NCBI RefSeq assembly: GCF_003149145.1
Contig: NZ_QGDQ01000001.1
Span: forward strand, 248,001 to 312,000
Reading direction: 5' to 3'
From: Quadrisphaera granulorum
GTDB taxonomy: Bacteria; Actinomycetota; Actinomycetes; Actinomycetales; Quadrisphaeraceae
Length of the DNA stretch: 64,000 bases
Of this stretch, positions 1-64,000 are shown in pieces. Both the position numbers and the translations under genes were made by a program. Within the stretch, counting starts at the first letter, position 1; each line of letters opens with the position of its first letter. The notes under the pieces were generated by a model. That model was not told where the DNA came from and searched no databases. It was given only the letters and a program-made list of their open reading frames with translations.

Positions 1-281
1 TCGTCACCGAGCAGATGAAGGCGCCTGAGATCGTCACGCTGCTGCGCGCCGGCGCCAAGGTGTGCGTCAACGGTGACGACCCCGCCTACTTCGGCGGCTA
101 CCTCAAGGAGAACCTCGCCGCGCTCGCGGCTGCGGCGGACCTGTCCGCGGCCGACGTCGTGCAGCTGGCCCGCAACAGCTTCGAAGCCAGTTGGGCGCCG
201 TCGGAGCGCATCGCCGAGTACCTTGCCGAGGTCGACGCCGTGGCGGCCTCTCACGGCGTGGGCTCGGGCGTCAGTCGCTGA
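1..281 (+). CDS. add: Adenosine deaminase, C-terminal fragment (gene starts before the window)
   Basis: Purine salvage enzyme that deaminates adenosine to inosine in the cytoplasm. Only the last ~92 residues are present, read in frame from base 3. They carry the family's C-terminal signature around VNGDDPAYFGGYL, where the paired aspartates follow the active-site strand, and then the usual helical tail. The stop at 279-281 overlaps the end of the convergent kinase gene by 11 bases. The catalytic N-terminal histidines lie outside the window, so activity cannot be judged. The family call is fairly firm because the motif is distinctive, but a related aminohydrolase (adenine or AMP-type deaminase) is possible. 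Confidence 0.85.
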   Translation, partial: VTEQMKAPEIVTLLRAGAKVCVNGDDPAYFGGYLKENLAALAAAADLSAADVVQLARNSFEASWAPSERIAEYLAEVDAVAASHGVGSGVSR

Positions 282-951
282 GACTCACCACGAGGTCGGC
301 TCGGGGGGCGGAGCCGAGGACGACGACGGCGTTGGCCTGGTCTGGCCCGTGCGACCAGGCCAGCGCCGCGTCCGGTGCCTTGCCGAACGCCTCGTGCCGC
401 GCGACGAGGCGCGCCACGCGAAGGTCGTCGTCCGGAGCGAGGAACCACGCCTCGTCGAGCAGCTCGCGCACCGGCGCCCATGGCCCGTCGAGCAGCAGGT
501 AGTTGCCCTCCGTGACCACCAGCGGCACCTCCCGGGGCACCGGGACGGCGCTGCCGACCGGCTCCTCCAGGTCGCGGCGGAACTCCGGCGCGTGCACCAC
601 GTCCTCGTTGCGGGCGCGCAGTCGGCGCAGCAGCGCCACGTAGCCGCCGACGTCGAAGGTGTCCGGCGCTCCCTTGCGCCCGGCCCGCCCCCAGCGGTCC
701 AGCGTCGCCTGCGCGAGGTGGAACCCGTCCATCCCCACCAGCGCCGCGCCGCCGTCCAGCTCGGCGTCGAGGGTCTCCACCAGCCGCCCGGCCAGCGTCG
801 ACTTGCCGGCGCCTGGCGCGCCGGCCAGGCCGAGCAGCACCCGCTGACCGCCGGCCGCGGCCACGAGGGCGCGAGCCCGATGGACGAGCTCGGCCGTGCT
901 GGCCGTCGTCGTCGTGATCGTCTGTGGACGGTGAGACGGCGATGTCGGCAC
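271..951 (-). CDS. P-loop nucleoside/nucleotide kinase family protein (uridine kinase-like)
   Basis: A 226-residue soluble P-loop kinase. Walker A GAPGAGKS is at residues 44-51, followed by GMDGFHLA (the DGFH segment typical of uridine kinase/pantothenate kinase-like enzymes) and a later VVTEGNYLLL strand with the EGNYLLL motif of this family. It probably phosphorylates a small sugar, nucleoside or vitamin; the true substrate is not evident. Start taken as GTG at 951, only 22 bases from the divergent uvrD2 start, so the two promoters must overlap. Its 3' end converges on the adenosine deaminase gene, which would fit nucleoside salvage, but convergent genes share no transcript. Confidence 0.8.
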   Translation of the reverse strand: MPTSPSHRPQTITTTTASTAELVHRARALVAAAGGQRVLLGLAGAPGAGKSTLAGRLVETLDAELDGGAALVGMDGFHLAQATLDRWGRAGRKGAPDTFDVGGYVALLRRLRARNEDVVHAPEFRRDLEEPVGSAVPVPREVPLVVTEGNYLLLDGPWAPVRELLDEAWFLAPDDDLRVARLVARHEAFGKAPDAALAWSHGPDQANAVVVLGSAPRADLVVSLSD

Positions 952-973
952 GGTCAGCCATCATGGCCGGGTC

Positions 974-3109
974 ATGTCCCAGACCACACACGCGACCCTC
1001 GCGGACGCCGTCCTCGCCTCGCTCGACCCCGAGCAGCGGGCGGTGGCCTCCGCGCTGCGCGGGCCCGTGTGCGTGCTGGCGGGCGCAGGCACCGGCAAGA
1101 CCCGCGCCATCACCCACCGCATCGCCCACGGGGTGCACGCCGGTGTGTACGACCCGCGCAGCGTGCTCGCGCTGACGTTCACCTCCCGCGCTGCGGGGGA
1201 GATGCGCTCGCGTCTGCGTGACCTCGGGGTTCCCGCGGTGCAGGCCCGCACGTTCCACGCCGCGGCGCTCCGCCAGCTGCAGTACTTCTGGCCGACCGCG
1301 GTGGGCGGCCCGCTGCCGGTGCTCGTCGAGCACAAGGCGCGCATCGTGGCCGAGGCCGCGAGCCGGCTGCGTCTTTCGGTGGACCGGACGGCCGTCCGCG
1401 ACCTGTCGGCCGAGGTCGAGTGGGCCAAGGTCGCCCTGCTCACCCCGGAGGCCTACCCGGCGGCCGTCACGCGCGCCGGGCGCACCCCACCGGCCGGGCT
1501 CGACCCGAGCGCCATGAGCCGCGTCATGCAGTCCTACGAGGACGTCAAGACCGACCGCGGCGCCATGGACTTCGAGGACGTGCTGCTCCTGACCTGCGGC
1601 ATCCTCGCCGAGCGCGGCGACGTCGCCGAGAGCGTCCGCCGCCAGTACCGCTACTTCACGGTCGACGAGTACCAGGACGTCTCCCCGCTGCAGCAGCGCC
1701 TGCTCGACCTGTGGCTCGGCGGCCGTGAAGACGTCTGCGTGGTCGGAGACGCCAGTCAGACCATCTACTCCTTCGCGGGGGCCACGCCGGCGCACCTGCT
1801 GGAGTTCCCGCGCCGCCACCCCGGCGCGTCCGTGATCCGGCTCGTGCGCGACTACCGCTCCACCCCGCAGGTCGTGGCGCTGGCCAACCGCCTGCTCGAC
1901 AGGGCGCCGGCTGCCGCGGTGAGGGCCCGGGTGGAGCTCGTCGCCCAGCGGCCGCCCGGCCCGGACCCGACCTTCACGGAGTACGACGACGACGTCGCCG
2001 AGGCGGCCGGCGTGGCCGCCGCGGTGCGCCGCCGTATCGACGCGGGTACGCCACCGGCCGAGATCGCGGTGCTGTTCCGCACCAACGGCCAGTCCGAGCC
2101 GCTCGAAGCCGCCCTGTCCGACGCGGGCGTGGGCTACCAGCTGCGCGGTGGGGAGAAGTTCTTCTTCCGCGCCGAGGTCCGCCAGGCCGTGCTGCTGCTG
2201 CGTGGTGCCGCCCGCTCCGACGACGGCAGCCGCCCTCTCGGTGAGGCCGTGCGCGACGTGCTGGCCAGCGCCGGCTGGACCGCTGAACCGCCGACCACCG
2301 CGGGAGCGGCGCGCGAGCGATGGTCATCCCTGCAGGCTCTGGCCGCTCTTGCCGACGACGTCGCCGCGGCCCGCCCCGGTGCGCGCGTGGCCGACCTCGT
2401 CACCGAGATCGACGAGCGGTCCGCCGCCCAGCACGCCCCCACGGTGCAGGGCGTCACGCTGGCGTCCTTCCATGCGGCCAAGGGCCTCGAGTGGGACGCG
2501 GTGTGGTTGGTCGGGGTGAGCGAGGGCCTGCTGCCGATCAGCTTCTCCGCGGACGACCCGGAGAAGGTCGAGGAGGAGCGGCGGCTCCTCTACGTGGGCA
2601 TCACGCGGGCCCGCGAGCACCTGGCGCTCTCCTGGGGGCGGGCTCGCACGCCGGGCGGGCGTGCGAGCCGTACGCCGTCGCGGTTCCTCGACGGTCTGCG
2701 CCCCGTCGACCCGGCCGAGCGCCGCCGCGGGGGCGGTTCCGGCGGGGGAGCGGGTGGGTCAGGGGGTGGCCGCTCGAAGAAGGGCCCCGGACTGGCCCGT
2801 GTCTGTCGCTCCTGCGGCGCGGTCCTCGACACTCCCGCCGAGCGGAAGGTCGGGCGCTGCGAGAGCTGCCCGCCCACCTATGACGAGGGTGTCTTCGACG
2901 CCCTGCGCACCTGGCGTTCCGCCACCGCGTCAGAGGCGAAGGTGCCCGCGTACGTCGTTTTCACCGACGCGACGCTCGTCGCGATCGCCGAGACCACCCC
3001 GTCCGACACGGCGGGACTTGCCCGCATCCCCGGCGTCGGCCCGGCCAAGCTCGAGAAGTACGGCGAGGCAGTGCTCGACGTCCTCAAGCGTTCGGCAGAC
3101 CAGACCTGA
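974..3109 (+). CDS. uvrD2: ATP-dependent DNA helicase UvrD2 (SF1A, with zinc-finger and HRDC domain)
   Basis: A 711-residue superfamily 1 helicase of the UvrD/PcrA type. Seen in order: Q-motif near 17-24 (LDPEQRAV), Walker A AGAGTGKT at 36-43, LTFTSRAAGEM (motif Ia), VDEYQDV at ~230 (motif II), GDASQTIYSFAGA (III), and C-terminal motifs V/VI ending in LLYVGITRARE. A Gly-rich linker then leads to a four-cysteine zinc-finger (CRSC...CESC, ~610-634) and an HRDC domain (~635-711) with RIPGVGPAKLEKYG. Helicase plus Cys4 plus HRDC is the known actinobacterial UvrD2 architecture. As in Mycobacterium, whiB7 lies nearby (here one MFS gene intervenes). Likely role: 3'-5' unwinding in DNA repair. The 3' end runs into a long hairpin repeat (3122-3172). 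Confidence 0.93.
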   Translation: MSQTTHATLADAVLASLDPEQRAVASALRGPVCVLAGAGTGKTRAITHRIAHGVHAGVYDPRSVLALTFTSRAAGEMRSRLRDLGVPAVQARTFHAAALRQLQYFWPTAVGGPLPVLVEHKARIVAEAASRLRLSVDRTAVRDLSAEVEWAKVALLTPEAYPAAVTRAGRTPPAGLDPSAMSRVMQSYEDVKTDRGAMDFEDVLLLTCGILAERGDVAESVRRQYRYFTVDEYQDVSPLQQRLLDLWLGGREDVCVVGDASQTIYSFAGATPAHLLEFPRRHPGASVIRLVRDYRSTPQVVALANRLLDRAPAAAVRARVELVAQRPPGPDPTFTEYDDDVAEAAGVAAAVRRRIDAGTPPAEIAVLFRTNGQSEPLEAALSDAGVGYQLRGGEKFFFRAEVRQAVLLLRGAARSDDGSRPLGEAVRDVLASAGWTAEPPTTAGAARERWSSLQALAALADDVAAARPGARVADLVTEIDERSAAQHAPTVQGVTLASFHAAKGLEWDAVWLVGVSEGLLPISFSADDPEKVEEERRLLYVGITRAREHLALSWGRARTPGGRASRTPSRFLDGLRPVDPAERRRGGGSGGGAGGSGGGRSKKGPGLARVCRSCGAVLDTPAERKVGRCESCPPTYDEGVFDALRTWRSATASEAKVPAYVVFTDATLVAIAETTPSDTAGLARIPGVGPAKLEKYGEAVLDVLKRSADQT

Positions 3110-3121
3110 CAGCCCCTCCGC

Positions 3122-3172
3122 GACGATCAAGGAAGTTGTGCACGCGCCGCCGGCAGAGCTTCCGTGATCGTC
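3122..3172. repeat. Long hairpin repeat of the GCGACGATCA family, copy 1
   Basis: Two 20-nt arms, 3122-3141 and 3153-3172, are inverted copies with three non-Watson-Crick positions. The outer arm begins CGACGATCAAGGAAG. Bases 3121-3143 are identical to the start of a second hairpin at 25259. It sits just after the uvrD2 stop and overlaps the last codons of the convergent MFS gene, so it may act as a two-way terminator. No U-tract is present. Confidence 0.75.
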
Positions 3173-4431
3173 ACAAGGGGCGAGGGCTGCGCGGCCACGA
3201 GGCCCGGCCGGGTGGCGAGGGACCGCGCTCGCGGAGGCCGCAGCGCCAGCCAGGCACCGACGGCGCACAGCGCGAAGAGCCCCACCGCCCCTGGCAGCGA
3301 CCACAGTGCCCACAGCCCGTACAGCGCCAGGCTGCCCAGCTGACTGACGACTCCGGCCACAGAGGTCACGGTGGCGCGTGCATCTCCCACGACGTGCTCC
3401 TGCAGGCGGGCGTCGGCCACGACGAGCACTGCCCGGTAGGCGCCGTAGCCCAGCGCCACCAGCGCCGTCCCCGCCACCTGGTGCAGCAGATCGGCGACCT
3501 CCAGGCTGGCGGCTGCCGCCACGAGCCACCCGCCCAGCACGAGCGGGCGGATCCCGGCCAGCCGCTCACCGAAGGCGGCGCCGAGTGCCCCGGCCATGGG
3601 GATGACGAGGACGACGAGGGGGTTCACCGCGTCGGGCACGCCCCACGCCCGAGCCAGCAGCGGGGTGTACTCGTCGATGGCGTCGAGTCCGGTGAGCAGA
3701 CCCACCACGACGACGACGGCCGCGAGGCGCCGGTGGTGGACGAGCACGCCGATGCCCTGCCGGAGCGCACCGGGTGCGGTGACGACCTCGCCGACGTCGG
3801 CGTCTTCCGGGGGAGCGACCGTGCTGTGGGGCGGCTCCCGCACGAGGACGGCCACCGCGGCGGCGAGCAGGCACGACGCGGCACTGGCCCAGCCGACGGC
3901 GGGGTAGCCACCCCACGACGCCAGGGCGACCGCCGCGAGGGTGCCGGGCAGCTGGCCGAGCAGCTGCGCGGCGCGCACCCGGCCGATGACCTTCGCGTAG
4001 CGGTGCTGCTCGTCGGCTTCTGCGAGGCCGTCCCAGACGAGAGCCTCGAGGGCGCCGACCGCGAGGGCGAGCGCCAACCCCCACAGGACGAAGCCCGCGG
4101 CGAACGACGGCGCGGTGGGCCAGACGGTCCACAGCACGTAGCCCACGGCCTGCAGCACTCCTGACAGCACCAGGGCGGTGCGTCGTGACGTTCGGTCGGC
4201 CAGGGCCCCGCACGGAACCTGCGCGAGCACGGTGGTGAGCGCCCAGACGGCGAACAGCCCCGAGATCTGCGCCTCGCTGAGGCCGTGGTCGGCGAACAGC
4301 AACGAGTAGAGCGGGTACAGCGGCACGGACTCCGAGAGCACGGCCCACGCGAGCGCCAACCCGACGAGGCGCCGCGCGCGGTGGTGCGCGGTGTGGGTGC
4401 GCTGCATGTCCGTCGGGCACGGCGCAGTCAT
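3127..4431 (-). CDS. MFS transporter (12-TM efflux-type permease)
   Basis: A 434-residue integral membrane protein with about twelve hydrophobic segments. The loop after TM2 carries GALADRTSRRTALVLSG, the MFS A-like motif. Substrate unknown; a drug or metabolite exporter is the default guess. Start taken as ATG at 4431 (MTAPCPTDMQ); a second ATG lies eight codons in, and an upstream in-frame start at 4479 would add unlikely sequence. Its last codons lie inside the hairpin repeat at 3122-3172, so the C-terminus LVTITEALPAARAQLP is partly repeat-encoded. It sits between uvrD2 and whiB7, so a role in WhiB7-type drug resistance is possible, but its promoter does not show the A-tract seen upstream of whiB7. 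Confidence 0.85.
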   Translation of the reverse strand: MTAPCPTDMQRTHTAHHRARRLVGLALAWAVLSESVPLYPLYSLLFADHGLSEAQISGLFAVWALTTVLAQVPCGALADRTSRRTALVLSGVLQAVGYVLWTVWPTAPSFAAGFVLWGLALALAVGALEALVWDGLAEADEQHRYAKVIGRVRAAQLLGQLPGTLAAVALASWGGYPAVGWASAASCLLAAAVAVLVREPPHSTVAPPEDADVGEVVTAPGALRQGIGVLVHHRRLAAVVVVVGLLTGLDAIDEYTPLLARAWGVPDAVNPLVVLVIPMAGALGAAFGERLAGIRPLVLGGWLVAAAASLEVADLLHQVAGTALVALGYGAYRAVLVVADARLQEHVVGDARATVTSVAGVVSQLGSLALYGLWALWSLPGAVGLFALCAVGAWLALRPPRARSLATRPGLVAAQPSPLVTITEALPAARAQLP

Positions 4432-4620
4432 GAGGCGACCCTGGCGTGCGGGAGGTGGCCTGCACCACGGTGCTGGCACCTAGTTCCCGGGGGACGACGT
4501 TGGGGACGAGGAACGGGATCCGCGGGCGTCTCGATCGCGTTCCGGAGGGTCACCGGAGCGCCTTGCCCGCGGCTTGCGGGGCGGCTGGTGGGACAGCCCG
4601 GACACCCGGCTGGCGAAGAC

Positions 4621-4671
4621 TTCGGAAAAACCTGTTGTGCCGTTCTCGCGGGGCCCCCTAGCCTCTGGGAC
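4621..4671 (+). promoter_or_regulatory. Predicted whiB7 promoter with A-tract WhiB7-type element
   Basis: A run of five A (4626-4630) in otherwise GC-rich DNA lies just upstream of a -35-like TTGTGC (4635-4640). An 18-bp spacer follows, then a -10-like TAGCCT (4659-4664). An A/T-rich block directly upstream of -35 is the known hallmark of WhiB7-activated promoters, bound by the WhiB7 AT-hook while WhiB7 contacts the housekeeping sigma factor. This suggests autoregulation. The transcript would start near 4671, giving a leader of about 460 nt before whiB7. Confidence 0.6.
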
Positions 4672-4725
4672 AAGCGATCAGCACTGTCCGCAACGGGCGG
4701 TGCTCTGACGAAGGAGGTGCGCGCG

Positions 4726-5016
4726 ATGACGTGGTTCATGGACAACCAGTTCGAGGTGTCGTCCTTCGACCTCCGCGTGCCCACCGCCGGTGGGTTCCAC
4801 GGCACCGCTGTGCCCGCGCCCGTCGGCTCCTTCGCTGACGGCCCGGCCGCCTTCCTCATCGGCGGAGCGCCCAGCGGACAGCTCAGTGGACAGCGCCGCG
4901 GAGGGGCTGCTGGCTACGGCCACGCCCTGCGCCAGCGCCCTGACGCCGTCGCCCTCATCTCGAACCCGCCCGTCTCGGGGCTCCCCCCTGTCCGCCGGCA
5001 GGTGCTGACCAGCTAG
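4726..5016 (+). CDS. Candidate whiB7 leader ORF (uORF), 96 codons
   Basis: ATG at 4726 follows a near-perfect Shine-Dalgarno (AAGGAGGT, 4711-4718) seven bases upstream, among the best in the window. The 96-residue product starts MTWFMDNQFEVSSFDLRVPT and resembles no family I recognise. Its stop at 5014-5016 lies 22 bases before the intrinsic terminator 5039-5074, which itself precedes whiB7. Known whiB7/wblC leaders in Mycobacterium and Streptomyces contain a translated uORF whose disturbed translation prevents termination, so this ORF is best read as the sensor. It is longer than I would expect for such a leader peptide. It may instead start or end differently, or be an ordinary small protein. 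Confidence 0.6.
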   Translation: MTWFMDNQFEVSSFDLRVPTAGGFHGTAVPAPVGSFADGPAAFLIGGAPSGQLSGQRRGGAAGYGHALRQRPDAVALISNPPVSGLPPVRRQVLTS

Positions 5017-5038
5017 GTCCGCTCCTCTCCCGGCGCCA

Positions 5039-5074
5039 GGCCGCGGATCCCCGACCCAGGGGACCGCGGCCTTT
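5039..5074 (+). terminator. Attenuator: intrinsic terminator in the whiB7 leader
   Basis: Stem GGCCGCGG (5039-5046) pairs with CCGCGGCC (5064-5071). After a bulged A, TCCCC (5048-5052) pairs with GGGGA (5059-5063) around a 6-nt loop, and the stem is followed by TTTGT. It lies between the leader ORF and whiB7 on the same strand, where a plain terminator would silence whiB7. An 11-bp direct repeat, CTCCTCTCCCG, flanks it (5022-5032 and 5089-5099). GGTCC at 5016-5020 could pair with GGACC at 5061-5065 in a competing fold. Confidence 0.75.
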
Positions 5075-5133
5075 GTGCTGCCAGCGGTCTCCTCTCCCGC
5101 TCCGCAGCACCGCCACACCGAGAGGAACACCCC

Positions 5134-5391
5134 ATGTCGTCGCTGCCCTGCCGGGTCAACGACCCGGAGCTCTGGTTCGCCGAGCTTCCGCAGGACGTCG
5201 AGGCCGCCAAGGCCCTGTGCACGGGCTGCCCCCTGCGCGCCGAATGCCTCGACGGGGCCCTGGCCCGTTCCGAGCCGTGGGGCGTCTGGGGCGGCGAACT
5301 GGTCCTGGCCGGAGTCGTCGTGCCCCGTAAGCGGCCCCGCGGCCGCCCCCGCAAGCACCCCCTTCCCGAGCCCGTCGGAGCCGTCGCGTGA
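5134..5391 (+). CDS. whiB7: WhiB7 transcriptional regulator of antibiotic response
   Basis: An 85-residue iron-sulfur regulator. Four cysteines (6, 29, 32, 38) bind a 4Fe-4S cluster in the WhiB spacing C-x22-C-x2-C-x5-C. The EPWGVWGG turn (47-54) contacts the primary sigma factor. The C-terminal AT-hook RGRPRK (69-74) is the feature that sets WhiB7 apart from other Wbl proteins. Known role: activates intrinsic-resistance genes when ribosome-targeting drugs or amino-acid stress impair translation. Start ATG 5134, with GAGAGGA upstream. Control is predicted both by the A-tract promoter near 4626 and by the attenuator 5039-5074. The next gene overlaps its stop (GTGA). Proximity to uvrD2 matches Mycobacterium. 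Confidence 0.93.
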   Translation: MSSLPCRVNDPELWFAELPQDVEAAKALCTGCPLRAECLDGALARSEPWGVWGGELVLAGVVVPRKRPRGRPRKHPLPEPVGAVA

Positions 5392-5633
5392 GCGCGACCC
5401 GACCCGCGGGCGGACACCCCCTGATCGAGGAGACCGCCGTGCATCACCACCCCGATTTCGCTCTGGCGTGGCATCACCAGCGCAGCGCCGAGCTGCGCGA
5501 GCAGGCCATGTGGTCGCGCCAGGCCGCGTCACGGCGAGACGCCCGCCGGGCGGCTCGCCTGGCGGCGAAGGCCCAGCGTCTGGCCGATCGCGCCGCACAG
5601 CGTGCCGTGGCTCGGCCGCTCCCGGCGGCCTGA
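5388..5633 (+). CDS. Small basic protein co-translated with WhiB7, function unknown
   Basis: An 81-residue protein whose GTG start overlaps the whiB7 stop (GTGA), so it is very likely translated by coupling. The N-terminus is His-rich (VHHHPDFALAWHHQRSAELRE). Residues ~40-75 form a continuous Ala/Arg helix (ASRRDARRAARLAAKAQRLA). No known domain recognised. Alternative start: GTG at the His-rich segment, giving a ~66-residue protein. A strong terminator follows at 5659, so it closes the whiB7 transcription unit. Being induced together with WhiB7 suggests a role in the drug response, but this rests on position only. Confidence 0.7.
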   Translation: MSATRPAGGHPLIEETAVHHHPDFALAWHHQRSAELREQAMWSRQAASRRDARRAARLAAKAQRLADRAAQRAVARPLPAA

Positions 5634-5658
5634 CATCCGCTGACGTTCCCTGTCGCCA

Positions 5659-5693
5659 CCGGGCCCCGGAGGTACTGGACCTCCGGGGCCCGG
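5659..5693 (+). terminator. Strong hairpin terminator of the whiB7 unit
   Basis: A perfect 15-bp stem (5659-5673 with 5679-5693) around a 5-nt ACTGG loop, starting CCGGGCCCCGG. There is no U-tract, as is common in GC-rich actinobacteria. It lies 25 bases after the small-ORF stop and 17 bases before the AIM24 start. Confidence 0.8.
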
Positions 5694-5710
5694 GATGCCA
5701 GGGTTCACCC

Positions 5711-6424
5711 GTGCGCAGCAACCTCTTCGACGCCGCGACCGCCGAGAAGCAGACCAGCGAGCGGTGGGTGCTGCAGAACTCCTCGATGCTGCGGGTGAAC
5801 CTCACCCAGGACGTACTGGCGGCCAAAGGCTCGATGGTCGCCTACCAGGGTTCGGTGCGCTTCGACCACGAGGGCTCCGGCACCATGGCGAAGTTCATCA
5901 AGAAGCTCGTGACCAACGAGGACACGCCGCTCATGCGCGTCTCCGGTCAGGGCGAGGTGTTCTTTGCCAACACCGCCGAGCACGTCCACCTGATCCTGCT
6001 CGAGGGTGACGGCATCAGCGTCGACGGCAAGAACCTCCTCGCGTTCGACGCGAACCTCGACTGGGACATCCGCCGCGTCCAGGGCGCGGGTCGCCTGTCC
6101 GGCGGCATGTGGAACGTCGAGGTGAGCGGGCACGGCGTCGTCGCGCTCACCAGCGACGGGCCGCCCGTGCTGCTGGACTGTTCCCAGCAGCCCACCGGTG
6201 TCGACATCCAGGCCGCCGTGGCCTGGTCCAGCCACCTGCGCCCGCAGCTCGTGAGCAGCATGAACGTGCGGTCCCTGCTGCGGGGCGGCTCCGGCGAGGC
6301 GTTCCAGTACCTCTTCCACGGCCCCGGCTTCGTGCTCGTGCAGCCCAGTGAGGGCCGTCCGCTCGGTGGTGAGGGCGGCCACGGCAACAACCAGGGCGGC
6401 TTCCTCAACGACCTCCTGAACTGA
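5711..6424 (+). CDS. AIM24 family protein (DUF124)
   Basis: A 237-residue protein of the AIM24/TRAP-like beta-helix family. The repeated Gly-rich strands (GEVFFANTAEHVHLILLEGDGISVDG; GVVALTSDGPPVLLD) and the LLAFDANLDWDI segment are typical. Bacterial members have no settled biochemical role; the yeast namesake maintains mitochondrial inner-membrane architecture. The C-terminal tail is Gly/Asn rich (GGEGGHGNNQGGFLNDLLN), as in other members. Start GTG 5711 directly follows the whiB7-unit terminator, so its promoter must lie within or overlap that hairpin. The 3' end overlaps the convergent HAAS-domain gene by 20 bases. Confidence 0.85.
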   Translation: MRSNLFDAATAEKQTSERWVLQNSSMLRVNLTQDVLAAKGSMVAYQGSVRFDHEGSGTMAKFIKKLVTNEDTPLMRVSGQGEVFFANTAEHVHLILLEGDGISVDGKNLLAFDANLDWDIRRVQGAGRLSGGMWNVEVSGHGVVALTSDGPPVLLDCSQQPTGVDIQAAVAWSSHLRPQLVSSMNVRSLLRGGSGEAFQYLFHGPGFVLVQPSEGRPLGGEGGHGNNQGGFLNDLLN

Positions 6425-7199
6425 CCCGACCGGTCAGCGCCAGCCACAGCCCGGACACCATGCCGCCTGCAAGGGTGAGCACGGACAGAGCGAACGGCAC
6501 CGCGAAGAGCATCATCGAGCTCGCGTCGTTCAAGAGCGGGTAGGCGGAGTCCCAGAAGCCTCCGACGTACGTCTCCTCGTCACCGTCGGAGACGTCGCCG
6601 GCCACGTCGTCGGGCACGGGCACCTCGATGGTGCCTTGGTCTGACGACACCACCGTGACGGTTCGGTGCTCGGGCCACAGCGCGTAGACCAGCGCACCGA
6701 CGGCGACCAGGACGACGGGGGCGCAGAACGCCAGCGCCGCACCGACCTTGGTGCGACGAGTCCACCGTGGCGAGAGCCACGCCAGCACCATGCCGACCAG
6801 CGGCGCCAGCACGGGCACCACGAACCCGCCGAGCGCGAGCAGCAGCACTGCGGAGAGCTCCAGGCCGCCCCAGACGCGGCGATCCGGCGCAACGGGCGGT
6901 GCGGCAGATGGCGAGGCGGCGGCCGTCGTCGTCGTTCTCGTCGTGGTGGTGGTTCCGAGGGGCACGAGCACCAGGCCGGCCTGCTCGGCCTCGGCGGCGA
7001 CCAACTGCTCCGGGGTCCCGAACCGCTCGAGTGCCACGCGCAGGCCGGCGTCGTCCAGGCCGCTGGCCTCCAGCTCGGCGAGGTGCTCGCGCACCTGGGC
7101 CAGCAGCTCGGCGCGCAGTGCGTCGGGCAGCAGGCGGGACGCTTCGTCGAGCCGCGCCAGGTAGCCGGCGACGGCGGGGGAGTGGGTCTCGGCGGTCAC
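6405..7199 (-). CDS. HAAS-domain (DUF1700-like) membrane protein paired with PadR
   Basis: A 264-residue protein. An N-terminal HAAS-like helical domain (~10-60: YLARLDEASRLLPDALRAELLAQ... with GTPEQLVAAEA) is followed by a Thr/Ala linker (TTTTTRTTTTAAA) and four hydrophobic membrane segments. HAAS proteins are typically encoded downstream of PadR repressors and are thought to act with them as membrane sensors or regulators. Here the GTG start at 7199 overlaps the padR stop (GTGA), confirming a coupled pair. Cytoplasmic N-domain, membrane C-domain. The ligand is unknown. Confidence 0.8.
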   Translation of the reverse strand: MTAETHSPAVAGYLARLDEASRLLPDALRAELLAQVREHLAELEASGLDDAGLRVALERFGTPEQLVAAEAEQAGLVLVPLGTTTTTRTTTTAAASPSAAPPVAPDRRVWGGLELSAVLLLALGGFVVPVLAPLVGMVLAWLSPRWTRRTKVGAALAFCAPVVLVAVGALVYALWPEHRTVTVVSSDQGTIEVPVPDDVAGDVSDGDEETYVGGFWDSAYPLLNDASSMMLFAVPFALSVLTLAGGMVSGLWLALTGRVSSGGR

Positions 7200-7555
7200 G
7201 GGCGGGGTCCTTCCACGGGCCGGGTAGCGGAGGTGAGCACGGCATCGACGCCGTCGCGGAACCGCGCCCACTCGGCGCTGAAGGAGCCCAGCGCAGCGAC
7301 CCCCGCGGGGGTGGTCGAGTAGTAGCGACGCGGGGGGCCGCTGACCGACTCCCTCCAGGTGGTCTCGACCAGGCCGTCCTTGCGTAGCCGCGCGAGCAGC
7401 GGGTAGATCGTGCCCTCGCTGGTCAGCAGGCCGGTGGTGGACAGAGACCGCACGAGGTCGAAGCCGTAGCGCGGTTCGTCGCTGAGCAGCGCGAGCACGC
7501 AGCCCTCGAGCACTCCGCGCCGCAGCTGTGGCAGTGCTGTGCCGCCAGGTTCCAT
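7196..7555 (-). CDS. PadR family transcriptional regulator
   Basis: A 119-residue winged-helix regulator. The core [28 protein letters not shown] and [19 protein letters not shown] is the PadR signature (recognition helix and wing). [15 protein letters not shown] closes the winged helix. The C-terminal helix for dimerisation is short, as in the PadR-s2 group. Start chosen at ATG 7555 ([10 protein letters not shown]) rather than the upstream TTG. It is translationally coupled to the HAAS membrane protein downstream. PadR proteins usually repress their own operon and respond to small hydrophobic ligands; no operator could be identified by eye. Confidence 0.88.
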
Positions 7556-7616
7556 GTTCCGCAAGGTAGCGGGGCAAGCGTGCCCGCGCCAGGGGTCGCC
7601 TCAGGGCCCGAAGGCC

Positions 7617-7640
7617 TCAGCGGATCAGCGGATCAGCGGA
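7617..7640. repeat. Stop-codon tandem repeat: three 8-bp units at the end of the dehydrogenase gene
   Basis: Three exact copies of TCAGCGGA (7617-7624, 7625-7632, 7633-7640). On the minus strand each supplies a TGA. The first is the true stop (7635-7633); the others lie 8 and 16 bases beyond, so TGA occurs in all three frames. Confidence 0.85.
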
Positions 7641-8565
7641 CGAGGTTCGGCGGCCGCTCCCCGCGGGCGAACGCCGCGACCTGCTCGGCCACTTGCGCCC
7701 ACGCCCGCTCGCCGGCTCCCTCGGTGTTCCCGGCGACGTGGGAGGTCAGCAGCAGACCCGGCGCGTCCCACAGGGGGTGGTCGGCGGGCAGCGGCTCGGG
7801 GTCGGTGACGTCGAGCGCCGCGAGCAGCCGCCCGCGCTGCAGCTCCGCAAGCAGCGCGGCGGTGTCCACGAGCGGCCCGCGCCCGGCGTTGACCACCAGC
7901 GCGCCGTCGGGCAGGGCGGCCAGCAGCTCGGCGTCCACCACGTGGTGCGTGGCGTCGGTAAGGGGCAGGACGACGACGAGCACGTCCGTCGAGCCCAGCA
8001 GCTCTTGCGCGGCCTCCATGCTCACCACGCCGTCGCGCGCCGTCCTCGCGGCCACCGTGACGGTCGCCCCGAAGGGCAGCAGCCGGGCCCGGACGTTCTC
8101 GCCGAGGTCGCCCGCGCCCAGGATCAGCACGTTCGAGCGCATCAGGGTGCGTGCCGTGCGACCGCCCCATCGGTGCTTGCGCTGCGCGTCGAGGTGCTCC
8201 GGCAGCAGCCGCAGCTGCGCCAGCACCGCCGCCAGCACCCACTCCGCCGTCGAGCCGCCGTGCGCGCCGCGGGCGGTGGCGATCGCCACTCCCTCGCGCA
8301 GGTCGCCCCACTGCTCGCTGCCCTGGCCCAGGCTCACGAGCAGGCGCAGGTCGGGCAGCTGCGCCACCTGGGCCAGCGCTGCTTCCACCTCGGCGGCCGA
8401 CTCCGCCGGGCCGACCACCAGCACCGACGCGCCGCGCGCGTGCTCCGGGACCTCGGCGTCGGGCGCCACGACGACCGTGCGTACCCCGGTGCCGGCCAGC
8501 GCAGCCACGCCCTCGGTCTCCGGCACGACGACGAGGGGCTGCTGCTCGCGGTTCTGCTGGGTCAT
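7633..8565 (-). CDS. D-isomer-specific 2-hydroxyacid dehydrogenase
   Basis: A 310-residue NAD(P)-dependent oxidoreductase of the formate/glycerate dehydrogenase fold. Visible: the Rossmann motif [10 protein letters not shown], the catalytic Arg in [14 protein letters not shown], the Asp/Glu segment [16 protein letters not shown], and the catalytic His in LTSHVAGNT. Substrate is probably a 2-keto/2-hydroxy acid such as glyoxylate, hydroxypyruvate or phosphoglycerate; not decidable here. The N-terminal lid is shorter than in SerA and there is no ACT domain, so it is not the serine pathway enzyme. Start ATG 8565 (MTQQNREQQ), 34 bases from the divergent prfB start. Confidence 0.85.
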
Positions 8566-8599
8566 GGCCGCATCATCCGCCGTCGTAGTCTTGCCGGTC

Positions 8600-9739
8600 G
8601 TGGCAGCCGTCGACCTCCCCGCTGAGATCTCCTCCCTCCGCAGCACCTACCGCGCGGTCCGCGAGGTCAGCGACGTCGACGCCCTCAAGGCCACCGTCGC
8701 CAAGCTCACCGAGCAGGCCTCCGCCTCGGACCTGTGGGACGACGTCGACAACGCCCAGGCCGTCACGAGCAAGCTCTCCCACGCGCAGTCCGAGCTGGAG
8801 CGCCTCGAGAAGATGGGCGCCCGCATCGACGACCTCGAGACCCTCGTCGAGATGGCCGACGAGGCCGCCAACGAGGGCGACGCCGCCACTGCCGCAGAGA
8901 CCCGCGAAGAAGCCGAGCGCGAGCTGGTCTCCCTGCGCAAGGCGCTCTCGGAGCTCGAGGTCCGCACGCTGCTGTCCGGCGAGTACGACCAGCGCGAGGC
9001 CCTCGTGACCATCCGCGCCGAGGCCGGCGGTGTCGACGCCGCCGACTTCGCGGAGATGCTCCTGCGCATGTACCTGCGCTGGGCCGAGCGTCACGGTCAC
9101 AAGGCCGAGGTCATGGACACCTCCTACGCCGAAGAGGCGGGCATCAAGTCGGCCACCATGGCCGTCCACGCCCCCTACGCCTACGGCACGCTCTCGGTCG
9201 AGCAGGGCACGCACCGCCTCGTGCGCATCAGCCCGTTCGACAACCAGGGCCGCCGCCAGACCTCCTTCGCCGGTGTGGAGGTGCTCCCCGTCACCGAGGA
9301 GACCGACCACATCGAGATCCCCGAGAACGACCTCCGCGTCGACGTGTTCCGCTCCTCCGGCCCCGGTGGGCAGTCGGTGAACACCACCGACTCCGCGGTG
9401 CGCCTCACGCACATCCCCACCGGCATCGTCGTGAGCTGCCAGAACGAGAAGAGCCAGCTGCAGAACAAGGCCGCGGCGCTGCGCGTGCTCCAGGCGCGCC
9501 TGCTGGTCAAGGCCCGTGAGGAGCGCCAGGCCGAGCTCGACGCCCTCAAGGGCGACGACTCCGGCAGCTGGGGCAACCAGATGCGCTCCTACGTGCTCAA
9601 CCCGTACCAGATGGTCAAGGACCTGCGCACCGAGCACGAGGTCGGCAACCCCGCCTCGGTCTTCGACGGCGAGATCGATGACTTCCTGGAGTCGGGCATC
9701 CGCTGGCGCCGCCAGCGTGAGCGCGCTTCGGAGAACTGA
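8600..9739 (+). CDS. prfB: Peptide chain release factor 2 (RF2)
   Basis: A 379-residue class I release factor that reads UGA and UAA and triggers peptidyl-tRNA hydrolysis on the ribosome. The SPF tripeptide of the peptide anticodon is visible in [15 protein letters not shown], and the catalytic GGQ loop in [17 protein letters not shown]. Start GTG 8600, matching the usual RF2 N-terminus. Unlike E. coli prfB there is no in-frame UGA frameshift site near the 5' end, so the autoregulatory +1 shift is absent. It heads the conserved prfB-ftsE-ftsX-M23-smpB run. Three tandem TGA-bearing repeats cover the stop. Confidence 0.95.
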
Positions 9740-9770
9740 CGGTCGCGACCTGACGGCCGCGACCTGACGG
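9736..9770 (+). repeat. Stop-codon tandem repeat at the end of prfB
   Basis: A 14-bp unit, CTGACGGYCGCGAC, occurs at 9736-9749 and 9750-9763, followed by a partial third copy (9764-9770). TGA falls at 9737 (the true stop), 9751 and 9765, i.e. offsets 14 and 28, which cover all three frames. Confidence 0.85.
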
Positions 9771-9877
9771 GGAGTCAGACGCGCCGGAGCGCGACACGCC
9801 GGGCGAGATGCCCGGGTTCGCCACCCTCACCTGCCTAGCCTCGGAGCTGAACCCCGCACCCGAGCTGGCAGGCGACT

Positions 9878-10645
9878 GTGATCCGTTTCGAATCCGTCTC
9901 CAAGGCCTACCCCCGCTCCCGGCGCCCGGCCCTGCACCGCGTGAACCTCGACGTGGAGCGCGGGGAGTTCGTCTTCCTCGTCGGCGCTTCCGGCTCCGGC
10001 AAGTCGACGCTGCTGCGCCTGGTGCTGCGTGAGGACGTCGCCACCCGCGGCCACGTGTACGTGGCCGGCCGTGACGTCGCCCGGTTGTCCAGCTGGAAGG
10101 TGCCGCACCTGCGCCGCCAGATGGGCGTGGTGTTCCAGGACTTCCGCCTGCTGCCGAGCAAGTCCGTCTTCGACAACGTGGCGTTCGCCCTGCAGGTGAT
10201 CGGCAAGAGCCGTCATCACATCGCGCAGGTGGTGCCCGAGACCCTGGAGCTGGTCGGGCTGGCCGGCAAGGAGCGGCGCCTGCCGCACGAGCTGTCCGGC
10301 GGTGAGCAGCAGCGCGTGGCGGTGGCCCGCGCCTTCGTCAACCGGCCGGCGATCCTCCTGGCGGACGAGCCCACCGGCAACCTCGACCCCGCGACGAGCG
10401 AGGGCATCATGAAGCTGCTGGAGCGGATCAACCGGACCGGCACCACCATCGTCATGGCCACGCACGACCACGGCCTGGTCGACGCGAGCAAGAAGCGCGT
10501 GGTGGAGCTCGAGGGCGGCGTCGTCGTCCGTGACGAGGCCGACGGCGGCTACGGCCTGGCGCCGGTCACGGGCATGATCAGCGCGCAGATGCCCGCGGTT
10601 CCGCCCGCCCAGGCGGCCGGCGAGCGCGAGGGGGCCCGCTGGTGA
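9878..10645 (+). CDS. ftsE: Cell division ATP-binding protein FtsE
   Basis: A 255-residue ABC ATPase of the FtsEX complex. Walker [10 protein letters not shown] at 36-44, Q-loop VFQDFRLL, signature [15 protein letters not shown], Walker [13 protein letters not shown] and switch His in MATHDH. It powers the FtsX membrane partner, which transmits the signal to periplasmic or cell-wall hydrolases during septation. The C-terminus extends ~30 residues beyond the common FtsE core with a Pro/Ala-rich tail. The ftsX start overlaps its stop (GTGA at 10642), so the two are coupled. The peptidase next door is the likely effector. Confidence 0.95.
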
Positions 10646-11556
10646 ACGTCGGATTCCTCATCGGCGAGATCGCCTCCGGGCTGCGCCGCAACCTCGCCAT
10701 GGCCATCTCCGTGGTGCTGGTGACCTTCGTCTCCCTCGTCTTCGTCGGGGCCGGCGGCCTGCTGCAGCTGCAGGTGGCCCAGATGAAGGACTACTGGTAC
10801 GACCGCGTGCAGGTGTCCGTTTTCCTCTGCGCCAAGGACTCCGAGGCGCCCACCTGCACCAGCGGTGAGGTGACCGCCGCCCAGCGCGACGCGGTGCTCG
10901 CCGAGCTCCAGTCGCCCACGCTCGCGCCCTACGTCGAGTCGGTGCAGTTCGAGTCGAAGGCCGACGCCTTCAAGCGGTTCCAGGAGCAGTTCAAGGGCAC
11001 GGCCATCGCCGACTCCGCCACCGAGGACCAGCTCAACGAGTCCTACCGCGTCAAGCTCAAGGACCCCACCAAGTACGAGGTGGTCACGCAGTACTTCGCG
11101 GGGACGCCCGGCGTGGAGGAGGTGCAGGACCAGCGCCGCGTGCTCGACCCGTTCTTCACCGTGCTCAACGTGGCCACGGCGGTGGCCGGCGGCTTCGCCG
11201 TCGTCATGATCATCGCCGCAGCGCTGCTCATTGCCACGACCATCCGTCTGTCCGCCTTCAGCCGTCGCCGCGAGACGGGGATCATGCGCCTGGTCGGGGC
11301 GTCCAAGGTCGTCATCCAGCTGCCGTTCCTCCTCGAGGGGGTGCTCGCGTCGGTCGTCGGCGCGGGTCTGGCCGTGGGTGCGCTGTACGCCGCAGTGAGG
11401 TTCGGCGTGCAGGGCTGGCTCGTGGAGGCGCTGCCGCTGTTCGGCTACATCGGCACGCACCAGGTGTGGCTGGTCGCGCCGGTGCTGGTGGGCATCGCGG
11501 TGCTCCTGGCCGGGACCGCCTCGGTCACCACGCTGTCGCGCTACCTGCGCGTCTGA
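10642..11556 (+). CDS. ftsX: Cell division permease-like protein FtsX
   Basis: A 304-residue membrane protein with four TM segments: one near residues 20-45, then three in the C-terminal half after a large extracellular loop (~50-165). The loop holds two cysteines ([15 protein letters not shown]) that probably form a disulfide, as in mycobacterial FtsX. The C-terminal FtsX-type permease domain includes [20 protein letters not shown]. It couples FtsE ATP hydrolysis to activation of an extracellular coiled-coil peptidoglycan hydrolase. It starts with GTG overlapping ftsE and is followed 32 bases later by an M23 peptidase with exactly such a coiled coil. Confidence 0.94.
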
Positions 11557-11588
11557 ACCGCGCCGTGGAGACGGTCCGGGGTTCAGGG

Positions 11589-12899
11589 ATGGGACGACGA
11601 CGACGGCTGTCGGCGTTCGCGCTGGCGATCGCCCTCGTGATGGGCGTCGCCGGGGTGGGGGAGAGCGCCCAGCCGGCCAGCGCGGACACCGTCGCCCAGC
11701 TGAAGGCCAAGCAGCAGGCCCTCAAGGACGCCCTGGCTCAGGCGCAGGAGGGGCTGGCCGACACCGGTGAGAAGGCCGAGAAGGCTGCCGCGGAGCTCGC
11801 CGACGTGCAGGCTCGCCAGCCCGCCGCGCAGGCGGCGCTCGTAACCGCGCAGGGCGAGGTACGGACCGCCCAGGACCGCGACGTCGAGCTCGCCGGTCAG
11901 CTCGCCGCCGCCGAGGCCGCCGAGCAGGTGGCTGTGCAGGAGCTGGCGCAGGGACAAGCCGACCTTGCTGACGCCGAGAAGCGCGTCTCGCGGTTGGTCT
12001 CCGCGACCTACCGCGGGGGTGGTGTCGACGCGGGGCTGGCCGCTGCCGTCATGGGCGGCGAGGGTCCCAGCGAGCTCGCTGACCGCCTGGCGCTCGTCGA
12101 CGCCGCGGCAAGGCTGCAGCAGGGCTCCACCGCCAAGCTTGCCCAGGTCCGCGCCGAGCAGCAGCACCGCGCCGACCGGCTCGAGGCGGTGCGCGTGCAG
12201 ATGGCTGACCTGCGCCAGCAGGCCGCCGACCAGCTCGTCGAGACGCAGCGCGTGCAGGCGCAGGCGCAGGCGGCCACGGACGAGCTCGCCGCGCTGGAGG
12301 TGACCAAGGAGCAGGCCCTCGCCGACATCGAGGCGCAGAAGAAGGTCTACCAGCAGCAGGTGGACCAGGCCCAGGCCGAGAGCGACGACATCGCCGCACA
12401 GCTGCGCGCCCGCGCCAAGGCCCGTGCCGGCAAGCCGTCGTCGGGCTCGTCGTCGGGAAGCTCAGGCGGTGGTGGTGGCGGTTCGGCGGCGCCCCAGCGC
12501 GGGCTGCTCGGCAACCCGCTGGCCTCGATGACCGTGACGTCGTCGTTCGGCTATCGGATCCACCCCGTCTACCACGTGCGCCGCTTGCACGCGGGCACGG
12601 ACCTGCGGGCCGCGTGCGGCACCCCGGTGTACGCCGCCGCCGACGGCGAGGTCGTGCGCGCGGGGCCCGGCACGGGCTACGGCAACATCCTCGTCATCGA
12701 CCACGGCACCATCGGCGGGCGCGACGTCGCGACGGCGTACGCCCACCTGTCGCGCTTCGCCGCGTCCGTCGGCAAGGACGTCAAGAAGGGCGACCTCGTG
12801 GCCTACTCCGGCAGCACCGGGGTCGGTACCGCCTGCCACCTGCACTTCGAAGTGCGCGTCGACGGGACACCGACGGACGCGATGGCCGGCTGGCTCTAG
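11589..12899 (+). CDS. Secreted coiled-coil M23 peptidase, probable FtsEX effector
   Basis: A 436-residue exported protein. A signal peptide (MGRRRRLSAFALAIALVMGV..., cleavage near the PASA site) is followed by a long Ala/Gln/Glu-rich coiled coil (~35-290), a Ser/Gly linker, and a C-terminal LytM/M23 zinc peptidase domain. The domain has the Zn ligands of HAGTDLRA (HxxxD) and HLHFEVRVDG (HxH), plus TAYAHLSR. Both zinc motifs are intact, so it should be an active endopeptidase, unlike inactive EnvC. Its position after ftsEX and its coiled coil match PcsB/EnvC/RipC-type partners gated by FtsX. Start ATG 11589; an upstream in-frame extension overlaps ftsX and is not protein-like. Confidence 0.9.
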   Translation: MGRRRRLSAFALAIALVMGVAGVGESAQPASADTVAQLKAKQQALKDALAQAQEGLADTGEKAEKAAAELADVQARQPAAQAALVTAQGEVRTAQDRDVELAGQLAAAEAAEQVAVQELAQGQADLADAEKRVSRLVSATYRGGGVDAGLAAAVMGGEGPSELADRLALVDAAARLQQGSTAKLAQVRAEQQHRADRLEAVRVQMADLRQQAADQLVETQRVQAQAQAATDELAALEVTKEQALADIEAQKKVYQQQVDQAQAESDDIAAQLRARAKARAGKPSSGSSSGSSGGGGGGSAAPQRGLLGNPLASMTVTSSFGYRIHPVYHVRRLHAGTDLRAACGTPVYAAADGEVVRAGPGTGYGNILVIDHGTIGGRDVATAYAHLSRFAASVGKDVKKGDLVAYSGSTGVGTACHLHFEVRVDGTPTDAMAGWL

Positions 12900-12934
12900 C
12901 GAGAAACCGGTGGCGCCGTCCGTAGACTGGACGG

Positions 12935-13477
12935 ATGGCCGGACGAGGAGGGCGCGGGGAGTGGCACGCGCCGCAGACCAACAAGCCCGTAGCCGCCACC
13001 GGCCGTGACACCACCACGCGCACGGTCGTGGCCTCCAACCGGCGCGCTCGGTTCGACTACGCCATCGAAGACGTCTTCGAGGCCGGCCTCGTGCTCACGG
13101 GCACCGAGGTGAAGTCGCTGCGGCTGGGCCGTGCGTCCCTGGTCGACGGCTTCGCCGAGGTGGAGCGCGGTGAGGCGTGGCTGGAGGCCGTGCACATCCC
13201 GGAGTACACGCAGGGCACGTGGACCAACCACGAGCCGCGCCGGCGCCGCAAGCTGCTGCTGCACGCGGCCGAGATCGACAAGCTCGCGCAGGCCGCCGGG
13301 CAGTCCGGGTACACGCTCATCCCGCTGCAGCTGTACTTCCGCGGGGGCCGCGCCAAGGTGGAGATCGGCGTGGCGAAGGGCAAGAAGACCTTCGACAAGC
13401 GCCAGGCGCTGCGCACCGCCACCGACGAGCGCGAGGCGCAGCGCGCCATGCGCACGCGCAGCCGCATCGGCGAGTAG
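12935..13477 (+). CDS. smpB: SsrA-binding protein SmpB
   Basis: A 180-residue RNA-binding beta-barrel protein that binds tmRNA and delivers it to stalled ribosomes. The core [41 protein letters not shown] and the C-terminal basic tail [13 protein letters not shown] are all characteristic. The N-terminus carries a ~25-residue low-complexity extension ahead of the core; a start closer to the core cannot be ruled out. It closes the prfB-ftsEX-M23-smpB run. In many relatives ssrA follows at once, but here ~3.3 kb of other sequence separates them. Confidence 0.95.
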
Positions 13478-13708
13478 CCTCCCGCCGTCGTCGTCCCCCC
13501 GCGACGATCACGCGCCTCAGCGCCACGTCGTGTGGGTGCGTCGAGCGTTGCGGCGCGGACGAGCGCGATCGTCGCCCTTCCCCGATGACGATCATGCGCG
13601 TTCGCGCCACGTCTGGTGTGGGCGTCACTGGCGGGGGCGGGTCGTCGTCGTCCTGCTCTGAGGTCTTCGGGTCGCGGGGAAGTGCCACCCGGCGCAGGGT
13701 GGTGAGCC
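13478..13708. other. Intergenic, repeat-bearing gap between smpB and the oxidoreductase
   Basis: No ORF here has plausible protein character. The stretch holds two copies of the ~35-bp GCGACGATCATGCG element plus a partial inverted core (GCGATCGTCGCCC at 13565). No clear promoter was picked out. Confidence 0.6.
13501..13620 (+). repeat. GCGACGATCATGCG-family element, two direct copies
   Basis: Copies at 13501-13535 and 13584-13620. Both read (G)CGACGATCAYGCG, then ~6 variable bases, then GCGCCACGTC and a GT-rich end. The copies are 83 bases apart and lie entirely between smpB and the next gene. Four further copies follow within 2.5 kb. Confidence 0.75.
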
Positions 13709-14632
13709 GTGCGCGCTGTCTTCCACTCGTCCTACGGCGGTCCTGAGGTCCTGGAGGTCGGCGAGCAGCCCGACCCCGTGGTCGGCCCGGACTCCGTGCT
13801 CGTCCGCGTCAAGGCCGCCGGGGTGAACCCGGTCGACTTCAAGATCGGCGCCGGGTACCTCCAGGGTGCCTTCCCGTCGTTCCTGCCGACGATCGCCGGC
13901 TGGGATGCCGCGGGCGTCGTCGAGGCCGTCGGCCCCGCCGTCCACGACCTGGCCCCCGGTGACGAGGTGCTCGGCTACCTCCGCAAGGACTTCGTCCGGG
14001 ACGGCTGCTACGCCGAGCTCGTGGCCGGCAACGAGCGTCACTGGGCGCTGAAGCCGCCCGCGCTCTCGTGGGAGGTGGCGGGCGCGCTGCCCCTGGCCGG
14101 CCTCACGGCGCTGCAGTCGCTGGAGGCCGTGCGCGCGGGCTCGGGTGACACGGTGCTCGTGCACGCGGCGTCCGGCGGGGTCGGGCACCTCGCCGTCCAG
14201 ATCGCCAGGGCCCGCGGGGCGCGCGTCATCGGGACGGCGAGCGAACGCAACCACGACTTCGTCCGTTCCCTCGGTGCCGAGCCCGTGCTCTACGGCGACG
14301 GGCTCGTCGACGCCGTGCGTGCGCTCGCTCCCGAGGGCGTCGACGCCGCCGTCGACTACATCGGTGGTGATGCCATCCGGCAGTCCGCGGAGCTCGCGAA
14401 GGACCCGGCGCGGACGGCGTCCAACGTCGACCCGCAAGCCGTGGCGAAGGTCGGCGGCCTCTACTGCTTCGTCAAGCCTGACGCGGCGCAGCTGGCCCAG
14501 CTCGCGGCGCTCGTCGCCGACGGGGCGGTGCGCGTGGAGGTGCAGGAGGCGTTCCCGCTGGAGCGCGCCGCCGACGCGTGGAAGGCCCAGATGGACGGCC
14601 ACGTCCGCGGAAAGCTCGTCCTCACCGTCTGA
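13709..14632 (+). CDS. Zinc-independent MDR alcohol dehydrogenase / quinone oxidoreductase family protein
   Basis: A 307-residue NADP-dependent medium-chain reductase. The N-terminal GroES-like domain starts MRAVFHSSYGGPEVLEVGEQP and includes VKAAGVNPVDFKIGAG (Asn in place of the zinc-ligand Cys). The Rossmann fold carries VHAASGGVGHLAVQIARARGA with the AxxGxVG-type motif. This is the quinone-reductase/enoyl-reductase type without catalytic zinc. Likely substrate: an activated alkene or quinone; physiological role unknown. Start GTG 13709. The gene is bracketed by GCGACGATCATGCG repeats on both sides (two before, three after) in a segment that separates smpB from ssrA, so it looks like an accessory passenger. 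Confidence 0.85.
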   Translation: MRAVFHSSYGGPEVLEVGEQPDPVVGPDSVLVRVKAAGVNPVDFKIGAGYLQGAFPSFLPTIAGWDAAGVVEAVGPAVHDLAPGDEVLGYLRKDFVRDGCYAELVAGNERHWALKPPALSWEVAGALPLAGLTALQSLEAVRAGSGDTVLVHAASGGVGHLAVQIARARGARVIGTASERNHDFVRSLGAEPVLYGDGLVDAVRALAPEGVDAAVDYIGGDAIRQSAELAKDPARTASNVDPQAVAKVGGLYCFVKPDAAQLAQLAALVADGAVRVEVQEAFPLERAADAWKAQMDGHVRGKLVLTV

Positions 14633-14640
14633 GCACCTGC

Positions 14641-14670
14641 GGGTGTGGCGTGGATCCGCATGATCGTCGC
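14641..14670 (-). repeat. GCGACGATCATGCG-family element, inverted copy
   Basis: On the minus strand it reads GCGACGATCATGCGGATCC, then ACGCCACACCC. It faces the direct copies at 14728 and 14760, so the cores GCATGATCGTCGC (14658) and GCGACGATCATGC (14728) could form a cruciform or RNA stem after the oxidoreductase gene. Confidence 0.7.
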
Positions 14671-14727
14671 CAGGAGTGTGGCGGCTCGCCATTTCCCCTG
14701 AGGGAGCGGCGCGCCTCTCCCCTCCCC

Positions 14728-14794
14728 GCGACGATCATGCGCCTTCGCGTCACTTCTTCGCGACGATCATGCGGTTGAGCGTCACATCGGGTGG
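14728..14794 (+). repeat. GCGACGATCATGCG-family elements, two adjacent direct copies
   Basis: Copies at 14728-14753 and 14760-14794, starting 32 bases apart. Each has the 14-base core GCGACGATCATGCG, a variable stretch and GCGTCAC. The second continues to a GGTGGTGG end as in the 13584 copy. Confidence 0.75.
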
Positions 14795-15093
14795 TGGAAA
14801 ACCGCTGGCGGGCGGGGCTTCGTCGTCGTCATAGTGGTCGTGCTGCCCGACCAGCGGCGCCCCGGTGGATCACCGGTCGCGTCCCGCACCAGCGAGCAGC
14901 GCAGCACTCAGGATGCTGGCGCCTGTCACGCGCTGAGGTTCAACTCCTCTCTGGACGGCGGCCGGTGGCCCTGCCGTGCCCGCGAGGGCGCGGCACGCAG
15001 TGCTCGGACCTGTGCGCCTCGGCGCCCGTCCGGGCCGCGGGGCGCCGGTCGTTGTCGTGCTGCTCACGACGGCGACGGACGGAGGCGAGCAAC

Positions 15094-15768
15094 GTGTTCA
15101 TCAAGCACCTGGTGGTCCGCGAGGGCCGGAGGGCGGTGGTCCGCTACGACGGCCGCGTCGTCGCCGTCCTCGGTGCTGGCCGGCACCGGCTGCGGGGTCG
15201 TGCCTGGCGGCGCAGCGTCGATACCGTCGACGTCCGCGACCAGCTGCTCGTCCTCACCGGCCAGGAGCTGGCGGCGGCCGACGTCCCGGGTGTGCGCGTC
15301 AGCGCCTCCGCGCGCTGGACGGTCACCGACCCGGTCGCCTTCCTCGACGCGTCCGCGGACCCGGTCGCCGAGCTGCGGATGTCGCTGCAGCTCGCTGTCC
15401 GCGACTGGGCCGCGGCGGCCCCGCTCGCCGAGCTGCTCGCCGGTCGGGCGGCGGCGGCGCAGGTCCTGACCTCCCGGGTCGCGGTCGAGGGCGCCCGGCT
15501 GGGCATCACCGTGGCCGAGGCGTCGGTCCGTGACGTCAGCGTCCCGGGCGAGCTGCGCCGGGCGCTGCTTGCTACGGCCACCGCCGTCCAGGAGGGTCAG
15601 GCGGCCCTGGAGCGGGCGCGCGGTGAGGTGGCGGCCACGCGGGCGCTCGCCAACGCGGCGCGGATGCTCGCCGAGAACCCGGCGCTGCTGCAGCTCCGGA
15701 CGGTCCAGGAGGCGGCCAAGGGGATGGGCTCGAAGGTCGTCGTCCGCGTCGGCGATCCGATCTCCTGA
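15094..15768 (+). CDS. Minimal SPFH/band-7 domain protein
   Basis: A 224-residue protein made almost only of an SPFH (stomatin/slipin) domain: FIKHLVVREGRRAVVRYDGRVVAVLGAGRHRLRG, then VDVRDQLLVLTGQELAAADVPGVRVSASARWTVTDPVAFL, and the helix AVQEGQAALERARGEVAATRALANAARMLAENPALLQLR. The usual N-terminal membrane hairpin or anchor of slipins is missing, so it should be soluble or peripherally membrane-bound. SPFH proteins oligomerise into membrane scaffolds; partner unknown, and no NfeD gene lies beside it. Start GTG 15094 with GGAGG eight bases upstream. It is followed by degenerate tandem repeats and a strong hairpin. Confidence 0.8.
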   Translation: MFIKHLVVREGRRAVVRYDGRVVAVLGAGRHRLRGRAWRRSVDTVDVRDQLLVLTGQELAAADVPGVRVSASARWTVTDPVAFLDASADPVAELRMSLQLAVRDWAAAAPLAELLAGRAAAAQVLTSRVAVEGARLGITVAEASVRDVSVPGELRRALLATATAVQEGQAALERARGEVAATRALANAARMLAENPALLQLRTVQEAAKGMGSKVVVRVGDPIS

Positions 15769-15780
15769 CGCGCGCCCCCA

Positions 15781-15864
15781 GCCGGTGTGCAGACGGCCCC
15801 AGCCGGAGTGCAGACGGCCTCATCGATGCGCAGGTGGCCCCATCGATGCGCAGATGGCCCCATC
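15781..15864 (+). repeat. Degenerate ~20-bp tandem repeat array, four units
   Basis: Units share the pattern (CCGGN or CGA)TGYGCAGRYGGCCYCA: near 15783, 15804, 15825 and 15845. Units 1-2 form one subtype (GTGCAGACGGCC) and units 3-4 another (ATCGATGCGCAG.TGGCCCC). The last unit is followed by its own inverted copy, giving the hairpin 15845-15893. Confidence 0.7.
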
Positions 15865-15893
15865 CGCCTGGTCGATGGGGCCATCTGTGCATC
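15845..15893 (+). terminator. Strong hairpin, probable terminator of the SPFH gene
   Basis: 20-nt arms 15845-15864 and 15874-15893 (GATGCGCAGATGGCCCCATC and its inverse) match except for one G-T pair, with a 9-nt loop. The left arm is the last tandem repeat unit and the right arm an inverted copy of it. No U-tract follows. Confidence 0.7.
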
Positions 15894-15938
15894 CAAGGGG
15901 CGCTCTGCGCGGTCAGGTCGTCGCCGGCCCGTTAGACG

Positions 15939-15968
15939 GCGACGATCATGCGGCTGCGCACCACGTGG
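15939..15968 (+). repeat. GCGACGATCATGCG-family element, sixth copy
   Basis: Core GCGACGATCATGCGG followed by CTGCGCACCACGTGG. It is the last member of the cluster before ssrA. Confidence 0.7.
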
Positions 15969-16195
15969 CCGCGCCCGGTGGGGTACCTGAGGGCCGGTGG
16001 GCAGGTTCAGCGCCGGGTCAGGGCCCGGACGCGGACCTCAGCCTGCCCACCGGCGCTCAGCCTTCCCCGTCCGCAGCTCTGGGGGAGTGCGGTGGTGCCC
16101 CGCTGTCCGGATCGTGGCGATCGATCGGGCGCTGGAGCGGGCACCCCCGGGGAGATGGCGCTCAGATGCTTGATCGTGGCGGAGGTAGGGCGCGG

Positions 16196-16663
16196 TCAGG
16201 GGCGGGGCGGGCGCAGGCGGGCGGCTGCGGTGGAGTCGATGACGAGCAGCGCCAGGCCCTGCACCACCACGGCGAGCCCGTGGCCGCGCACAGCGGCGTC
16301 GCTCGTGCGCCGGCGCTCCTGCCGGCCCAGCCCGCGCAGGCGCTGCGGCACGCGGTCGGGACGGGCGGCCAGCGCGGAGCCGATACCGACGTACGCCACG
16401 TCCGCGGCGGCGTTGGCGATCAGTAGCGCCCGCAGCCGTCCCGCCGGCGGGGTGTTCCCGCGGGTGCTCGCCGCCAGCACGCCCGCGTCGGCCGCAGCCC
16501 AGAGCAGGGTCTGCAGGCCGAACGCGCGCAGCAGCGGGTCCTTCCGCGACCGGCCGACGGCGATCGCCGCCGCGCCACCCACCGTGCTCACGCCCACCCA
16601 TGCGCCCAGCGAGCGCTGGAGCTGTCGCTCGACCGCCACCACCCGACCGACCTCGTCGTCCAC
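16196..16663 (-). CDS. Small membrane protein of unknown function
   Basis: A 155-residue protein with about four hydrophobic segments (SLGAWVGVSTVGGAAAIAVG; FGLQTLLWAAADAGVLAAS; LRALLIANAAADVAYVGIGSAL; VRGHGLAVVVQGLALLVIDSTAA). The pattern of paired short TM helices with WAAADAG and NAAADVAYVGIG repeats resembles small uncharacterised actinobacterial membrane proteins, but I cannot name the family. Start taken as GTG 16663 (VDDEVGRVVAVERQ); the frame stays open to 16756 but that extension would overlap the region just upstream of the tmRNA. Transcribed divergently from ssrA. Confidence 0.6.
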   Translation of the reverse strand: MDDEVGRVVAVERQLQRSLGAWVGVSTVGGAAAIAVGRSRKDPLLRAFGLQTLLWAAADAGVLAASTRGNTPPAGRLRALLIANAAADVAYVGIGSALAARPDRVPQRLRGLGRQERRRTSDAAVRGHGLAVVVQGLALLVIDSTAAARLRPPRP

Positions 16664-16765
16664 CGCACCAGTCTGGGCCCCGACGCCGCGGGCCGCGGGA
16701 ACACGGGAGGAAACCGGAGGCGTTGTACCCGGCGGAGCGCGTAGAGTGCTCTGCACAACTCCACA

Positions 16766-17134
16766 GGGGGTGCCAGGTCTCGACGTCGCATCGTCGAACC
16801 AGGGGAAGCGGGTCGAGAAGGCAAGGTCATCTCGTTAACGTTCCTTGCAAACCCATAGGTGCCGATTCCAAGAGCACCGACTTCGCTCTCGCTGCCTGAT
16901 CAGCTGAGTTGAAAGTCCGTCGGCCCGGGAGTGCTCCCGGCCCGGGTACCGGCGTCAGCTAGGGGGCTCCACCACCGACCAGTGTCACCGGGGTCGGTGG
17001 GAAATCAAGGTGACTGGGCCCGTCAGCGCAACGTCCGTGTGAGCGCTGGGGCCGAGTAGAACGATTCACGGTCTGCACCCGGAGAAGCCCTGGGGGTACG
17101 ACGGCGGACGCGGGTTCGATTCCCGCCACCTCCA
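16766..17134 (+). ncRNA. ssrA: Transfer-messenger RNA (tmRNA)
   Basis: A 369-nt gene for the ribosome-rescue RNA. The 5' end GGGGGTG (16766-16772) pairs with CACCTCC (17127-17133) as a 7-bp acceptor stem with one G-U, leaving discriminator A17134. CCA is not encoded. The T-arm is GCGGG/CCCGC (17110-17114/17122-17126) with TTCGATT loop. The 5' domain GTCTCGACGTCGC matches the tRNA-like domain. The tag reading frame starts at GCC 16861 and gives ADSKSTDFALAA before TGA 16897-16899, a standard degradation tag ending ALAA. It works with SmpB, encoded 3.3 kb upstream. Confidence 0.95.
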
Positions 17135-17188
17135 CTCGTCGCTCTCAAAAGTTCCACTCAGAAGTCAGAAGAGCGGCACCCCACCCGT

Positions 17189-17220
17189 CGAAGGGCCCGA
17201 CCACCAGGTCGGGCCCTTCG
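17189..17220. terminator. Bidirectional hairpin terminator after ssrA
   Basis: A perfect 14-bp stem CGAAGGGCCCGACC (17189-17202) with 17207-17220, and ACCA loop. It lies between convergent ssrA and the esterase gene and can serve both. Confidence 0.85.
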
Positions 17221-17225
17221 TCCGT

Positions 17226-17245
17226 TCAGCTCTTCTCAGCTCTTC
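17226..17245. repeat. Stop-codon tandem repeat at the end of the esterase gene
   Basis: Two exact 10-bp copies of TCAGCTCTTC (17226-17235, 17236-17245). On the minus strand the inner copy contains the true TGA stop and the outer copy a second TGA 10 bases later in another frame. Confidence 0.85.
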
Positions 17246-18249
17246 TGCGGTGCGGCCAGGCGCTGGCTGAAGAACGCGAACACCTGCGGCATCGCCGCCT
17301 TGAAGGACGTCGTGAGGTGTTGCCCGCCCGGCTGCAGGTAGATCTGCGTGGTCGACGGCGGAGGAAGCAGCGGCGCGAACGCCTTCGCCTCCTTCACATC
17401 GAGGGAGCTGTCCGTGCCCGCCACGAACAGCCACGCCGTGTCGCCGGTGTAGTGCGGCGCCAGTGCCGTCGGGTACAGCGCTTCGACGGCGGGATCCTTG
17501 CGCCCCGGCAGCGTGGTCTCCATCGAGAAGTACCCGGCGATGCTCACCACCGCCCCGTACTGGCCGGGGTGCCGCAGGGCGATCGCGGCGGCGCAGTACC
17601 CGCCGGAGGAGGCCCCCGCCACGCCCCAGCCCTTCCCCTGGGGCATGACGCGGAAGTCGTGCTGCACCACGGTGGGCAGGTCGGTGTCGAGGAAGGTGCC
17701 CACCGCGGGCTCGCCCGGCAGGTCGGTGCACTCGGTGTCGACGTTCTTGGACACCTGCATCTCCGGCATGACGAAGACGAACGGCAGCACGGTCCCGTTC
17801 TTCGCGCCTTCGCTCACCACGTCTTGTGCGCCGTAGGATCTGTCGGTCCAGTTGTTGTACGTGGCGCCGTCACCTCCGGGATAGAGGAACAGCACGGGGA
17901 AGTCGCTGTGGGCGTAGGCCGGGTCGTTGTACTGCGGCGGCGTCCACACCCACACCTTCATCGTCACGCCGGACTTCGCGCCGGTCAGCGTGGTCTGCAG
18001 CACCGTCTGATCGCCGAAACTCGTCGGGGTCCACTTCTGCCCGTCAGCGACGTGCCTCGACGTCGGCGTAGGCGAGGGACTGGACGACGACGTCGGGGTG
18101 CCCGCGCTCGTCGTCGAGGCTGCCCCGGCTGCTGAAGAACCCGACGACGACTGGGGCGCGGCGGCACCCGAGCAGGCGCTCAGGGCCGCGGCGACCCCTG
18201 CCACCAGCGCGGCAGCGGCGAGGAGACGATGAGGACGGCGCACGATCAC
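17236..18249 (-). CDS. Secreted esterase lipoprotein (esterase D/Fes-type alpha/beta hydrolase)
   Basis: A 337-residue exported protein. The signal peptide ends in lipobox LSAC (Cys near 26), and a long Ser/Thr/Pro linker (~27-65) spaces the catalytic domain from the membrane. The hydrolase has the nucleophile elbow GASSGG, with VLFLYPGGDG near the oxyanion hole and a late His in GGQHLTTSF. A DTECTD motif also occurs in the second esterase at 23098. Likely hydrolyses ester or acyl groups at the cell surface; substrate unknown. Start ATG 18249. No obvious operon partner. Confidence 0.85.
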   Translation of the reverse strand: MIVRRPHRLLAAAALVAGVAAALSACSGAAAPQSSSGSSAAGAASTTSAGTPTSSSSPSPTPTSRHVADGQKWTPTSFGDQTVLQTTLTGAKSGVTMKVWVWTPPQYNDPAYAHSDFPVLFLYPGGDGATYNNWTDRSYGAQDVVSEGAKNGTVLPFVFVMPEMQVSKNVDTECTDLPGEPAVGTFLDTDLPTVVQHDFRVMPQGKGWGVAGASSGGYCAAAIALRHPGQYGAVVSIAGYFSMETTLPGRKDPAVEALYPTALAPHYTGDTAWLFVAGTDSSLDVKEAKAFAPLLPPPSTTQIYLQPGGQHLTTSFKAAMPQVFAFFSQRLAAPQKS

Positions 18250-18318
18250 CAGCGTGGCGCCTGGTGCATGACGGCACCCTGCTCGCCACCTGGGCAGGCG
18301 CTGACTGCGCCCTGCCTG

Positions 18319-18792
18319 TCAGCCGAAAGTGAAGCGCGTGCAGTCGGTGGGGAAGGAGAACCACGCCAGCGCCCGCTGCGGCACGAGCACACGCAGACCC
18401 CCGCCGTCGTCCCCGGCCCACGCATTGGCCTCGGGGGAGTAGCCGGCTGAGTGGTACTTGGCGAACGCCGAGGACAACCGCTGACCCAGCCCGTCGGCGT
18501 CAGCGCGGGTGGCGTGCGACTCGCCCTCGACGATCACGGCCTGCGCCCCGCTCTCGAGGTTCAGCGTGCACGCGGGGTTGGTGGCGAGGTTGCGCGCGTG
18601 GACGGTCGTGGACGCGCCGTCGTACCAGAACCGCCCGTCTACCCAGACTCCCCAGCGCGGCACGACGTGCGGGCGCCCGTCGGGCCGCACCGTGGCCAGC
18701 CAGTAGTGCTGTGCGGCCACCAGCCGCTCTTCGACGGCGCTCCACGGGAGCACCCCGTCCACTGTCTCCGGGAGCCCGTAGCCCTCGGGCAT
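18319..18792 (-). CDS. Pyridoxamine 5'-phosphate oxidase family protein (FMN or F420 binding)
   Basis: A 157-residue split-barrel flavin-binding protein. HYWLATVRPDGRPHVVPRWGVWVDGRFWYDGASTTVHARNLATNPACTLNLES is the typical PPOX core in which the barrel binds FMN, F420 or heme. In actinobacteria such proteins are often F420-dependent reductases; the cofactor cannot be decided by eye. Start chosen at ATG 18792 (MPEGYGLPE). An alternative ATG at 18831 would overlap the start codon of the divergent YchJ gene. Probably monocistronic. Confidence 0.8.
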   Translation of the reverse strand: MPEGYGLPETVDGVLPWSAVEERLVAAQHYWLATVRPDGRPHVVPRWGVWVDGRFWYDGASTTVHARNLATNPACTLNLESGAQAVIVEGESHATRADADGLGQRLSSAFAKYHSAGYSPEANAWAGDDGGGLRVLVPQRALAWFSFPTDCTRFTFG

Positions 18793-18829
18793 GGTCGGTC
18801 GATCAGCTGTCGGCCCCAGACTTGACGTC

Positions 18830-19264
18830 ATGGCCGGGAACGTAGACAGCACCACCGACAGCGCCCGCTGCCCCTGCGGTACCGGTGAGGTCTACGGCTC
18901 CTGCTGCGGCAGGTTCCACCGCGGCGAGGCCCACGCTCCCACCGCCGAGGCGCTCATGCGCTCGCGGTACAGCGCTTTCGCCGTCCGCGACGTCGTCTAC
19001 CTGGCCCGCACCTGGCACCCCTCCACCCGGCCCGCCGACGTCGGCACGGAGGATCTGGACCTCGACGAGGAGCAGCGCTGGCTCCGCCTCGACGTCCTGG
19101 AGACGGCGGCAGGTGGCCCCTTCGACGACGACGGGACCGTGCTGTTCGAGGCCCGCTGGCGCCGGGTCACTGATCGGGGCACTGAGCGGGGTGTGCTGCG
19201 CGAGCGCAGCCGCTTCGTGAGGGAGCAGGGTCGGTGGAGCTACCTGGACGGCGAGCCAGCCTGA
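18830..19264 (+). CDS. YchJ family protein with N-terminal SEC-C zinc motif
   Basis: A 144-residue protein. The SEC-C motif CPCGTGEVYGSCCGRFH (~11-28) binds zinc. The remaining YchJ domain has LMRSRYSAFAVRDVVYLARTWHPSTRP, W-rich strands and VLFEARWR. Function of YchJ is unknown; the fold is NTF2-like. Start ATG 18830 (MAGNVDST); an earlier in-frame ATG at 18791 overlaps the start of the divergent PPOX gene. The downstream EEP gene begins inside or just after its 3' end, so the two are likely co-transcribed. Confidence 0.85.
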   Translation: MAGNVDSTTDSARCPCGTGEVYGSCCGRFHRGEAHAPTAEALMRSRYSAFAVRDVVYLARTWHPSTRPADVGTEDLDLDEEQRWLRLDVLETAAGGPFDDDGTVLFEARWRRVTDRGTERGVLRERSRFVREQGRWSYLDGEPA

Positions 19265-19293
19265 CCCCCGCGCGCCTGTGGGAGTGTGCCCGG

Positions 19294-20253
19294 GTGCGCT
19301 ACGGGACCCTGGCGAGCGCAGCGTTGCTCGCCATCGCCGTCCTGCGAGACTCCACCGCGCAGACCTACGCCTTGGCGCTGTTCGCCTTCTGGTGGCTCGT
19401 GCCCACCCTGCCCCTGCTGGTTCTCGCAGCACTGCGCCGGAAGTGGCGGTCTGCAGCTGCGCTGGTGGTCCCAGCCCTGGTCTTCGTGACCACGTGGGGG
19501 CCGTCGCTGGCGCCGGTGCATACCGAGAAGCAGGACCTGCGTGTGGCCACGTACAACGCCACCCACGGTGTCGGCACCGACGGAGTGCTCGCCCTGGTGC
19601 ACGACGGCGATCCCGATGTGCTGCTCCTGCAGGAGCTCACCGGCCGCCAGATGACGCTGCTGGACCGCCAGCTCGCCGAGACCTACCCCCACCGGTCCTT
19701 CGGCCCGCGCAGCCAGGAGCAGGGCGACGGCGACGCGGTGCTCTCCCGGTTCCCGATCACCGCGGTCGAGCCCGTGACGGGCCTCCCGGAGGGTGCGCGC
19801 CCGGCCGATCTCGTGCACCTGGACGTGAAAGGTCACCCGACGTCGGTCTTCTCCGTGCACCTGGCCAGCCCCTGCTTGCTGTGCGGCCCGTCCGGAGACC
19901 GGGGTAACCCCTCCGGCAGCACCGCGCAGTCGGCGGCGGTGCGGGTGGCGGAGTCCCACCGCTTCGCGGAGCTCGCGGCGCAGCGGCGCGCGGCCGGAGA
20001 CCTCGTGATCCTCGCCGGTGATATCAACTCCTCCGAGCTGAACCAGCCGCTGGGGGTGCTGACGTCCCAGGGCCTCGTCGACGTCCAGGCCGCCGTCGGA
20101 CGGTGGCCGCACCTGACGCGCGGTTCGTGGCCGGGCCTCGCGCGGGTCGACGTCGTCCTGGTAGACGGTTTCACGCCGCTGCGCATCTGGGAGGGGCCCC
20201 GCGGGCCCAGCACGCACTCGCCGATCCTCGCCGACCTGGCCTTGTCGGCCTGA
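19294..20253 (+). CDS. Membrane-anchored endonuclease/exonuclease/phosphatase (EEP) family protein
   Basis: A 319-residue protein. Two or three N-terminal TM segments (TLASAALLAIAVLR; ALALFAFWWLVPTLPLLVLAAL; ALVVPALVFVTTWG) precede an EEP domain with the metal and catalytic motifs RVATYNATH, VLLLQELTG, DAVLSRFPI, VILAGDINSSEL and THSPILADLAL. The catalytic domain should face outside, as in other secreted EEP phosphodiesterases. Start taken at GTG 19294, with GGGAG eight bases upstream; GTG 19234 is an alternative that overlaps ychJ. It ends exactly next to the convergent DMT gene (stop codons adjacent at 20253/20254). Confidence 0.82.
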   Translation: MRYGTLASAALLAIAVLRDSTAQTYALALFAFWWLVPTLPLLVLAALRRKWRSAAALVVPALVFVTTWGPSLAPVHTEKQDLRVATYNATHGVGTDGVLALVHDGDPDVLLLQELTGRQMTLLDRQLAETYPHRSFGPRSQEQGDGDAVLSRFPITAVEPVTGLPEGARPADLVHLDVKGHPTSVFSVHLASPCLLCGPSGDRGNPSGSTAQSAAVRVAESHRFAELAAQRRAAGDLVILAGDINSSELNQPLGVLTSQGLVDVQAAVGRWPHLTRGSWPGLARVDVVLVDGFTPLRIWEGPRGPSTHSPILADLALSA

Positions 20254-21141
20254 TCAGGTGCCGGCGGCCGCCGCAGGGCGCGCCAGCTGCACGCACGCCC
20301 CCAGCGCCAGCAGGACCCCGACGACGACAGGCACCGCCCAGCCCGCGCGGACACCGTCGTCGAGCAGCAGCAGTCCAGCGGCACCCCCGACGACCACCTC
20401 CACCACCCACAGCGTGGCGGTGGCGACGACGACGCCGTCCCCGGCCAGTGACCGTCCGTACAGCAGCGTGCCGGCTACCCCTGAGACGACGACGGCCCAG
20501 GTCGCGGGTTCGGCCAGCAGACCCAGCCAGGAGGCGGGCTCCACCAGCCGGGCGCACAGCGCGGCGATCGAGTAGGCGAGGCCCGCGCTGGTCGAGAACA
20601 CGACGGCGCCGGTGCGCCCGGTGAGCCACCGCCCGCCCCGCCCGGCGGGCACCGCCGCGAGCAGCGCCAGGGCGATCGCCAGGGCCAGGCACCACTCGAC
20701 GGTGCCGGCCGGTGCGGGCTCGGGCCGCCCGGGTCGGGCGCCCGCGGCGACGAGGCCCAGCCCGACGACGGCGACCCCCACGGCCGCCGCTCCACCACGC
20801 CCCAGCCGCACCCCCAGCACGCGGGCGCCGACCACGGCCGTGACCGCCAGCGACCCGGCCAGCAACGCCTGCACCGCGAACAGCGGCAGGGTGCGCAGCG
20901 CCAGCAGCGACACCAGCCACGCGGCGCCGTCGAGCACCACCCCGGCGAGGTAGGCCGGCTGGCGGGCCAGGCCCGCGGCGGCCGCTCCGGCACCTGGCAC
21001 CGCGGCGGCCTCGGCCCGGCGCGCACCGACCGCCTGCAGCACCGAGGCGAGGCCGTAGGCCACCGCCGCGACGAGCGCCGCGGTGAGGCCCACGAGCGCG
21101 GTCGGGCCCACCATCGCGGTCGGGCCCAGCGCCGCCGTCAT
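20254..21141 (-). CDS. DMT/EamA-like multi-TM membrane protein coupled to an MprF-like synthase
   Basis: A 295-residue, almost wholly hydrophobic protein with about nine or ten TM helices in two halves (repeat starts near LVGLTAALVAAVAYGLASVLQAVG and TGAVVFSTSAGLAYSIAALCARLV), the layout of drug/metabolite (EamA-like) transporters. The ATG start overlaps the stop of the upstream synthase gene (ATGA at 21138-21141), so translation is coupled. That coupling, plus the absence of an N-terminal flippase domain in the partner, makes a lipid-flipping or lipid-export role a reasonable hypothesis. Substrate otherwise unknown. Confidence 0.75.
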   Translation of the reverse strand: MTAALGPTAMVGPTALVGLTAALVAAVAYGLASVLQAVGARRAEAAAVPGAGAAAAGLARQPAYLAGVVLDGAAWLVSLLALRTLPLFAVQALLAGSLAVTAVVGARVLGVRLGRGGAAAVGVAVVGLGLVAAGARPGRPEPAPAGTVEWCLALAIALALLAAVPAGRGGRWLTGRTGAVVFSTSAGLAYSIAALCARLVEPASWLGLLAEPATWAVVVSGVAGTLLYGRSLAGDGVVVATATLWVVEVVVGGAAGLLLLDDGVRAGWAVPVVVGVLLALGACVQLARPAAAAGT

Positions 21142-22979
21142 CGGGACGGCGCCCCGCCGTCGTCGTCGCCCTGGTCGTGGCTCTCGCCCTGGCTCTGGTC
21201 CTGGGCGTCGTCGTCGTCGTCGCCGTCGTCGCGGGACCGCAAGGGGAGCCGCTCCTTCAGGGCCGTCCCGACGCCCTGCAGCGTCGAGAGCAGCGGCAGC
21301 TCGCCGGTCAGGCCCTCGGCGCGGGCCATCGCGAGTCCGTCGGTGGCGAGCTGGGCGAGGTCGTCGACGACGATGTAGCGGGCACGCCAGGCCGGGTCGT
21401 ACTTGGCGTTGAAGCGCCACAGCGACTCCATCTGGGAGTGGCTGCCCAGGCGCGCGAGCACCTGGCGGGCGAGCTCGGGCACGCGGCCCTCCTGCTCGCC
21501 GCTGACCACCGTGCGCAGCACCGCGAAGTTCAGGCCGAGGCCCTTCTGGCCGGTGTCGCGCAGGTGCTCGGCGGTCGCGATGATCATCGCGTCGACGATG
21601 CCGGAGGGCAGGTCCTCGTCGGTGGAGCGGCGCATGACGTCGAGCGACCATCCCTGGACGTCCGCGGCGGGAACCCACTGGATGAACCCCACGAGCCGGC
21701 TGCCCCCGCCCTCGAGCGCCTGGTAGGCCAGGGTGAGCAGCAGGTCGGGGTCGACCGGCTCGGCCAGGCGGGAGAGCGTCATGGAGAAGCCCCGCTCGGC
21801 CTCACCGCGACGGCTCTGCACGCTGAGAGCCACCAGCTCGGCGCGCTGCTCCGGGGTGAGGTCCGCGGGGGAGTGGAAGGAGTAGGTGACCCCGGCGCGC
21901 CCCACCCGGTTGTAGGCCTGCCGCAACGACTTCATGTGGCCGCCCTGCAGCGTGAACGTGCTGCAGTCGAGCACCGCCTCGTCGCCGAGGTAGACCCCGC
22001 GCATGCCGGTGCGCTCGTAGATCGGCAGCCACGTCTCCGATGCGCCGATGACGAGCACCGTCCAGCCGTTGCGCTCCGCGTACTCGCGGAAGTCGGCCCA
22101 GGCGGCCTCGCGCTCCTCGGGCGGGCCGATCGGGTCAGGGGACACGAGGCACACGTCGCCGCGTACCGAGTGCGCCACCACGGAGGAACCGGTGAAGAAC
22201 CAGTCCTTGTCGTCGCGCAGCGCGAAGTACGCCAGCGTGTCACCGCCCCACCGGCTGACCACGTGACGGGCGCGTTCGCGCTCGCGGTCATGGTCGTGGC
22301 GGGAGAGCTTCGGGGCGCGCCGCGGGGCGAACAGCAGCCACAGCGCTGAGCAGACCAGGCCCACCCCCACCACGGGCAGCACGCGGCTGGACGCCGGTCC
22401 CAGGCCGGGGACGACGCCAGCGGGTACGCCCACCCGACGCGCCTCTTCCACCCCCACGAGGCGGCCGGCGGCCTCGCGGGCGGTCTCCCCGAAGTAGTGG
22501 TGGTGGCGGTGACCGCCGAAGCTCATGCTGATCGCCACGGCGACGAACACCGCCAGCACCGCACCACCGATGCTCAGCACCACCGCCCTCAAGGCCACAG
22601 CCCGGCTCGGCAGCACCGGGAAGGCGCGCCGCTGCGTCACGAGGTAGGCACCGACCCCGGCCGTGATGACGGCCTCTTCCCAGTCGATGCCCTTGACGAG
22701 GTGCAGCAGGGTCAGCACCGCGAGCAGGGCTAGGGCCGCGGCCCAGGCCAAGCGGCTCCCGCGGCGCAGGCCGCGGGCCACCACGAGCAGGGTGCACCCG
22801 GCCAGCGCCGTCACCCCGGCGGCGGTGGAGGGCACGAGGAAGGGCGTGAGCCCGATGAGTGTCTCCAGCCGGTCGCGCAGCGGTGGCAGGGACGCCGACA
22901 GCAGGGCGAGCACACCTACGGCTCCGGTGAGCAGAGCGGCGAGCCGGCGGCGGCGGTCACGACGGACGAGCTGGTCCAC
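21138..22979 (-). CDS. MprF-like phosphatidylglycerol aminoacyltransferase (DUF2156), short membrane domain
   Basis: About 613 residues. The N-terminal half has roughly six TM segments (RRLAALLTGAVGVLALLSASL to VVGVGLVCSALWLLFAP). It is followed by a cytoplasmic double-GNAT DUF2156 domain (~270-600) with FFTGSSVVAHSVRGDVCLVSPDPIGP, CSTFTLQGGHMKSLRQAYNR, GWSLDVMRRS and a C-terminal YDPAWRARYIVV. The family moves amino acids from aminoacyl-tRNA to phosphatidylglycerol, lowering surface charge and protecting against cationic peptides. Full-length MprF has ~14 TM including a flippase; that part is missing. Start uncertain: GTG 22979 (VDQLVRRDRRRR) chosen, ATG 23099 possible. Divergent from an esterase and coupled to a DMT protein. 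Confidence 0.82.
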   Translation of the reverse strand: MDQLVRRDRRRRLAALLTGAVGVLALLSASLPPLRDRLETLIGLTPFLVPSTAAGVTALAGCTLLVVARGLRRGSRLAWAAALALLAVLTLLHLVKGIDWEEAVITAGVGAYLVTQRRAFPVLPSRAVALRAVVLSIGGAVLAVFVAVAISMSFGGHRHHHYFGETAREAAGRLVGVEEARRVGVPAGVVPGLGPASSRVLPVVGVGLVCSALWLLFAPRRAPKLSRHDHDRERERARHVVSRWGGDTLAYFALRDDKDWFFTGSSVVAHSVRGDVCLVSPDPIGPPEEREAAWADFREYAERNGWTVLVIGASETWLPIYERTGMRGVYLGDEAVLDCSTFTLQGGHMKSLRQAYNRVGRAGVTYSFHSPADLTPEQRAELVALSVQSRRGEAERGFSMTLSRLAEPVDPDLLLTLAYQALEGGGSRLVGFIQWVPAADVQGWSLDVMRRSTDEDLPSGIVDAMIIATAEHLRDTGQKGLGLNFAVLRTVVSGEQEGRVPELARQVLARLGSHSQMESLWRFNAKYDPAWRARYIVVDDLAQLATDGLAMARAEGLTGELPLLSTLQGVGTALKERLPLRSRDDGDDDDDAQDQSQGESHDQGDDDGGAPSR

Positions 22980-23097
22980 AGGAAGATGTTCGGCTACCGC
23001 GCCGCGGGACCTGACGGCACCCGCGCTGCGGATCCGGGCACCGCCTCGGTCGCCACTCTGCTGCGCCCCCAGGCACGACCCAGGTCGAGGGCGCATC

Positions 23098-24207
23098 ATG
23101 CTGCGGGTGGACCTGCAGGCGCTCGCCGTCGACCTCCGGGACTCCTGGTGGCCGGCGGTGCTGCTCGGCGTCCTCGCGGTCGGGCTGCTCGCGCTCGGCG
23201 CCCGGCGCCGTCGCCGCGGACGCAGGCCAGCGCTGCCCTTCGCGGCCGCTGCGGTGGTGCTCGTCGTGGCCGGCGCGACCGCGGCCGGCGCGTGGACCGG
23301 GTCCGTGCCGTCCGCCCGGGCGGCGAAGACGGTCGCCAGCGATGAGGTACCCGGCACCGACGGCGCGGTCACGCAGGTGCAGGTGCCGCTCCGTCCCGGC
23401 TCCGGTCTGGAGCCCAGCGACACCTGGATCTACACGCCACCGGGGTACGCCGGCTCCGCAGGGGGGCAGGGCGGCCCGCGCTACCCGGTCGTCTACCTGT
23501 TCCACGGTGAGCCCGGCTCCTCGGCCGACTGGTTCACCGCCGGCGACGTCGCCCGCACCGCCGACGAGCTCATCCGCGAGCGCCTCATCCCCCCGGTGAT
23601 CCTCGTGGCTCCCGACCTCACCGCACCGGACACCGACGACACCGAGTGCCTCGACAGCACCCGGCCGGGCGGCCCGCAGGTGGAGACGCACATCCTCGAC
23701 GTCGTCTCCTACGTCGACGCCCACTACGCGACCCAGGCCGACCCGGAGCACCGCATCGCCGCCGGCATGTCGATGGGAGCCTTCTGCGCCGTCGACCAGG
23801 GCCTACGCCACCAGGACGTCTACGGCGCCATCATCGGCCTGGAGGCGTACGCCGGCCCGGGCCAGGGAGGGCGTGACGCCCTCACCTCCGAGGCGCAGTT
23901 CCGGGCTGTCTCCCCGAGGTTCTACCTGCCGCAGCTGGAGATGACCCGACGCACGCCCGTGTACCTGGACACGGCGGAGGACGGCGACCCGATCTCCGCA
24001 CGCGCGACGCAGACGCTCGTGACGGAGCTCCGGGCCAAGGGGCTGCCGTTCCAGCACCACATCGAGGCGGACCAGGAGCACGACTGGGACTTCGCTGGGA
24101 TCGGCATCGCCCACGGCCTCGTGTGGACCTTCGACCAGCTCGGTCTGGCTCCCGTCCCGTCGGCGCAGCCACCTCAGGACGGTTCCTCCGTCCCCGCCAC
24201 CTCCTGA
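23098..24207 (+). CDS. Membrane-anchored extracytoplasmic esterase (esterase D family)
   Basis: A 369-residue protein. Two N-terminal TM helices (WWPAVLLGVLAVGLLALG; FAAAAVVLVVAGATAAGAW) anchor an outward-facing alpha/beta hydrolase with YPVVYLFHGEPGSSADWF, nucleophile elbow GMSMGAFC and late His (EADQEHDWDFAG). It shares the DTEC motif and the Ser-x-Gly-x-Cys layout with the lipoprotein esterase at 17236, so the two are paralogues. It is divergent from the MprF-like gene; bacteria are known to pair aminoacyl-lipid synthases with aminoacyl-lipid hydrolases, which is a possible role here. Start ATG 23098. Its 3' end overlaps the DUF4349 gene by 34 bases. Confidence 0.82.
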   Translation: MLRVDLQALAVDLRDSWWPAVLLGVLAVGLLALGARRRRRGRRPALPFAAAAVVLVVAGATAAGAWTGSVPSARAAKTVASDEVPGTDGAVTQVQVPLRPGSGLEPSDTWIYTPPGYAGSAGGQGGPRYPVVYLFHGEPGSSADWFTAGDVARTADELIRERLIPPVILVAPDLTAPDTDDTECLDSTRPGGPQVETHILDVVSYVDAHYATQADPEHRIAAGMSMGAFCAVDQGLRHQDVYGAIIGLEAYAGPGQGGRDALTSEAQFRAVSPRFYLPQLEMTRRTPVYLDTAEDGDPISARATQTLVTELRAKGLPFQHHIEADQEHDWDFAGIGIAHGLVWTFDQLGLAPVPSAQPPQDGSSVPATS

Positions 24208-25160
24208 CGGTCGGCCTCGCTCCGGCGAGCCTGCACCCGCTGCACCAGGCGGCTCACCGCGATGACGACGGCGACGACGACGCCCGCGGTGACCAGCCAC
24301 GGCAGCAGCACACCCGCCACCACGAGCGCCGTTCCCAGCGCCGAGACGAGCGAGCGCCACCCTGAGGCCAGCCCGTCGAGGAAGTCGTTCGGCCCGGCCT
24401 CCGGAGCCGCCGCGCGACCGTTCACCGAGAGCGTCAGGGTGGCCAGCTGCACCTGACCGGCGAGCAGCGCCCGCTGCTGCGTCAGGGAGTCCAGCTCGGC
24501 CTGCCGCTGGGTCAGCGCTCCCTCTGCGGCGACCACCGCCTCCGTGCTGTTGGCCTGCGCGAGCAGCTGGGTCAGCCGGTCGGTGGAGGTGCGCAGCGCG
24601 GCGATGCGCGCGTCGAGGTCGGTGGCCTGCGCGGTGACGTCCGTGGCCGTGACGTTGACGTCGCTGACCGTCCCGAACCGGGACAAGCCGTCGACGGTGG
24701 TGCTGAGCCGCTCCGCGGGGATCCGCAGCACGAGCGTGGCGCTCGCGGGGCCCTCCTCGGGGGTCTGCACGGACCGCTGCTCGACCCGGCCACCGGCACC
24801 TTCGACGAGGACGGCGACCTGGCCGGCCGTGCCGGCGACGTCGGCCACCACGATGCTCGCGGTGGCCGTCGTGATGATCTGGCGCGCCTCGTCGGCGACG
24901 AGTCCGCTCGACCCCGCGGCAGAGCTCTGGAACGACTCCGCCGCGGAGTTCGCCATGCCAGAGGTCGCCGCGTCGGGCGCGGACGCGGGCTCGGCGGCGG
25001 TTCCGCTCAGTGCACTGTTTCCGGCGCGGCCGGAGCCGGCATCCGACGTCGCCGAGCTGCCGCTTTCGCTGGACGTGCAGCCGGAGAGGGCGATGAGCGC
25101 GGCGGCGCCCAGCGCCACGGCACCGGTCAGGGGGGTGCTGCGCTTGCTCAGGCGAGTCAT
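24174..25160 (-). CDS. DUF4349 lipoprotein
   Basis: A 328-residue protein. Signal peptide with lipobox LSGC (Cys near 28), a Ser/Ala/Gly-rich low-complexity stretch (~29-85), then the DUF4349 core: an anti-sigma-like beta domain (TTATASIVVADVAGTAGQVAVLVEGAGGRVEQRSVQ... LVLRIPAERL) and a coiled coil (DLDARIAALRTSTDRLTQLLAQANSTEAVVAAEGALTQRQAEL). A C-terminal TM helix (VVAGVLLPWLVTAGVVVAVVIA) and short basic tail follow, so it is fixed to the membrane at both ends. Function of DUF4349 is not established. Start ATG 25160. Confidence 0.85.
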   Translation of the reverse strand: MTRLSKRSTPLTGAVALGAAALIALSGCTSSESGSSATSDAGSGRAGNSALSGTAAEPASAPDAATSGMANSAAESFQSSAAGSSGLVADEARQIITTATASIVVADVAGTAGQVAVLVEGAGGRVEQRSVQTPEEGPASATLVLRIPAERLSTTVDGLSRFGTVSDVNVTATDVTAQATDLDARIAALRTSTDRLTQLLAQANSTEAVVAAEGALTQRQAELDSLTQQRALLAGQVQLATLTLSVNGRAAAPEAGPNDFLDGLASGWRSLVSALGTALVVAGVLLPWLVTAGVVVAVVIAVSRLVQRVQARRSEADRQEVAGTEEPS

Positions 25161-25260
25161 GTCCCGGAGACGTCACCCGGTGGCGTTCCTGTTGCAGCGG
25201 CCAGCGCGCCGTGACGTGATCGTGATCTTCCGTCCGTGAGTCCCCAACCACCCCTACGCG

Positions 25261-25309
25261 ACGATCAAGGAAGTTGTGCACACGAGGCGTGCAGAACTTC
25301 CTAGATCGT
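25261..25309. repeat. Long hairpin repeat of the GCGACGATCA family, copy 2
   Basis: Arms 25261-25281 and 25289-25309 are inverted copies with two mismatches. The left arm continues a 23-base identity with the hairpin at 3121-3143 (CGACGATCAAGGAAGTTGTG...). It lies between the upstream region of the DUF4349 gene and the end of the nicotinamidase gene (both minus strand), so it may terminate the latter. Confidence 0.75.
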
Positions 25310-25327
25310 GGCCGATGGGGAGGTGGG

Positions 25328-25939
25328 TCAGAGGACGGCGACGCCGGCGGAGCGCATCTCGGCGATGGCGCGCTCGTCGTCGCCGTCGGCGAGCTGCACG
25401 AACCGCGTCAGCTCCAGCGGCACCTGCACCGCCAGCCCGCGCGCGGCGCCGTCGAGGGCCGTGGCCTTGACGCAGTAGTCGCCCGCGAGCCCGACGACGA
25501 CGATCCGCCGCACCCCGTGGGAGTCGAGCAGGTCACCCAGCACCGTGGCTTCGCGTCGTCCGGAGGCGAGGTCCAGCTCGGAGAAGCCGGAGTACCCGTC
25601 CTCCGCGCCGGTCCCCTTGCGCACGCGCGGTGCACCCTCGGGCACCACCAGCGCCGGGTGTAGCTCGGCGCCGGGCGTGCCGGCCACGCAGTGCACGGGC
25701 CAGATGCCGCCGTCGACGGCGAAGTGCGGGGTGTGCTCGGGGTGCCAGTCCTGGGTGAAGACCACCGGAGACCCAGCCGCCGCGGCGGCCTCCACCTCGG
25801 CGTTGACGAGCGGGACGACGTCCTCGCCGCCGGAGACGTATAGGGAGCCGCCCGGGTCGGCGAAGTCGACCTGGACGTCTACCACCACCAGGGCCGTGCC
25901 CGGCCCGTACGCGAAGCGCTCACCATCTGCAGCGGTCAC
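25328..25939 (-). CDS. pncA: Nicotinamidase / isochorismatase-family hydrolase
   Basis: A 203-residue cysteine hydrolase that most likely converts nicotinamide to nicotinate for NAD salvage. Catalytic triad: Asp in LVVVDVQVDF, Lys in RKGTGAEDGYSGF, Cys in GLAGDYCVKAT. The metal-binding set in FTQDWHPEHTPHFAVDGG (Asp-x-His-x2-x-His) is the PncA version rather than isochorismatase proper. Start GTG 25939 (VTAADGERFAYG). It is divergent from the phosphoketolase gene with 102 bases between. Its downstream end meets the hairpin repeat at 25261-25309. Confidence 0.88.
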   Translation of the reverse strand: MTAADGERFAYGPGTALVVVDVQVDFADPGGSLYVSGGEDVVPLVNAEVEAAAAAGSPVVFTQDWHPEHTPHFAVDGGIWPVHCVAGTPGAELHPALVVPEGAPRVRKGTGAEDGYSGFSELDLASGRREATVLGDLLDSHGVRRIVVVGLAGDYCVKATALDGAARGLAVQVPLELTRFVQLADGDDERAIAEMRSAGVAVL

Positions 25940-26041
25940 GGGCCCAGCCTGTCCCACGCCACGGGCGAGTGGTTCGCATGACCTGCCGACGGGGGACCTC
26001 CGACCCGTCTGAGCACCCCGGTGCGCGGGTAGGCAGAAGGG

Positions 26042-28486
26042 GTGACAGACCTCGCGACCCGCCCCGCCGTGCCCGTCGTCCCCGGGGGCGACCTGGTGCC
26101 CGACGTCCTGGACGCGCAGGCCCTCGCCGCCGTCGACCACTGGTGGCGCGCAGCCAACTACCTCTCCGTCGGCCAGATCTACCTCCAGGCCGACCCGCTG
26201 CAGCGCGAGCCGCTGAGCCCCGACCACGTCAAGGCGCGGCTGCTGGGCCACTGGGGCACCACGCCCGGGCTCAACTTCGTGTGGAGCCATGTCAACCGCG
26301 CCATCCGCGAGCGCGACACCCAGGCCCTGTTCGTCGCCGGTCCCGGTCACGGCGGCCCGGCGGTGGTGGCCAACGCCTGGTTGGAGGGTGCGTGGACGGA
26401 GGCCTACCCCGACGTCGACATGACTGAGGAGGGGATGCGTCTGCTGTTCAAGCAGTTCTCCTTCCCGGGCGGCATCCCCAGCCACGCCGCGGCCGACGTA
26501 CCCGGGTCCCTGCACGAGGGCGGTGAACTGGGGTACTCCCTGGTGCACGCGACCGGTGCGGTCTTCGACGATCCCGACCTCGTGGCGGTCTGCGTCATCG
26601 GCGACGGCGAGGCCGAGACCGGTCCGCTGGCGGCCTCCTGGCAGGCGAACAAGTTCCTCGACGCCGCTCGTGACGGCGCGGTGCTGCCCGTGCTGCACCT
26701 CAACGGCTACAAGATCGCCAACCCCACCGTGCTGGCCCGCATGGACGACGACGAGCTCGAGCAGTACCTGCGGGGCACCGGCTGGGACCCGCTGTGGGTC
26801 TCTGGACCCGGCGACGGCGAGGACGCCGCGCCCGTCCACCAGCGGATGGCCTGGGCCCTCGACACCGCTCTGGACCGCATCAGCGAGAACCAGCGCGCCG
26901 CCCGTGAGCACGCCGCCGCCCACGACGGCGACCCGGGCGACCGCCCCCGCTGGCCCGTGCTCGTGCTGCGCACGCCCAAGGGGTGGACCGGACCTCACGA
27001 CGTGGACGGCCAGCCCGTGGCGGGCACTTGGCGCGCCCACCAGGTGCCGCTGAGCGAGGTCCGCTCCGACGAGGGCCACCGCGAGCAGCTGCGCGCCTGG
27101 CTGGAGAGCTACCGCGCCGCCGAGCTCTTCGGCGACGACGGCGCCCCGACCGACGCCGTGCTCGCCAACCGCCCCCGCGACGAGCGCCGCATGAGCGCCA
27201 ACCCCCGCACCAACGGAGGACTGGTCAAGAAGCCGCTGCGCCTGCCCGACTTCCGCGACTACGGCGTCGACGTGCCGCGGCCGGGAGAGCAGCTGCACAG
27301 CCCCACTGCGGTCTTCGGCGACTGGCTGCGCGACGTCATGGCCGCCAACCCCGAGACGTTCCGCCTCTTCGGCCCGGACGAGGTGGCCAGCAACCGGCTC
27401 CAGGCCGTCTTCGACGTGACCGGTCGCCAGCTCGCCGATGGCCCTCAGGACGGCGACAGTCACGTCCGCCGCGACGGCCGCGTCATGGAGGTGCTGTCCG
27501 AGCACCTGTGCCAGGGCTGGCTGGAGGGCTACCTGCTCACCGGGCGCCACGGCCTGTTCACGAGCTACGAGGCGTTCATCCACATCGTCGACTCGATGGT
27601 CAACCAGCACGCCAAGTGGCTCAAGACCACCCGCCAGCTGCCGTGGCGTCGGCCCCTGGCCTCGCTGAACTACCTGCTCAGCAGCCACGTGTGGCGCCAG
27701 GACCACAACGGTTTCTCCCACCAGGACCCGGGCTTCATCGACCACGTGGTCACCAAGAAGGCCGAGGTCACCCGGGTGTACCTGCCGCCGGACGCGAACA
27801 CCCTGCTGTCGACCATGGACCACGTGCTGCGCAGCGAGCACTACGTCAACGTCGTCGTCGCCGGCAAGCAACAGGCCCTCGACTACCTGACGATGGACGA
27901 GGCCATCGCCCACTGCACCCGGGGCCTGGGCCGATGGGCATGGGCCTCGAACGACGACGGCGCCGAGCCCGACGTCGTCATCGCCTGCGCCGGTGACATC
28001 CCCACCCAGGAGGCGCTCGCGGCCACCGCGGTCCTGCGCGAGCGCCTGCCGGAGCTGCGGGTGCGCTTCGTCAACGTCGTCGACCTCATGCGGCTGCAGC
28101 CCACGTCAGAGCACCCGCACGGGATGCCCGACCGGGAGTTCGACGCGCTGTTCACCACCGACAAGCCGGTGCTCTTCGCCTTCCACGGGTACCCGACGCT
28201 CGTGCACCGCCTCACCTACCGGCGCACCGGCCACCACAACCTGCACGTGCGCGGCTTCATCGAGGAGGGAACGACGACGACGCCGTTCGACATGGTGCAC
28301 CGCAATGACCTCGACAGGTTCCGGCTGGTCATGGACGTCATCGACCATGTGCCGGGACTGGGCGTGCGCCACGCGGGGCTGCGCCAGGAGATGGTCGACG
28401 CCCGGTTGGCGGCCCGCGCTCACGCCTACGAGACCGGCGAGGACCCACGAGAGATCAGCGGATTCCGCTGGGATCCGTCTTTCTGA
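26042..28486 (+). CDS. Xylulose-5-phosphate/fructose-6-phosphate phosphoketolase
   Basis: An 814-residue thiamine diphosphate enzyme that splits xylulose 5-P (or fructose 6-P) with phosphate to acetyl-P. Size is standard for the family. Visible: [30 protein letters not shown], the TPP-binding [14 protein letters not shown]... NGYKIANPT, the long family-specific ICL-type segments [11 protein letters not shown] and [19 protein letters not shown], and the C-terminal domain with [14 protein letters not shown]. Start GTG 26042. An acetate kinase or phosphotransacetylase partner is not in the window. It is followed 14 bases later by the GGDEF gene, so the two may share a transcript. Confidence 0.95.
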
Positions 28487-28500
28487 CCTATGGTGACGGG

Positions 28501-30102
28501 ATGGTGGCTCTGCGTGCACCAGGGGTGTCCGGCGGACGCGAGCTGCCTCCTGCCTGCGACATACTCCCCCACCGGGACGCTGCGGGGAGGCCCGTCGCGG
28601 TCGAGACCGGGCGGGAGGCGGGGGTGCACACGACGGATCCCGCTGATCGCGCTTCAGCGGCTGGTGAGCTCCTGGCGGCGGTCGGCGCCACGGATGCGTT
28701 GCTCCTGCGCGCCGCCCCCACCGGCGGCTGGCGGCACGTCGCCGGGCACGGCGCGGGAGCGCCGTCCGCGGTACAACGCGCCGAGCGCCGCGCCGACAGG
28801 TCCGCTGACCACCTCGCGGACCGTGCCGTGCGCGGGGGCGGAGTGGTCAGGGTGCTCTCGGGGAGCCCTGTCACGGTCGCGGCCGACTACCGGGCCGCCA
28901 CGGCCGCCGTCGTCGCCTGCGAGGACGACGTCGTCGTGGTCATCGGCTCACCCACACGCAGCGAGCGCCTGCTCGCCGCCAGCGACGACGAGCTGCGCGC
29001 CGCCGCTCGGCGCCTCGCGGCGGTGCTGGACGTCCCGGCTTCGGGAGGGCTGACGGGCACCGGCTCCCTGGAAGGGCCGGTGGTCGACGAGCTTCGCGCG
29101 TTGCACGCCGTCCAGGAGCTCACCGGCGCCCTGCGTCGTTCGCCCGCCGAGGCGGTCGAGCGCGTGGCGCGGGTGCTGCAGGAGGCCCTCGGCTGCCAGC
29201 TGGCGGCTGTGTGGCTCGACGGCGGCCCGGCGACCGTGGTGAGGGCTGTCCAGACTGGCCGTACCGGCAAGGGCGGCCCTGGAAGCCTTGACGGGGTCGC
29301 GCTGGACCGGGCCACCGACACCGATGTTCTGGTGGCGGCACGGGCCGCCGCAGCGGCGTCGGCGACGCTCGGGGCACCCCTGCGCCCCGAGGACGGCGCC
29401 GTGGCCGCGCTGGTGCTCCCGCTGGGCGGCGCCGAGGCCGCAGGCGGCCCCACCGGTGGGGTGCTGGCGGTGCGCAGTGGCCCCGAGGCCCAGCCCTTCA
29501 GCCCGCTGCGCCGCCGCATCGCCACCCAGCTTGTGCACACGGCCGGCACGGTGATGGCCGTGGTCCTCGCGCGGCAAAAGGTCGAGCAGCAGCTGAGCGA
29601 CACCCGGCTCCAGCTGGGCCGTGACGCGCTCACCGACGTCGGCAGCCGCCACCGCTGGGACTCCGAGCTGGCCGCGGCTCAGGGTCTGGTCAACGCCGGT
29701 GTGCCCGTTGCCGTGGCACTGCTCGACCTCGACGACCTCAAGCTCGTCAACGACGAGCACGGCCACGCCGCCGGTGACGAACTGCTGCGCACGTGCGGCG
29801 CCGCCCTGCGGGGGTGCCTGCGTGACAGCTCCGACGTCGTCGCCCGCGTGGGCGGTGACGAGTTCGCTGTGCTCGTGCCCCGCGTCGGCGACGTCGACGC
29901 GCTCGTGGCGCGCCTGCGGGCGGGCGTCGAGGCGGCGCGTACCGCCGACGGCCTGCCGCTGCGGGTGTCCGTGGGCGCAGCGCGCGCCGAGCCCGGGCGC
30001 ACGGTGGCGGAGGCCGTCGCGGCGGCGGATGCCGCCATGTACGAGGACAAGCGCCGGCGCCGCGCCGAGCGCGCCCGAACGTCCGGCCGCACTGGCCGGT
30101 GA
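28501..30102 (+). CDS. Diguanylate cyclase with GAF-like sensor region (GGDEF protein)
   Basis: A 533-residue soluble protein. A GAF-like region (~200-350: ELRALHAVQELTGALRRSPAEAVERVARVLQEALGCQLAAVWLDG) is followed by a GGDEF domain (~370-520) with the intact active-site motif GGDEF at 451-455 and substrate Asp in LLDLDDLKLVNDEHGHAAGD. The RxxD inhibitory site is not evident (DSSD at its place), so product inhibition may be lost. It should make cyclic-di-GMP. The first ~45 residues look unlike protein, and an internal GTG near 28624 (VHTTDPADR) is a plausible real start. The next gene overlaps its stop (GTGA). Confidence 0.85.
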   Translation: MVALRAPGVSGGRELPPACDILPHRDAAGRPVAVETGREAGVHTTDPADRASAAGELLAAVGATDALLLRAAPTGGWRHVAGHGAGAPSAVQRAERRADRSADHLADRAVRGGGVVRVLSGSPVTVAADYRAATAAVVACEDDVVVVIGSPTRSERLLAASDDELRAAARRLAAVLDVPASGGLTGTGSLEGPVVDELRALHAVQELTGALRRSPAEAVERVARVLQEALGCQLAAVWLDGGPATVVRAVQTGRTGKGGPGSLDGVALDRATDTDVLVAARAAAAASATLGAPLRPEDGAVAALVLPLGGAEAAGGPTGGVLAVRSGPEAQPFSPLRRRIATQLVHTAGTVMAVVLARQKVEQQLSDTRLQLGRDALTDVGSRHRWDSELAAAQGLVNAGVPVAVALLDLDDLKLVNDEHGHAAGDELLRTCGAALRGCLRDSSDVVARVGGDEFAVLVPRVGDVDALVARLRAGVEAARTADGLPLRVSVGAARAEPGRTVAEAVAAADAAMYEDKRRRRAERARTSGRTGR

Positions 30103-30437
30103 AGCGGCTGGCTTTCGCCGCGGCCGTGCTCGTCCAGCTCGTGGTGCTGTACGCCCCGCGGGCGCCTGCCACCGACGGGATCCCGCTGGTGGGCGGCGTC
30201 GTCGACAAGGCCGTCCACGCGGCAGTGTTCGCCGCTGTCGCCTGGACCGGACGGCGGGCCGGCCTGCCGGCGCTCCCGCTCGCGCTGGTGCTGCTGGCCC
30301 ACGCCGTGGTGTCCGAGCTGCTGCAGCACTGGGTGTTGCCCCACCGCAGCGGTGACCCGTGGGACGCGGTCGCCGACGCGACCGGTGTGCTCGTTGGGCT
30401 GCTCATCGCCCGGCGCAGCGGCAGACTGGTCTCGTGA
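30099..30437 (+). CDS. VanZ-like small membrane protein
   Basis: A 112-residue protein with four short TM segments. FAAAVLVQLVVLYAP, GGVVDKAVHAAVFAAVAWTG and HAVVSELLQHWVLPHRSGDPWDAVADATGVLVG match the VanZ-like family, with the conserved DK.vHa motif and the Asp-x-x-Asp-x-x-G C-terminal motif. VanZ of Enterococcus gives low-level teicoplanin resistance; most members are uncharacterised. GTG start overlaps the GGDEF gene stop, and its own stop overlaps the start of the YqgE gene (GTGA), so three genes are tightly coupled. Confidence 0.83.
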   Translation: MKRLAFAAAVLVQLVVLYAPRAPATDGIPLVGGVVDKAVHAAVFAAVAWTGRRAGLPALPLALVLLAHAVVSELLQHWVLPHRSGDPWDAVADATGVLVGLLIARRSGRLVS

Positions 30438-31036
30438 CGCTCGGTAGGGGCGAGGAACGGGCCGGCGCGGACGTCGACGGGTGGTCGATGACGGGCCGGC
30501 TGCTCGTGGCGACGCCCGCGCTGACGGGGGAGGAGTTCCACCGCAGCGTGGTGCTCCTGCTCGACCACACCGCCGACGGCGGGGCCTTCGGCGTGGTGGT
30601 CAACCGCCCGACGACCACCGCCGTCGACGCCGTCCTGCCCGACTGGCAGCCGTTCGCCACGGCTCCGGGGCGGCTGTTCCGCGGTGGCCCCGTGGGGCTC
30701 GACAGCGCCCTCGGCCTGGTGACGGTTCCGGGCGACGACGCCGAGCCACTCGGCGTGCGCCGCATCATCGGGTCGGTGGGCGTCGTCGACCTCGACGCGC
30801 CGCCCGAGGTGGTGGTTCCCGGCGTCGCCGGGTTGCGGATCTTCGCTGGCTACGCCGGCTGGAGCGCCGGCCAGCTCGAGGACGAGGTCGCCGAGGGCTC
30901 CTGGTACGTCGTCGACGGCGAAGCCGGTGACGCCTTCACGGCGCAGCCGGAGCACCTGTGGGCCTCCGTGCTGCGCCGCCAGGGCGGACGGCTCGCGTGG
31001 GTGGCCACGTACCCGTCCGACCCCTCCCTCAACTGA
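30434..31036 (+). CDS. YqgE/AlgH family protein (DUF179)
   Basis: A 200-residue cytoplasmic protein: MTGRLLVATPALTGEEFHRSVVLLLDHTADGGAFGVVVNRPT is the classic YqgE/AlgH N-terminal half, with the RLFRGGPVGLDSALGLV and GYAGWSAGQLEDEVAEGSWYVVDGE motifs following. Structure is known for the family but the molecular role is not. Start GTG 30434 overlaps vanZ; a second start at the internal Met (MTGRLLVAT, 30488) would trim an atypical N-terminal 18 residues and is a fair alternative. Confidence 0.88.
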   Translation: MTLGRGEERAGADVDGWSMTGRLLVATPALTGEEFHRSVVLLLDHTADGGAFGVVVNRPTTTAVDAVLPDWQPFATAPGRLFRGGPVGLDSALGLVTVPGDDAEPLGVRRIIGSVGVVDLDAPPEVVVPGVAGLRIFAGYAGWSAGQLEDEVAEGSWYVVDGEAGDAFTAQPEHLWASVLRRQGGRLAWVATYPSDPSLN

Positions 31037-31092
31037 CCTGGCGACCCCACGCTGGGCTCCCACCACGGGGTGGCCGTCGTAGGCTGAGCGCC

Positions 31093-31431
31093 ATGAGCGA
31101 GCCGCTGTCGGACCCCAGCGCCAGCCCCGCAACGGCGGACCCGCGGACCTCCTCCTCGGGTACCGCGCTGCTCGACCGTCAGCTGGTCGAGCAGCCCGTC
31201 GAGCCGGGTGACCACGAGCGCTACGCGCACTACGTCCGCAAGGAGAAGGTGCTCGAGTCCGCGCTCACGGGTGAGCCGGTGATCGCTCTGTGCGGCAAGG
31301 TCTGGGTCCCCGGTCGCGACCCGAACAAGTTCCCCGTCTGCCCGATGTGCAAGGAGGTCATCGAGGGCATGCGCGCTCGCGAGGGCGGCTCCGGCAAGGG
31401 TTCGGGCAAGGGCTCCGGCGCGGGGGAGTGA
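31093..31431 (+). CDS. DUF3039 protein (actinobacterial zinc-ribbon-like)
   Basis: A 112-residue protein. After a Ser/Ala-rich start, the DUF3039 core LLDRQLVEQPVEPGDHERYAHYVRKEKVLESALTGEPVIALCGKVWVPGRDPNKFPVCPMCKEVIEGM is clear. It has a Cys and a CxxC that could bind metal (LCGKVW; CPMC). The C-terminus is Gly/Ser/Lys repeats (GSGKGSGKGSGAGE). The family is widely conserved in actinobacteria with no known role. Start ATG 31093. The next gene (MFS) overlaps its stop (GTGA), and the helicase overlaps that, giving a coupled trio. Confidence 0.88.
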   Translation: MSEPLSDPSASPATADPRTSSSGTALLDRQLVEQPVEPGDHERYAHYVRKEKVLESALTGEPVIALCGKVWVPGRDPNKFPVCPMCKEVIEGMRAREGGSGKGSGKGSGAGE

Positions 31432-32906
31432 TCCGCGGCGAGCTGCGGGTCGCGCTCGCCGGCATCGTCTCCCTCGTCACGCTCGTCGCCTTCGAGGCGA
31501 TGGCGGTCAGCACCGCCATGCCCGTCGTCGCCGACGAGCTGGGCGGTCTACGGCGCTACGGCCTGGCCTTCTCCCTCTTCCTCACCGCCAGCCTGCTCGG
31601 CACCGTGCTGGCCGGCGGCTGGGCCGACGCCCGCGGCCCGCGCGCCCCGGTGGTCGCCGGGCTGGTCGCCTTCGCCGGGGGGCTGGTGCTCTGCGGCACC
31701 GCGCCCACCTTCACGGCGCTCCTCGCGGGGCGGGCCGTGTCAGGCCTGGGCGGTGGGTTGCTGGTCGTCTCGCTGTACGCCGTGGTGGGGGCGGTCTTCG
31801 ACGAGGCCGTGCGCCCGCGCGTGTTCGCGTGGATCAGCTCGGCGTGGGTGCTGCCCGCCGTCGTCGGGCCCCTGGTCGCCGGGTGGCTGGCTACGGCGTG
31901 GAGCTGGCGGGCGGTGTTCCTCCTCGTCGCTCCGTTGGCGTTGGTGGTGGGCGCGGTGCTGCTGCCTCGGCTGTGGCACCTCGGAGCACCGGCGCCCGAG
32001 GCGGGCGCCCCGCAGCGCACCGGCCTGCTGAGCCAGCGCAACCGGGCGCTGCGCGGCTTCGGCGTGGCCGCGGGCGCGGGGGTGGCGCAGGCCGGTGCCG
32101 CCGCGCTCGTGCCGTTGCGGGCGCTGCCGGTGGTATCGGTGCTCGTGGGGGTCGCCGTCGTCGTCGTCGCCCTCCCGGCCCTGCTGCCGGCCGGCACCCT
32201 GCGAGCCGATCGAGGGCTGCCCAGCGTCGTGGCGGTGCGGGGCCTCATGACGGCGGGCTTCATGGGGGCCGAGGCGTACGTGCCGCTGATGCTCGTCCTC
32301 GAGCGGGGGATGCCGGTGACCCTCGCCGGGCTGGCGCTCACCGGAGCCGCGATGGGCTGGACCCTCGGTTCGGCGCTGCAGGGTCGGCAGGGGCTGCGGA
32401 TCGATAGGTCGCGCCTCATGGCGCTCGGCGGGCTGCTCGTGGCCACCTCGGTGGGGTTGCTCGTGCTGCCGTCGCTGCACCTGCTGCCGGGCCTGGCGGT
32501 GCTCGGTGTCTGGGCCGTCGGCGGGCTGGGGATGGGGCTGACGCTGTCCAGCACCAGCGTGCTCACGCTGTCGATGAGCCCTCCTGACCTGCGCGGACGC
32601 CACAGCGCCGCGCTGCAGCTCTCCGACGCGCTGGGTGCGGTGATCGGCATCGGGGTGGCGGGGGCGGTCTTCGCGGCGCGCCTCGGGGCTGCGCCGGACC
32701 TTCACGGAGGCCTGTCCGGCCTGGGTTCCGGAGTGCCCGGCGCTGGCGTCAGCTCCGACGGCGGCGTGACGTTTGCGCTGGTCTTCGGCGGGCTGTCGCT
32801 CGTGGGGCTGCTGGCGGCGGTCGTGGCGCTGCGCGTGCGCCCCGCGGGAGGCTGGCCGGACCCGCCCGCGGTGGGCTCCGGAGCGGCTAGCGTGGCGGGA
32901 TCGTGA
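31428..32906 (+). CDS. MFS transporter (14-TM, DHA2-like)
   Basis: A 492-residue membrane protein with about 14 hydrophobic helices. VAFEAMAVSTAMPVVADELGG, GGWADARGPRAPVVAG (loop 2-3 motif) and LAGRAVSGLGGGLLVVSLYAVVGAVF (motif C-like) fit drug-efflux MFS of the DHA2 type. Substrate unknown. GTG start overlaps the DUF3039 stop, and its stop overlaps the helicase start (GTGA), so it is in the middle of a coupled trio, an odd mix of a transporter with a helicase. Confidence 0.85.
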   Translation: MIRGELRVALAGIVSLVTLVAFEAMAVSTAMPVVADELGGLRRYGLAFSLFLTASLLGTVLAGGWADARGPRAPVVAGLVAFAGGLVLCGTAPTFTALLAGRAVSGLGGGLLVVSLYAVVGAVFDEAVRPRVFAWISSAWVLPAVVGPLVAGWLATAWSWRAVFLLVAPLALVVGAVLLPRLWHLGAPAPEAGAPQRTGLLSQRNRALRGFGVAAGAGVAQAGAAALVPLRALPVVSVLVGVAVVVVALPALLPAGTLRADRGLPSVVAVRGLMTAGFMGAEAYVPLMLVLERGMPVTLAGLALTGAAMGWTLGSALQGRQGLRIDRSRLMALGGLLVATSVGLLVLPSLHLLPGLAVLGVWAVGGLGMGLTLSSTSVLTLSMSPPDLRGRHSAALQLSDALGAVIGIGVAGAVFAARLGAAPDLHGGLSGLGSGVPGAGVSSDGGVTFALVFGGLSLVGLLAAVVALRVRPAGGWPDPPAVGSGAASVAGS

Positions 32907-34762
32907 GCACCTCCCCGCTCCAGAGAGCCCGCACCCAGATGAGTCTGCCCGCGGAGGTCCCTGGCGACCCCGGCGCCGTGGCCGGGCCCGTGGAGTCTCA
33001 CGGCGGGCGGCCGCTGCGTGCCTGGCAGACCGCGGCGCTGGAGCGCTACGAGGCAGAGAAGCCCACCGACTTCCTCGTCACGGCAACGCCGGGCGCCGGC
33101 AAGACGACGTTCGCCCTGACGCTGGCGGCGCGGCTGCTGGCTCGCCGCGAGGTGGCGCGCGTCGTCGTCGTCGCCCCGACCGACCACCTACGTACCCAGT
33201 GGGCCGAGGCCGCCGACGCGGCGGGCATCGTGCTCGACCCGACGCTCACCAACGCCGTCGGCCCGGTGCGCGCAGGCACCAAGGGCTACGTCACCACGTA
33301 CGCGCAGGTGGCGGGCAAGCCCGCGCTGCACGCGGCCCGCTGCACCGCGGCCAAGACGCTCGTCATCCTCGACGAGGTCCACCACGCCGGTGACGGCCTC
33401 AGCTGGGGCGAGGCCGCGGAGGAGGCCTTCGGGCGTGCCGCCCGCCGCCTGTGCCTCACCGGGACGCCGTTCCGCACCAAGCCGGGCGAGCGCATCCCGT
33501 TCGTGAGGTACGCCGAGGTGCCCGATGGTGAACCGGGAGAGCTCCGGAGCTCCGCCGACTACACCTACGGCTACCGCGAGGCGCTGCGTGACGGCGTGGT
33601 CCGCCCCGTGGTGTTCGCGGCGTACACGGGCACCGCGCGGTGGCGGAACAGCGCCGGCGAGGTCATCGCCGCGTCCCTGAGCGAGCCGAGCACCAAGAGC
33701 GTCGAGGCCACGGCCTGGAAGACCGTGCTCGACCCCAAGGGCCAGTGGGTGCCGCACGTCATCGCCGCCGTCGACGAGCGCATCACGCACCTGCGCGCCC
33801 ACGGCATGCCCGACGCCGCGGGCCTCGTGCTCGCCTCCGACCAGGACGACGCCCGCGCCTACGCCGCCATCGTCAAGAAGGTCACCGGGCAGGCACCCGA
33901 GCTGATCCTCTCCGACGACCCGTCCGCCTCCAAGAAGATCGAGAAGTTCGGCACGAGCACCAAGCGCATCGCCGTGTGCGTGCGCATGGTCTCCGAGGGC
34001 GTCGACGTGCCGCGCGCCGCCGTGCTCGCGTGGATGACGAGCTATCGCACGCCGCTGTTCTTCGCCCAGGCCGTCGGGCGCGTGGTCCGCAGCCGCGGCC
34101 CGCACGAGGCCGCCACGGTGTTCCTGCCCGCCGTGCGCCCCCTGCTGACGCTTGCGGCCTCGATGGAGGAGGAGCGCAACCACGTCATCCCGCCGCCTGC
34201 TGAGGCGTCGGAAGACCTTGACCCGCTGCCCCCTCGCGAGCGCGCCGCGGGAGAGACCCGCGAGTGGCGCGCGCTCGACGCCGACGCGCAGTTCGCGCAC
34301 GTGCTGCACGGTGGCCGCGCCGTGCTGGCGGGATCGCCGTCCGCCGAGCTCTCGGAGGAGGACGGCGAGCACCTGGGCCTGCTCGCGGGCATGCTCACCC
34401 CGGAGCAGACCGCCGCGCTGCTGTCCCGGCGTGACGACGAGCACCGCCGGGCTGCCGCCGCTGCCGCCGTCCAGGACGACCTGTTCGGTGGGCTGGGCGA
34501 CGACGACGGCGACCGCCGGGCTGGTGCCGCCGGAGGCGAGGCGGGGCGCTTTGAGCCCGACGAGGGCCAGGCAGGCTGGCGGGCCGCCGCGGAGCTGCGC
34601 CGCGAGGTGAACCAGCTGGTGGCGAGGGTGGCGTCACGCTCCGGCGAGCCGCACGCCCGGGTGCACGTGGCGCTGCGCAAGGCGGTGCCGGGGCCGGCGT
34701 CGGCCTCGGCGTCGGTGGAGATCCTGGAGAAGCGCCGCGACTACCTCCTCGCGCAGCTCTAA
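32903..34762 (+). CDS. DEAD/DEAH-box (SF2) helicase
   Basis: A 619-residue helicase of the XPB/RecG-like SF2 group. Motif I TATPGAGKTTFALTLAA, Ib-type VVVVAPTDHLRTQW, motif II DEVHHAGD (DExH), motif III LTGTPFRTKPGE, then the second RecA domain with VSEGVDVPRAAVLAW (V) and QAVGRVVRSRG (VI). A C-terminal ~200 residues of acidic/Ala-rich sequence (ERAAGETREWRALDADAQFAHV... DLFGGLGDDDGD) is without a recognised domain. Probable nucleic-acid translocase; substrate unknown. GTG start overlaps the MFS stop. Confidence 0.87.
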   Translation: MSTSPLQRARTQMSLPAEVPGDPGAVAGPVESHGGRPLRAWQTAALERYEAEKPTDFLVTATPGAGKTTFALTLAARLLARREVARVVVVAPTDHLRTQWAEAADAAGIVLDPTLTNAVGPVRAGTKGYVTTYAQVAGKPALHAARCTAAKTLVILDEVHHAGDGLSWGEAAEEAFGRAARRLCLTGTPFRTKPGERIPFVRYAEVPDGEPGELRSSADYTYGYREALRDGVVRPVVFAAYTGTARWRNSAGEVIAASLSEPSTKSVEATAWKTVLDPKGQWVPHVIAAVDERITHLRAHGMPDAAGLVLASDQDDARAYAAIVKKVTGQAPELILSDDPSASKKIEKFGTSTKRIAVCVRMVSEGVDVPRAAVLAWMTSYRTPLFFAQAVGRVVRSRGPHEAATVFLPAVRPLLTLAASMEEERNHVIPPPAEASEDLDPLPPRERAAGETREWRALDADAQFAHVLHGGRAVLAGSPSAELSEEDGEHLGLLAGMLTPEQTAALLSRRDDEHRRAAAAAAVQDDLFGGLGDDDGDRRAGAAGGEAGRFEPDEGQAGWRAAAELRREVNQLVARVASRSGEPHARVHVALRKAVPGPASASASVEILEKRRDYLLAQL

Positions 34763-34836
34763 CCGCCCCCATCCTCCATGATCACGGGGGAGGGGTGGCG
34801 AGGGGAGGAGCCCTCACCGACAGTGGTGGAGTGCCC

Positions 34837-35328
34837 ATGATCGAGGTCCACACCGACCTTCCCGGCGACGTCGCCACCGTGCTCGACGTCTCGCTCGACC
34901 TCGACGTCGAACGCGCCGCCGGCCGTCGCCACCGCGTGCGCCCGGTGCCCGCCGGCCCCGGCAGCCGGACGAGCGGCCGGATCGGCGCGGGGGAGCGGGT
35001 GCGCTGGTCGCTGCGCCTCTATGGCCTCGTGCCGCTGCGTCACACGACGCAGATCCTCGAGGTGGTCGAGCACGCGCCCGGTGGGGGAGCCAGCTTCGTC
35101 GACACCATGGTCTCGGGCGCTTTTGCGAGCTTCCGCCACGAGCACCTCTTCGAGCCCCTGTCGCCCGCGCCCGACGGCTCCCCGCGCACCCGGTCGACCG
35201 ACCGCATGACCTGGACCAGCCCCCTTGGCCCCCTGGGCCGCCTCGCCGACGCGCTGTTCGTGCGCCGCACGCTGGAGGGACTGCTGGAAGACCGCAACGC
35301 CGAGATCGCCCGCTGCCTGCGCGCGTGA
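34837..35328 (+). CDS. SRPBCC (START-like) ligand-binding protein
   Basis: A 163-residue cytoplasmic protein of the helix-grip fold: MIEVHTDLPGDVATVLDVSLDLDVE, GAGERVRWSLRLYGLVPLRHTTQILEVVEHAPGGGASFVDTMVSGAFASFRHEHLFEP, and a long C-terminal helix LGRLADALFVRRTLEGLLEDRNAEIARCL. Members bind small hydrophobic ligands; none is indicated. Start ATG 34837; the frame is open from 34795 but the extension is not protein-like. It ends two bases from the convergent SdpI gene end (35330). Confidence 0.8.
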   Translation: MIEVHTDLPGDVATVLDVSLDLDVERAAGRRHRVRPVPAGPGSRTSGRIGAGERVRWSLRLYGLVPLRHTTQILEVVEHAPGGGASFVDTMVSGAFASFRHEHLFEPLSPAPDGSPRTRSTDRMTWTSPLGPLGRLADALFVRRTLEGLLEDRNAEIARCLRA

Positions 35329-35329
35329 G

Positions 35330-35692
35330 TCAGCGCTTGACGTCTCCCCGGGCCGCGGCGTCGGCGCGCACCGCGCCGGCCACGAGGACGACGGAGCCCA
35401 GCGCAGCCCCGCCGACGACGGCGAGGGCGAACATGCCGGGCGAACCCGAGGCCGCACCGATGACCAGCGAGGCGAGCCCGGCCAGGGCCATCAGTGCGCC
35501 GGCCGCCAGGGCCCACGGGCGCGCCGCGGCGTGACCGGAGCGCCATGCGCCGTCGGAGGCCAGCGTGCCGGGCGTCCTGACGCCGACCCACCGGTTGCGG
35601 GCCAGTCGGCCGTTCGCTGCCCGCGCCACGACGTAGGGGGTCAAACCACCGGCCCCGAGCAGGACGGCGCCCACCAGCACCGCCGTCCACAT
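35330..35692 (-). CDS. SdpI-family small membrane protein
   Basis: A 120-residue protein with three TM segments. WTAVLVGAVLLGAGGLTPYVVARA, GRLARNRWVGVRTPGTLASDGAWRSGHAAARP (the SdpI-like conserved loop) and LAAGALMALAGLASLVIGAA identify the family. SdpI is the Bacillus immunity protein and signal receptor against the SdpC toxin; actinobacterial members are mostly uncharacterised. No toxin-like gene lies beside it. Start ATG 35692. Confidence 0.78.
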   Translation of the reverse strand: MWTAVLVGAVLLGAGGLTPYVVARAANGRLARNRWVGVRTPGTLASDGAWRSGHAAARPWALAAGALMALAGLASLVIGAASGSPGMFALAVVGGAALGSVVLVAGAVRADAAARGDVKR

Positions 35693-35809
35693 GGGCACCG
35701 AGTCCTCCACGGCCCGAAGGGTACGCGGGGCGCACGGCGGCCCCGACGGTCTGGGAGACTGACGGGCCGCGGGCACGACCCGTGATCGGGCCGGTGGACG
35801 GGAGCTGTT

Positions 35810-37144
35810 GTGGAGCGGGTGCGGGTGGCGCTGCTGGGCTGCGGCTCGGTCGGCAGCCAGGTGGCGGCGGCGCTGGCGGCAGGGTCGGAGAGCGTGCACG
35901 AGCTCTCGGCGCGAGCCGGAGCGACGATCGAGCTGGTCGGTGTCGCCGTGCGTGACGCGAGCACCCCGCGCGAGGGCGTCGACGACGAGCTGCTCACCAC
36001 CGACGCCGAAGGCCTCGTGACCAGGGCCGACGTCGTCGTCGAGCTCATCGGTGGCCTGGAGCCCGCGCGCAGCCTGCTGCTGAAGGCTTTCGAGCACGGC
36101 GCCAGCGTCGTGACCGGCAACAAGGCGCTGCTGGCCGCGCACGGCCGCGAGCTGCACGCCGCTGCCGACGCCGCCGGTGTCGACCTCTACTTCGAGGCTG
36201 CCGTGGCCGGCGCCATCCCGATCATCAGGCCGCTGCGCGAGTCGCTGGCCGGTGACCGCGTCGAGCGGGTGCTGGGCATCGTCAACGGCACCACGAACTT
36301 CGTCCTCGACGAGATGGACTCCCGCGGCGCGTCCTTCGACGACGCGGTGTCCCGCGCGCAGGAGCTCGGCTACGCCGAGGCCGACCCCACCGCCGACGTC
36401 GACGGGTGGGACGCCGCCGCGAAGGCCGCCATCCTGGCCACGCTCGCCTTCCACACCCCGGTGACCCTGGACGACGTGCACCGCGAGGGCATCCGCGGCG
36501 TCTCCGCGGAGGACGTCGCCGCCGCGCGCGAGGCCGGCGCGGTGGTCAAACTGCTCGCCGTCGCGGAGCGCACGACGGGTCAGGACGACGACGGCGCCGC
36601 GTTCGAGGGCGTCCAGGCCCGCGTGCACCCGGTGCTGCTGAGCCGAGACCACCCGCTGGCCAGCGTCCGCGGCGCGTACAACGCCGTCTTCGTCGAGGCT
36701 GCCGGTGCCGGTGACCTCATGTTCTATGGCCAGGGTGCCGGCGGGCGGCCCACCGCCAGTGCCGTCCTGGGAGACCTCGTGACGCTCGCGCGGCACCGCC
36801 AGGACGGCAGCCAGGGCCCGCGCGTGCTCGGCCACGCCGACCTGCCCGTGCTGCCCACCGACGCCGTGCGCACCCGCTACCAGGTCAGGCTCGTCGTGGC
36901 CGACCGGCCGGGCGTGCTGGCCGCGGTGGCGCAGGCGTTCGCCGCGCACGGCGTCTCCATCGAGACCGTGCGCCAGCGCCCGTCGGTGGCGGGCGCTCTT
37001 GCCGGTGACGGTGGCGTCGCGTCGCTCGTCGTCGTGACGCATACCGCCGCCGACGCCGCCCTGGCCGGGTGCGTGGCGGACCTGTCGGAGCTCGACGCCG
37101 TGGCCTCGGTGGCCTCGGTGCTGCGTGTGGAAGGGGACAGCTGA
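35810..37144 (+). CDS. hom: Homoserine dehydrogenase
   Basis: A 444-residue enzyme that reduces aspartate semialdehyde to homoserine for threonine, methionine and isoleucine synthesis. N-terminal NAD(P)-binding domain ([13 protein letters not shown] at ~8-20), catalytic domain with [26 protein letters not shown], and [22 protein letters not shown], then a C-terminal ACT domain (~365-435: [28 protein letters not shown]) for threonine feedback. Start GTG 35810. thrC starts on its last base (TGATG at 37142-37146). Confidence 0.95.
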
Positions 37145-38232
37145 TGGCGCACCAGTGGCGCGGGGTCGTCGAGGAGTACCGGGACCGCCTGGCGGTGGTC
37201 GCGGGAGCCCCCGCAGTGACCCTGGGCGAGGGCGGAACGCCGCTCGTGAGGGCCCGCCACCTGTCCGAGCTGACCGGCTGCGACGTGCGCCTCAAGGTCG
37301 AGGGCTGCAACCCCACCGGGTCCTTCAAGGACCGCGGCATGACGGTGGCGATGACGCGCGCCGCCGCCGACGGCGCCCGCGCCGTCATCTGTGCTTCAAC
37401 CGGCAACACCTCCGCCTCGGCGGCGGCGTACGCAACGGCCGCGGGCCTGTCGTGCGGTGTGCTCGTTCCCGACGGGCGCATCGCGATGGGCAAGCTCAGC
37501 CAGGCCGTCGCGCACGGCGCGACATTGCTGCAGGTCGACGGCAACTTCGACGACTGCCTGACCCTGGCGCGCAAGCTCGCCGAGTCCTACCCGGTGGAGC
37601 TGGTGAACTCCGTCAACCCGGCGCGCATCGAGGGGCAGAAGACGGCGGCGTTCGAGGTGGTCGACGCCCTCGGTGACGCTCCCGACGTCCACTGCCTGCC
37701 CGTCGGCAACGCCGGCAACATCACGGCCTACTGGCGCGGGTACACGCAGTACACCGATGCTGCGACCAACGGTCAGCCGGGCCCCGCCACGCGCCGCCCG
37801 CGGATGTGGGGTTTCCAGGCCGCCGGTGCCGCGCCGATCGTCCAGGGCCACCCCGTGGACGCTCCCGACACCATCGCCACCGCCATCCGCATCGGTAACC
37901 CCGCCTCGTGGGAGCAGGCCGTCGCGGCCCGCGACGAGTCCGGTGGTGTCATCGAGGCCGTCACCGACGAGGAGATCCTCGCCGCGCACCGGCTGCTGTC
38001 CTCTCGGGACGGCGTTTTCGTCGAGCCTGCCTCCGCCGCGGGCGTTGCGGGCCTGCTCAAGCGGCACGCCGCAGGCCTCGTCGAGTCCGGGCTGAGCATC
38101 GTCATCACGGTCACCGGTCACGGCCTCAAGGACCCGCAGTGGGCACTGCGCGAGGCGGACGGCAGTGAGGTCAGCCCGGTCAGGGTCGGCGTCGACGCCG
38201 TCTCCGCCGCCGCGGCGCTCGGCCTGGAGTGA
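37144..38232 (+). CDS. thrC: Threonine synthase
   Basis: A 362-residue PLP enzyme that converts O-phosphohomoserine to threonine. PLP lysine in [18 protein letters not shown]; the phosphate-binding loop is [20 protein letters not shown]-terminal [13 protein letters not shown]. The compact size is typical of the actinobacterial/class 2-like short form. Start ATG 37144 overlaps hom by one base. Its 3' end carries three copies of GGAGTGAG that also form the start region of thrB. Confidence 0.95.
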
Positions 38233-38256
38233 GCCCGGAGTGAGGGCTGGAGTGAG
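38226..38256 (+). repeat. Stop/start tandem repeat at the thrC-thrB junction
   Basis: GGAGTGAG occurs at 38226-38233, 38237-38244 and 38249-38256. Each copy contains a ribosome-site-like GGAG, a GTG and a TGA. The first supplies the thrC stop; the second and third supply possible thrB starts. Confidence 0.8.
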
Positions 38257-39199
38257 CGCGCCCGTCGTCGGGCGCCGGGTCCGCGTCGTCGTGCCCGGCT
38301 CCAGCGCCAACCTGGGGCCAGGCTTCGACGCCCTCGGCCTGGCGCTCGGTCTGCGCGACGAGGTGCACGTCGAGGTGCTGCCCGGAGCCACCAACGGCGT
38401 GCCGAGCGCGCACGTGCAGGTCAGCGGCGAGGGGGCGGAGTCGATCGCGGGCGGCGAGGGCAACCTCCTCGTGCGGTCGGTGCGGGCCGCGTTCCATGCG
38501 GCCGGCGTCCTGCAGTCCGACCAGCCCCACCTGCGCGTCAGCTCCTGCAACGGTGTCCCGCACGGACGCGGTGTGGGGTCCTCTGCGGCAGCCGTGGTGG
38601 CCGGCGCGGCCGCCGGGTCCGCCCTCCTCGACCAGCCGCTGGCGCCGGAGCGCCTGCTCGACCTGGTCTGCGGTCTCGAAGGCCATCCCGACAACGCCGC
38701 TGCCTCCCTGCTCGGGGGCTTCACGCTCGGGTGGCGCGAGAGCGCGCACGGCGCGTGGCGTGCGGTGCGCGTCGATCCCCACGACGACGTCGTCCCGCTG
38801 CTGTGCGTCCCCGGGGTGGAGCTGTCGACGGCGAGGGCGCGCGCGATGCTCCCGCTGCACGTGCCCCACGGCGACGCCGCGCACACCGCGGGGCGCGCCG
38901 CGCTGCTCGTGGAGGCGATGACCCGCCGTCCCGACCTGCTGCTGGCCGCCACCGAAGACCGCCTCCACCAGGAGCAACGCGCCGCGGCGATGCCCGAGAG
39001 CGCGGCGCTGCTCGCTGATCTGCGGGGCGCCGGGCACGCCGCCGTCGTCTCCGGTGCCGGCCCCTCGGTGCTCGTGCTGTGCCCGTCGTCCGAGGCGGCT
39101 GCACGCGCACAAGACCTGGTGAGAGCCCATGAAGGGTGGACAGTGCACGCGCCGGGCGTCGACCGGCGCGGGGCCGACGTCGCGGTGCACACCGCCTGA
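38240..39199 (+). CDS. thrB: Homoserine kinase (GHMP family)
   Basis: A 319-residue enzyme that phosphorylates homoserine, the substrate step before ThrC. GHMP motifs: VVVPGSSANLGPGFDALGLAL near the N-terminus, the ATP loop PHGRGVGSSAAAVVAGAAAG, GHPDNAAASLLGGF and the C-terminal VVSGAGPSVLVL. Start is ambiguous between GTG 38240 and GTG 38252, both within tandem GGAGTGAG repeats. The hom-thrC-thrB order matches mycobacteria. After its stop, rho follows with a 362-base gap. Confidence 0.95.
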   Translation: MRAGVSAPVVGRRVRVVVPGSSANLGPGFDALGLALGLRDEVHVEVLPGATNGVPSAHVQVSGEGAESIAGGEGNLLVRSVRAAFHAAGVLQSDQPHLRVSSCNGVPHGRGVGSSAAAVVAGAAAGSALLDQPLAPERLLDLVCGLEGHPDNAAASLLGGFTLGWRESAHGAWRAVRVDPHDDVVPLLCVPGVELSTARARAMLPLHVPHGDAAHTAGRAALLVEAMTRRPDLLLAATEDRLHQEQRAAAMPESAALLADLRGAGHAAVVSGAGPSVLVLCPSSEAAARAQDLVRAHEGWTVHAPGVDRRGADVAVHTA

Positions 39200-39561
39200 G
39201 AAATCCTCAGCTGCCGCCGTCGTCAGCCGATGGAGTAGCCAGAACACCATCGGAGGGAACGGCCGCGTGCGGCTGTTCGGATGATGGCGGTGCTGCCGTT
39301 TTCGTCATCGGGCCGGCTGCTCCGACCGGGTGCTACTGTGGGGGCAGCCCTGCTGGTCCGCGCCGCGGCGCCGATGTCGCCGCCTTCTGCTGGATCCAAG
39401 GGTCAATACCTGCCGTGGAGATCCACGGGCCCTCCTCGCTCCGCCGGTCGTCACGCCGGTCCAGGTCCTGCGAGCGAGGCTTCTTGCACCGGCCTGTCCA
39501 CAGCTGCCCGGTGATCCGCCTCCGGTGTCCACCGAGGCGCTGACGAGGGGGAAGGACCTTC
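39200..39561. other. thrB-rho intergenic region / rho leader
   Basis: Holds a small hairpin after thrB (CTGAG...CTCAG) and CCGATGG...CCATCGG (39227-39254). An extended -10 promoter candidate TGCTACTGT (39331-39339) suggests a ~215-nt rho leader. Within the leader, CCGTGGA/TCCACGG (39413-39428) forms a small stem, and a short ORF (ATG 39373 to TGA 39512) could be translated. No known riboswitch was recognised. Confidence 0.45.
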
Positions 39562-41709
39562 GTGACCGACACCACCGAGATCGCAGCACCGGTCGAGACC
39601 GGCGACGCGACCGACTCCGGCGCACGACGCACCGGACTGACCGCGCTGCGACTGCCCGAGCTGCAGGCGCTGGCGCAGCAGCTGGGCGTCACCGGCACCG
39701 GCCGCATGCGCAAGAGCGAGCTGCTCGACGTCATCAAGGCTGCTCAGGCCGACGGCGCCGCGGCGTCCACGCCCCGTGCCACCGCCCGCACGACCACCCG
39801 CACCACGGGGGTGCGCCGTCAGCGCCGCTCCCCGGAGTCCGAGGCTCCCGCCCCGGCAGAGGTGCGGGCCGAGGCCCCTGCTCAGGCAGAGGCGCTTGCG
39901 CAGGCAGAGGCGCCTGCTCAGGCCGAGACCACGCGCCAGGACGGCGAGACCACCTCGACGAGTGCCGAGCAGCGTCCCGCCCGTCGCACCCGCGCACCCC
40001 GCCAGCGCTCTGACCAGGACGTTCACGAGCCGCTGCCGGAGCTCGCCGAGCTCGCTGACCCGCGTGCCGAGCCCGCTGGCGTCCGCACTGAGCGCCCCGA
40101 GACCGAGCGCCCCGACGTCCGCGCTGAAGTCCGTACGGAAGCCCGCTCCGAGCGCACCGAACGATCCGAGCGCACTGAGCGGCAGGCGCCGCGCGAGGCC
40201 CGCGACCGCGCTGAGGAGGTGCGCCTCGACCTCGACCGCGCCCTCGCCGAGCGCAGCGAGCGCAACGACAGGGCGCGCCGTGAGCGCGGCGAGCTGCCTC
40301 GCACGGATGACCGCGCGGCTGCTCCGCAGCGCACGGCGGTGACGCCGCCGCCGCAGCGCACCGACCGCGTAGACCAGGGCCCCCTCGAGGACGACGACGA
40401 CGATCTGCGTGGTCGCCGCGGTCGCCGTGGTCGCTACCGCGACCGTGACCGCAAAGGCCGCCGTGGGCGCCCCGAGGCCGGCCTCGAGACCGAGGTCCCC
40501 GTCGAGGTCTCGCCCGATGACGTGCTCGTTCCCGTCGCCGGGATCCTCGACGTGCTCGACAACTACGCGTTCATCAGGACGTCTGGCTACCTGGCCGGCC
40601 CGAACGACGTGTACGTGCCGCTCGGCCAGGTCAAGAAGGCCGGGATGCGCCCGGGTGACGCCGTGACCGGTGCCGTCAAGGCCCCGCGCGACGGCGAGCA
40701 GACCCAGCAGCCGCAGCACGGCAGCGCCGGGCGAAGCGCGCAGAAGTTCAACGCCCTGGTGCGCCTCGACACCATCAACGGCATGTCGCCCGACGAGGCG
40801 CGTCGCCGTCCGGAGTTCAACAAGCTGACGCCGCTCTACCCGAACGAGCGGCTGCGTCTGGAGACCGAGCCGGGCATCACGGCGACCCGCATCGTCGACC
40901 TGGTCGCCCCCATCGGCAAGGGCCAGCGCGGTCTCATCGTCTCCCCGCCCAAGGCGGGCAAGACGCTGATGATGCAGGCCATCGCCAACGCGATCAGCAT
41001 CAACAACCCCGAGGTCCACCTCATGGTCGTGCTCGTCGACGAGCGCCCCGAGGAGGTCACGGACATGCAGCGGACCGTGAAGGGCGAGGTCATCGCCTCG
41101 ACCTTCGACCGGCCCGCCTCCGACCACACCGCCGCCGCCGAGCTCGCCATCGAGCGGGCGAAGCGTCTGGTGGAGCTCGGTCACGACGTCGTCGTCCTGC
41201 TCGACTCGCTGACCCGTCTGGGTCGCGCCTACAACCTCGCCGCCCCGGCGAGCGGGCGCATCCTGTCCGGTGGTGTCGACGCCGCCGCGCTGTACCACCC
41301 GAAGAAGTTCTTCGGAGCCGCGCGCAACATCGAGAACGGTGGCTCGCTGACGATCATCGCCTCGGCGCTGGTCGAGACCGGCTCGAAGGCCGACGAGGTC
41401 ATCTTCGAGGAGTTCAAGGGCACCGGGAACATGGAGCTGCGGCTCGACCGGCGCCTGGCCGACAAGCGGGTCTTCCCTGCCGTCGACGTCAACCCCTCCG
41501 GCACGCGTCGTGAGGAGATCCTCCTTGGCCGTGACGAGCTGGCCGTCATGTGGAAGCTGCGCCGGGTGCTCACCGCACTCGACAGCCAGCAGGCGCTCGA
41601 GCTGCTGCTGGGCAAGATGCGTGACACGAAGAGCAACGCCGAGTTCCTCATGCAGGTCAAGGCCCAGACCCCGACGACGGGCGCAGCCCGCGTGCCGACG
41701 AAGGACTGA
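39562..41709 (+). CDS. rho: Transcription termination factor Rho with long N-terminal insertion
   Basis: A 715-residue hexameric RNA-dependent ATPase. Rho_N-type helical start (~20-60: LTALRLPELQALAQQLGVTGTGRMRKSELLDVI) is followed by a ~250-residue disordered, Arg/Glu/Ala-rich insertion (~62-315). The primary RNA-binding cold-shock fold (~316-390: DVLDNYAFIRTSGYLAGPNDVYVPLGQ) and the ATPase core come next, with Walker A SPPKAGKT (461-468), VVLLDSLTRLGRAYN (Walker B) and SGGVDAAALYHPKKFFGAARNIENGGSLT. Such insertions are known in high-GC actinobacterial Rho and extend RNA binding. Start GTG 39562. Followed by a terminator hairpin (41735). Confidence 0.95.
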   Translation: MTDTTEIAAPVETGDATDSGARRTGLTALRLPELQALAQQLGVTGTGRMRKSELLDVIKAAQADGAAASTPRATARTTTRTTGVRRQRRSPESEAPAPAEVRAEAPAQAEALAQAEAPAQAETTRQDGETTSTSAEQRPARRTRAPRQRSDQDVHEPLPELAELADPRAEPAGVRTERPETERPDVRAEVRTEARSERTERSERTERQAPREARDRAEEVRLDLDRALAERSERNDRARRERGELPRTDDRAAAPQRTAVTPPPQRTDRVDQGPLEDDDDDLRGRRGRRGRYRDRDRKGRRGRPEAGLETEVPVEVSPDDVLVPVAGILDVLDNYAFIRTSGYLAGPNDVYVPLGQVKKAGMRPGDAVTGAVKAPRDGEQTQQPQHGSAGRSAQKFNALVRLDTINGMSPDEARRRPEFNKLTPLYPNERLRLETEPGITATRIVDLVAPIGKGQRGLIVSPPKAGKTLMMQAIANAISINNPEVHLMVVLVDERPEEVTDMQRTVKGEVIASTFDRPASDHTAAAELAIERAKRLVELGHDVVVLLDSLTRLGRAYNLAAPASGRILSGGVDAAALYHPKKFFGAARNIENGGSLTIIASALVETGSKADEVIFEEFKGTGNMELRLDRRLADKRVFPAVDVNPSGTRREEILLGRDELAVMWKLRRVLTALDSQQALELLLGKMRDTKSNAEFLMQVKAQTPTTGAARVPTKD

Positions 41710-41734
41710 CCCAGCGGCCTGTCCATACCAGCGT

Positions 41735-41760
41735 GCCCCCGCGGGAAGTCTCGCGGGGGC
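41735..41760 (+). terminator. Hairpin terminator after rho
   Basis: A 9-bp stem GCCCCCGCG (41735-41743) with CGCGGGGGC (41752-41760) and an 8-nt loop, 26 bases past the rho stop. Confidence 0.7.
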
Positions 41761-41887
41761 CGCTGCGTTATGAGCAATTGTGAGCAGGGCCAGCAGTGCT
41801 GGCAGACTGCTCGCCGGCTCCGGCTCACGTGCGCCCTGTCCGAGGGGCCCGCACGACCCGGCGGCCACCGACACCCGAGGAGCACCT
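41761..41887 (+). promoter_or_regulatory. rpmE upstream region with possible leader hairpin
   Basis: An AT-richer start (TTATGAGCAATTG at 41768-41780) could hold a -10. A small stem CCAGCA/TGCTGG (41791-41803) and a larger stem, CGTGCG (41828-41833) with CGCACG (41850-41855) and inner CCC/GGG pairs, lie before the ribosome site GAGGAGC. Ribosomal leaders upstream of rpmE are known in actinobacteria, but I cannot confirm a match to that model. Confidence 0.35.
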
Positions 41888-42097
41888 GTGAAGAGCGAGA
41901 TCCACCCGGACTACCACCAGACCACCGTGACCTGCACCTGCGGGAACACGTTCAGCACCCGCAGCGCCGCGCCCGGCACCGAGATCCGCGCTGACGTGTG
42001 CAGCGCCTGCCACCCGTTCTACACGGGCAAGCAAAAGATCCTCGACACCGGCGGTCGCGTCGCGCGCTTCAACGCGCGCTACGGCAAGAAGAGCTGA
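41888..42097 (+). CDS. rpmE: 50S ribosomal protein L31 (zinc-binding type)
   Basis: A 69-residue ribosomal protein that joins the 50S and 30S subunits. The starting [25 protein letters not shown] and [34 protein letters not shown] are unmistakable. Four cysteines (TCTC; CSAC) mark the zinc-containing (C+) form, which is normally replaced by a C- paralogue under zinc starvation. Start GTG 41888 after GAGGAGC. Sits between rho and prfA as in most actinobacteria. Confidence 0.96.
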
Positions 42098-42111
42098 CGC
42101 AGGCTCCCTCG

Positions 42112-42143
42112 ACGCCGGCCCACCCCGCGGGGTGGGCCGGCGT
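42112..42143 (+). terminator. Perfect palindromic terminator after rpmE
   Basis: A 32-bp perfect palindrome: ACGCCGGCCCACCCCG followed by its exact inverse (42112-42127/42128-42143), then TTCGTCGTCC. It separates rpmE from prfA, which may therefore have its own promoter in 42144-42200. Confidence 0.8.
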
Positions 42144-42209
42144 TCGTCGTCCTGCCTCGTCGACGCCTCGTCGACGCCCGTCTGCGACCCGATACGCCCA
42201 GGAGATCTC

Positions 42210-43295
42210 GTGAGCACCCCTGTCGACCGCCTGTCGGCGCTGCTGGCCGAGCACGCCGACGTCGAGCGCCAGCTCGCCGACCCGGCGGTCCACGCCGACG
42301 CAGCGCGCGCCCGCGCGCTGGGCCGCCGCTACGCCGAGCTGGGACGGGTGGCCGCGGCCGCGGCGGCGCGGGAGGCCGCCGTCGCCGACCTCACCGCGGG
42401 CCGTCAGCTGGCCGCGGAGGATGCCGCCTTCGCCGAGGAACTGCCCGCACTGGAGGAGACCGAGCGCGCCAGCGCCGACAAGCTGCGCGAGGTGCTGGCC
42501 CCGCGCGACCCGGAGGACGGCTCCGACGTCATCCTCGAGGTCAAGGCGGGGGAGGGGGGCGAGGAGTCGGCCCTGTTCGCCGGTGACGTGCTGCGGATGT
42601 ACTTGCGCTGGGCGGAGCGCGTCGGCTGGCGCACGGAGGTGCTGTCCTCCACCGATTCCGACCTGGGTGGGTACAAGGACGTGTCCGTCGCGGTGAAGCG
42701 CCGCTCCGGTGACGACAGCCCCGACGGTCCGTGGGCCCGGCTGAAGTTCGAGGGCGGCGTACACCGCGTCCAGCGCGTGCCGGTCACGGAGTCGCAGGGA
42801 CGCATCCACACCTCAGCCGTCGGCGTCCTCGTCGTCCCGGAGGTCGAGGACGCCGGCGACGTGGAGATCAGCCAGAACGACCTGCGCATCGACGTCTTCA
42901 GGTCGTCGGGGCCGGGCGGGCAGAGCGTCAACACCACCGACTCCGCCGTGCGCATCACCCACCTCCCCACCGGCACGGTGGTGAGCTGCCAGAACGAGAA
43001 AAGCCAGCTGCAGAACCGCGAGCAGGCGATGCGCATCCTACGGGCGCGCCTACGTGCCGCGCAGCTGGAGGCCGCCGAGGCGTCAGCCGCGGCCGCGCGC
43101 CGCTCGCAGGTGCGCACGGTGGACAGGTCCGAGCGGATCCGCACCTACAACTACCCCGAGAACCGCATCAGCGACCACCGCACCGGCTACAAGGCGTACA
43201 ACCTCGACCAGGTGCTCGCCGGAGACCTCGACCCGGTGGTCCAGTCCTGCGTCGACGCCGACCTCGCCGCCCGCCTCGCCGACGCCGGTGCCTGA
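42210..43295 (+). CDS. prfA: Peptide chain release factor 1 (RF1)
   Basis: A 361-residue release factor reading UAA and UAG. The PxT tripeptide anticodon is seen in [14 protein letters not shown] (PVT), and the GGQ loop in [17 protein letters not shown]. The [23 protein letters not shown] segment is also diagnostic. Start GTG 42210 with AGGAGA seven bases upstream. The prmC gene, whose product methylates the GGQ glutamine, overlaps its 3' end by eight bases, so factor and modifier are coupled. Confidence 0.95.
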
Positions 43296-44232
43296 GCTGC
43301 GGGTCCCCGAGGTCGCTGGGGCGCGCGGCGGCGACCTCGCGGCCGTCCTGCGTGCCACCCGGCAGCGCCTGGCCGCCGCGGGCGTCCCCTCGCCGGCCGC
43401 GGACGCCGACCTGCTGGCCGGTCACGTCCTCGGCCTCGGGCTCGGGGAACTGCGGGCCGCGGCACTGCGAGGCGCCGCCCTGGCGCCCGAGCAGGCGGGG
43501 GAGCTGGCGGCCCTGGTCGCCCGACGCGAGGCGCGCGAGCCGCTGCAGCACCTCCTGGGGACGGCGCCGTTCCGCAGGCTCGAGCTCCTGGTGGGCCCGG
43601 GCGTCTTCGTGCCCCGGCCCGAGACGGAGACCACCGCGGGGCTGGCCGTCGAGGCCGCCGCCGCGGTCGCGGCCACCGGCCGCTCGCCGCTCGTGGTGGA
43701 CCTGTGCACCGGCTCGGCCGCCATTGCGCTGGCCGTGGCCGACGAGGTGCCGACCGCGCGCGTCGTCGCCGTCGAACTCGACCCGGCCGCGCGCGCCTGG
43801 GCCCAGCGCAACGTCCAGGGGCACTCCCAGGACGGCGGCGCGGGGGATCGGGTGCGGCTCGTGGCCGGCGACGCGACGTCGCCGGAGGTGATCCCCGACC
43901 TGGACGGCGACGTCGACGTCGTCGTCTCCAACCCGCCGTACGTGCCGCCGGGGGCGGTGCCCCGCGAGCCGGAGGTGCGCGACCACGACCCAGCCCTCGC
44001 CCTGTGGGGCGGTGGGGACGACGGCCTGCTCGTGCCCCGCGGCGTGCTCGCCCGAGCTGCGGCGCTGCTGCGGCCGGGGGGATTCGTCGTCGTCGAGCAC
44101 GCCGAGGTGCAGGGCGCCGCGCTCCGCGCGCTGCTGGTCGCGCCCACCTGGGTGGGCGCGACCACTCACGACGACGCCACCGGCCGCCCCCGCGCGACGA
44201 GCGCCCGCCTCGCTCAGCCAGCTGCCGGCTAG
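43288..44232 (+). CDS. prmC: Release factor glutamine methyltransferase
   Basis: A 314-residue SAM-dependent enzyme that N5-methylates the GGQ glutamine of RF1 and RF2. The N-terminal helical domain (~15-90) ends with [20 protein letters not shown]; the Rossmann domain carries [20 protein letters not shown] (SAM loop) and the catalytic NPPYVPP motif in [11 protein letters not shown]. Start GTG 43288, eight bases inside prfA. Both of its substrates, prfA and prfB, are in this window. Confidence 0.93.
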
Positions 44233-44276
44233 CGCGCCGCCAGGCTTCGCCGCGGCGCAGTGACACACTGGTCGGC

Positions 44277-44939
44277 GTGAGCAGCCGCTACGACTGCACC
44301 GACCCCGCTGCCCGCGAGGCGGGCCTGCGCCACGCCCGTGACGCCCTCGCCCGGGGCGAGCTGGTGGTCTTCCCCACGGACACGGTGCACGGCATCGCCG
44401 CCGACGCGTTCGACCCCGAGGCGGTCGCCCGCCTGCTGGCCGCCAAGGGGCGCGGCCGGGCGATGCCGCCGCCGGTGCTCGTCTCCGACGTCGCCGTCCT
44501 CGACGGCCTCGCCGCGGGCGTCCCGGCCACGGCCCGCGCGCTCGCGGAGGCCTTCTGGCCGGGAGGCCTCACCCTCGTGTGCCGCGCACAACCGTCGTTG
44601 CGCTGGGACCTGGGAGACACCGGCGGCACCGTGGCGGTGCGCGTGCCTAACCACGACCTCGTGCGCGAGCTGCTGCGCTCGACCGGCCCGCTGGCCGTGA
44701 GCAGCGCCAACAAGACCGGCAGGCCCGCGGCAACCTCTGCCGCCGAGGCCGAGGAGCAGCTGGGCGACGTGGTGGCCGCCTACCTCGACGACGGATCGCC
44801 GGCCCGCACCGACGCCCCGCCCTCCACCATCGTCGACGCCACCGGAGAGCAGCTGCGCGTGCTGCGCCGCGGCGCCGTCTCGACGGCCGCGCTGCGGGCG
44901 GTGGCCCCCGTCGAGGACGACGACGAGCCCACCGGGTGA
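44277..44939 (+). CDS. L-threonylcarbamoyladenylate synthase (Sua5/YrdC)
   Basis: A 220-residue enzyme that makes threonylcarbamoyl-AMP from threonine, bicarbonate and ATP, for the t6A37 modification of ANN-decoding tRNAs. FPTDTVHGIAADAFDPEAVARLLAAKGRGRAMPPPVLV, EAFWPGGLTLVCRAQPSL, VAVRVPNHDLVRELL and SSANKTG form the YrdC nucleotide-binding basin. The usual KxR motif is KGRGR here. Lacks the C-terminal Sua5 domain, so it is the short YrdC form. Start GTG 44277. WecA overlaps its stop (GTGA). Confidence 0.92.
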   Translation: MSSRYDCTDPAAREAGLRHARDALARGELVVFPTDTVHGIAADAFDPEAVARLLAAKGRGRAMPPPVLVSDVAVLDGLAAGVPATARALAEAFWPGGLTLVCRAQPSLRWDLGDTGGTVAVRVPNHDLVRELLRSTGPLAVSSANKTGRPAATSAAEAEEQLGDVVAAYLDDGSPARTDAPPSTIVDATGEQLRVLRRGAVSTAALRAVAPVEDDDEPTG

Positions 44940-46192
44940 GGGCGTACCTGCTCCTGCTGCTCATCGCGGCGGGCACCACCTACCTCGCGACGCCCCTGGT
45001 GCGCCGGATGGCGGAGCGCGCCGGTGCGCTGAGCCCCGTGCGGGACCGCGACGTCCACTCCGTGCCCACCCCGCGGCTCGGTGGGTTGGCGATGCTCGCT
45101 GGGGTGGCGGTGGCGTTCGCCGCCGCGAGCCAGATGCCGTTCCTGTCCGACCTGTTCAGCGACTCCCGCCAGCCGTGGGCAGTGCTCGGCGCCGCCGCGA
45201 TCGTCAGCCTCCTGGGCGTCGCCGACGACGTGTGGGGCCTGGACCCGCTGACCAAGCTCGCCGGGCAGGTCCTCGCGGCCGGTCTCATGGCGTGGCAGGG
45301 CGTGCAGCTGCTGGGACTGCCCTGGGGCGGAGGGCTGGTGGTCGGGTCGGGCGGCCTGCTGCTCACGGTGACCGTGCTCGCCGTCGTCGTCGCGGTCAAC
45401 GCGGTGAACTTCGTCGACGGGCTCGACGGGCTGGCCGCGGGCGTCGTCGGCATCGGGGGAGCGGCGTTCTTCGTCTACTCCTACCTGCTGACGCGCTCGG
45501 TGAGCACCGACAACTACGCCAACCTCGCGTCGATGACGGTCGCGGTGCTCGTGGGCGTCTGCCTGGGCTTCCTGCCGCACAACGTGCACCCCGCGCGCAT
45601 CTTCATGGGCGACTCGGGCTCCATGCTCATCGGCCTGCTGCTCGCGGCCTCCGCCGTCTCGGTGAACGGCAGGTTCGACCCGGCGGCCCTGGGCCAGGTC
45701 ACCGGCGCCCAGGTGGCACCGTTGCTGCTGCCGGTGCTCCTGCCGATCGCGGTGCTGTTGCTGCCCCTGACCGACCTCGTCCTGGCCGTCGTGCGACGCA
45801 TGCTCGCAGGGCAGTCACCGTTCGCCGCGGACAAGCTCCACCTGCACCATCGGCTGCTGTCACTGGGACACACGCACGGTCGCGCCGTGCTCGTGCTGTG
45901 GCTGTGGACGGCCGTGGTCTCCTTCGGGGCGATCTCGCCGGCCTTCGTGCCGCTGCACGTCGCGCTGCCCGGGTGGGGTGTCGCGCTGGCGGTGGCAGTG
46001 GTGGTCACGCTCGGACCTGCCCGCCGCCGGTCGCGCACGCACGGGCCGGTGCTGCTCAAACGCCGTGGCGGACCCGGCGCCGGTGCGTCCGATCGGGTGA
46101 GGCGTGCGTCACGTCCCCAGACCCCCACAGACCAGGAGGGGAGCCCCGAACGGGCGTCCGCGCCGACCGGAGGGCCGACGCCGCGCGGCTAG
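44936..46192 (+). CDS. wecA: Undecaprenyl/decaprenyl-phosphate sugar-1-phosphate transferase (WecA/MraY family)
   Basis: A 418-residue membrane enzyme with about eleven TM helices. Loop motifs: VHSVPTPRLGGLAMLAG, the Mg-binding LGVADDVWGLDPLTKL, NAVNFVDGLDGLAAG, IFMGDSGSMLIG and the HLHHRLLSLGHTHG His motif. It transfers GlcNAc-1-P to a polyprenyl phosphate, the first step of arabinogalactan/teichoic or other cell-wall glycan linkage units. It occupies the position of mycobacterial rfe/wecA. The C-terminal ~70 residues are disordered. Start GTG 44936 overlaps the YrdC gene stop. Confidence 0.93.
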   Translation: MRAYLLLLLIAAGTTYLATPLVRRMAERAGALSPVRDRDVHSVPTPRLGGLAMLAGVAVAFAAASQMPFLSDLFSDSRQPWAVLGAAAIVSLLGVADDVWGLDPLTKLAGQVLAAGLMAWQGVQLLGLPWGGGLVVGSGGLLLTVTVLAVVVAVNAVNFVDGLDGLAAGVVGIGGAAFFVYSYLLTRSVSTDNYANLASMTVAVLVGVCLGFLPHNVHPARIFMGDSGSMLIGLLLAASAVSVNGRFDPAALGQVTGAQVAPLLLPVLLPIAVLLLPLTDLVLAVVRRMLAGQSPFAADKLHLHHRLLSLGHTHGRAVLVLWLWTAVVSFGAISPAFVPLHVALPGWGVALAVAVVVTLGPARRRSRTHGPVLLKRRGGPGAGASDRVRRASRPQTPTDQEGSPERASAPTGGPTPRG

Positions 46193-46231
46193 GATCGCCG
46201 CGCCACCCGCCACCGACGTCTGGAGACACCC

Positions 46232-46678
46232 GTGCAGGCCTCGCGCCCGCAGGACCCCTACCGCGCCATGCTCCTGGGCGGCTCGCTGCCCGCCGCCGCC
46301 CTCGCCGTCGTCGCGGTGGTGGTGTTCACGATCCTCGACGGTGGCCGCGGCGCAGTGGGCGCCGTCACCGCTGCGCTGCTGGTGGGACTCACGTTTGCGT
46401 CCAGCGTGGTCGTGCTCCAGCGGGTCCGCCACCTCGAGCCCGTCATCGTGCTGGGCATCGCCATGGTCAGCTACATGAGCGTGGTGCTGCTGCTCGGCCT
46501 CTTCCTCATCGTCTTCCGTGACGCGACGTGGCTCTCGCCGGTGGCGTTCGCCGTCGCGGCGTGCGCGGTCTCCCTGTCGTGGACCGTCGGGCAGATCGTC
46601 GCCTTCACCAAGGTCCGCACCCTCCTGTTCGAGGAGCAGCCCGCGGCAGACGGCGCAGATCGCGGCGCAGGTCGGTGA
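46232..46678 (+). CDS. AtpI-like membrane protein (ATP synthase protein I)
   Basis: A 148-residue protein with four TM segments (AMLLGGSLPAAALAVVAVVVFTI; AVTAALLVGLTFASSVVVLQRV; EPVIVLGIAMVSYMSVVLLLGLFLIVF; PVAFAVAACAVSLSWTVGQIVAFTK). Position directly before atpB and size match the actinobacterial AtpI-like protein (Rv1303 position), thought to help c-ring assembly or Mg transport. Start GTG 46232 with GGAGA upstream. Similarity to E. coli AtpI is low; the call rests partly on context. A 154-base gap to atpB follows. Confidence 0.8.
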   Translation: MQASRPQDPYRAMLLGGSLPAAALAVVAVVVFTILDGGRGAVGAVTAALLVGLTFASSVVVLQRVRHLEPVIVLGIAMVSYMSVVLLLGLFLIVFRDATWLSPVAFAVAACAVSLSWTVGQIVAFTKVRTLLFEEQPAADGADRGAGR

Positions 46679-46832
46679 CGCCGGTGACCTCGGTGACCCG
46701 GGCGGACGAGCGGGCTCTGGCAGTCCGATACGGTGTTCCCGCTCATGCAGGTGGTGCTCAAGGGCGCGGACGTCGTAGCCCGCGCGTCATCGCACCCACC
46801 CGGCCGCACTTCGACCGAGAGGATGCCCACGG

Positions 46833-47612
46833 ATGATCGGTGTGCCGACTTCAGCGGGCTTCGTGCCCCCGAGTCCCGCCGACTTCTGGCAGCCCCTGAT
46901 CGGTGACGGCGGATTCGCCATCACCCGCCCCATGTTCCTCATGGTGCTGACGACGGCGGCCATTTGCCTGGTACTCGTGCTGGGCACTCGTCGCCTGACG
47001 CTCGTTCCGGGACGTGGGCAGTGGGCGCTCGAGGGCGTCTACGGCTTCGTACGTAACTCGGTCGGCCGCGACGTCATTGGCGCTGCCCATGTGCGGCCCT
47101 ACCTTGGCCTGCTTCTGGCGATCTTCACGCTGGTGCTCGTCAACAACGTCATGGGCATCACGCCGCTGGTGCAGTACCCGACTTTCAGCCGCATCGGTTT
47201 CCCGATCGTGCTGGCAGTCGCGGTCTGGGCGGTCTACCTCGTGGCGCACGTCCGCCGGAACGGCCTCATCGGCTTCCTGAAGCACCTCGTGCCCCCGGGT
47301 CTGCCGGTGTTCGCGGTGCCGGTCGTGTTCGTCCTCGAGCTCCTGACCTTCCTCGTCATCCGGCCGGTCACGCTGGCGCTACGTCTGTTCGGCAACATGT
47401 TTGCCGGTCACACGCTGCTGCTGCTGTTCGCGCTGGGCGGCGAGTTCATGCTGCTCCACGGTGGAGCCTTCCTGAAGGTCGTGTCCGTCCCGACCTTCGC
47501 CATCTTCTTCTTCATCACGGCCTTCGAGATCCTTGTCTCGTTCCTGCAGGCCTACGTCTTCGTCCTCCTGACCTCGCTGTACATCGCCGAGGTCTACGCA
47601 GACGACCACTAG
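46833..47612 (+). CDS. atpB: ATP synthase subunit a
   Basis: A 259-residue membrane subunit forming the proton half-channels beside the c-ring. Conserved C-terminal helix PVTLALRLFGNMFAGHTLLLLFALGG includes the essential Arg, and FEILVSFLQAYVFVLLTSLYIAEVYADDH closes the protein. NNVMGITPLVQYPTFSRIGFP is typical for actinobacteria. Start ATG 46833 after GAGAGGA. Heads atpBEFHAGDC. A -10-like TACGGT (about 46731) precedes it. Confidence 0.96.
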   Translation: MIGVPTSAGFVPPSPADFWQPLIGDGGFAITRPMFLMVLTTAAICLVLVLGTRRLTLVPGRGQWALEGVYGFVRNSVGRDVIGAAHVRPYLGLLLAIFTLVLVNNVMGITPLVQYPTFSRIGFPIVLAVAVWAVYLVAHVRRNGLIGFLKHLVPPGLPVFAVPVVFVLELLTFLVIRPVTLALRLFGNMFAGHTLLLLFALGGEFMLLHGGAFLKVVSVPTFAIFFFITAFEILVSFLQAYVFVLLTSLYIAEVYADDH

Positions 47613-48524
<912 letters not shown>

Positions 48525-48525
<1 letters not shown>

Positions 48526-49334
48526 TGCGCGGCGCTTCGCGAGACTCCCTCGCCGCGGCCCGGGATCGGCTCGAGCCGCTCCTGGCTCGTGGCGGTGCTT
48601 CGGCCCTCGGGCAGGAGCTGTACGCGGTGGCAGGCCTCCTCGACTCCTCGGTCGGGCTGCGCCGCGCCCTCACGGACAGCACGCGTACCGAGACCGACCG
48701 GGCCGCGCTGGCCCAGAAGCTGCTGGCCCGCCAGGTCTCCGGTCCCACGCTCGACGTGGTCTCCGGCCTGGTGCGGTCGCGGTGGTCGGAGCAGCGTGAC
48801 CTGGGCGACGCCCTCGAGGCGCTCGGAACGCAGGCCATGCTGGCCGGCGCCGAGTCCGACCGGGTGCTCGACACCGTCGAGGACGAGCTGTTCCGGTTCT
48901 CGCGCCTCGTCGCCGGCGACCGTGCTCTCGCGGCCGCCCTCGACGATGGCCGTGCCACCCCGGCGCAGCGGGGAGCCCTGGTCGATGACCTGCTGGCCCG
49001 CCGCGCCGACCCCACGACGACGGCGCTGGTGCGCCAGGTGGTGACCGCCCCCCGCGGTCGCCGCGTCGCGGCCTCCCTCGAGGACCTCCTCGAGGCTGCC
49101 GCAGAGCGCCGCTCGCGTCTGCTCGCCGTCGTGACCGCTGCGGTGCCGCTCACCGCGGTGCAGCGGCAGCGCCTGGCCGCGGGGCTCACCCGCGTCTACG
49201 GCAAGCGGGTCCAGGTCCAGGTGGACGTCGACCCCGAGGTGCTCGGCGGCCTGCGCGTGCAGGTCGGCGGAGAGGTCCTCGACGCGACCACCGCCAGCCG
49301 CCTCGCGGCGGCCCGTCGGCGCGTGGTCGGCTGA
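48525..49334 (+). CDS. atpH: ATP synthase subunit delta
   Basis: A 269-residue peripheral-stalk subunit that links b to the F1 head. The N-terminal helical domain and the conserved C-terminal [62 protein letters not shown] are clear. It is ~90 residues longer than E. coli delta but lacks the b-like membrane part that fuses to delta in mycobacteria (about 446 residues). Start ATG 48525 overlaps the atpF stop. Confidence 0.94.
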
Positions 49335-49419
49335 CCTCGCTCCAGCGGGGACACTGATAGACGACGCACGACCTCTCCACACCACGTACCACTTGACGAT
49401 CAGGGAGCAGGAACAAACG

Positions 49420-51048
49420 ATGGCGGAGCTGACGATCCGGCCTGAGGAGATCCGCGGCGCGCTGGAGGACTTCGTCTCCTCCTTCACGCCCGGCGGGAGC
49501 TCCCGTGAGGAGATCGGCACGGTCACCGAGGCCGGTGACGGCATCGCCCGCATCGAGGGCCTGCCCGGCGCCATGGCCAACGAGCTGCTCCGCTTCGAGG
49601 ACGGCACGCTGGGCCTCGCGCTGAACCTCGAGGAGCGCGAGATCGGCGCCATCGTCCTGGGCGAGTTCGCCGGGATCGAAGCCGGTCAGCCGGTGCACCG
49701 CACGGGTGAGGTGCTGTCGGCGCCCGTTGGCGACGCCTTCCTCGGTCGCGTGGTCGACCCGCTGGGTAACCCGATCGACGGCCTGGGCGAGATCAAGGCC
49801 GAAGGCACCCGCGCCCTCGAGCTGCAGGCGCCCACGGTCGTGCAGCGCAAGTCGGTGCACGAGCCGCTGCAGACCGGCATCAAGGCCATCGACGCGATGA
49901 TCCCGATCGGCCGCGGCCAGCGCGAGCTCATCATCGGTGACCGCCAGACCGGCAAGACGGCGATCGCGCTCGACACGATCATCAACCAGAAGGCCAACTG
50001 GGACTCGGGCGACCCGAAGAAGCAGGTCCGCTGCATCTACGTGGGAATCGGCCAGAAGGGCTCCACGATCGCCTCTGTGCGCGGCGCCCTCGAGGAGGCC
50101 GGCGCGATGGAGTACACGACCATCGTGGCCTCGCCCGCCTCTGACCCGGCCGGCTTCAAGTACCTCGCTCCCTACACCGGCTCGGCCATCGGCCAGCACT
50201 GGATGTACGGCGGCAAGCACGTCCTGATCATCTTCGACGACCTGTCCAAGCAGGCCGAGGCCTACCGCGCCGTGTCGCTGCTGCTGCGCCGCCCGCCGGG
50301 CCGCGAGGCGTACCCGGGTGACGTCTTCTACTTGCACTCCCGGCTGCTGGAGCGTTGCGCGAAGCTCTCCGACGAGCTCGGCGCCGGCTCCATGACGGGT
50401 CTGCCGATCATCGAGACGAAGGCCAACGACGTCTCGGCGTACATCCCGACCAACGTCATCTCCATCACGGACGGGCAGATCTTCCTCCAGTCCGACCTCT
50501 TCAACGCCAACCAGCGCCCCGCCGTCGACGTCGGCATCTCGGTGTCGCGCGTCGGTGGTGACGCCCAGATCAAGGCGATGAAGAAGGTGTCCGGCACGCT
50601 CAAGCTCGAGCTGGCCCAGTACCGCTCGCTGCAGGCGTTCGCGCTGTTCGCCTCCGACCTCGACGCCGCCAGCCGCAACCAGCTGGCCCGCGGTGAGCGC
50701 CTGACCGAGCTGCTCAAGCAGCCGCAGTACACGCCCTACCCGGTCGAGGAGCAGGTCGTGTCCGTCTGGGCCGGCACCAAGGGCAAGATGGACAAGATCC
50801 CCGTCGCGGACGTGCGCCGCTGGGAGTCCGAGCTGCTCGACTACCTGCGTCGCCACGACATCGCGCTCGGCACCATCCGGGAAACCGGCCAGCTCGGTGA
50901 CGACACGGTGGCCGCCCTCAACAAGGCCGTCGACGAGTTCAACGCGACCTTCCGCACCTCCGAGGAGGGCGGCGGCCTTGACGACGGCGCGGCTGCAGGC
51001 GCACTGGACGACGTCCAGAACGAGCAGATCGTCCGGCAGAAGTCCTGA
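49420..51048 (+). CDS. atpA: ATP synthase subunit alpha
   Basis: A 542-residue regulatory nucleotide-binding subunit of F1. Walker A GDRQTGKT at 173-180, [49 protein letters not shown], and [17 protein letters not shown]. The C-terminal extension (~510-542: [27 protein letters not shown]) resembles the regulatory C-terminal extension known in mycobacterial alpha, though sequence identity is not claimed. Start ATG 49420 ([10 protein letters not shown]); an upstream in-frame start adds nine residues within the ribosome site. Confidence 0.96.
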
Positions 51049-51092
51049 CGTGTTCGCCCTGACGATGACGACGATGACGAGGGGAGGCACCG

Positions 51093-51992
51093 GTGGCCGG
51101 TCAGCTGCGTGAGTACCGCGGTCGCATCAAGTCGACCAAGTCGATCCAGAAGATCTTCCGCGCGATGGAGCTCATCGCCACGTCGCGGATCGCCAAGGCG
51201 CGCCAGGCCGTCGCGGCCTCCAGCCCCTACGCCCGGGCGCTGACCCGCGCGGTCTCCGCCGTGGCGACCTACACCGACGCCGAGCACCCGCTGCTCACCG
51301 AGCGGGAGAACCCGCAGCGGGCGGCGGTGCTCGTGGTCACCAGTGACCGCGGCATGGCAGGCGCCTACTCCTCGAACACGCTCCGGGAGGCCGAGCGCCT
51401 CATCGTGACGCTGCGCGAGCGCGGCGTGGAGCCCGTCCTCTACGTGCTCGGCCGCAAGGGCGTCACGTACTTCCGCTTCCGGCGTCGCGACATCGAGGCC
51501 TCCTGGACGGGGAACTCCGAGTCGCCGACCTACGAGATCGCCGACGAGGTCGGCGAGACCCTGGTCGAGGCGTTCCAGCGCGGTGGCGCCGAGGGCGGCG
51601 TGGACGAGATCCACATCGTCTCGACGCGCTTCCTGTCGATGGTGACGCAGGAGCCGCAGGCACTGCGCCTGCTGCCGCTGGAGGTCGTCGAAGGCGTCGA
51701 GGCGCCCCCGTCGCACGAGGTGCTGCCGCTGTACTCCTTCGAGCCGGACCCCGAGACCGTGCTCGACGCGCTCCTGCCCCGGTACATCAGCGCCCGCATC
51801 TTCAACCTGCTCCTGCAGGCCTCCGCCAGCGAGCACGCTGCTCGCCAGCGCGCGATGAAGGCCGCCGGCGACAACGCCGACGACATCATCAAGGACTTCA
51901 CCCGCCTGGCGAACCAGGCGCGCCAGGCCGAGATCACGCAGGAGATCTCCGAGATCGTCAGCGGTGCTGACGCCATGACCTCGGCCCGCTGA
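51093..51992 (+). CDS. atpG: ATP synthase subunit gamma
   Basis: A 299-residue central stalk subunit. The N-terminal helix [39 protein letters not shown] and the C-terminal helix [48 protein letters not shown] pack into the coiled coil that turns in F1. [14 protein letters not shown] starts the Rossmann-like middle domain. Start GTG 51093 following GGGGAGG. Just upstream, 51061-51080 is a GACGAT tandem repeat. Confidence 0.95.
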
Positions 51993-52015
51993 CCACCGCC
52001 TAGTTCGTCCGCTGA

Positions 52016-53756
<1,741 letters not shown>

Positions 53757-53760
<4 letters not shown>

Positions 53761-53789
53761 CGCTGACCAGCAGCTGACAGCCAGCTGAC
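53757..53789 (+). repeat. TGA-rich tandem repeats at the end of atpC
   Basis: After the atpC stop (53758-53760), TGA recurs at 53764, 53775 and 53786 (offsets 6, 17, 28), so all three frames are closed. CAGCTGAC occurs twice with an 11-bp period (53771-53778, 53782-53789). Confidence 0.75.
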
Positions 53790-53793
53790 GGGA

Positions 53794-54240
53794 GTGCCCC
53801 TCGACGTCCTCCTCCTGGACGCCGCGATCGCCGCGGCGTCGGTGCTGGTGCTGCTCGGGCTCCTGCTCCTGGGGGTCGCGCTGCGGCGTCGTGCTCTTGT
53901 CAGCGTGCCGGGCAGCTTCGAGTGCTCGGTGCGGCGCCGCGGGCGGGCATGGTCTTCGGGCATCGGCAGGTTCGGCAGCCATCACGTGCAGTGGTGGGGT
54001 GTGATCTCGCTGAGGCCCGGGCCACGCTCGACGTGGGCGCGCACCGACCTCGAAGTCGTGGGTCGGCGTGCGCCGAGCGCTGAGGAGTCGGTATCGCTGC
54101 AGCCCGGCGACGTCGTCGTGCGGTGCACCCACCGGGGCGCCTGTCTGGAGCTCGGCATGACCTCCGACGCGGCCACAGGGTTCATCTCGTGGCTCGAGGC
54201 GGCTCCTCCGGGCTCCCCGGAGGGCCGCCCGGCGCTCTGA
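53794..54240 (+). CDS. DUF2550 membrane-anchored protein
   Basis: A 148-residue protein: one N-terminal TM helix (LLDAAIAAASVLVLLGLLLLGVALRRRAL), then a small beta domain (VPGSFECSVRRRGRAWSSGIGRFGSHHVQWWGVISLRPGPRSTWARTDLEVVGRRAPSAEE) characteristic of DUF2550, which follows atpC in many actinobacteria (Rv1312 position). Role unknown; conserved linkage hints at an ATP-synthase or envelope connection. Start GTG 53794, with GGGA directly upstream. Confidence 0.85.
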   Translation: MPLDVLLLDAAIAAASVLVLLGLLLLGVALRRRALVSVPGSFECSVRRRGRAWSSGIGRFGSHHVQWWGVISLRPGPRSTWARTDLEVVGRRAPSAEESVSLQPGDVVVRCTHRGACLELGMTSDAATGFISWLEAAPPGSPEGRPAL

Positions 54241-54266
54241 GTCGCCCCTAGCGCCCTGGGGAGACG

Positions 54267-54623
54267 TCAAGCGGCGTCGAGCAGGGCCCGGGCCACCCGG
54301 GCGTCCTCGGGGAAGACCAGCACCCGCGGACCGTCGGTGGTGGGCGCCAGCGTGGCGCGTACGCCCGCCGCTTCGAGGCGTTGACGGTCCACTTCGGCCT
54401 CGACGAACGTCCCTGGTTCACTGACGACGACGAGCAACCCGTACTCGCTGGCCCGCCCGGTGCGCGGCTTCTTGGTCACGAGCGAGTGGCCTCGCGAGAA
54501 CGTCCAGCGCAGCGCCAGCACCAGAACTCCGAGCATCAGCAGGGACAGGGCGAAGGTGCCCCACGCGCTGCCGACCGCGACGCCGCTCACCCGCACATGG
54601 TGCGTCAGCGCAGCTCGCGCCAC
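54267..54623 (-). CDS. Single-TM protein with DUF2007-like C-terminal domain
   Basis: A 118-residue protein (start GTG 54623; inner GTGs at 54596 and 54590 are alternatives). One TM helix (WGTFALSLLMLGVLVLALRWTF), a basic linker, then ~50 residues resembling DUF2007 (EPGTFVEAEVDRQRLEAAGVRATLAPTTDGPRVLVFPEDARVARALLDAA), a domain described as a putative signal-transducing fold. The start is seven bases after the nucS stop, so it is the second gene of a nucS operon. Function unknown. Confidence 0.65.
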   Translation of the reverse strand: MARAALTHHVRVSGVAVGSAWGTFALSLLMLGVLVLALRWTFSRGHSLVTKKPRTGRASEYGLLVVVSEPGTFVEAEVDRQRLEAAGVRATLAPTTDGPRVLVFPEDARVARALLDAA

Positions 54624-54629
54624 CAGCCC

Positions 54630-55325
54630 TCAGAACAGGCGCGACTCCACGTCGTCGACGCCGCGCAGCGCGTCGTAGTCGAGCACGAGGCAGCGGATCC
54701 CGCGGTCGGTGGCCAGCACCCGGGCCTGGGGCCGGATCTCCTGTGCGGCGAGCACTCCCTCGACGGGGGAGAGCAGCGGGTCGCGGTTGAGCAGCTGCAG
54801 GTACCGCGTGAGCTGCTCCACGCCGTCGATCTCCGCGCGCCGCTTGACCTCGACGGCCACGGTGCCGCCGCGGGGAGAGCGCACGAGCAGGTCAACGGGG
54901 CCGATCGCCGTGGGGTACTCGCGGCGGACGAGCTGGTGGCCCTCTCCGAGCAGCTCCACCTGCTCGGCCAGCAGCTTCTGCAGCTGCGCCTCCACGCCGT
55001 CCTTGACCAGGCCGGGGTCCGTGCCCAGCTCGTGCGTGGAGTCATGGAGGACCTCGTGGACGGCGACGACCAGCCGGTCCTCGGTCTTGGAGGCCTTCAC
55101 CGTCCACACCTCGACAGCGCCCGCCTCCGCGTGGGGACCGGTCGCGGGCTCCACCGCCAGCGTGCACGGCGGGCTCATCCAGTTCAGGGGCTTGTAGGAG
55201 CCGCCGTCGGCGTGGACGAGGACGCTCCCGTCGGCCTTGACGAGCAGCAGCCGCGTCGCGAGGGGCAGGTGGGCATCGAGACGACCTTCGTAGTCGACCG
55301 AGCAGCGGGCGATGACCAAGCGCAC
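54630..55325 (-). CDS. nucS: Mismatch-specific endonuclease NucS
   Basis: A 231-residue nuclease that carries out non-canonical mismatch repair in actinobacteria lacking MutS/MutL, cutting both strands at G-T and similar mismatches. N-terminal DNA-binding domain ([50 protein letters not shown]), then a RecB-like nuclease domain with [21 protein letters not shown] (Asp, Glu, Lys catalytic set) and [12 protein letters not shown]. The C-terminal tail ends DDVESRLF, resembling the beta-clamp-binding tail of NucS. Start GTG 55325. The upstream gap has GGGCCYGA repeats. Confidence 0.92.
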
Positions 55326-55356
55326 GAGCGGGCAGGCTAGTCGGTGACACAGGACT

Positions 55357-55430
55357 GGGCCTGACACCGGGCCCGACGCCGGCCCCGATGATGGGCCTGA
55401 CGCCGGCCCCTGTGCAGGGCCCGATGATGG
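55357..55430. repeat. Degenerate GGGCCYGA repeats in the nucS upstream region
   Basis: GGGCCYGA occurs at 55357, 55369, 55393 and 55417, and CCCGATGATGG twice (55384, 55420), with CGCCGG words between. The repeats fill most of the 109 bases between divergent nucS and the zinc-protein gene. Confidence 0.65.
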
Positions 55431-55434
55431 TGCG

Positions 55435-55731
55435 GTGCCGCGCCGTCGTCTGCCCCGCCGGCGTGGTCCGGTGGAACCCGGACCCGCGCCGCGTCCGGTG
55501 GGCTGGGCCACGGCGGAGAGCGGGGCCGACGGCGAGTGGCTGGTGCGCGCCGTGCCCGGTGCGGCTGCGCTCAAGCCCTACCGGTGCCCGGGGTGCGAGC
55601 AGCTCATCCCGCCGGGCACCGCCCACGTGGTCGCGTGGCCCGCTGACGCACCGCCCGGCGTGGGCCCCTCGGAGCGACGGCACTGGCACCGCTCGTGCTG
55701 GCGCGCCCGGGCGCATCGTCGTCCTCGCTGA
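55435..55731 (+). CDS. Small conserved zinc-finger-like protein divergent from nucS
   Basis: A 98-residue protein. Arg/Pro-rich N-terminal part, then [50 protein letters not shown], with CPGC and HWHRSCW that probably bind one zinc (C-x2-C ... H-x-H-x2-C). Small proteins of this kind lie beside nucS in other actinobacteria as far as I recall. Function unknown. Start GTG 55435, at the edge of the repeat tract, so the N-terminus is uncertain. Confidence 0.75.
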
Positions 55732-55795
55732 CCCGGCGCTGACACCCCTGAGGTAACCACCCACGCGCAGCGGGCCGCGTCGCTACCGTGGGCGC

Positions 55796-56125
55796 ATGCT
55801 CGTCGCGTTCTCCGTGGCACCGACCGCCGCCAGTGATCCCGACGGCTCCGTCACCGACGCCGTGGCTGCAGCCGTTCGCGTGGTCCGCGCCAGCGGCCTG
55901 CCGCATCGCACCGACGCCATGTTCACCACCCTCGAGGGCGAGTGGGACGAGTGCTTCGACGTCGTGCGGCGCGCCTGCGACGCCGTCGCCGCGGTGAGCC
56001 CGCGCGTCTCCCTGGTGCTCAAGGCCGACATCCGCCCCGGCCGCTCGGGCGAGCTCCAGGGCAAGCTCGACAGGCTCGAGGCCGCCGTGGAGCGCGCCGA
56101 GGGTGAATCAGGCCGCGGTCAGTGA
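55796..56125 (+). CDS. Thiamine-binding-type protein, MTH1187/YkoF family
   Basis: A 109-residue protein: MLVAFSVAPTAASDPDGSVTDAVAAAVRVVRASGLPHRTDAMFTTLEGEWDECFDVVRRACDAVAAVSPRVSLVLKADIRPGR matches MTH1187/YkoF-like domains, which bind thiamine or related molecules in an ACT-like ferredoxin fold. No thiamine transporter gene is adjacent. Start ATG 55796. The next gene overlaps its stop (GTGA), forming a coupled unit with two envelope proteins. Confidence 0.85.
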   Translation: MLVAFSVAPTAASDPDGSVTDAVAAAVRVVRASGLPHRTDAMFTTLEGEWDECFDVVRRACDAVAAVSPRVSLVLKADIRPGRSGELQGKLDRLEAAVERAEGESGRGQ

Positions 56126-56745
56126 GAGCGCGCCCCGCCGCCGCGGTCGGCATCGTCGCCGTCCTGCTGCTGGTGGCGGGGGCCCTGCTGGCCACCGTCC
56201 TCCGGCCAGCGGCGACCACGTCCGCACTGGTGCCGCCGGTGCCCGGGGCTGCCACACCCCTCGTCGTCCTCGAACCGGCGCTCCTGGCGGCCCACGGTGG
56301 ACCCGTCACCGTGAGCGCTGACGGCCAGGGCGCCGTGGTGGTCGCGCAGGGCCGCGCCGGCGATGTCGCCGCGTGGGCCCGTGGAGCCACCCTCACCACG
56401 GCCTCGGGGCTCGACGACGGCGGCGGTGTGCGCGTCCAGCGCACCGACGGCTCCGCCCCCGCGCCCGACCCGTCGGGAAGCGACCTGTGGATGGCGGAGG
56501 CCAGCGGCAGCGGCCGCGCCGAGCTCGTCCTCGCGGCCCCCGCGCCGTCAGGCCCGCTGGCTGACGCGGTGCTCGTCGCCACCAACGGCACTGACGCGGC
56601 CCCCTCACGCGTCGAGCTGACGTGGACCTCATCCTCGGTGCCGGTGCTCGCATGGGGCCTCCTCGCCGCCGGTGTGCTTGCCGGTGCCGCGGCCGTGCTG
56701 CTGGTCGTGCGCCGACCGGCCGGACGCCGAAGGGCTGCGCGGTGA
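56122..56745 (+). CDS. Bitopic membrane protein of unknown function
   Basis: A 207-residue protein. N-terminal TM (VGIVAVLLLVAGALLATVL), ~120 residues outside (PPVPGAATPLVVLEPALLAAHGGPVTVSADGQGAVVVAQGRAGDVAAWARGATL ... GSDLWMAEASGSGRAELVLAAPAPSG), and a C-terminal TM (VLAWGLLAAGVLAGAAAVLLVV) with a basic tail. No domain recognised. Coupled to its upstream neighbour and to the next lipoprotein (GTGA overlaps on both sides), upstream of a CnoX-like gene. Confidence 0.7.
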   Translation: MRARPAAAVGIVAVLLLVAGALLATVLRPAATTSALVPPVPGAATPLVVLEPALLAAHGGPVTVSADGQGAVVVAQGRAGDVAAWARGATLTTASGLDDGGGVRVQRTDGSAPAPDPSGSDLWMAEASGSGRAELVLAAPAPSGPLADAVLVATNGTDAAPSRVELTWTSSSVPVLAWGLLAAGVLAGAAAVLLVVRRPAGRRRAAR

Positions 56746-57803
56746 TCTCGTGGCGCCGCCGGGGAGCGGGGGCCTGCGTTACGCGGGGCTGGTGGGCGGG
56801 AGCTGCCCTACTCGCCGTCGTCGTCCTCGCCGTCCTCATGGGAGGCCTGACCGGATGCTCCGCGGTCTCGATGCAGCCCGTCTCCTCCGCGGCGAGCCCC
56901 CGGGAGGCGTCGCCTGCGGTCAGCCAGGCCCAGGTGACTCGCGTGCTGCGTGCCGTCGCCGCGGTGCAGCCCGCCGCGCTGGAGAGTCGCTACGGGGGCG
57001 CGGTGCTCGAGGTGCGCCGAGCTGCCCTCACCGTGCGCGAGCGGGTGCCCACGAGCCCGGAGCCCGCCTCGCTCACCGGGAAACGACTGCTGACGGCCGT
57101 CCCACCCGCGGGGGAGTGGCCCCGGTGGTTCCTCGTCGCGCTGCAGCCCGGCGGCGGGGCCGTGCCCCAGGTGGCCGTGCTCGTCCAGGACGGCCCGCGC
57201 GACCCGTACCGCGTGGTCGCGTGCGCCACGCTGCTGCCCGGCGCGACGCTGCCCGACCTGATCCAGCAGGACGGCGCCGCGCAGCCCCTGGCCGCTGACG
57301 CATCAGGTCTGGTGGCCACACCGGCCGAGGCGGTGGCGGGCTACGCCGACATGCTCACCCACGGCGGCGCCTCACCCGCGGCCGCCACCATGGCGCCCGA
57401 TGCGCTGAGCGCGCAGGTCCTCGCCGAGCAGCAGGCGGAGCGCGACGGCGTCTCGCAGTACATGGCCTATTCCGCGGCACACACCCCGCGTGACGCAGGG
57501 CTGTGGTCACTGCGCACCGCTGACGGCGGCGCGCTCGTCGTCGGAGTCCTGTCGGGGACGCGCACCTTCACGCCGCGCGGCGTCGGGGTCAGCCAGTCGC
57601 TCCCGCCCGACCTGGCGGCGCTGGCGGGCGCGGCGTCCGCGCCGCACGGGCTGGAGGTGTCGACGGCGGAGGTCGTCGTCCTCCACGTGCCGGCCCAGGG
57701 CACGGGGCAGGGCAAGAACCAGGGCAAGGACCAGGGCCAGGAGCAGGGCCGGGTGGCCCTGGTGGCCGGACAGCGCGGCACCACGGGCGTCACGGTCCGC
57801 TGA
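56742..57803 (+). CDS. Predicted lipoprotein of unknown function
   Basis: A 353-residue protein. TM-like signal (GWWAGAALLAVVVLAVLMGG) with lipobox GLTGC at about residue 40, preceded by a long basic N-region (ISWRRRGAGACVTRG). The rest is Ala/Val-rich without a recognised domain (LRAVAAVQPAALESRYGGAVLEVRRAALTVRERVP; GEWPRWFLVALQPGGGAVPQVAVLVQDGPRDPYRVVACATLLPGATLP). A low-complexity Gln/Gly/Lys stretch (GTGQGKNQGKDQGQEQG) lies near the C-terminus. Start GTG 56742 overlaps the gene before. Envelope role likely. Confidence 0.7.
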   Translation: MISWRRRGAGACVTRGWWAGAALLAVVVLAVLMGGLTGCSAVSMQPVSSAASPREASPAVSQAQVTRVLRAVAAVQPAALESRYGGAVLEVRRAALTVRERVPTSPEPASLTGKRLLTAVPPAGEWPRWFLVALQPGGGAVPQVAVLVQDGPRDPYRVVACATLLPGATLPDLIQQDGAAQPLAADASGLVATPAEAVAGYADMLTHGGASPAAATMAPDALSAQVLAEQQAERDGVSQYMAYSAAHTPRDAGLWSLRTADGGALVVGVLSGTRTFTPRGVGVSQSLPPDLAALAGAASAPHGLEVSTAEVVVLHVPAQGTGQGKNQGKDQGQEQGRVALVAGQRGTTGVTVR

Positions 57804-57838
57804 CAGCTTGCTCGGGCGCCTGGGGGAGGATGGGGGAC

Positions 57839-58837
57839 ATGAGTACCCCGGCGAGCCGCCCCGGCCCGCGCCTCAACCTGCGCGGCGCTGTCGACCTCTC
57901 TGGCCTGGCCCATCGCGCCCAGCGCCCCGCCGCCCCGGCCCCCGCTGCGCCACCGGCGGCACCCCCCGCGGGAGCACCCGCCCGGACGGCGCCAGCAGCG
58001 CCCGCAGGAGCCTCCCGCGTCGTCGTCGACGTCACGGATGCCGACTTCTCCTCGCTGGTCCAGCTGTCGGCCCAGGTGCCGGTGGTGGTGGACCTGTGGG
58101 CCACCTGGTGCGGCCCGTGCAAGCAGCTCTCGCCCGTGCTGGAGCGGCTGGCGGAGGAGTACGCCGGCGCCTTCCTGCTGGCCAAGGTCGACGTCGACGA
58201 GAGCCCGCAGGTCGCCGCGGCCTTCCAGGTGCAGTCCGTCCCGACCGTCGTCGCGGTGCTCGCCGGGCAGCCGGTGCCCCTCTTCCAGGGTGCCTACCCC
58301 GAGGCGCAGGTGCGCCAGGTCCTCGACGAGCTGCTCAAGGTCGCCGCAGCCAACGGGGTCACCGGTCGTGTGCCCACCGGTGCCGAGGACGACGACGAGG
58401 CGCCCGCCCCCGCCGAGCCGCCGCTGCCCCCGCTGCACGCGGAGGCGCGGGAGGCCATTGCCCGCGGAGATCTCGACGCCGCCGCCGACGCCTACCGGCG
58501 CGCCCTCGCGGACGCCCCGGCCGACACCGAAGCCGCCGTCGGGCTCGCGAGCATCGAGCTGCGCCGCCGCACCCGGGGCTCGACAGCGTCCGCTGCGCTG
58601 GCTGCCGCTGACGCCGCTCCGAGCGACGTCGATGCGGGTCTGCTCGCCGCGGACCACCAGGTGCTCGCCGGTGACGCCGAGGGCGCCTTCTCGCGCCTCG
58701 TGGCGCTGGTGCGCGCGAACTTCGGAGACGACCGCGACCGCGTGCGCGCTCGCCTCGTGGAGCTCTTCGAGGTCGTCGGACCTGACGACCCGCGCACCGC
58801 AGCCGCCCGTCGGGCTTTGGCGGCCGCCCTCTACTGA
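57839..58837 (+). CDS. CnoX-like thioredoxin-TPR chaperedoxin
   Basis: A 332-residue cytoplasmic protein. A Pro/Ala-rich N-terminal tail (~25-60) leads to a thioredoxin domain (~60-165) with WATWCGPCK (active-site WCGPC at 90-94) and SVPTVVAVLAGQPV. TPR-like helices (~200-330: AREAIARGDLDAAADAYRRALADAPADTEAAVGLASIELRRR) complete the CnoX/YbbN architecture, known to pair holdase and redox roles with GroEL/DnaK. Both active-site cysteines are present, unlike E. coli CnoX. Start ATG 57839 after GGGGGA. The stop lies in a 10-bp tandem repeat followed by a strong terminator. Confidence 0.87.
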   Translation: MSTPASRPGPRLNLRGAVDLSGLAHRAQRPAAPAPAAPPAAPPAGAPARTAPAAPAGASRVVVDVTDADFSSLVQLSAQVPVVVDLWATWCGPCKQLSPVLERLAEEYAGAFLLAKVDVDESPQVAAAFQVQSVPTVVAVLAGQPVPLFQGAYPEAQVRQVLDELLKVAAANGVTGRVPTGAEDDDEAPAPAEPPLPPLHAEAREAIARGDLDAAADAYRRALADAPADTEAAVGLASIELRRRTRGSTASAALAAADAAPSDVDAGLLAADHQVLAGDAEGAFSRLVALVRANFGDDRDRVRARLVELFEVVGPDDPRTAAARRALAAALY

Positions 58838-58850
58838 CGGCTACTGACGG
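58831..58850 (+). repeat. Stop-codon tandem repeat at the end of the CnoX-like gene
   Basis: CTACTGACGG is repeated exactly (58831-58840, 58841-58850). The first copy contains the TGA stop (58835-58837); the second gives TGA 10 bases later in another frame. Confidence 0.85.
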
Positions 58851-58889
58851 CGCTGGCGGCCGTCCTCGACCGAGGACGGCCGCCAGCGC
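58850..58889. terminator. Bidirectional terminator between the CnoX-like gene and glgB
   Basis: GCGCTGGCGGCCGTCCTCG (58850-58868) pairs with its exact inverse (58871-58889). It is shared by convergent genes and lies four bases from the glgB stop. Confidence 0.85.
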
Positions 58890-58893
58890 TCGC

Positions 58894-61407
58894 TCAGCCC
58901 TCTGACGCGGCAGCCTCGGGAGCAGGAGCCTCCGGAGTACTGGCCTCAGGAGTGCTGGCCCCGGAAGCCGCGGCCGTCTCTGCCTTGGCCTTCGGGGTCC
59001 TGGTCCGGGGGGCCTTTGCCTTGGGAGCCGCAGACTTCGGGGCCGCAGCCTTCGTGATCTTGGCCACGGCCTCGTCGGACTCCTCGCCGTTCTTGAGGAA
59101 CTCCGGCGGGTCTGCCGCGACGACGAGCGTGTCGAGCGTCGCGTCGTCCGTCTCGCGGGCGACGGCCTCGGAGACGTCCGTCGCGGCGGTAACGGGCGTG
59201 AGGCCCTCGGCCGGAGGCCACTCCTCGGGCGTGAACCAGATGGCACCCAGCGGCGGGATCCGCACCAGCGCTGACGCCGGCTGACCCCAGTGCGGCGTGG
59301 CGGCGGCCTCGACGGTGCCGCCGTTGGTGACCCCGGAGCCGCCGTAGGTCTTGTCGTCGGTGTTGAGGACCTCGGTCCAGCGGCCGGCGCCGGGGAATCC
59401 GAGGCGGTAGTCCTCGTGGGGGACACCGGCGAAGTTCACGACGAACACCAGCGGGCGGCGCTGCGTGTCCCAGCGGATGAACGAGAACGTGTTGTGCGCG
59501 GAGTCGTCGGAGCTGATCCAGGAGAAGCCCGCCGGGTCGGTGTCGAGCTCGTACAGCGCCGGCGTCTCCTTGTAGAGCCGGTTCAGCTCGGTGAGGCACT
59601 CCAGCACGCCGGCGTGCAGCGGCTGGTCGAGCAGCCACCAGTCCAGCCCGCGGCCCTCGGACCACTCGGCCTCCTGGCCGAACTCCTGGCCCATGAACAG
59701 CAGCTGCTTGCCGGGGTGGGCCCACATGAACGCCAGGAAGGCGCGCAGCGTGGCCACCTGCTGCCAGCGGTCTCCCGGAGCCTTGCGCAGCAGGGAGCCC
59801 TTGCCGTGCACGACCTCGTCGTGGCTGATGGGCAGCACGTAGTTCTCGGAGTAGGCGTAGACCATGGCGAACGTCATCTCGCCGTGGTGCCAGCTGCGGT
59901 TGACCGGGTCTTCTCCCAGGTAGCGCAGGGAGTCGTGCATCCAGCCCATGTTCCACTTCAGACCGAACCCGAGGCCCCCGGCGTCGGTGGGGCGCGTCAC
60001 GCCCGGCCACGCCGTCGACTCCTCGGCGATCATGACGATGCCGGGGACTCGCTTGTAGGCGGTGGCGTTGACCTCCTGGAGGAACTCGATGGCCTCCAGG
60101 TGCTCGCGACCGCCGAACCGGTTGGGCACCCACTGCCCGCTCTGGCGGGAGTAGTCGAGGTAGAGCATCGAGGCGACGGCGTCGACCCGGAGCCCGTCGA
60201 TGTGGAACTCCTGCAGCCAGTACACGGCGTTGGCCACGAGGAAGTTGCGGACCTCGGGGCGGCCGAAGTCGGGCACGAGGGTGCCCCAGTCGGGGTGCTC
60301 ACCCTTGCGGGGGTCGGGGTACTCGTACAGCGGCTCGCCGTCGAAGCGCGCCAGGGCCCACTCGTCCTTGGGGAAGTGTGCGGGCACCCAGTCGAGGATC
60401 ACGCCGAGGCCCGCCTGGTGCAGCCTGTCGACGAGGTACTTGGCGTCGTCCGGGGTGCCCAGGCGCGACGTGGGCGCGTAGTAGCCGGTGACCTGGTAGC
60501 CCCACGAGCCACCGAAGGGGTGCTCGGCGATGGGGAGCAGCTCGACGTGGGTGAAGCCGGCGGCCGAGGCGTACTCGGCCAGCTGGTCGGCAGCTTCGCG
60601 GTAGCTCAGGCCCGGGCGCCAGGAGGCCAGGTGCACCTCGTACACGCTCATGGGCGAGGTGATGACGTCGGTGCTGGCGCGCTGCGCCAGCCACTCCTCG
60701 TCGTTCCAGGTGTAGTTCGACTCGGTGACCACCGAGGCGGTCAGCGGCGGCACCTCCGTGGCGCGCGCCATCGGGTCGGCCCGCTCCACCCAGCCACTCG
60801 ACTGCGTGTGGATGCGGAACTTGTACCGGGTGCCCACGCCTACCGCGGGCACGAAGAGCTCCCAGACGCCGGAGCCGCCCAGGGAGCGCATCGAACTCTG
60901 GCGCCCGTCCCAGCCGTTGAAGTCTCCGACCACCTGCACGGCGCGCGCCCGCGGCGCCCACACGGCGAACGAGGTGCCGTTGACCTCGCCCATGGTGCCC
61001 GGCCAGCGGCGCACGTGAGCGCCCAGCACGGTCCACAGGTCTTCGTGGCGGCCCTCGGAGATGAGGTGGAGGTCGAACGGGGTCAGCGTCGGGAGGAAGC
61101 GGTAGCCGTCGTCGACGACGACGGGCTCCTCTCCCGGCATCGTCACTTCGATCCGGTAGTCGGTGACCTGGTCACCGGGCATGACGGCGGCCCAGATCCC
61201 CTCGACCTCGTGCGTGAAGGGCGTGCGGCTGCCATCGGGCGTGAGGAGCACCACCTGCTCGGCGAGCGGACGGACCGTCCGCACGACGATGGTGCCGTCG
61301 TCAGCCTGGTGCACGCCCAGCACGTCGTGGGGGAACGGACTCTCACCGCGCGCCACCTGGCGCAGGAGCTCGGCGTCGAGGCTGGCGGGAGCCTTGCTGG
61401 TGTCCAT
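58894..61407 (-). CDS. glgB: 1,4-alpha-glucan branching enzyme with long disordered tail
   Basis: An 837-residue GH13 enzyme that forms alpha-1,6 branches. N-terminal CBM48-type domains (~20-220), then the catalytic barrel with [14 protein letters not shown], nucleophile Asp in [15 protein letters not shown], acid Glu in MIAEES, and [15 protein letters not shown]. The core ends near 730 ([11 protein letters not shown]). Beyond it comes a ~105-residue tail rich in Ala, Pro, Lys and acidic blocks ([40 protein letters not shown]) that ordinary GlgB lacks. Start ATG 61407 (MDTSKAP). Downstream of maltokinase in a glgE-mak-glgB operon. Confidence 0.95.
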
Positions 61408-61440
61408 GCCCCTCACCCTGGCACGAGGTCCGACAGGCTG

Positions 61441-62970
61441 CTACGCCGCCGGTCCCGCAGCGAGCACCCTGTCGATGGCGGCGAGCGGCACCGGCACCCA
61501 CGCGGGGCGGTTGCGCACCTCGTAGACCACCTCGTAGAGCGCCTTGTCGAGCTCGAGCGCGTCGAGCAGCGTCCCCGCCGAGCGCGGGTCGGCGCCGGTC
61601 ACCGCGGCGTAGCCCTCGCAGAACGCCGCGCGCGCGGCGTCTGCCCAGCTCCTCGCGGCTTCGCGGGCCGCTGCGGCTTCCGGTCCCTCCGTGAGCCCGA
61701 CCGTCGTCTGGCGGGCCGCGTAGTCGAAGGAGCGGAGCATCCCGGCGACGTCGCGCAGTGCGAGGTCGGGCAGGGTCCGCTCGGCGAGCGGACGCAGCGG
61801 CTCGCCCTCGAAGTCGAGCAGCACCCAGCCGCGGCCCGGCACGTCGAGCACCTGGCCCAGGTGGTAGTCGCCGTGGACGCGCTGCAGCGTCCCGAGGGTT
61901 GCAGCGTCCAGCGATCCCGAGGAGGCCACGCGCGCGCGGAGCGCGTCGGCCCGCGGCGCCAGCACGTCAGCCTCGGACAGCGCCCACTCCAGCCGCTGGA
62001 GCCAGCCCTCGGCGAGGCGGCGGGCGTCGTCGTCGTCGGCCGGGCGGCTGGGCAGCTGCTCGGCCAGGGCGGCGTGCACCTGGGCGGTCGCGGCGCCCAG
62101 TGCGCGGGCCCGCTCGGAAAAGTCGGTTCCGGACACCACGGCGGCAGTGGCCTCGCGCCAGGCGTCCTGCGCGCCGGCGAGGAACTCCGAGGCGACGGCG
62201 AGGTCTCCGGAGACCAGCGGCTGCGACGGGTCGGAGCTGACCGGCCAGGAGCCCTCGACCCAGCCCGCCAGCGCGGGGACGGCGCGCACGCCGGTCGGGG
62301 CGAGCGAGGCCTGCACCTCGACATCGGGGTTGCGGCCGGGGTGCAGCGTCCGGAAGACCTTGACGATGACGGGCGCGGAGCCGTCGTCCGGCTCGACGAT
62401 GATCGAGGTGTTGGACTGCTCACCGCGCAGCACGCGGGCCGGGGTGCCGGGCTCCGGCGGCGCGACGCCGGCGGGGTGATGGCCCACGGCAGTGCCGGCG
62501 TGCTCGGCCTGCTCCCCGGTGGCGTCCAGCGCAACCCCGCAAATCTGCCCGTCCAGCAGCGCCAGGAGCGCCTCGACGTAGGCCGGGTCGTGCGGGCCGT
62601 CGTAGACGAACCAGCCGATGCCGTCGGGGTCCGTGAGCACCCCGAGCAGCGCCGCGACCGCGTCGGACCCGGAGCGCGGAGCGCGCCGGTGCACCAGCGG
62701 CACCTGGACGATGTCGACGTGTCCCGCGCCGCCGCCCGCGACCGTGGTCACGCGCAGCACGTGGACGATGACGCGCACGTCCTCCGGGTCGGCCCACGGC
62801 AGCAGGAGCCGCCCCACCACTTCGGTGCGGGCCTCGCGGCCCTTGGCGGGGTACCACCGCTGGTGGGGCACCCACGGGCCGAGCAGGTCGTGCAGGTGCG
62901 TGCCAGTGGCCGGAGTGGCGGTCGGTGCCGTCGCCGTCGTCGGCGTTGTCTGGGCGGTCTGCGTGCTCAT
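61441..62970 (-). CDS. mak: Maltokinase (Mak/Pep2)
   Basis: A 509-residue kinase that makes maltose-1-phosphate from maltose and ATP, the substrate of GlgE. After a Thr/Ala-rich start, the N-terminal cap (HLHDLLGPWVPHQRWYPAKGREAR) and the eukaryotic-kinase-like domain follow, with LRGEQSNTSIIVE, IVKVFRTLHPGRNPDVEVQ, catalytic HGDYHLGQVL and metal-binding LLDFEGEPLRPLAERTLPD (DFE). No TreS domain is fused. Start ATG 62970 overlaps the glgE stop (ATGA). glgB begins 33 bases after its stop. Confidence 0.94.
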   Translation of the reverse strand: MSTQTAQTTPTTATAPTATPATGTHLHDLLGPWVPHQRWYPAKGREARTEVVGRLLLPWADPEDVRVIVHVLRVTTVAGGGAGHVDIVQVPLVHRRAPRSGSDAVAALLGVLTDPDGIGWFVYDGPHDPAYVEALLALLDGQICGVALDATGEQAEHAGTAVGHHPAGVAPPEPGTPARVLRGEQSNTSIIVEPDDGSAPVIVKVFRTLHPGRNPDVEVQASLAPTGVRAVPALAGWVEGSWPVSSDPSQPLVSGDLAVASEFLAGAQDAWREATAAVVSGTDFSERARALGAATAQVHAALAEQLPSRPADDDDARRLAEGWLQRLEWALSEADVLAPRADALRARVASSGSLDAATLGTLQRVHGDYHLGQVLDVPGRGWVLLDFEGEPLRPLAERTLPDLALRDVAGMLRSFDYAARQTTVGLTEGPEAAAAREAARSWADAARAAFCEGYAAVTGADPRSAGTLLDALELDKALYEVVYEVRNRPAWVPVPLAAIDRVLAAGPAA

Positions 62971-64000
62971 GCGAGCTGGCCCCCGTCGCCGTCGCCGTCG
63001 TCCTGGCTGTCGTGATCGTCGTCACTGGGCGCCGGGGCGGAACGGGTCACGGCCACCACGTGGAAGGGCGTCGTGGAGGGGCCGAGCTTGACGTAGGTGT
63101 TCTCCCACCACGTCCACGTGTCACCGCTGATGAGGTCGCGCGCGGAGAACGAGTCCCACGGGGCCAGACCAAGCGCCGGCATGTCGAAGTGGACGATCGT
63201 CTCGCGGGTCGCGTGCGGGTCGAGATTGACGACGACGAGGACGACGTCCTCCGCGCCGGTCGGCGACTGCTCCGCCGGCACGCGCCGCGAGTAGGCGAGC
63301 ACGTTGTCGTCGTCGGCGGTGTGGAAGGTCAGCCCCCGCAGACGCTGCAGCGCCGGGTGGTGGTGGCGCGCGTAGTTGAGCTTGGCGAGCAGCGGAGCCA
63401 GCGAACGGCCGGACGCGGCGCCGGCGTCCCAGTCGCGCTGCTTGTACTCGTACTTCTCGTTGTCGATGTGCTCCTCGGCGCCCGGCCGCGCGACGTTCTC
63501 CACCAGCTCGTACCCGGCGTAGATGCCGTAGGTGGGCACCGCCGTGGCCGCGATGACGGCGCGCAGGGCGTGCGCCGTCGGGCCACCGAACTGCATGTAC
63601 GGCGTGAGGATGTCGTGGGTGGTGGGCCAGAAGCTGGGCCGCAGGTAGTCGGCGGTGCCGCCGCGGGCGGCGTCACCGGTGCCGGGCTCGTCACCGCCGG
63701 TGGTGAGCTCCAGCAGGTAGTCGGTGAGCTGCTGGCGGGTGTTGCGCCACGCGTAGTACGTGTAGCTCTGCGCGAAGCCGACCTTGGCCAGCGCCCGCAT
63801 CATGGCGGGCTTGGTGAAGGCCTCGGACAGGAACAGCACGTCCGGGTCGACCTCGCGGACCTTCGCGATGAGCCACTCCCAGAACACCACCGGCTTGGTG
63901 TGCGGGTTGTCGACGCGGAACAGCTTCACGCCGTGCCGCACCCACACCAGCACCACGCGCAGCACCTCGGCGTAGATGCCGTCGGGGTCGTTGTCGAAGT
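62967..64000 (-). CDS. glgE: Maltosyltransferase GlgE, C-terminal part (gene continues past the window end)
   Basis: About 344 residues of alpha-1,4-glucan:maltose-1-phosphate maltosyltransferase (GH13_3). Nucleophile segment GVKLFRVDNPHTKPVVFWEWLI, acid Glu in VLFLSEAFTKPAMMRALAKVGF and the third carboxylate region PSFWPTTHDILTPYMQFGG are all visible. It extends linear alpha-glucan using maltose-1-P. The C-terminal tail is acidic (SDDDHDSQDDGDGDGGQLA). The N-terminal half lies beyond base 64000. Its stop overlaps the maltokinase start; no treS gene separates the two. Confidence 0.95.
   Translation of the reverse strand, partial: FDNDPDGIYAEVLRVVLVWVRHGVKLFRVDNPHTKPVVFWEWLIAKVREVDPDVLFLSEAFTKPAMMRALAKVGFAQSYTYYAWRNTRQQLTDYLLELTTGGDEPGTGDAARGGTADYLRPSFWPTTHDILTPYMQFGGPTAHALRAVIAATAVPTYGIYAGYELVENVARPGAEEHIDNEKYEYKQRDWDAGAASGRSLAPLLAKLNYARHHHPALQRLRGLTFHTADDDNVLAYSRRVPAEQSPTGAEDVVLVVVNLDPHATRETIVHFDMPALGLAPWDSFSARDLISGDTWTWWENTYVKLGPSTTPFHVVAVTRSAPAPSDDDHDSQDDGDGDGGQLA

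Follow-up and report, generated by a model that had tools for sequence, protein, structure and literature searches.

The leader of whiB7 in Quadrisphaera granulorum is very probably a cis-acting attenuator, a member of the whiB7/wblC uORF-attenuator family. Among the intrinsic drug-resistance regulators of actinobacteria, whiB7 is the main one. The parts of the switch, their conservation throughout the phylum, the competing and covarying pairings and the absence of selection on the leader peptide all come from computation and comparison. The attenuators reported from Mycobacterium and Streptomyces (Burian and Thompson 2018; Lee, Lee and Roe 2022; Dinan 2014, PMC4128351) share with this locus the gene, the promoter type, a uORF led by a Shine-Dalgarno sequence and a Rho-independent terminator, and in them, likewise, an antiterminator is exposed upon inhibited translation of the uORF. 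The elements are listed in Table 1; coordinates refer to the window, that is, the whole analysed stretch of 64,000 nucleotides. The initial annotation, which had read the locus as a ribosome-sensing attenuator of the whiB7 type, had placed the Shine-Dalgarno sequence, the uORF, the stem-loop and whiB7 correctly. Position and conservation speak for its reading, as do covariation and the mutually exclusive RNA structures.

Table 1. Elements of the whiB7 leader region (window coordinates)
Feature	Position	Strand	Details
Promoter, AT-rich WhiB7-type box	4626-4630	+	AAAAA; promoter element span 4626-4664
Promoter -35	4635-4640	+	TTGTGC
Promoter -10	4659-4664	+	TAGCCT
Shine-Dalgarno of uORF	4711-4719	+	AAGGAGGTG
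uORF	4726-5016	+	ATG 4726, 96 codons, TAG 5014-5016
Conserved frame-independent element within uORF	4797-4818	+	about 22 nt; putative function
Candidate pause register	4801-4812		G-11G-10 = 4801-4802, T-3 = 4809, G-2 = 4810, T-1 = 4811, G+1 = 4812
Antiterminator 5' strand and upper hairpin	4975-5036	+	TCGGGG 4975-4980, TCC 4982-4984, CCTG 4987-4990
Shared switch strand	5037-5054	+	CAGGCCGCGGATCCCCGA; antiterminator 3' strand = terminator 5' arm
Intrinsic terminator hairpin	5039-5074	+	stem 5039-5071, 14 bp; TTT 5072-5074
whiB7	5134-5391	+	85 aa; WhiB domain, GVWGG, KRPRGRPRK AT hook

The promoter is arranged as AAAAA-N4-TTGTGC-N18-TAGCCT, the AT-rich box residing directly 5' of its own -35 as in WhiB7/WblC promoters. 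WhiB7 autoregulation is mediated by an AT-rich site adjoining the -35 (PMC6282962). Sequence comparison revealed that promoter and box are kept in sister species of the genus, and a box similar to the WhiB7 type, in the same promoter layout, was found upstream in 115 of 120 loci. Transcription is expected to start near 4671, and the leader between promoter and whiB7 measures about 460 nt. A simple scan of 4200-5700, including the 5075-5133 interval in which the initial annotation had considered a separate promoter, detected no sigma-70-like promoter. The whiB7 product matches the Pfam WhiB family (3.2e-15). Its translation carries four Cys residues and a GVWGG motif conforming to the G(V/I)WGG of WhiB domains, and the AT hook assigns it to Wbl class V, according to the class signature and AT-hook motif defined in PMC6282962. 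In a species of the same genus (locus L036, G003:C1:425424-425674) whiB7 is one base short right after GVWGG, which puts the AT hook out of frame; a sequencing error could account for it. Second, more diverged WhiB7-like genes occur in genomes of genus g17 (L084, L089, L092 and L093); having neither a listed uORF nor the conserved terminator, they are apparently paralogues outside the attenuator. Upstream of whiB7 the window carries, within 974-4479, a uvrD2-like helicase gene with an HRDC domain, and HRDC-like C termini also turn up among the leader ORFs listed for other loci. Between helicase and whiB7, and divergent from the latter, lies an MFS efflux-type transporter gene (3127-4479, minus strand). 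An 81-aa ORF at 5388-5633 overlaps the whiB7 stop codon, and has no convincing family match.

WhiB7 loci were gathered from 149 relatives and by scanning named genomes of Mycobacterium, Rhodococcus, Pseudonocardia, Streptomyces, Nocardioides, Actinomadura, Nonomuraea, Kineosporia, Cellulomonas and other genera. An identical layout was recognised in 120 loci, 104 of them non-redundant, with the uORF sitting between promoter and terminator as in the known whiB7/wblC attenuators. The start codon is usually ATG or GTG, the preceding Shine-Dalgarno sequence is strong in every locus counted, and stop codon and terminator are separated by a median of 23 nt (104 loci). In the non-redundant set the uORF measures 37 to 147 codons (median 78), and at least 96 codons in 22 of the 104 loci. 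The leader ORF of the window, initially described as unusually long, is thus of ordinary length for whiB7 leaders. Weak uORF matches in the genomes G043 and G051, which have no whiB7 nearby, look like chance. In genus g2, belonging to the family of the window, four loci (L054, L060, L061 and L067) host uORFs of 108-142 codons, that of L061 with tandem TGASGA-like repeats, followed after the stop codon by a row of three mutually complementary GCCGCGGCTCC/GGGAGCCGCGGC copies, as though the switch had been reconstructed 3' of the uORF. In Rfam there is no model for the leader, which matches no family at gathering score. Elsewhere in the window, Rfam matches correspond to a tmRNA (16766-17137) and to an L31-Actinobacteria ribosomal protein leader (41814-41866).

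The stem-loop with TTT end, located between uORF and whiB7 and indicated as strong from the beginning, folds at -31.3 kcal/mol (z -6.86), and none of 200 shuffled sequences folds as well. Its U tract is short (TTTGTG). The stem GCCGCGGANCCC...GGGTCCGCGGC is nearly invariant among 69 aligned loci. The 5' arm is consumed by an alternative structure overlapping the uORF, and in the computed folds the two are mutually exclusive. In the window, 4975-5054 folds as a single hairpin (-44.8 kcal/mol, z -3.2), the lower part of which is built by the TCGGGG/CCCCGA, TCC/GGA and CCTG/CAGG pairings. The predicted apical hairpin, GACC 5007-5010 with GGTC 5016-5019, holds the stop codon in its apex (GACC-AGCTA-GGTC). 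The GGTCC at 5016-5020 had been proposed to pair with the right arm of the terminator; the sequence is there, but as the downstream half of the apex it pairs locally. An 11-bp CTCCTCTCCCG repeat flanking the terminator had also been pointed out. It exists, with a probability of chance occurrence of about 2% for this stretch, and was rejected as part of the switch because missing in near relatives: one copy is lost in the sister locus L010, both in L011, L036 and L012.

Conservation of the antiterminator is supported by several comparisons. In family-wise consensus folds, computed on leaders ending after the terminator 5' arm, the uORF sequence near the stop codon pairs with that arm in several families. 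In the 104 loci, the segment lying 65 to 30 nt 5' of the terminator has a mean pairing energy of -22.2 kcal/mol with the arm of its own locus, compared with -18.7 with foreign arms and -16.6 after shuffling; a position scan of the same loci revealed no comparable signal in other parts of the uORF. When arms were permuted among loci, the value of own-arm pairing (z -12) was never approached, and when the analysis was carried out by WhiB7 cluster, 26 of 33 went in the expected direction (p 9e-5). In snapshot folding, 101 of the 104 loci have the 5' arm paired to uORF sequence at a mean probability >0.5; among codon-shuffled controls the number is 56. The alignment across genera, which the initial annotation had envisaged, shows that the antiterminator covaries: in 69 sequences the score is 0.164, against 0.116 in shuffles (0/500) and at most 0.114 when the pairing is slid. 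Column pair 33/125 appears as GC, AU and GU, pair 34/124 as UA, CG, GU, AU and GC, the counts being of sequences, not of events, and resting mainly on families other than that of the window, as MAFFT gave a poor alignment of the window genus in the antiterminator region. Support for the antiterminator of the window therefore comes from its own folding. The terminator covaries likewise. Some of these antiterminator results are probably a repetition of those of Lee 2022, a key study of antiterminators conserved in whiB7 leaders.

We infer the ribosome steps at this locus as follows. A transcript starting near 4671 at the WhiB7-type promoter would have its uORF translated by ribosomes trailing RNA polymerase. 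Ribosomes arriving early enough at roughly the last dozen codons would keep 4975-5004 unpaired, allowing the terminator to form and transcription to stop. Should translation be slowed or blocked at any point further upstream, the 3' end of the uORF would fold with 5037-5054 into the long antiterminator hairpin, the 5' arm of the terminator would be captured, and the polymerase would continue into whiB7. The initial annotation had suggested folding the leader with the uORF masked or unmasked. In the folding model, a polymerase that has just cleared the 5' arm, with no ribosome close by, leaves the arm paired into the uORF at a mean probability of 0.68; a ribosome placed 10 codons short of the stop lowers this to 0.00. 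In a simple model in which the ribosome masks the stop codon alone, the probability stays at 0.70; a ribosome on the stop codon thus leaves the antiterminator in place, and the proposed mechanism requires steric exclusion or ribosome queuing. In the folding model of the complete leader at equilibrium, the terminator is favoured (0.87) with or without the ribosome. The decision must therefore be kinetic, and the antiterminator must form first. In Mycobacterium and Streptomyces others have shown induction by drugs; there, an undisturbed translation of the uORF is reported to lead to termination, an inhibited one to read-through. By homology, an equivalent response to drugs is expected at this locus.

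A second conserved component resides in the middle of the uORF. The peptide motifs QGTGLS, TGGVRL and AGENSA, found at this place in different leaders, are a single nucleotide element, CCAGGGGACnnGTnTGnCCGC, read in three frames (32, 19 and 13 copies). A profile lacking the family of the window ranks 4797-4818 first on both strands of the 64-kb window, and a pattern derived from the copies of that family has a zero-mismatch match only at this site in the whole genome. At a profile score of at least 13, 25 kb of uORF sequence contain 62 matches, and the same-strand sequence beyond the uORFs, 393 kb in all, contains 3. The profile was trained on the same loci, and the bias is corrected by holding out WhiB7 clusters: over a span of 800 nt either side, on both strands, the uORF holds the best match in 66 of 104 loci, against 7% expected, and the same is true of 21 of 33 clusters, which are uneven in size, one having 34 members. 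In 26 loci, most of those from Mycobacterium among them, the profile search found the element weak or missing.

The consensus elemental pause of RNA polymerase, reportedly described by Larson in 2014, reads G-11G-10 ... T-3G-2Y-1G+1. The residues G-10, Y-1 and G+1 are confirmed in PMC10268239. The window matches this consensus at 6/6 positions; 26 of 64 element copies match all six, and 58 five or more, with G-11 conserved at 95%, G-10 at 95%, T-3 at 97%, Y-1 at 100% and G+1 at 92%. The fit is found in exactly one register (5.3/6 positions, at most 3.5 in all others), and by a hand estimate would occur by chance in a few per cent of cases; it is suggestive, not proof. Between the uORF start and the candidate pause there are at least 56 nt (median 122), which gives room for ribosome loading, and the pause precedes the switch strand by a median of 140 nt. 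A hairpin pause was rejected, since no upstream hairpin is apparent (own upstream fold -7.17, shuffled -7.16). The reading favoured here, which we hold tentatively and at slightly less than an even chance, is that in many actinobacterial families a conserved pause within a long uORF starts a race between ribosome and polymerase, and that the leader measures translation speed. The polymerase would wait at 4797-4818 until the first ribosome has loaded and caught up, both would then cover the roughly 140 nt up to the switch, and a ribosome would lose only if slowed, by whatever means. The rest of the uORF would act as a measuring track, and special stall codons would be unneeded.

Alternatively, the element might bind RNA or a protein, or serve as an internal ribosome-binding site, a quite possible explanation that we place somewhat below an even chance. 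Positions outside the pause consensus (C-14, A-13, A-8, Y+2 and C+3) are conserved too, the AGGGGA core resembles a Shine-Dalgarno sequence, and the pause consensus is short, so that a GC-rich motif may match it by chance. The restriction of the match to one register argues for a pause. As an internal start site the element was rejected, as it is read in three frames with no start codon in fixed frame, and internal Shine-Dalgarno sequences are not generally enriched. No leader segment pairs specifically with it: in the leader scan own and swapped partners are about equal at almost every position, with weak and scattered differences.

That the leader rather works through an arrest peptide or specific codons, ribosomes stalling at one motif or codon run in response to a drug or an amino acid, is rather unlikely. 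Many drug-induced leaders (erm, tlrB) and the amino acid leaders work in this way, and PP occurs in the last 12 residues of 46 of 104 uORFs, against 6.5 expected. Yet the CCACCGGTC strand of the stop-codon hairpin accounts for these PP codons, and the mid-uORF motif keeps its nucleotides in all frames. Neither a conserved stalling peptide nor regulatory codons were found across the loci compared, no peptide motif being conserved across families. The peptide of the window has no dominant residue; the initial annotation was right that stall-sensing codons are not obvious, and their absence is probably meaningful. PPV often occurs just before the stop (e.g. in L043, L051 and L105), probably as a by-product of the same strand, and slow translation of PP near the uORF stop could matter.

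The initial annotation had also supposed that the leader peptide may itself be a functional protein; as a rival to attenuation, this would make the uORF a small protein co-transcribed with whiB7, the terminator merely setting the ratio. The 96 codons, the perfect Shine-Dalgarno sequence and the presence of peptide homologues in three sister species (67-76% identity) speak for it. In the four species with alignable uORFs, however, the uORF has a dN/dS of 1.27 and whiB7 one of 0.04. Over its first 30 and its last 26 codons the uORF shows a dS of 0.04 and a dN of 0.13-0.16; dS being far below dN, nucleotides are held at the uORF ends, not amino acids. Two further members of the genus (G003 and G005) carry unrelated peptides of equal length in the same place. 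All conserved stretches of the uORF coincide with nucleotide elements, and the peptide matches no Pfam family and one NCBIfam entry by chance. The leader peptide thus bears no sign of selection as a functional protein, and dN/dS, together with the unrelated peptides of the two sister species, makes this explanation very improbable. Equally hard to credit is a plain leaky terminator, with whiB7 controlled by its autoregulated promoter alone and no sensing, which would fit the WhiB7-type box and a terminator favoured at equilibrium, but not an antiterminator conserved and covarying across the phylum.

The attenuator resembles the trp, his and ilv leaders in that terminator and antiterminator are exclusive and the choice is set by ribosome position. 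A polymerase pause is also used by the trp and his leaders. Those leaders rely on short ORFs with runs of regulatory codons, whereas the ORF of the window is several times longer and has no evident run. In the antibiotic-induced tlrB and vmlR leaders of Bacillus subtilis, pausing synchronises ribosome and polymerase (PMC6851288, PMC9226507). The tlrB pauses depend on NusG and on hairpins, are T-rich, and lie 3' of a 9-aa arrest peptide; the candidate pause of the window, in contrast, is GC-rich, lacks an upstream hairpin and is located inside a long ORF. Differences are also found from Mycobacterium, where in the loci compared the uORFs have 49-52 codons instead of 96, the terminator arm reads GCCACGG instead of GCCGCGG, and the mid-uORF element, present in the window, was not found in most loci. 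This element looks unreported.

The whiB7 uORF senses many different drugs, and ribosome stalling in it was still untested according to a paper of 2025 (PMC12121999). The comparison yields a base-by-base antiterminator, a peptide dispensable in evolution, and one 22-nt element that may bear on speed sensing. If the favoured reading of the element is true, the sensing of translation speed would explain the induction of whiB7 by many unrelated drugs as well as by starvation, with no need for an arrest peptide.
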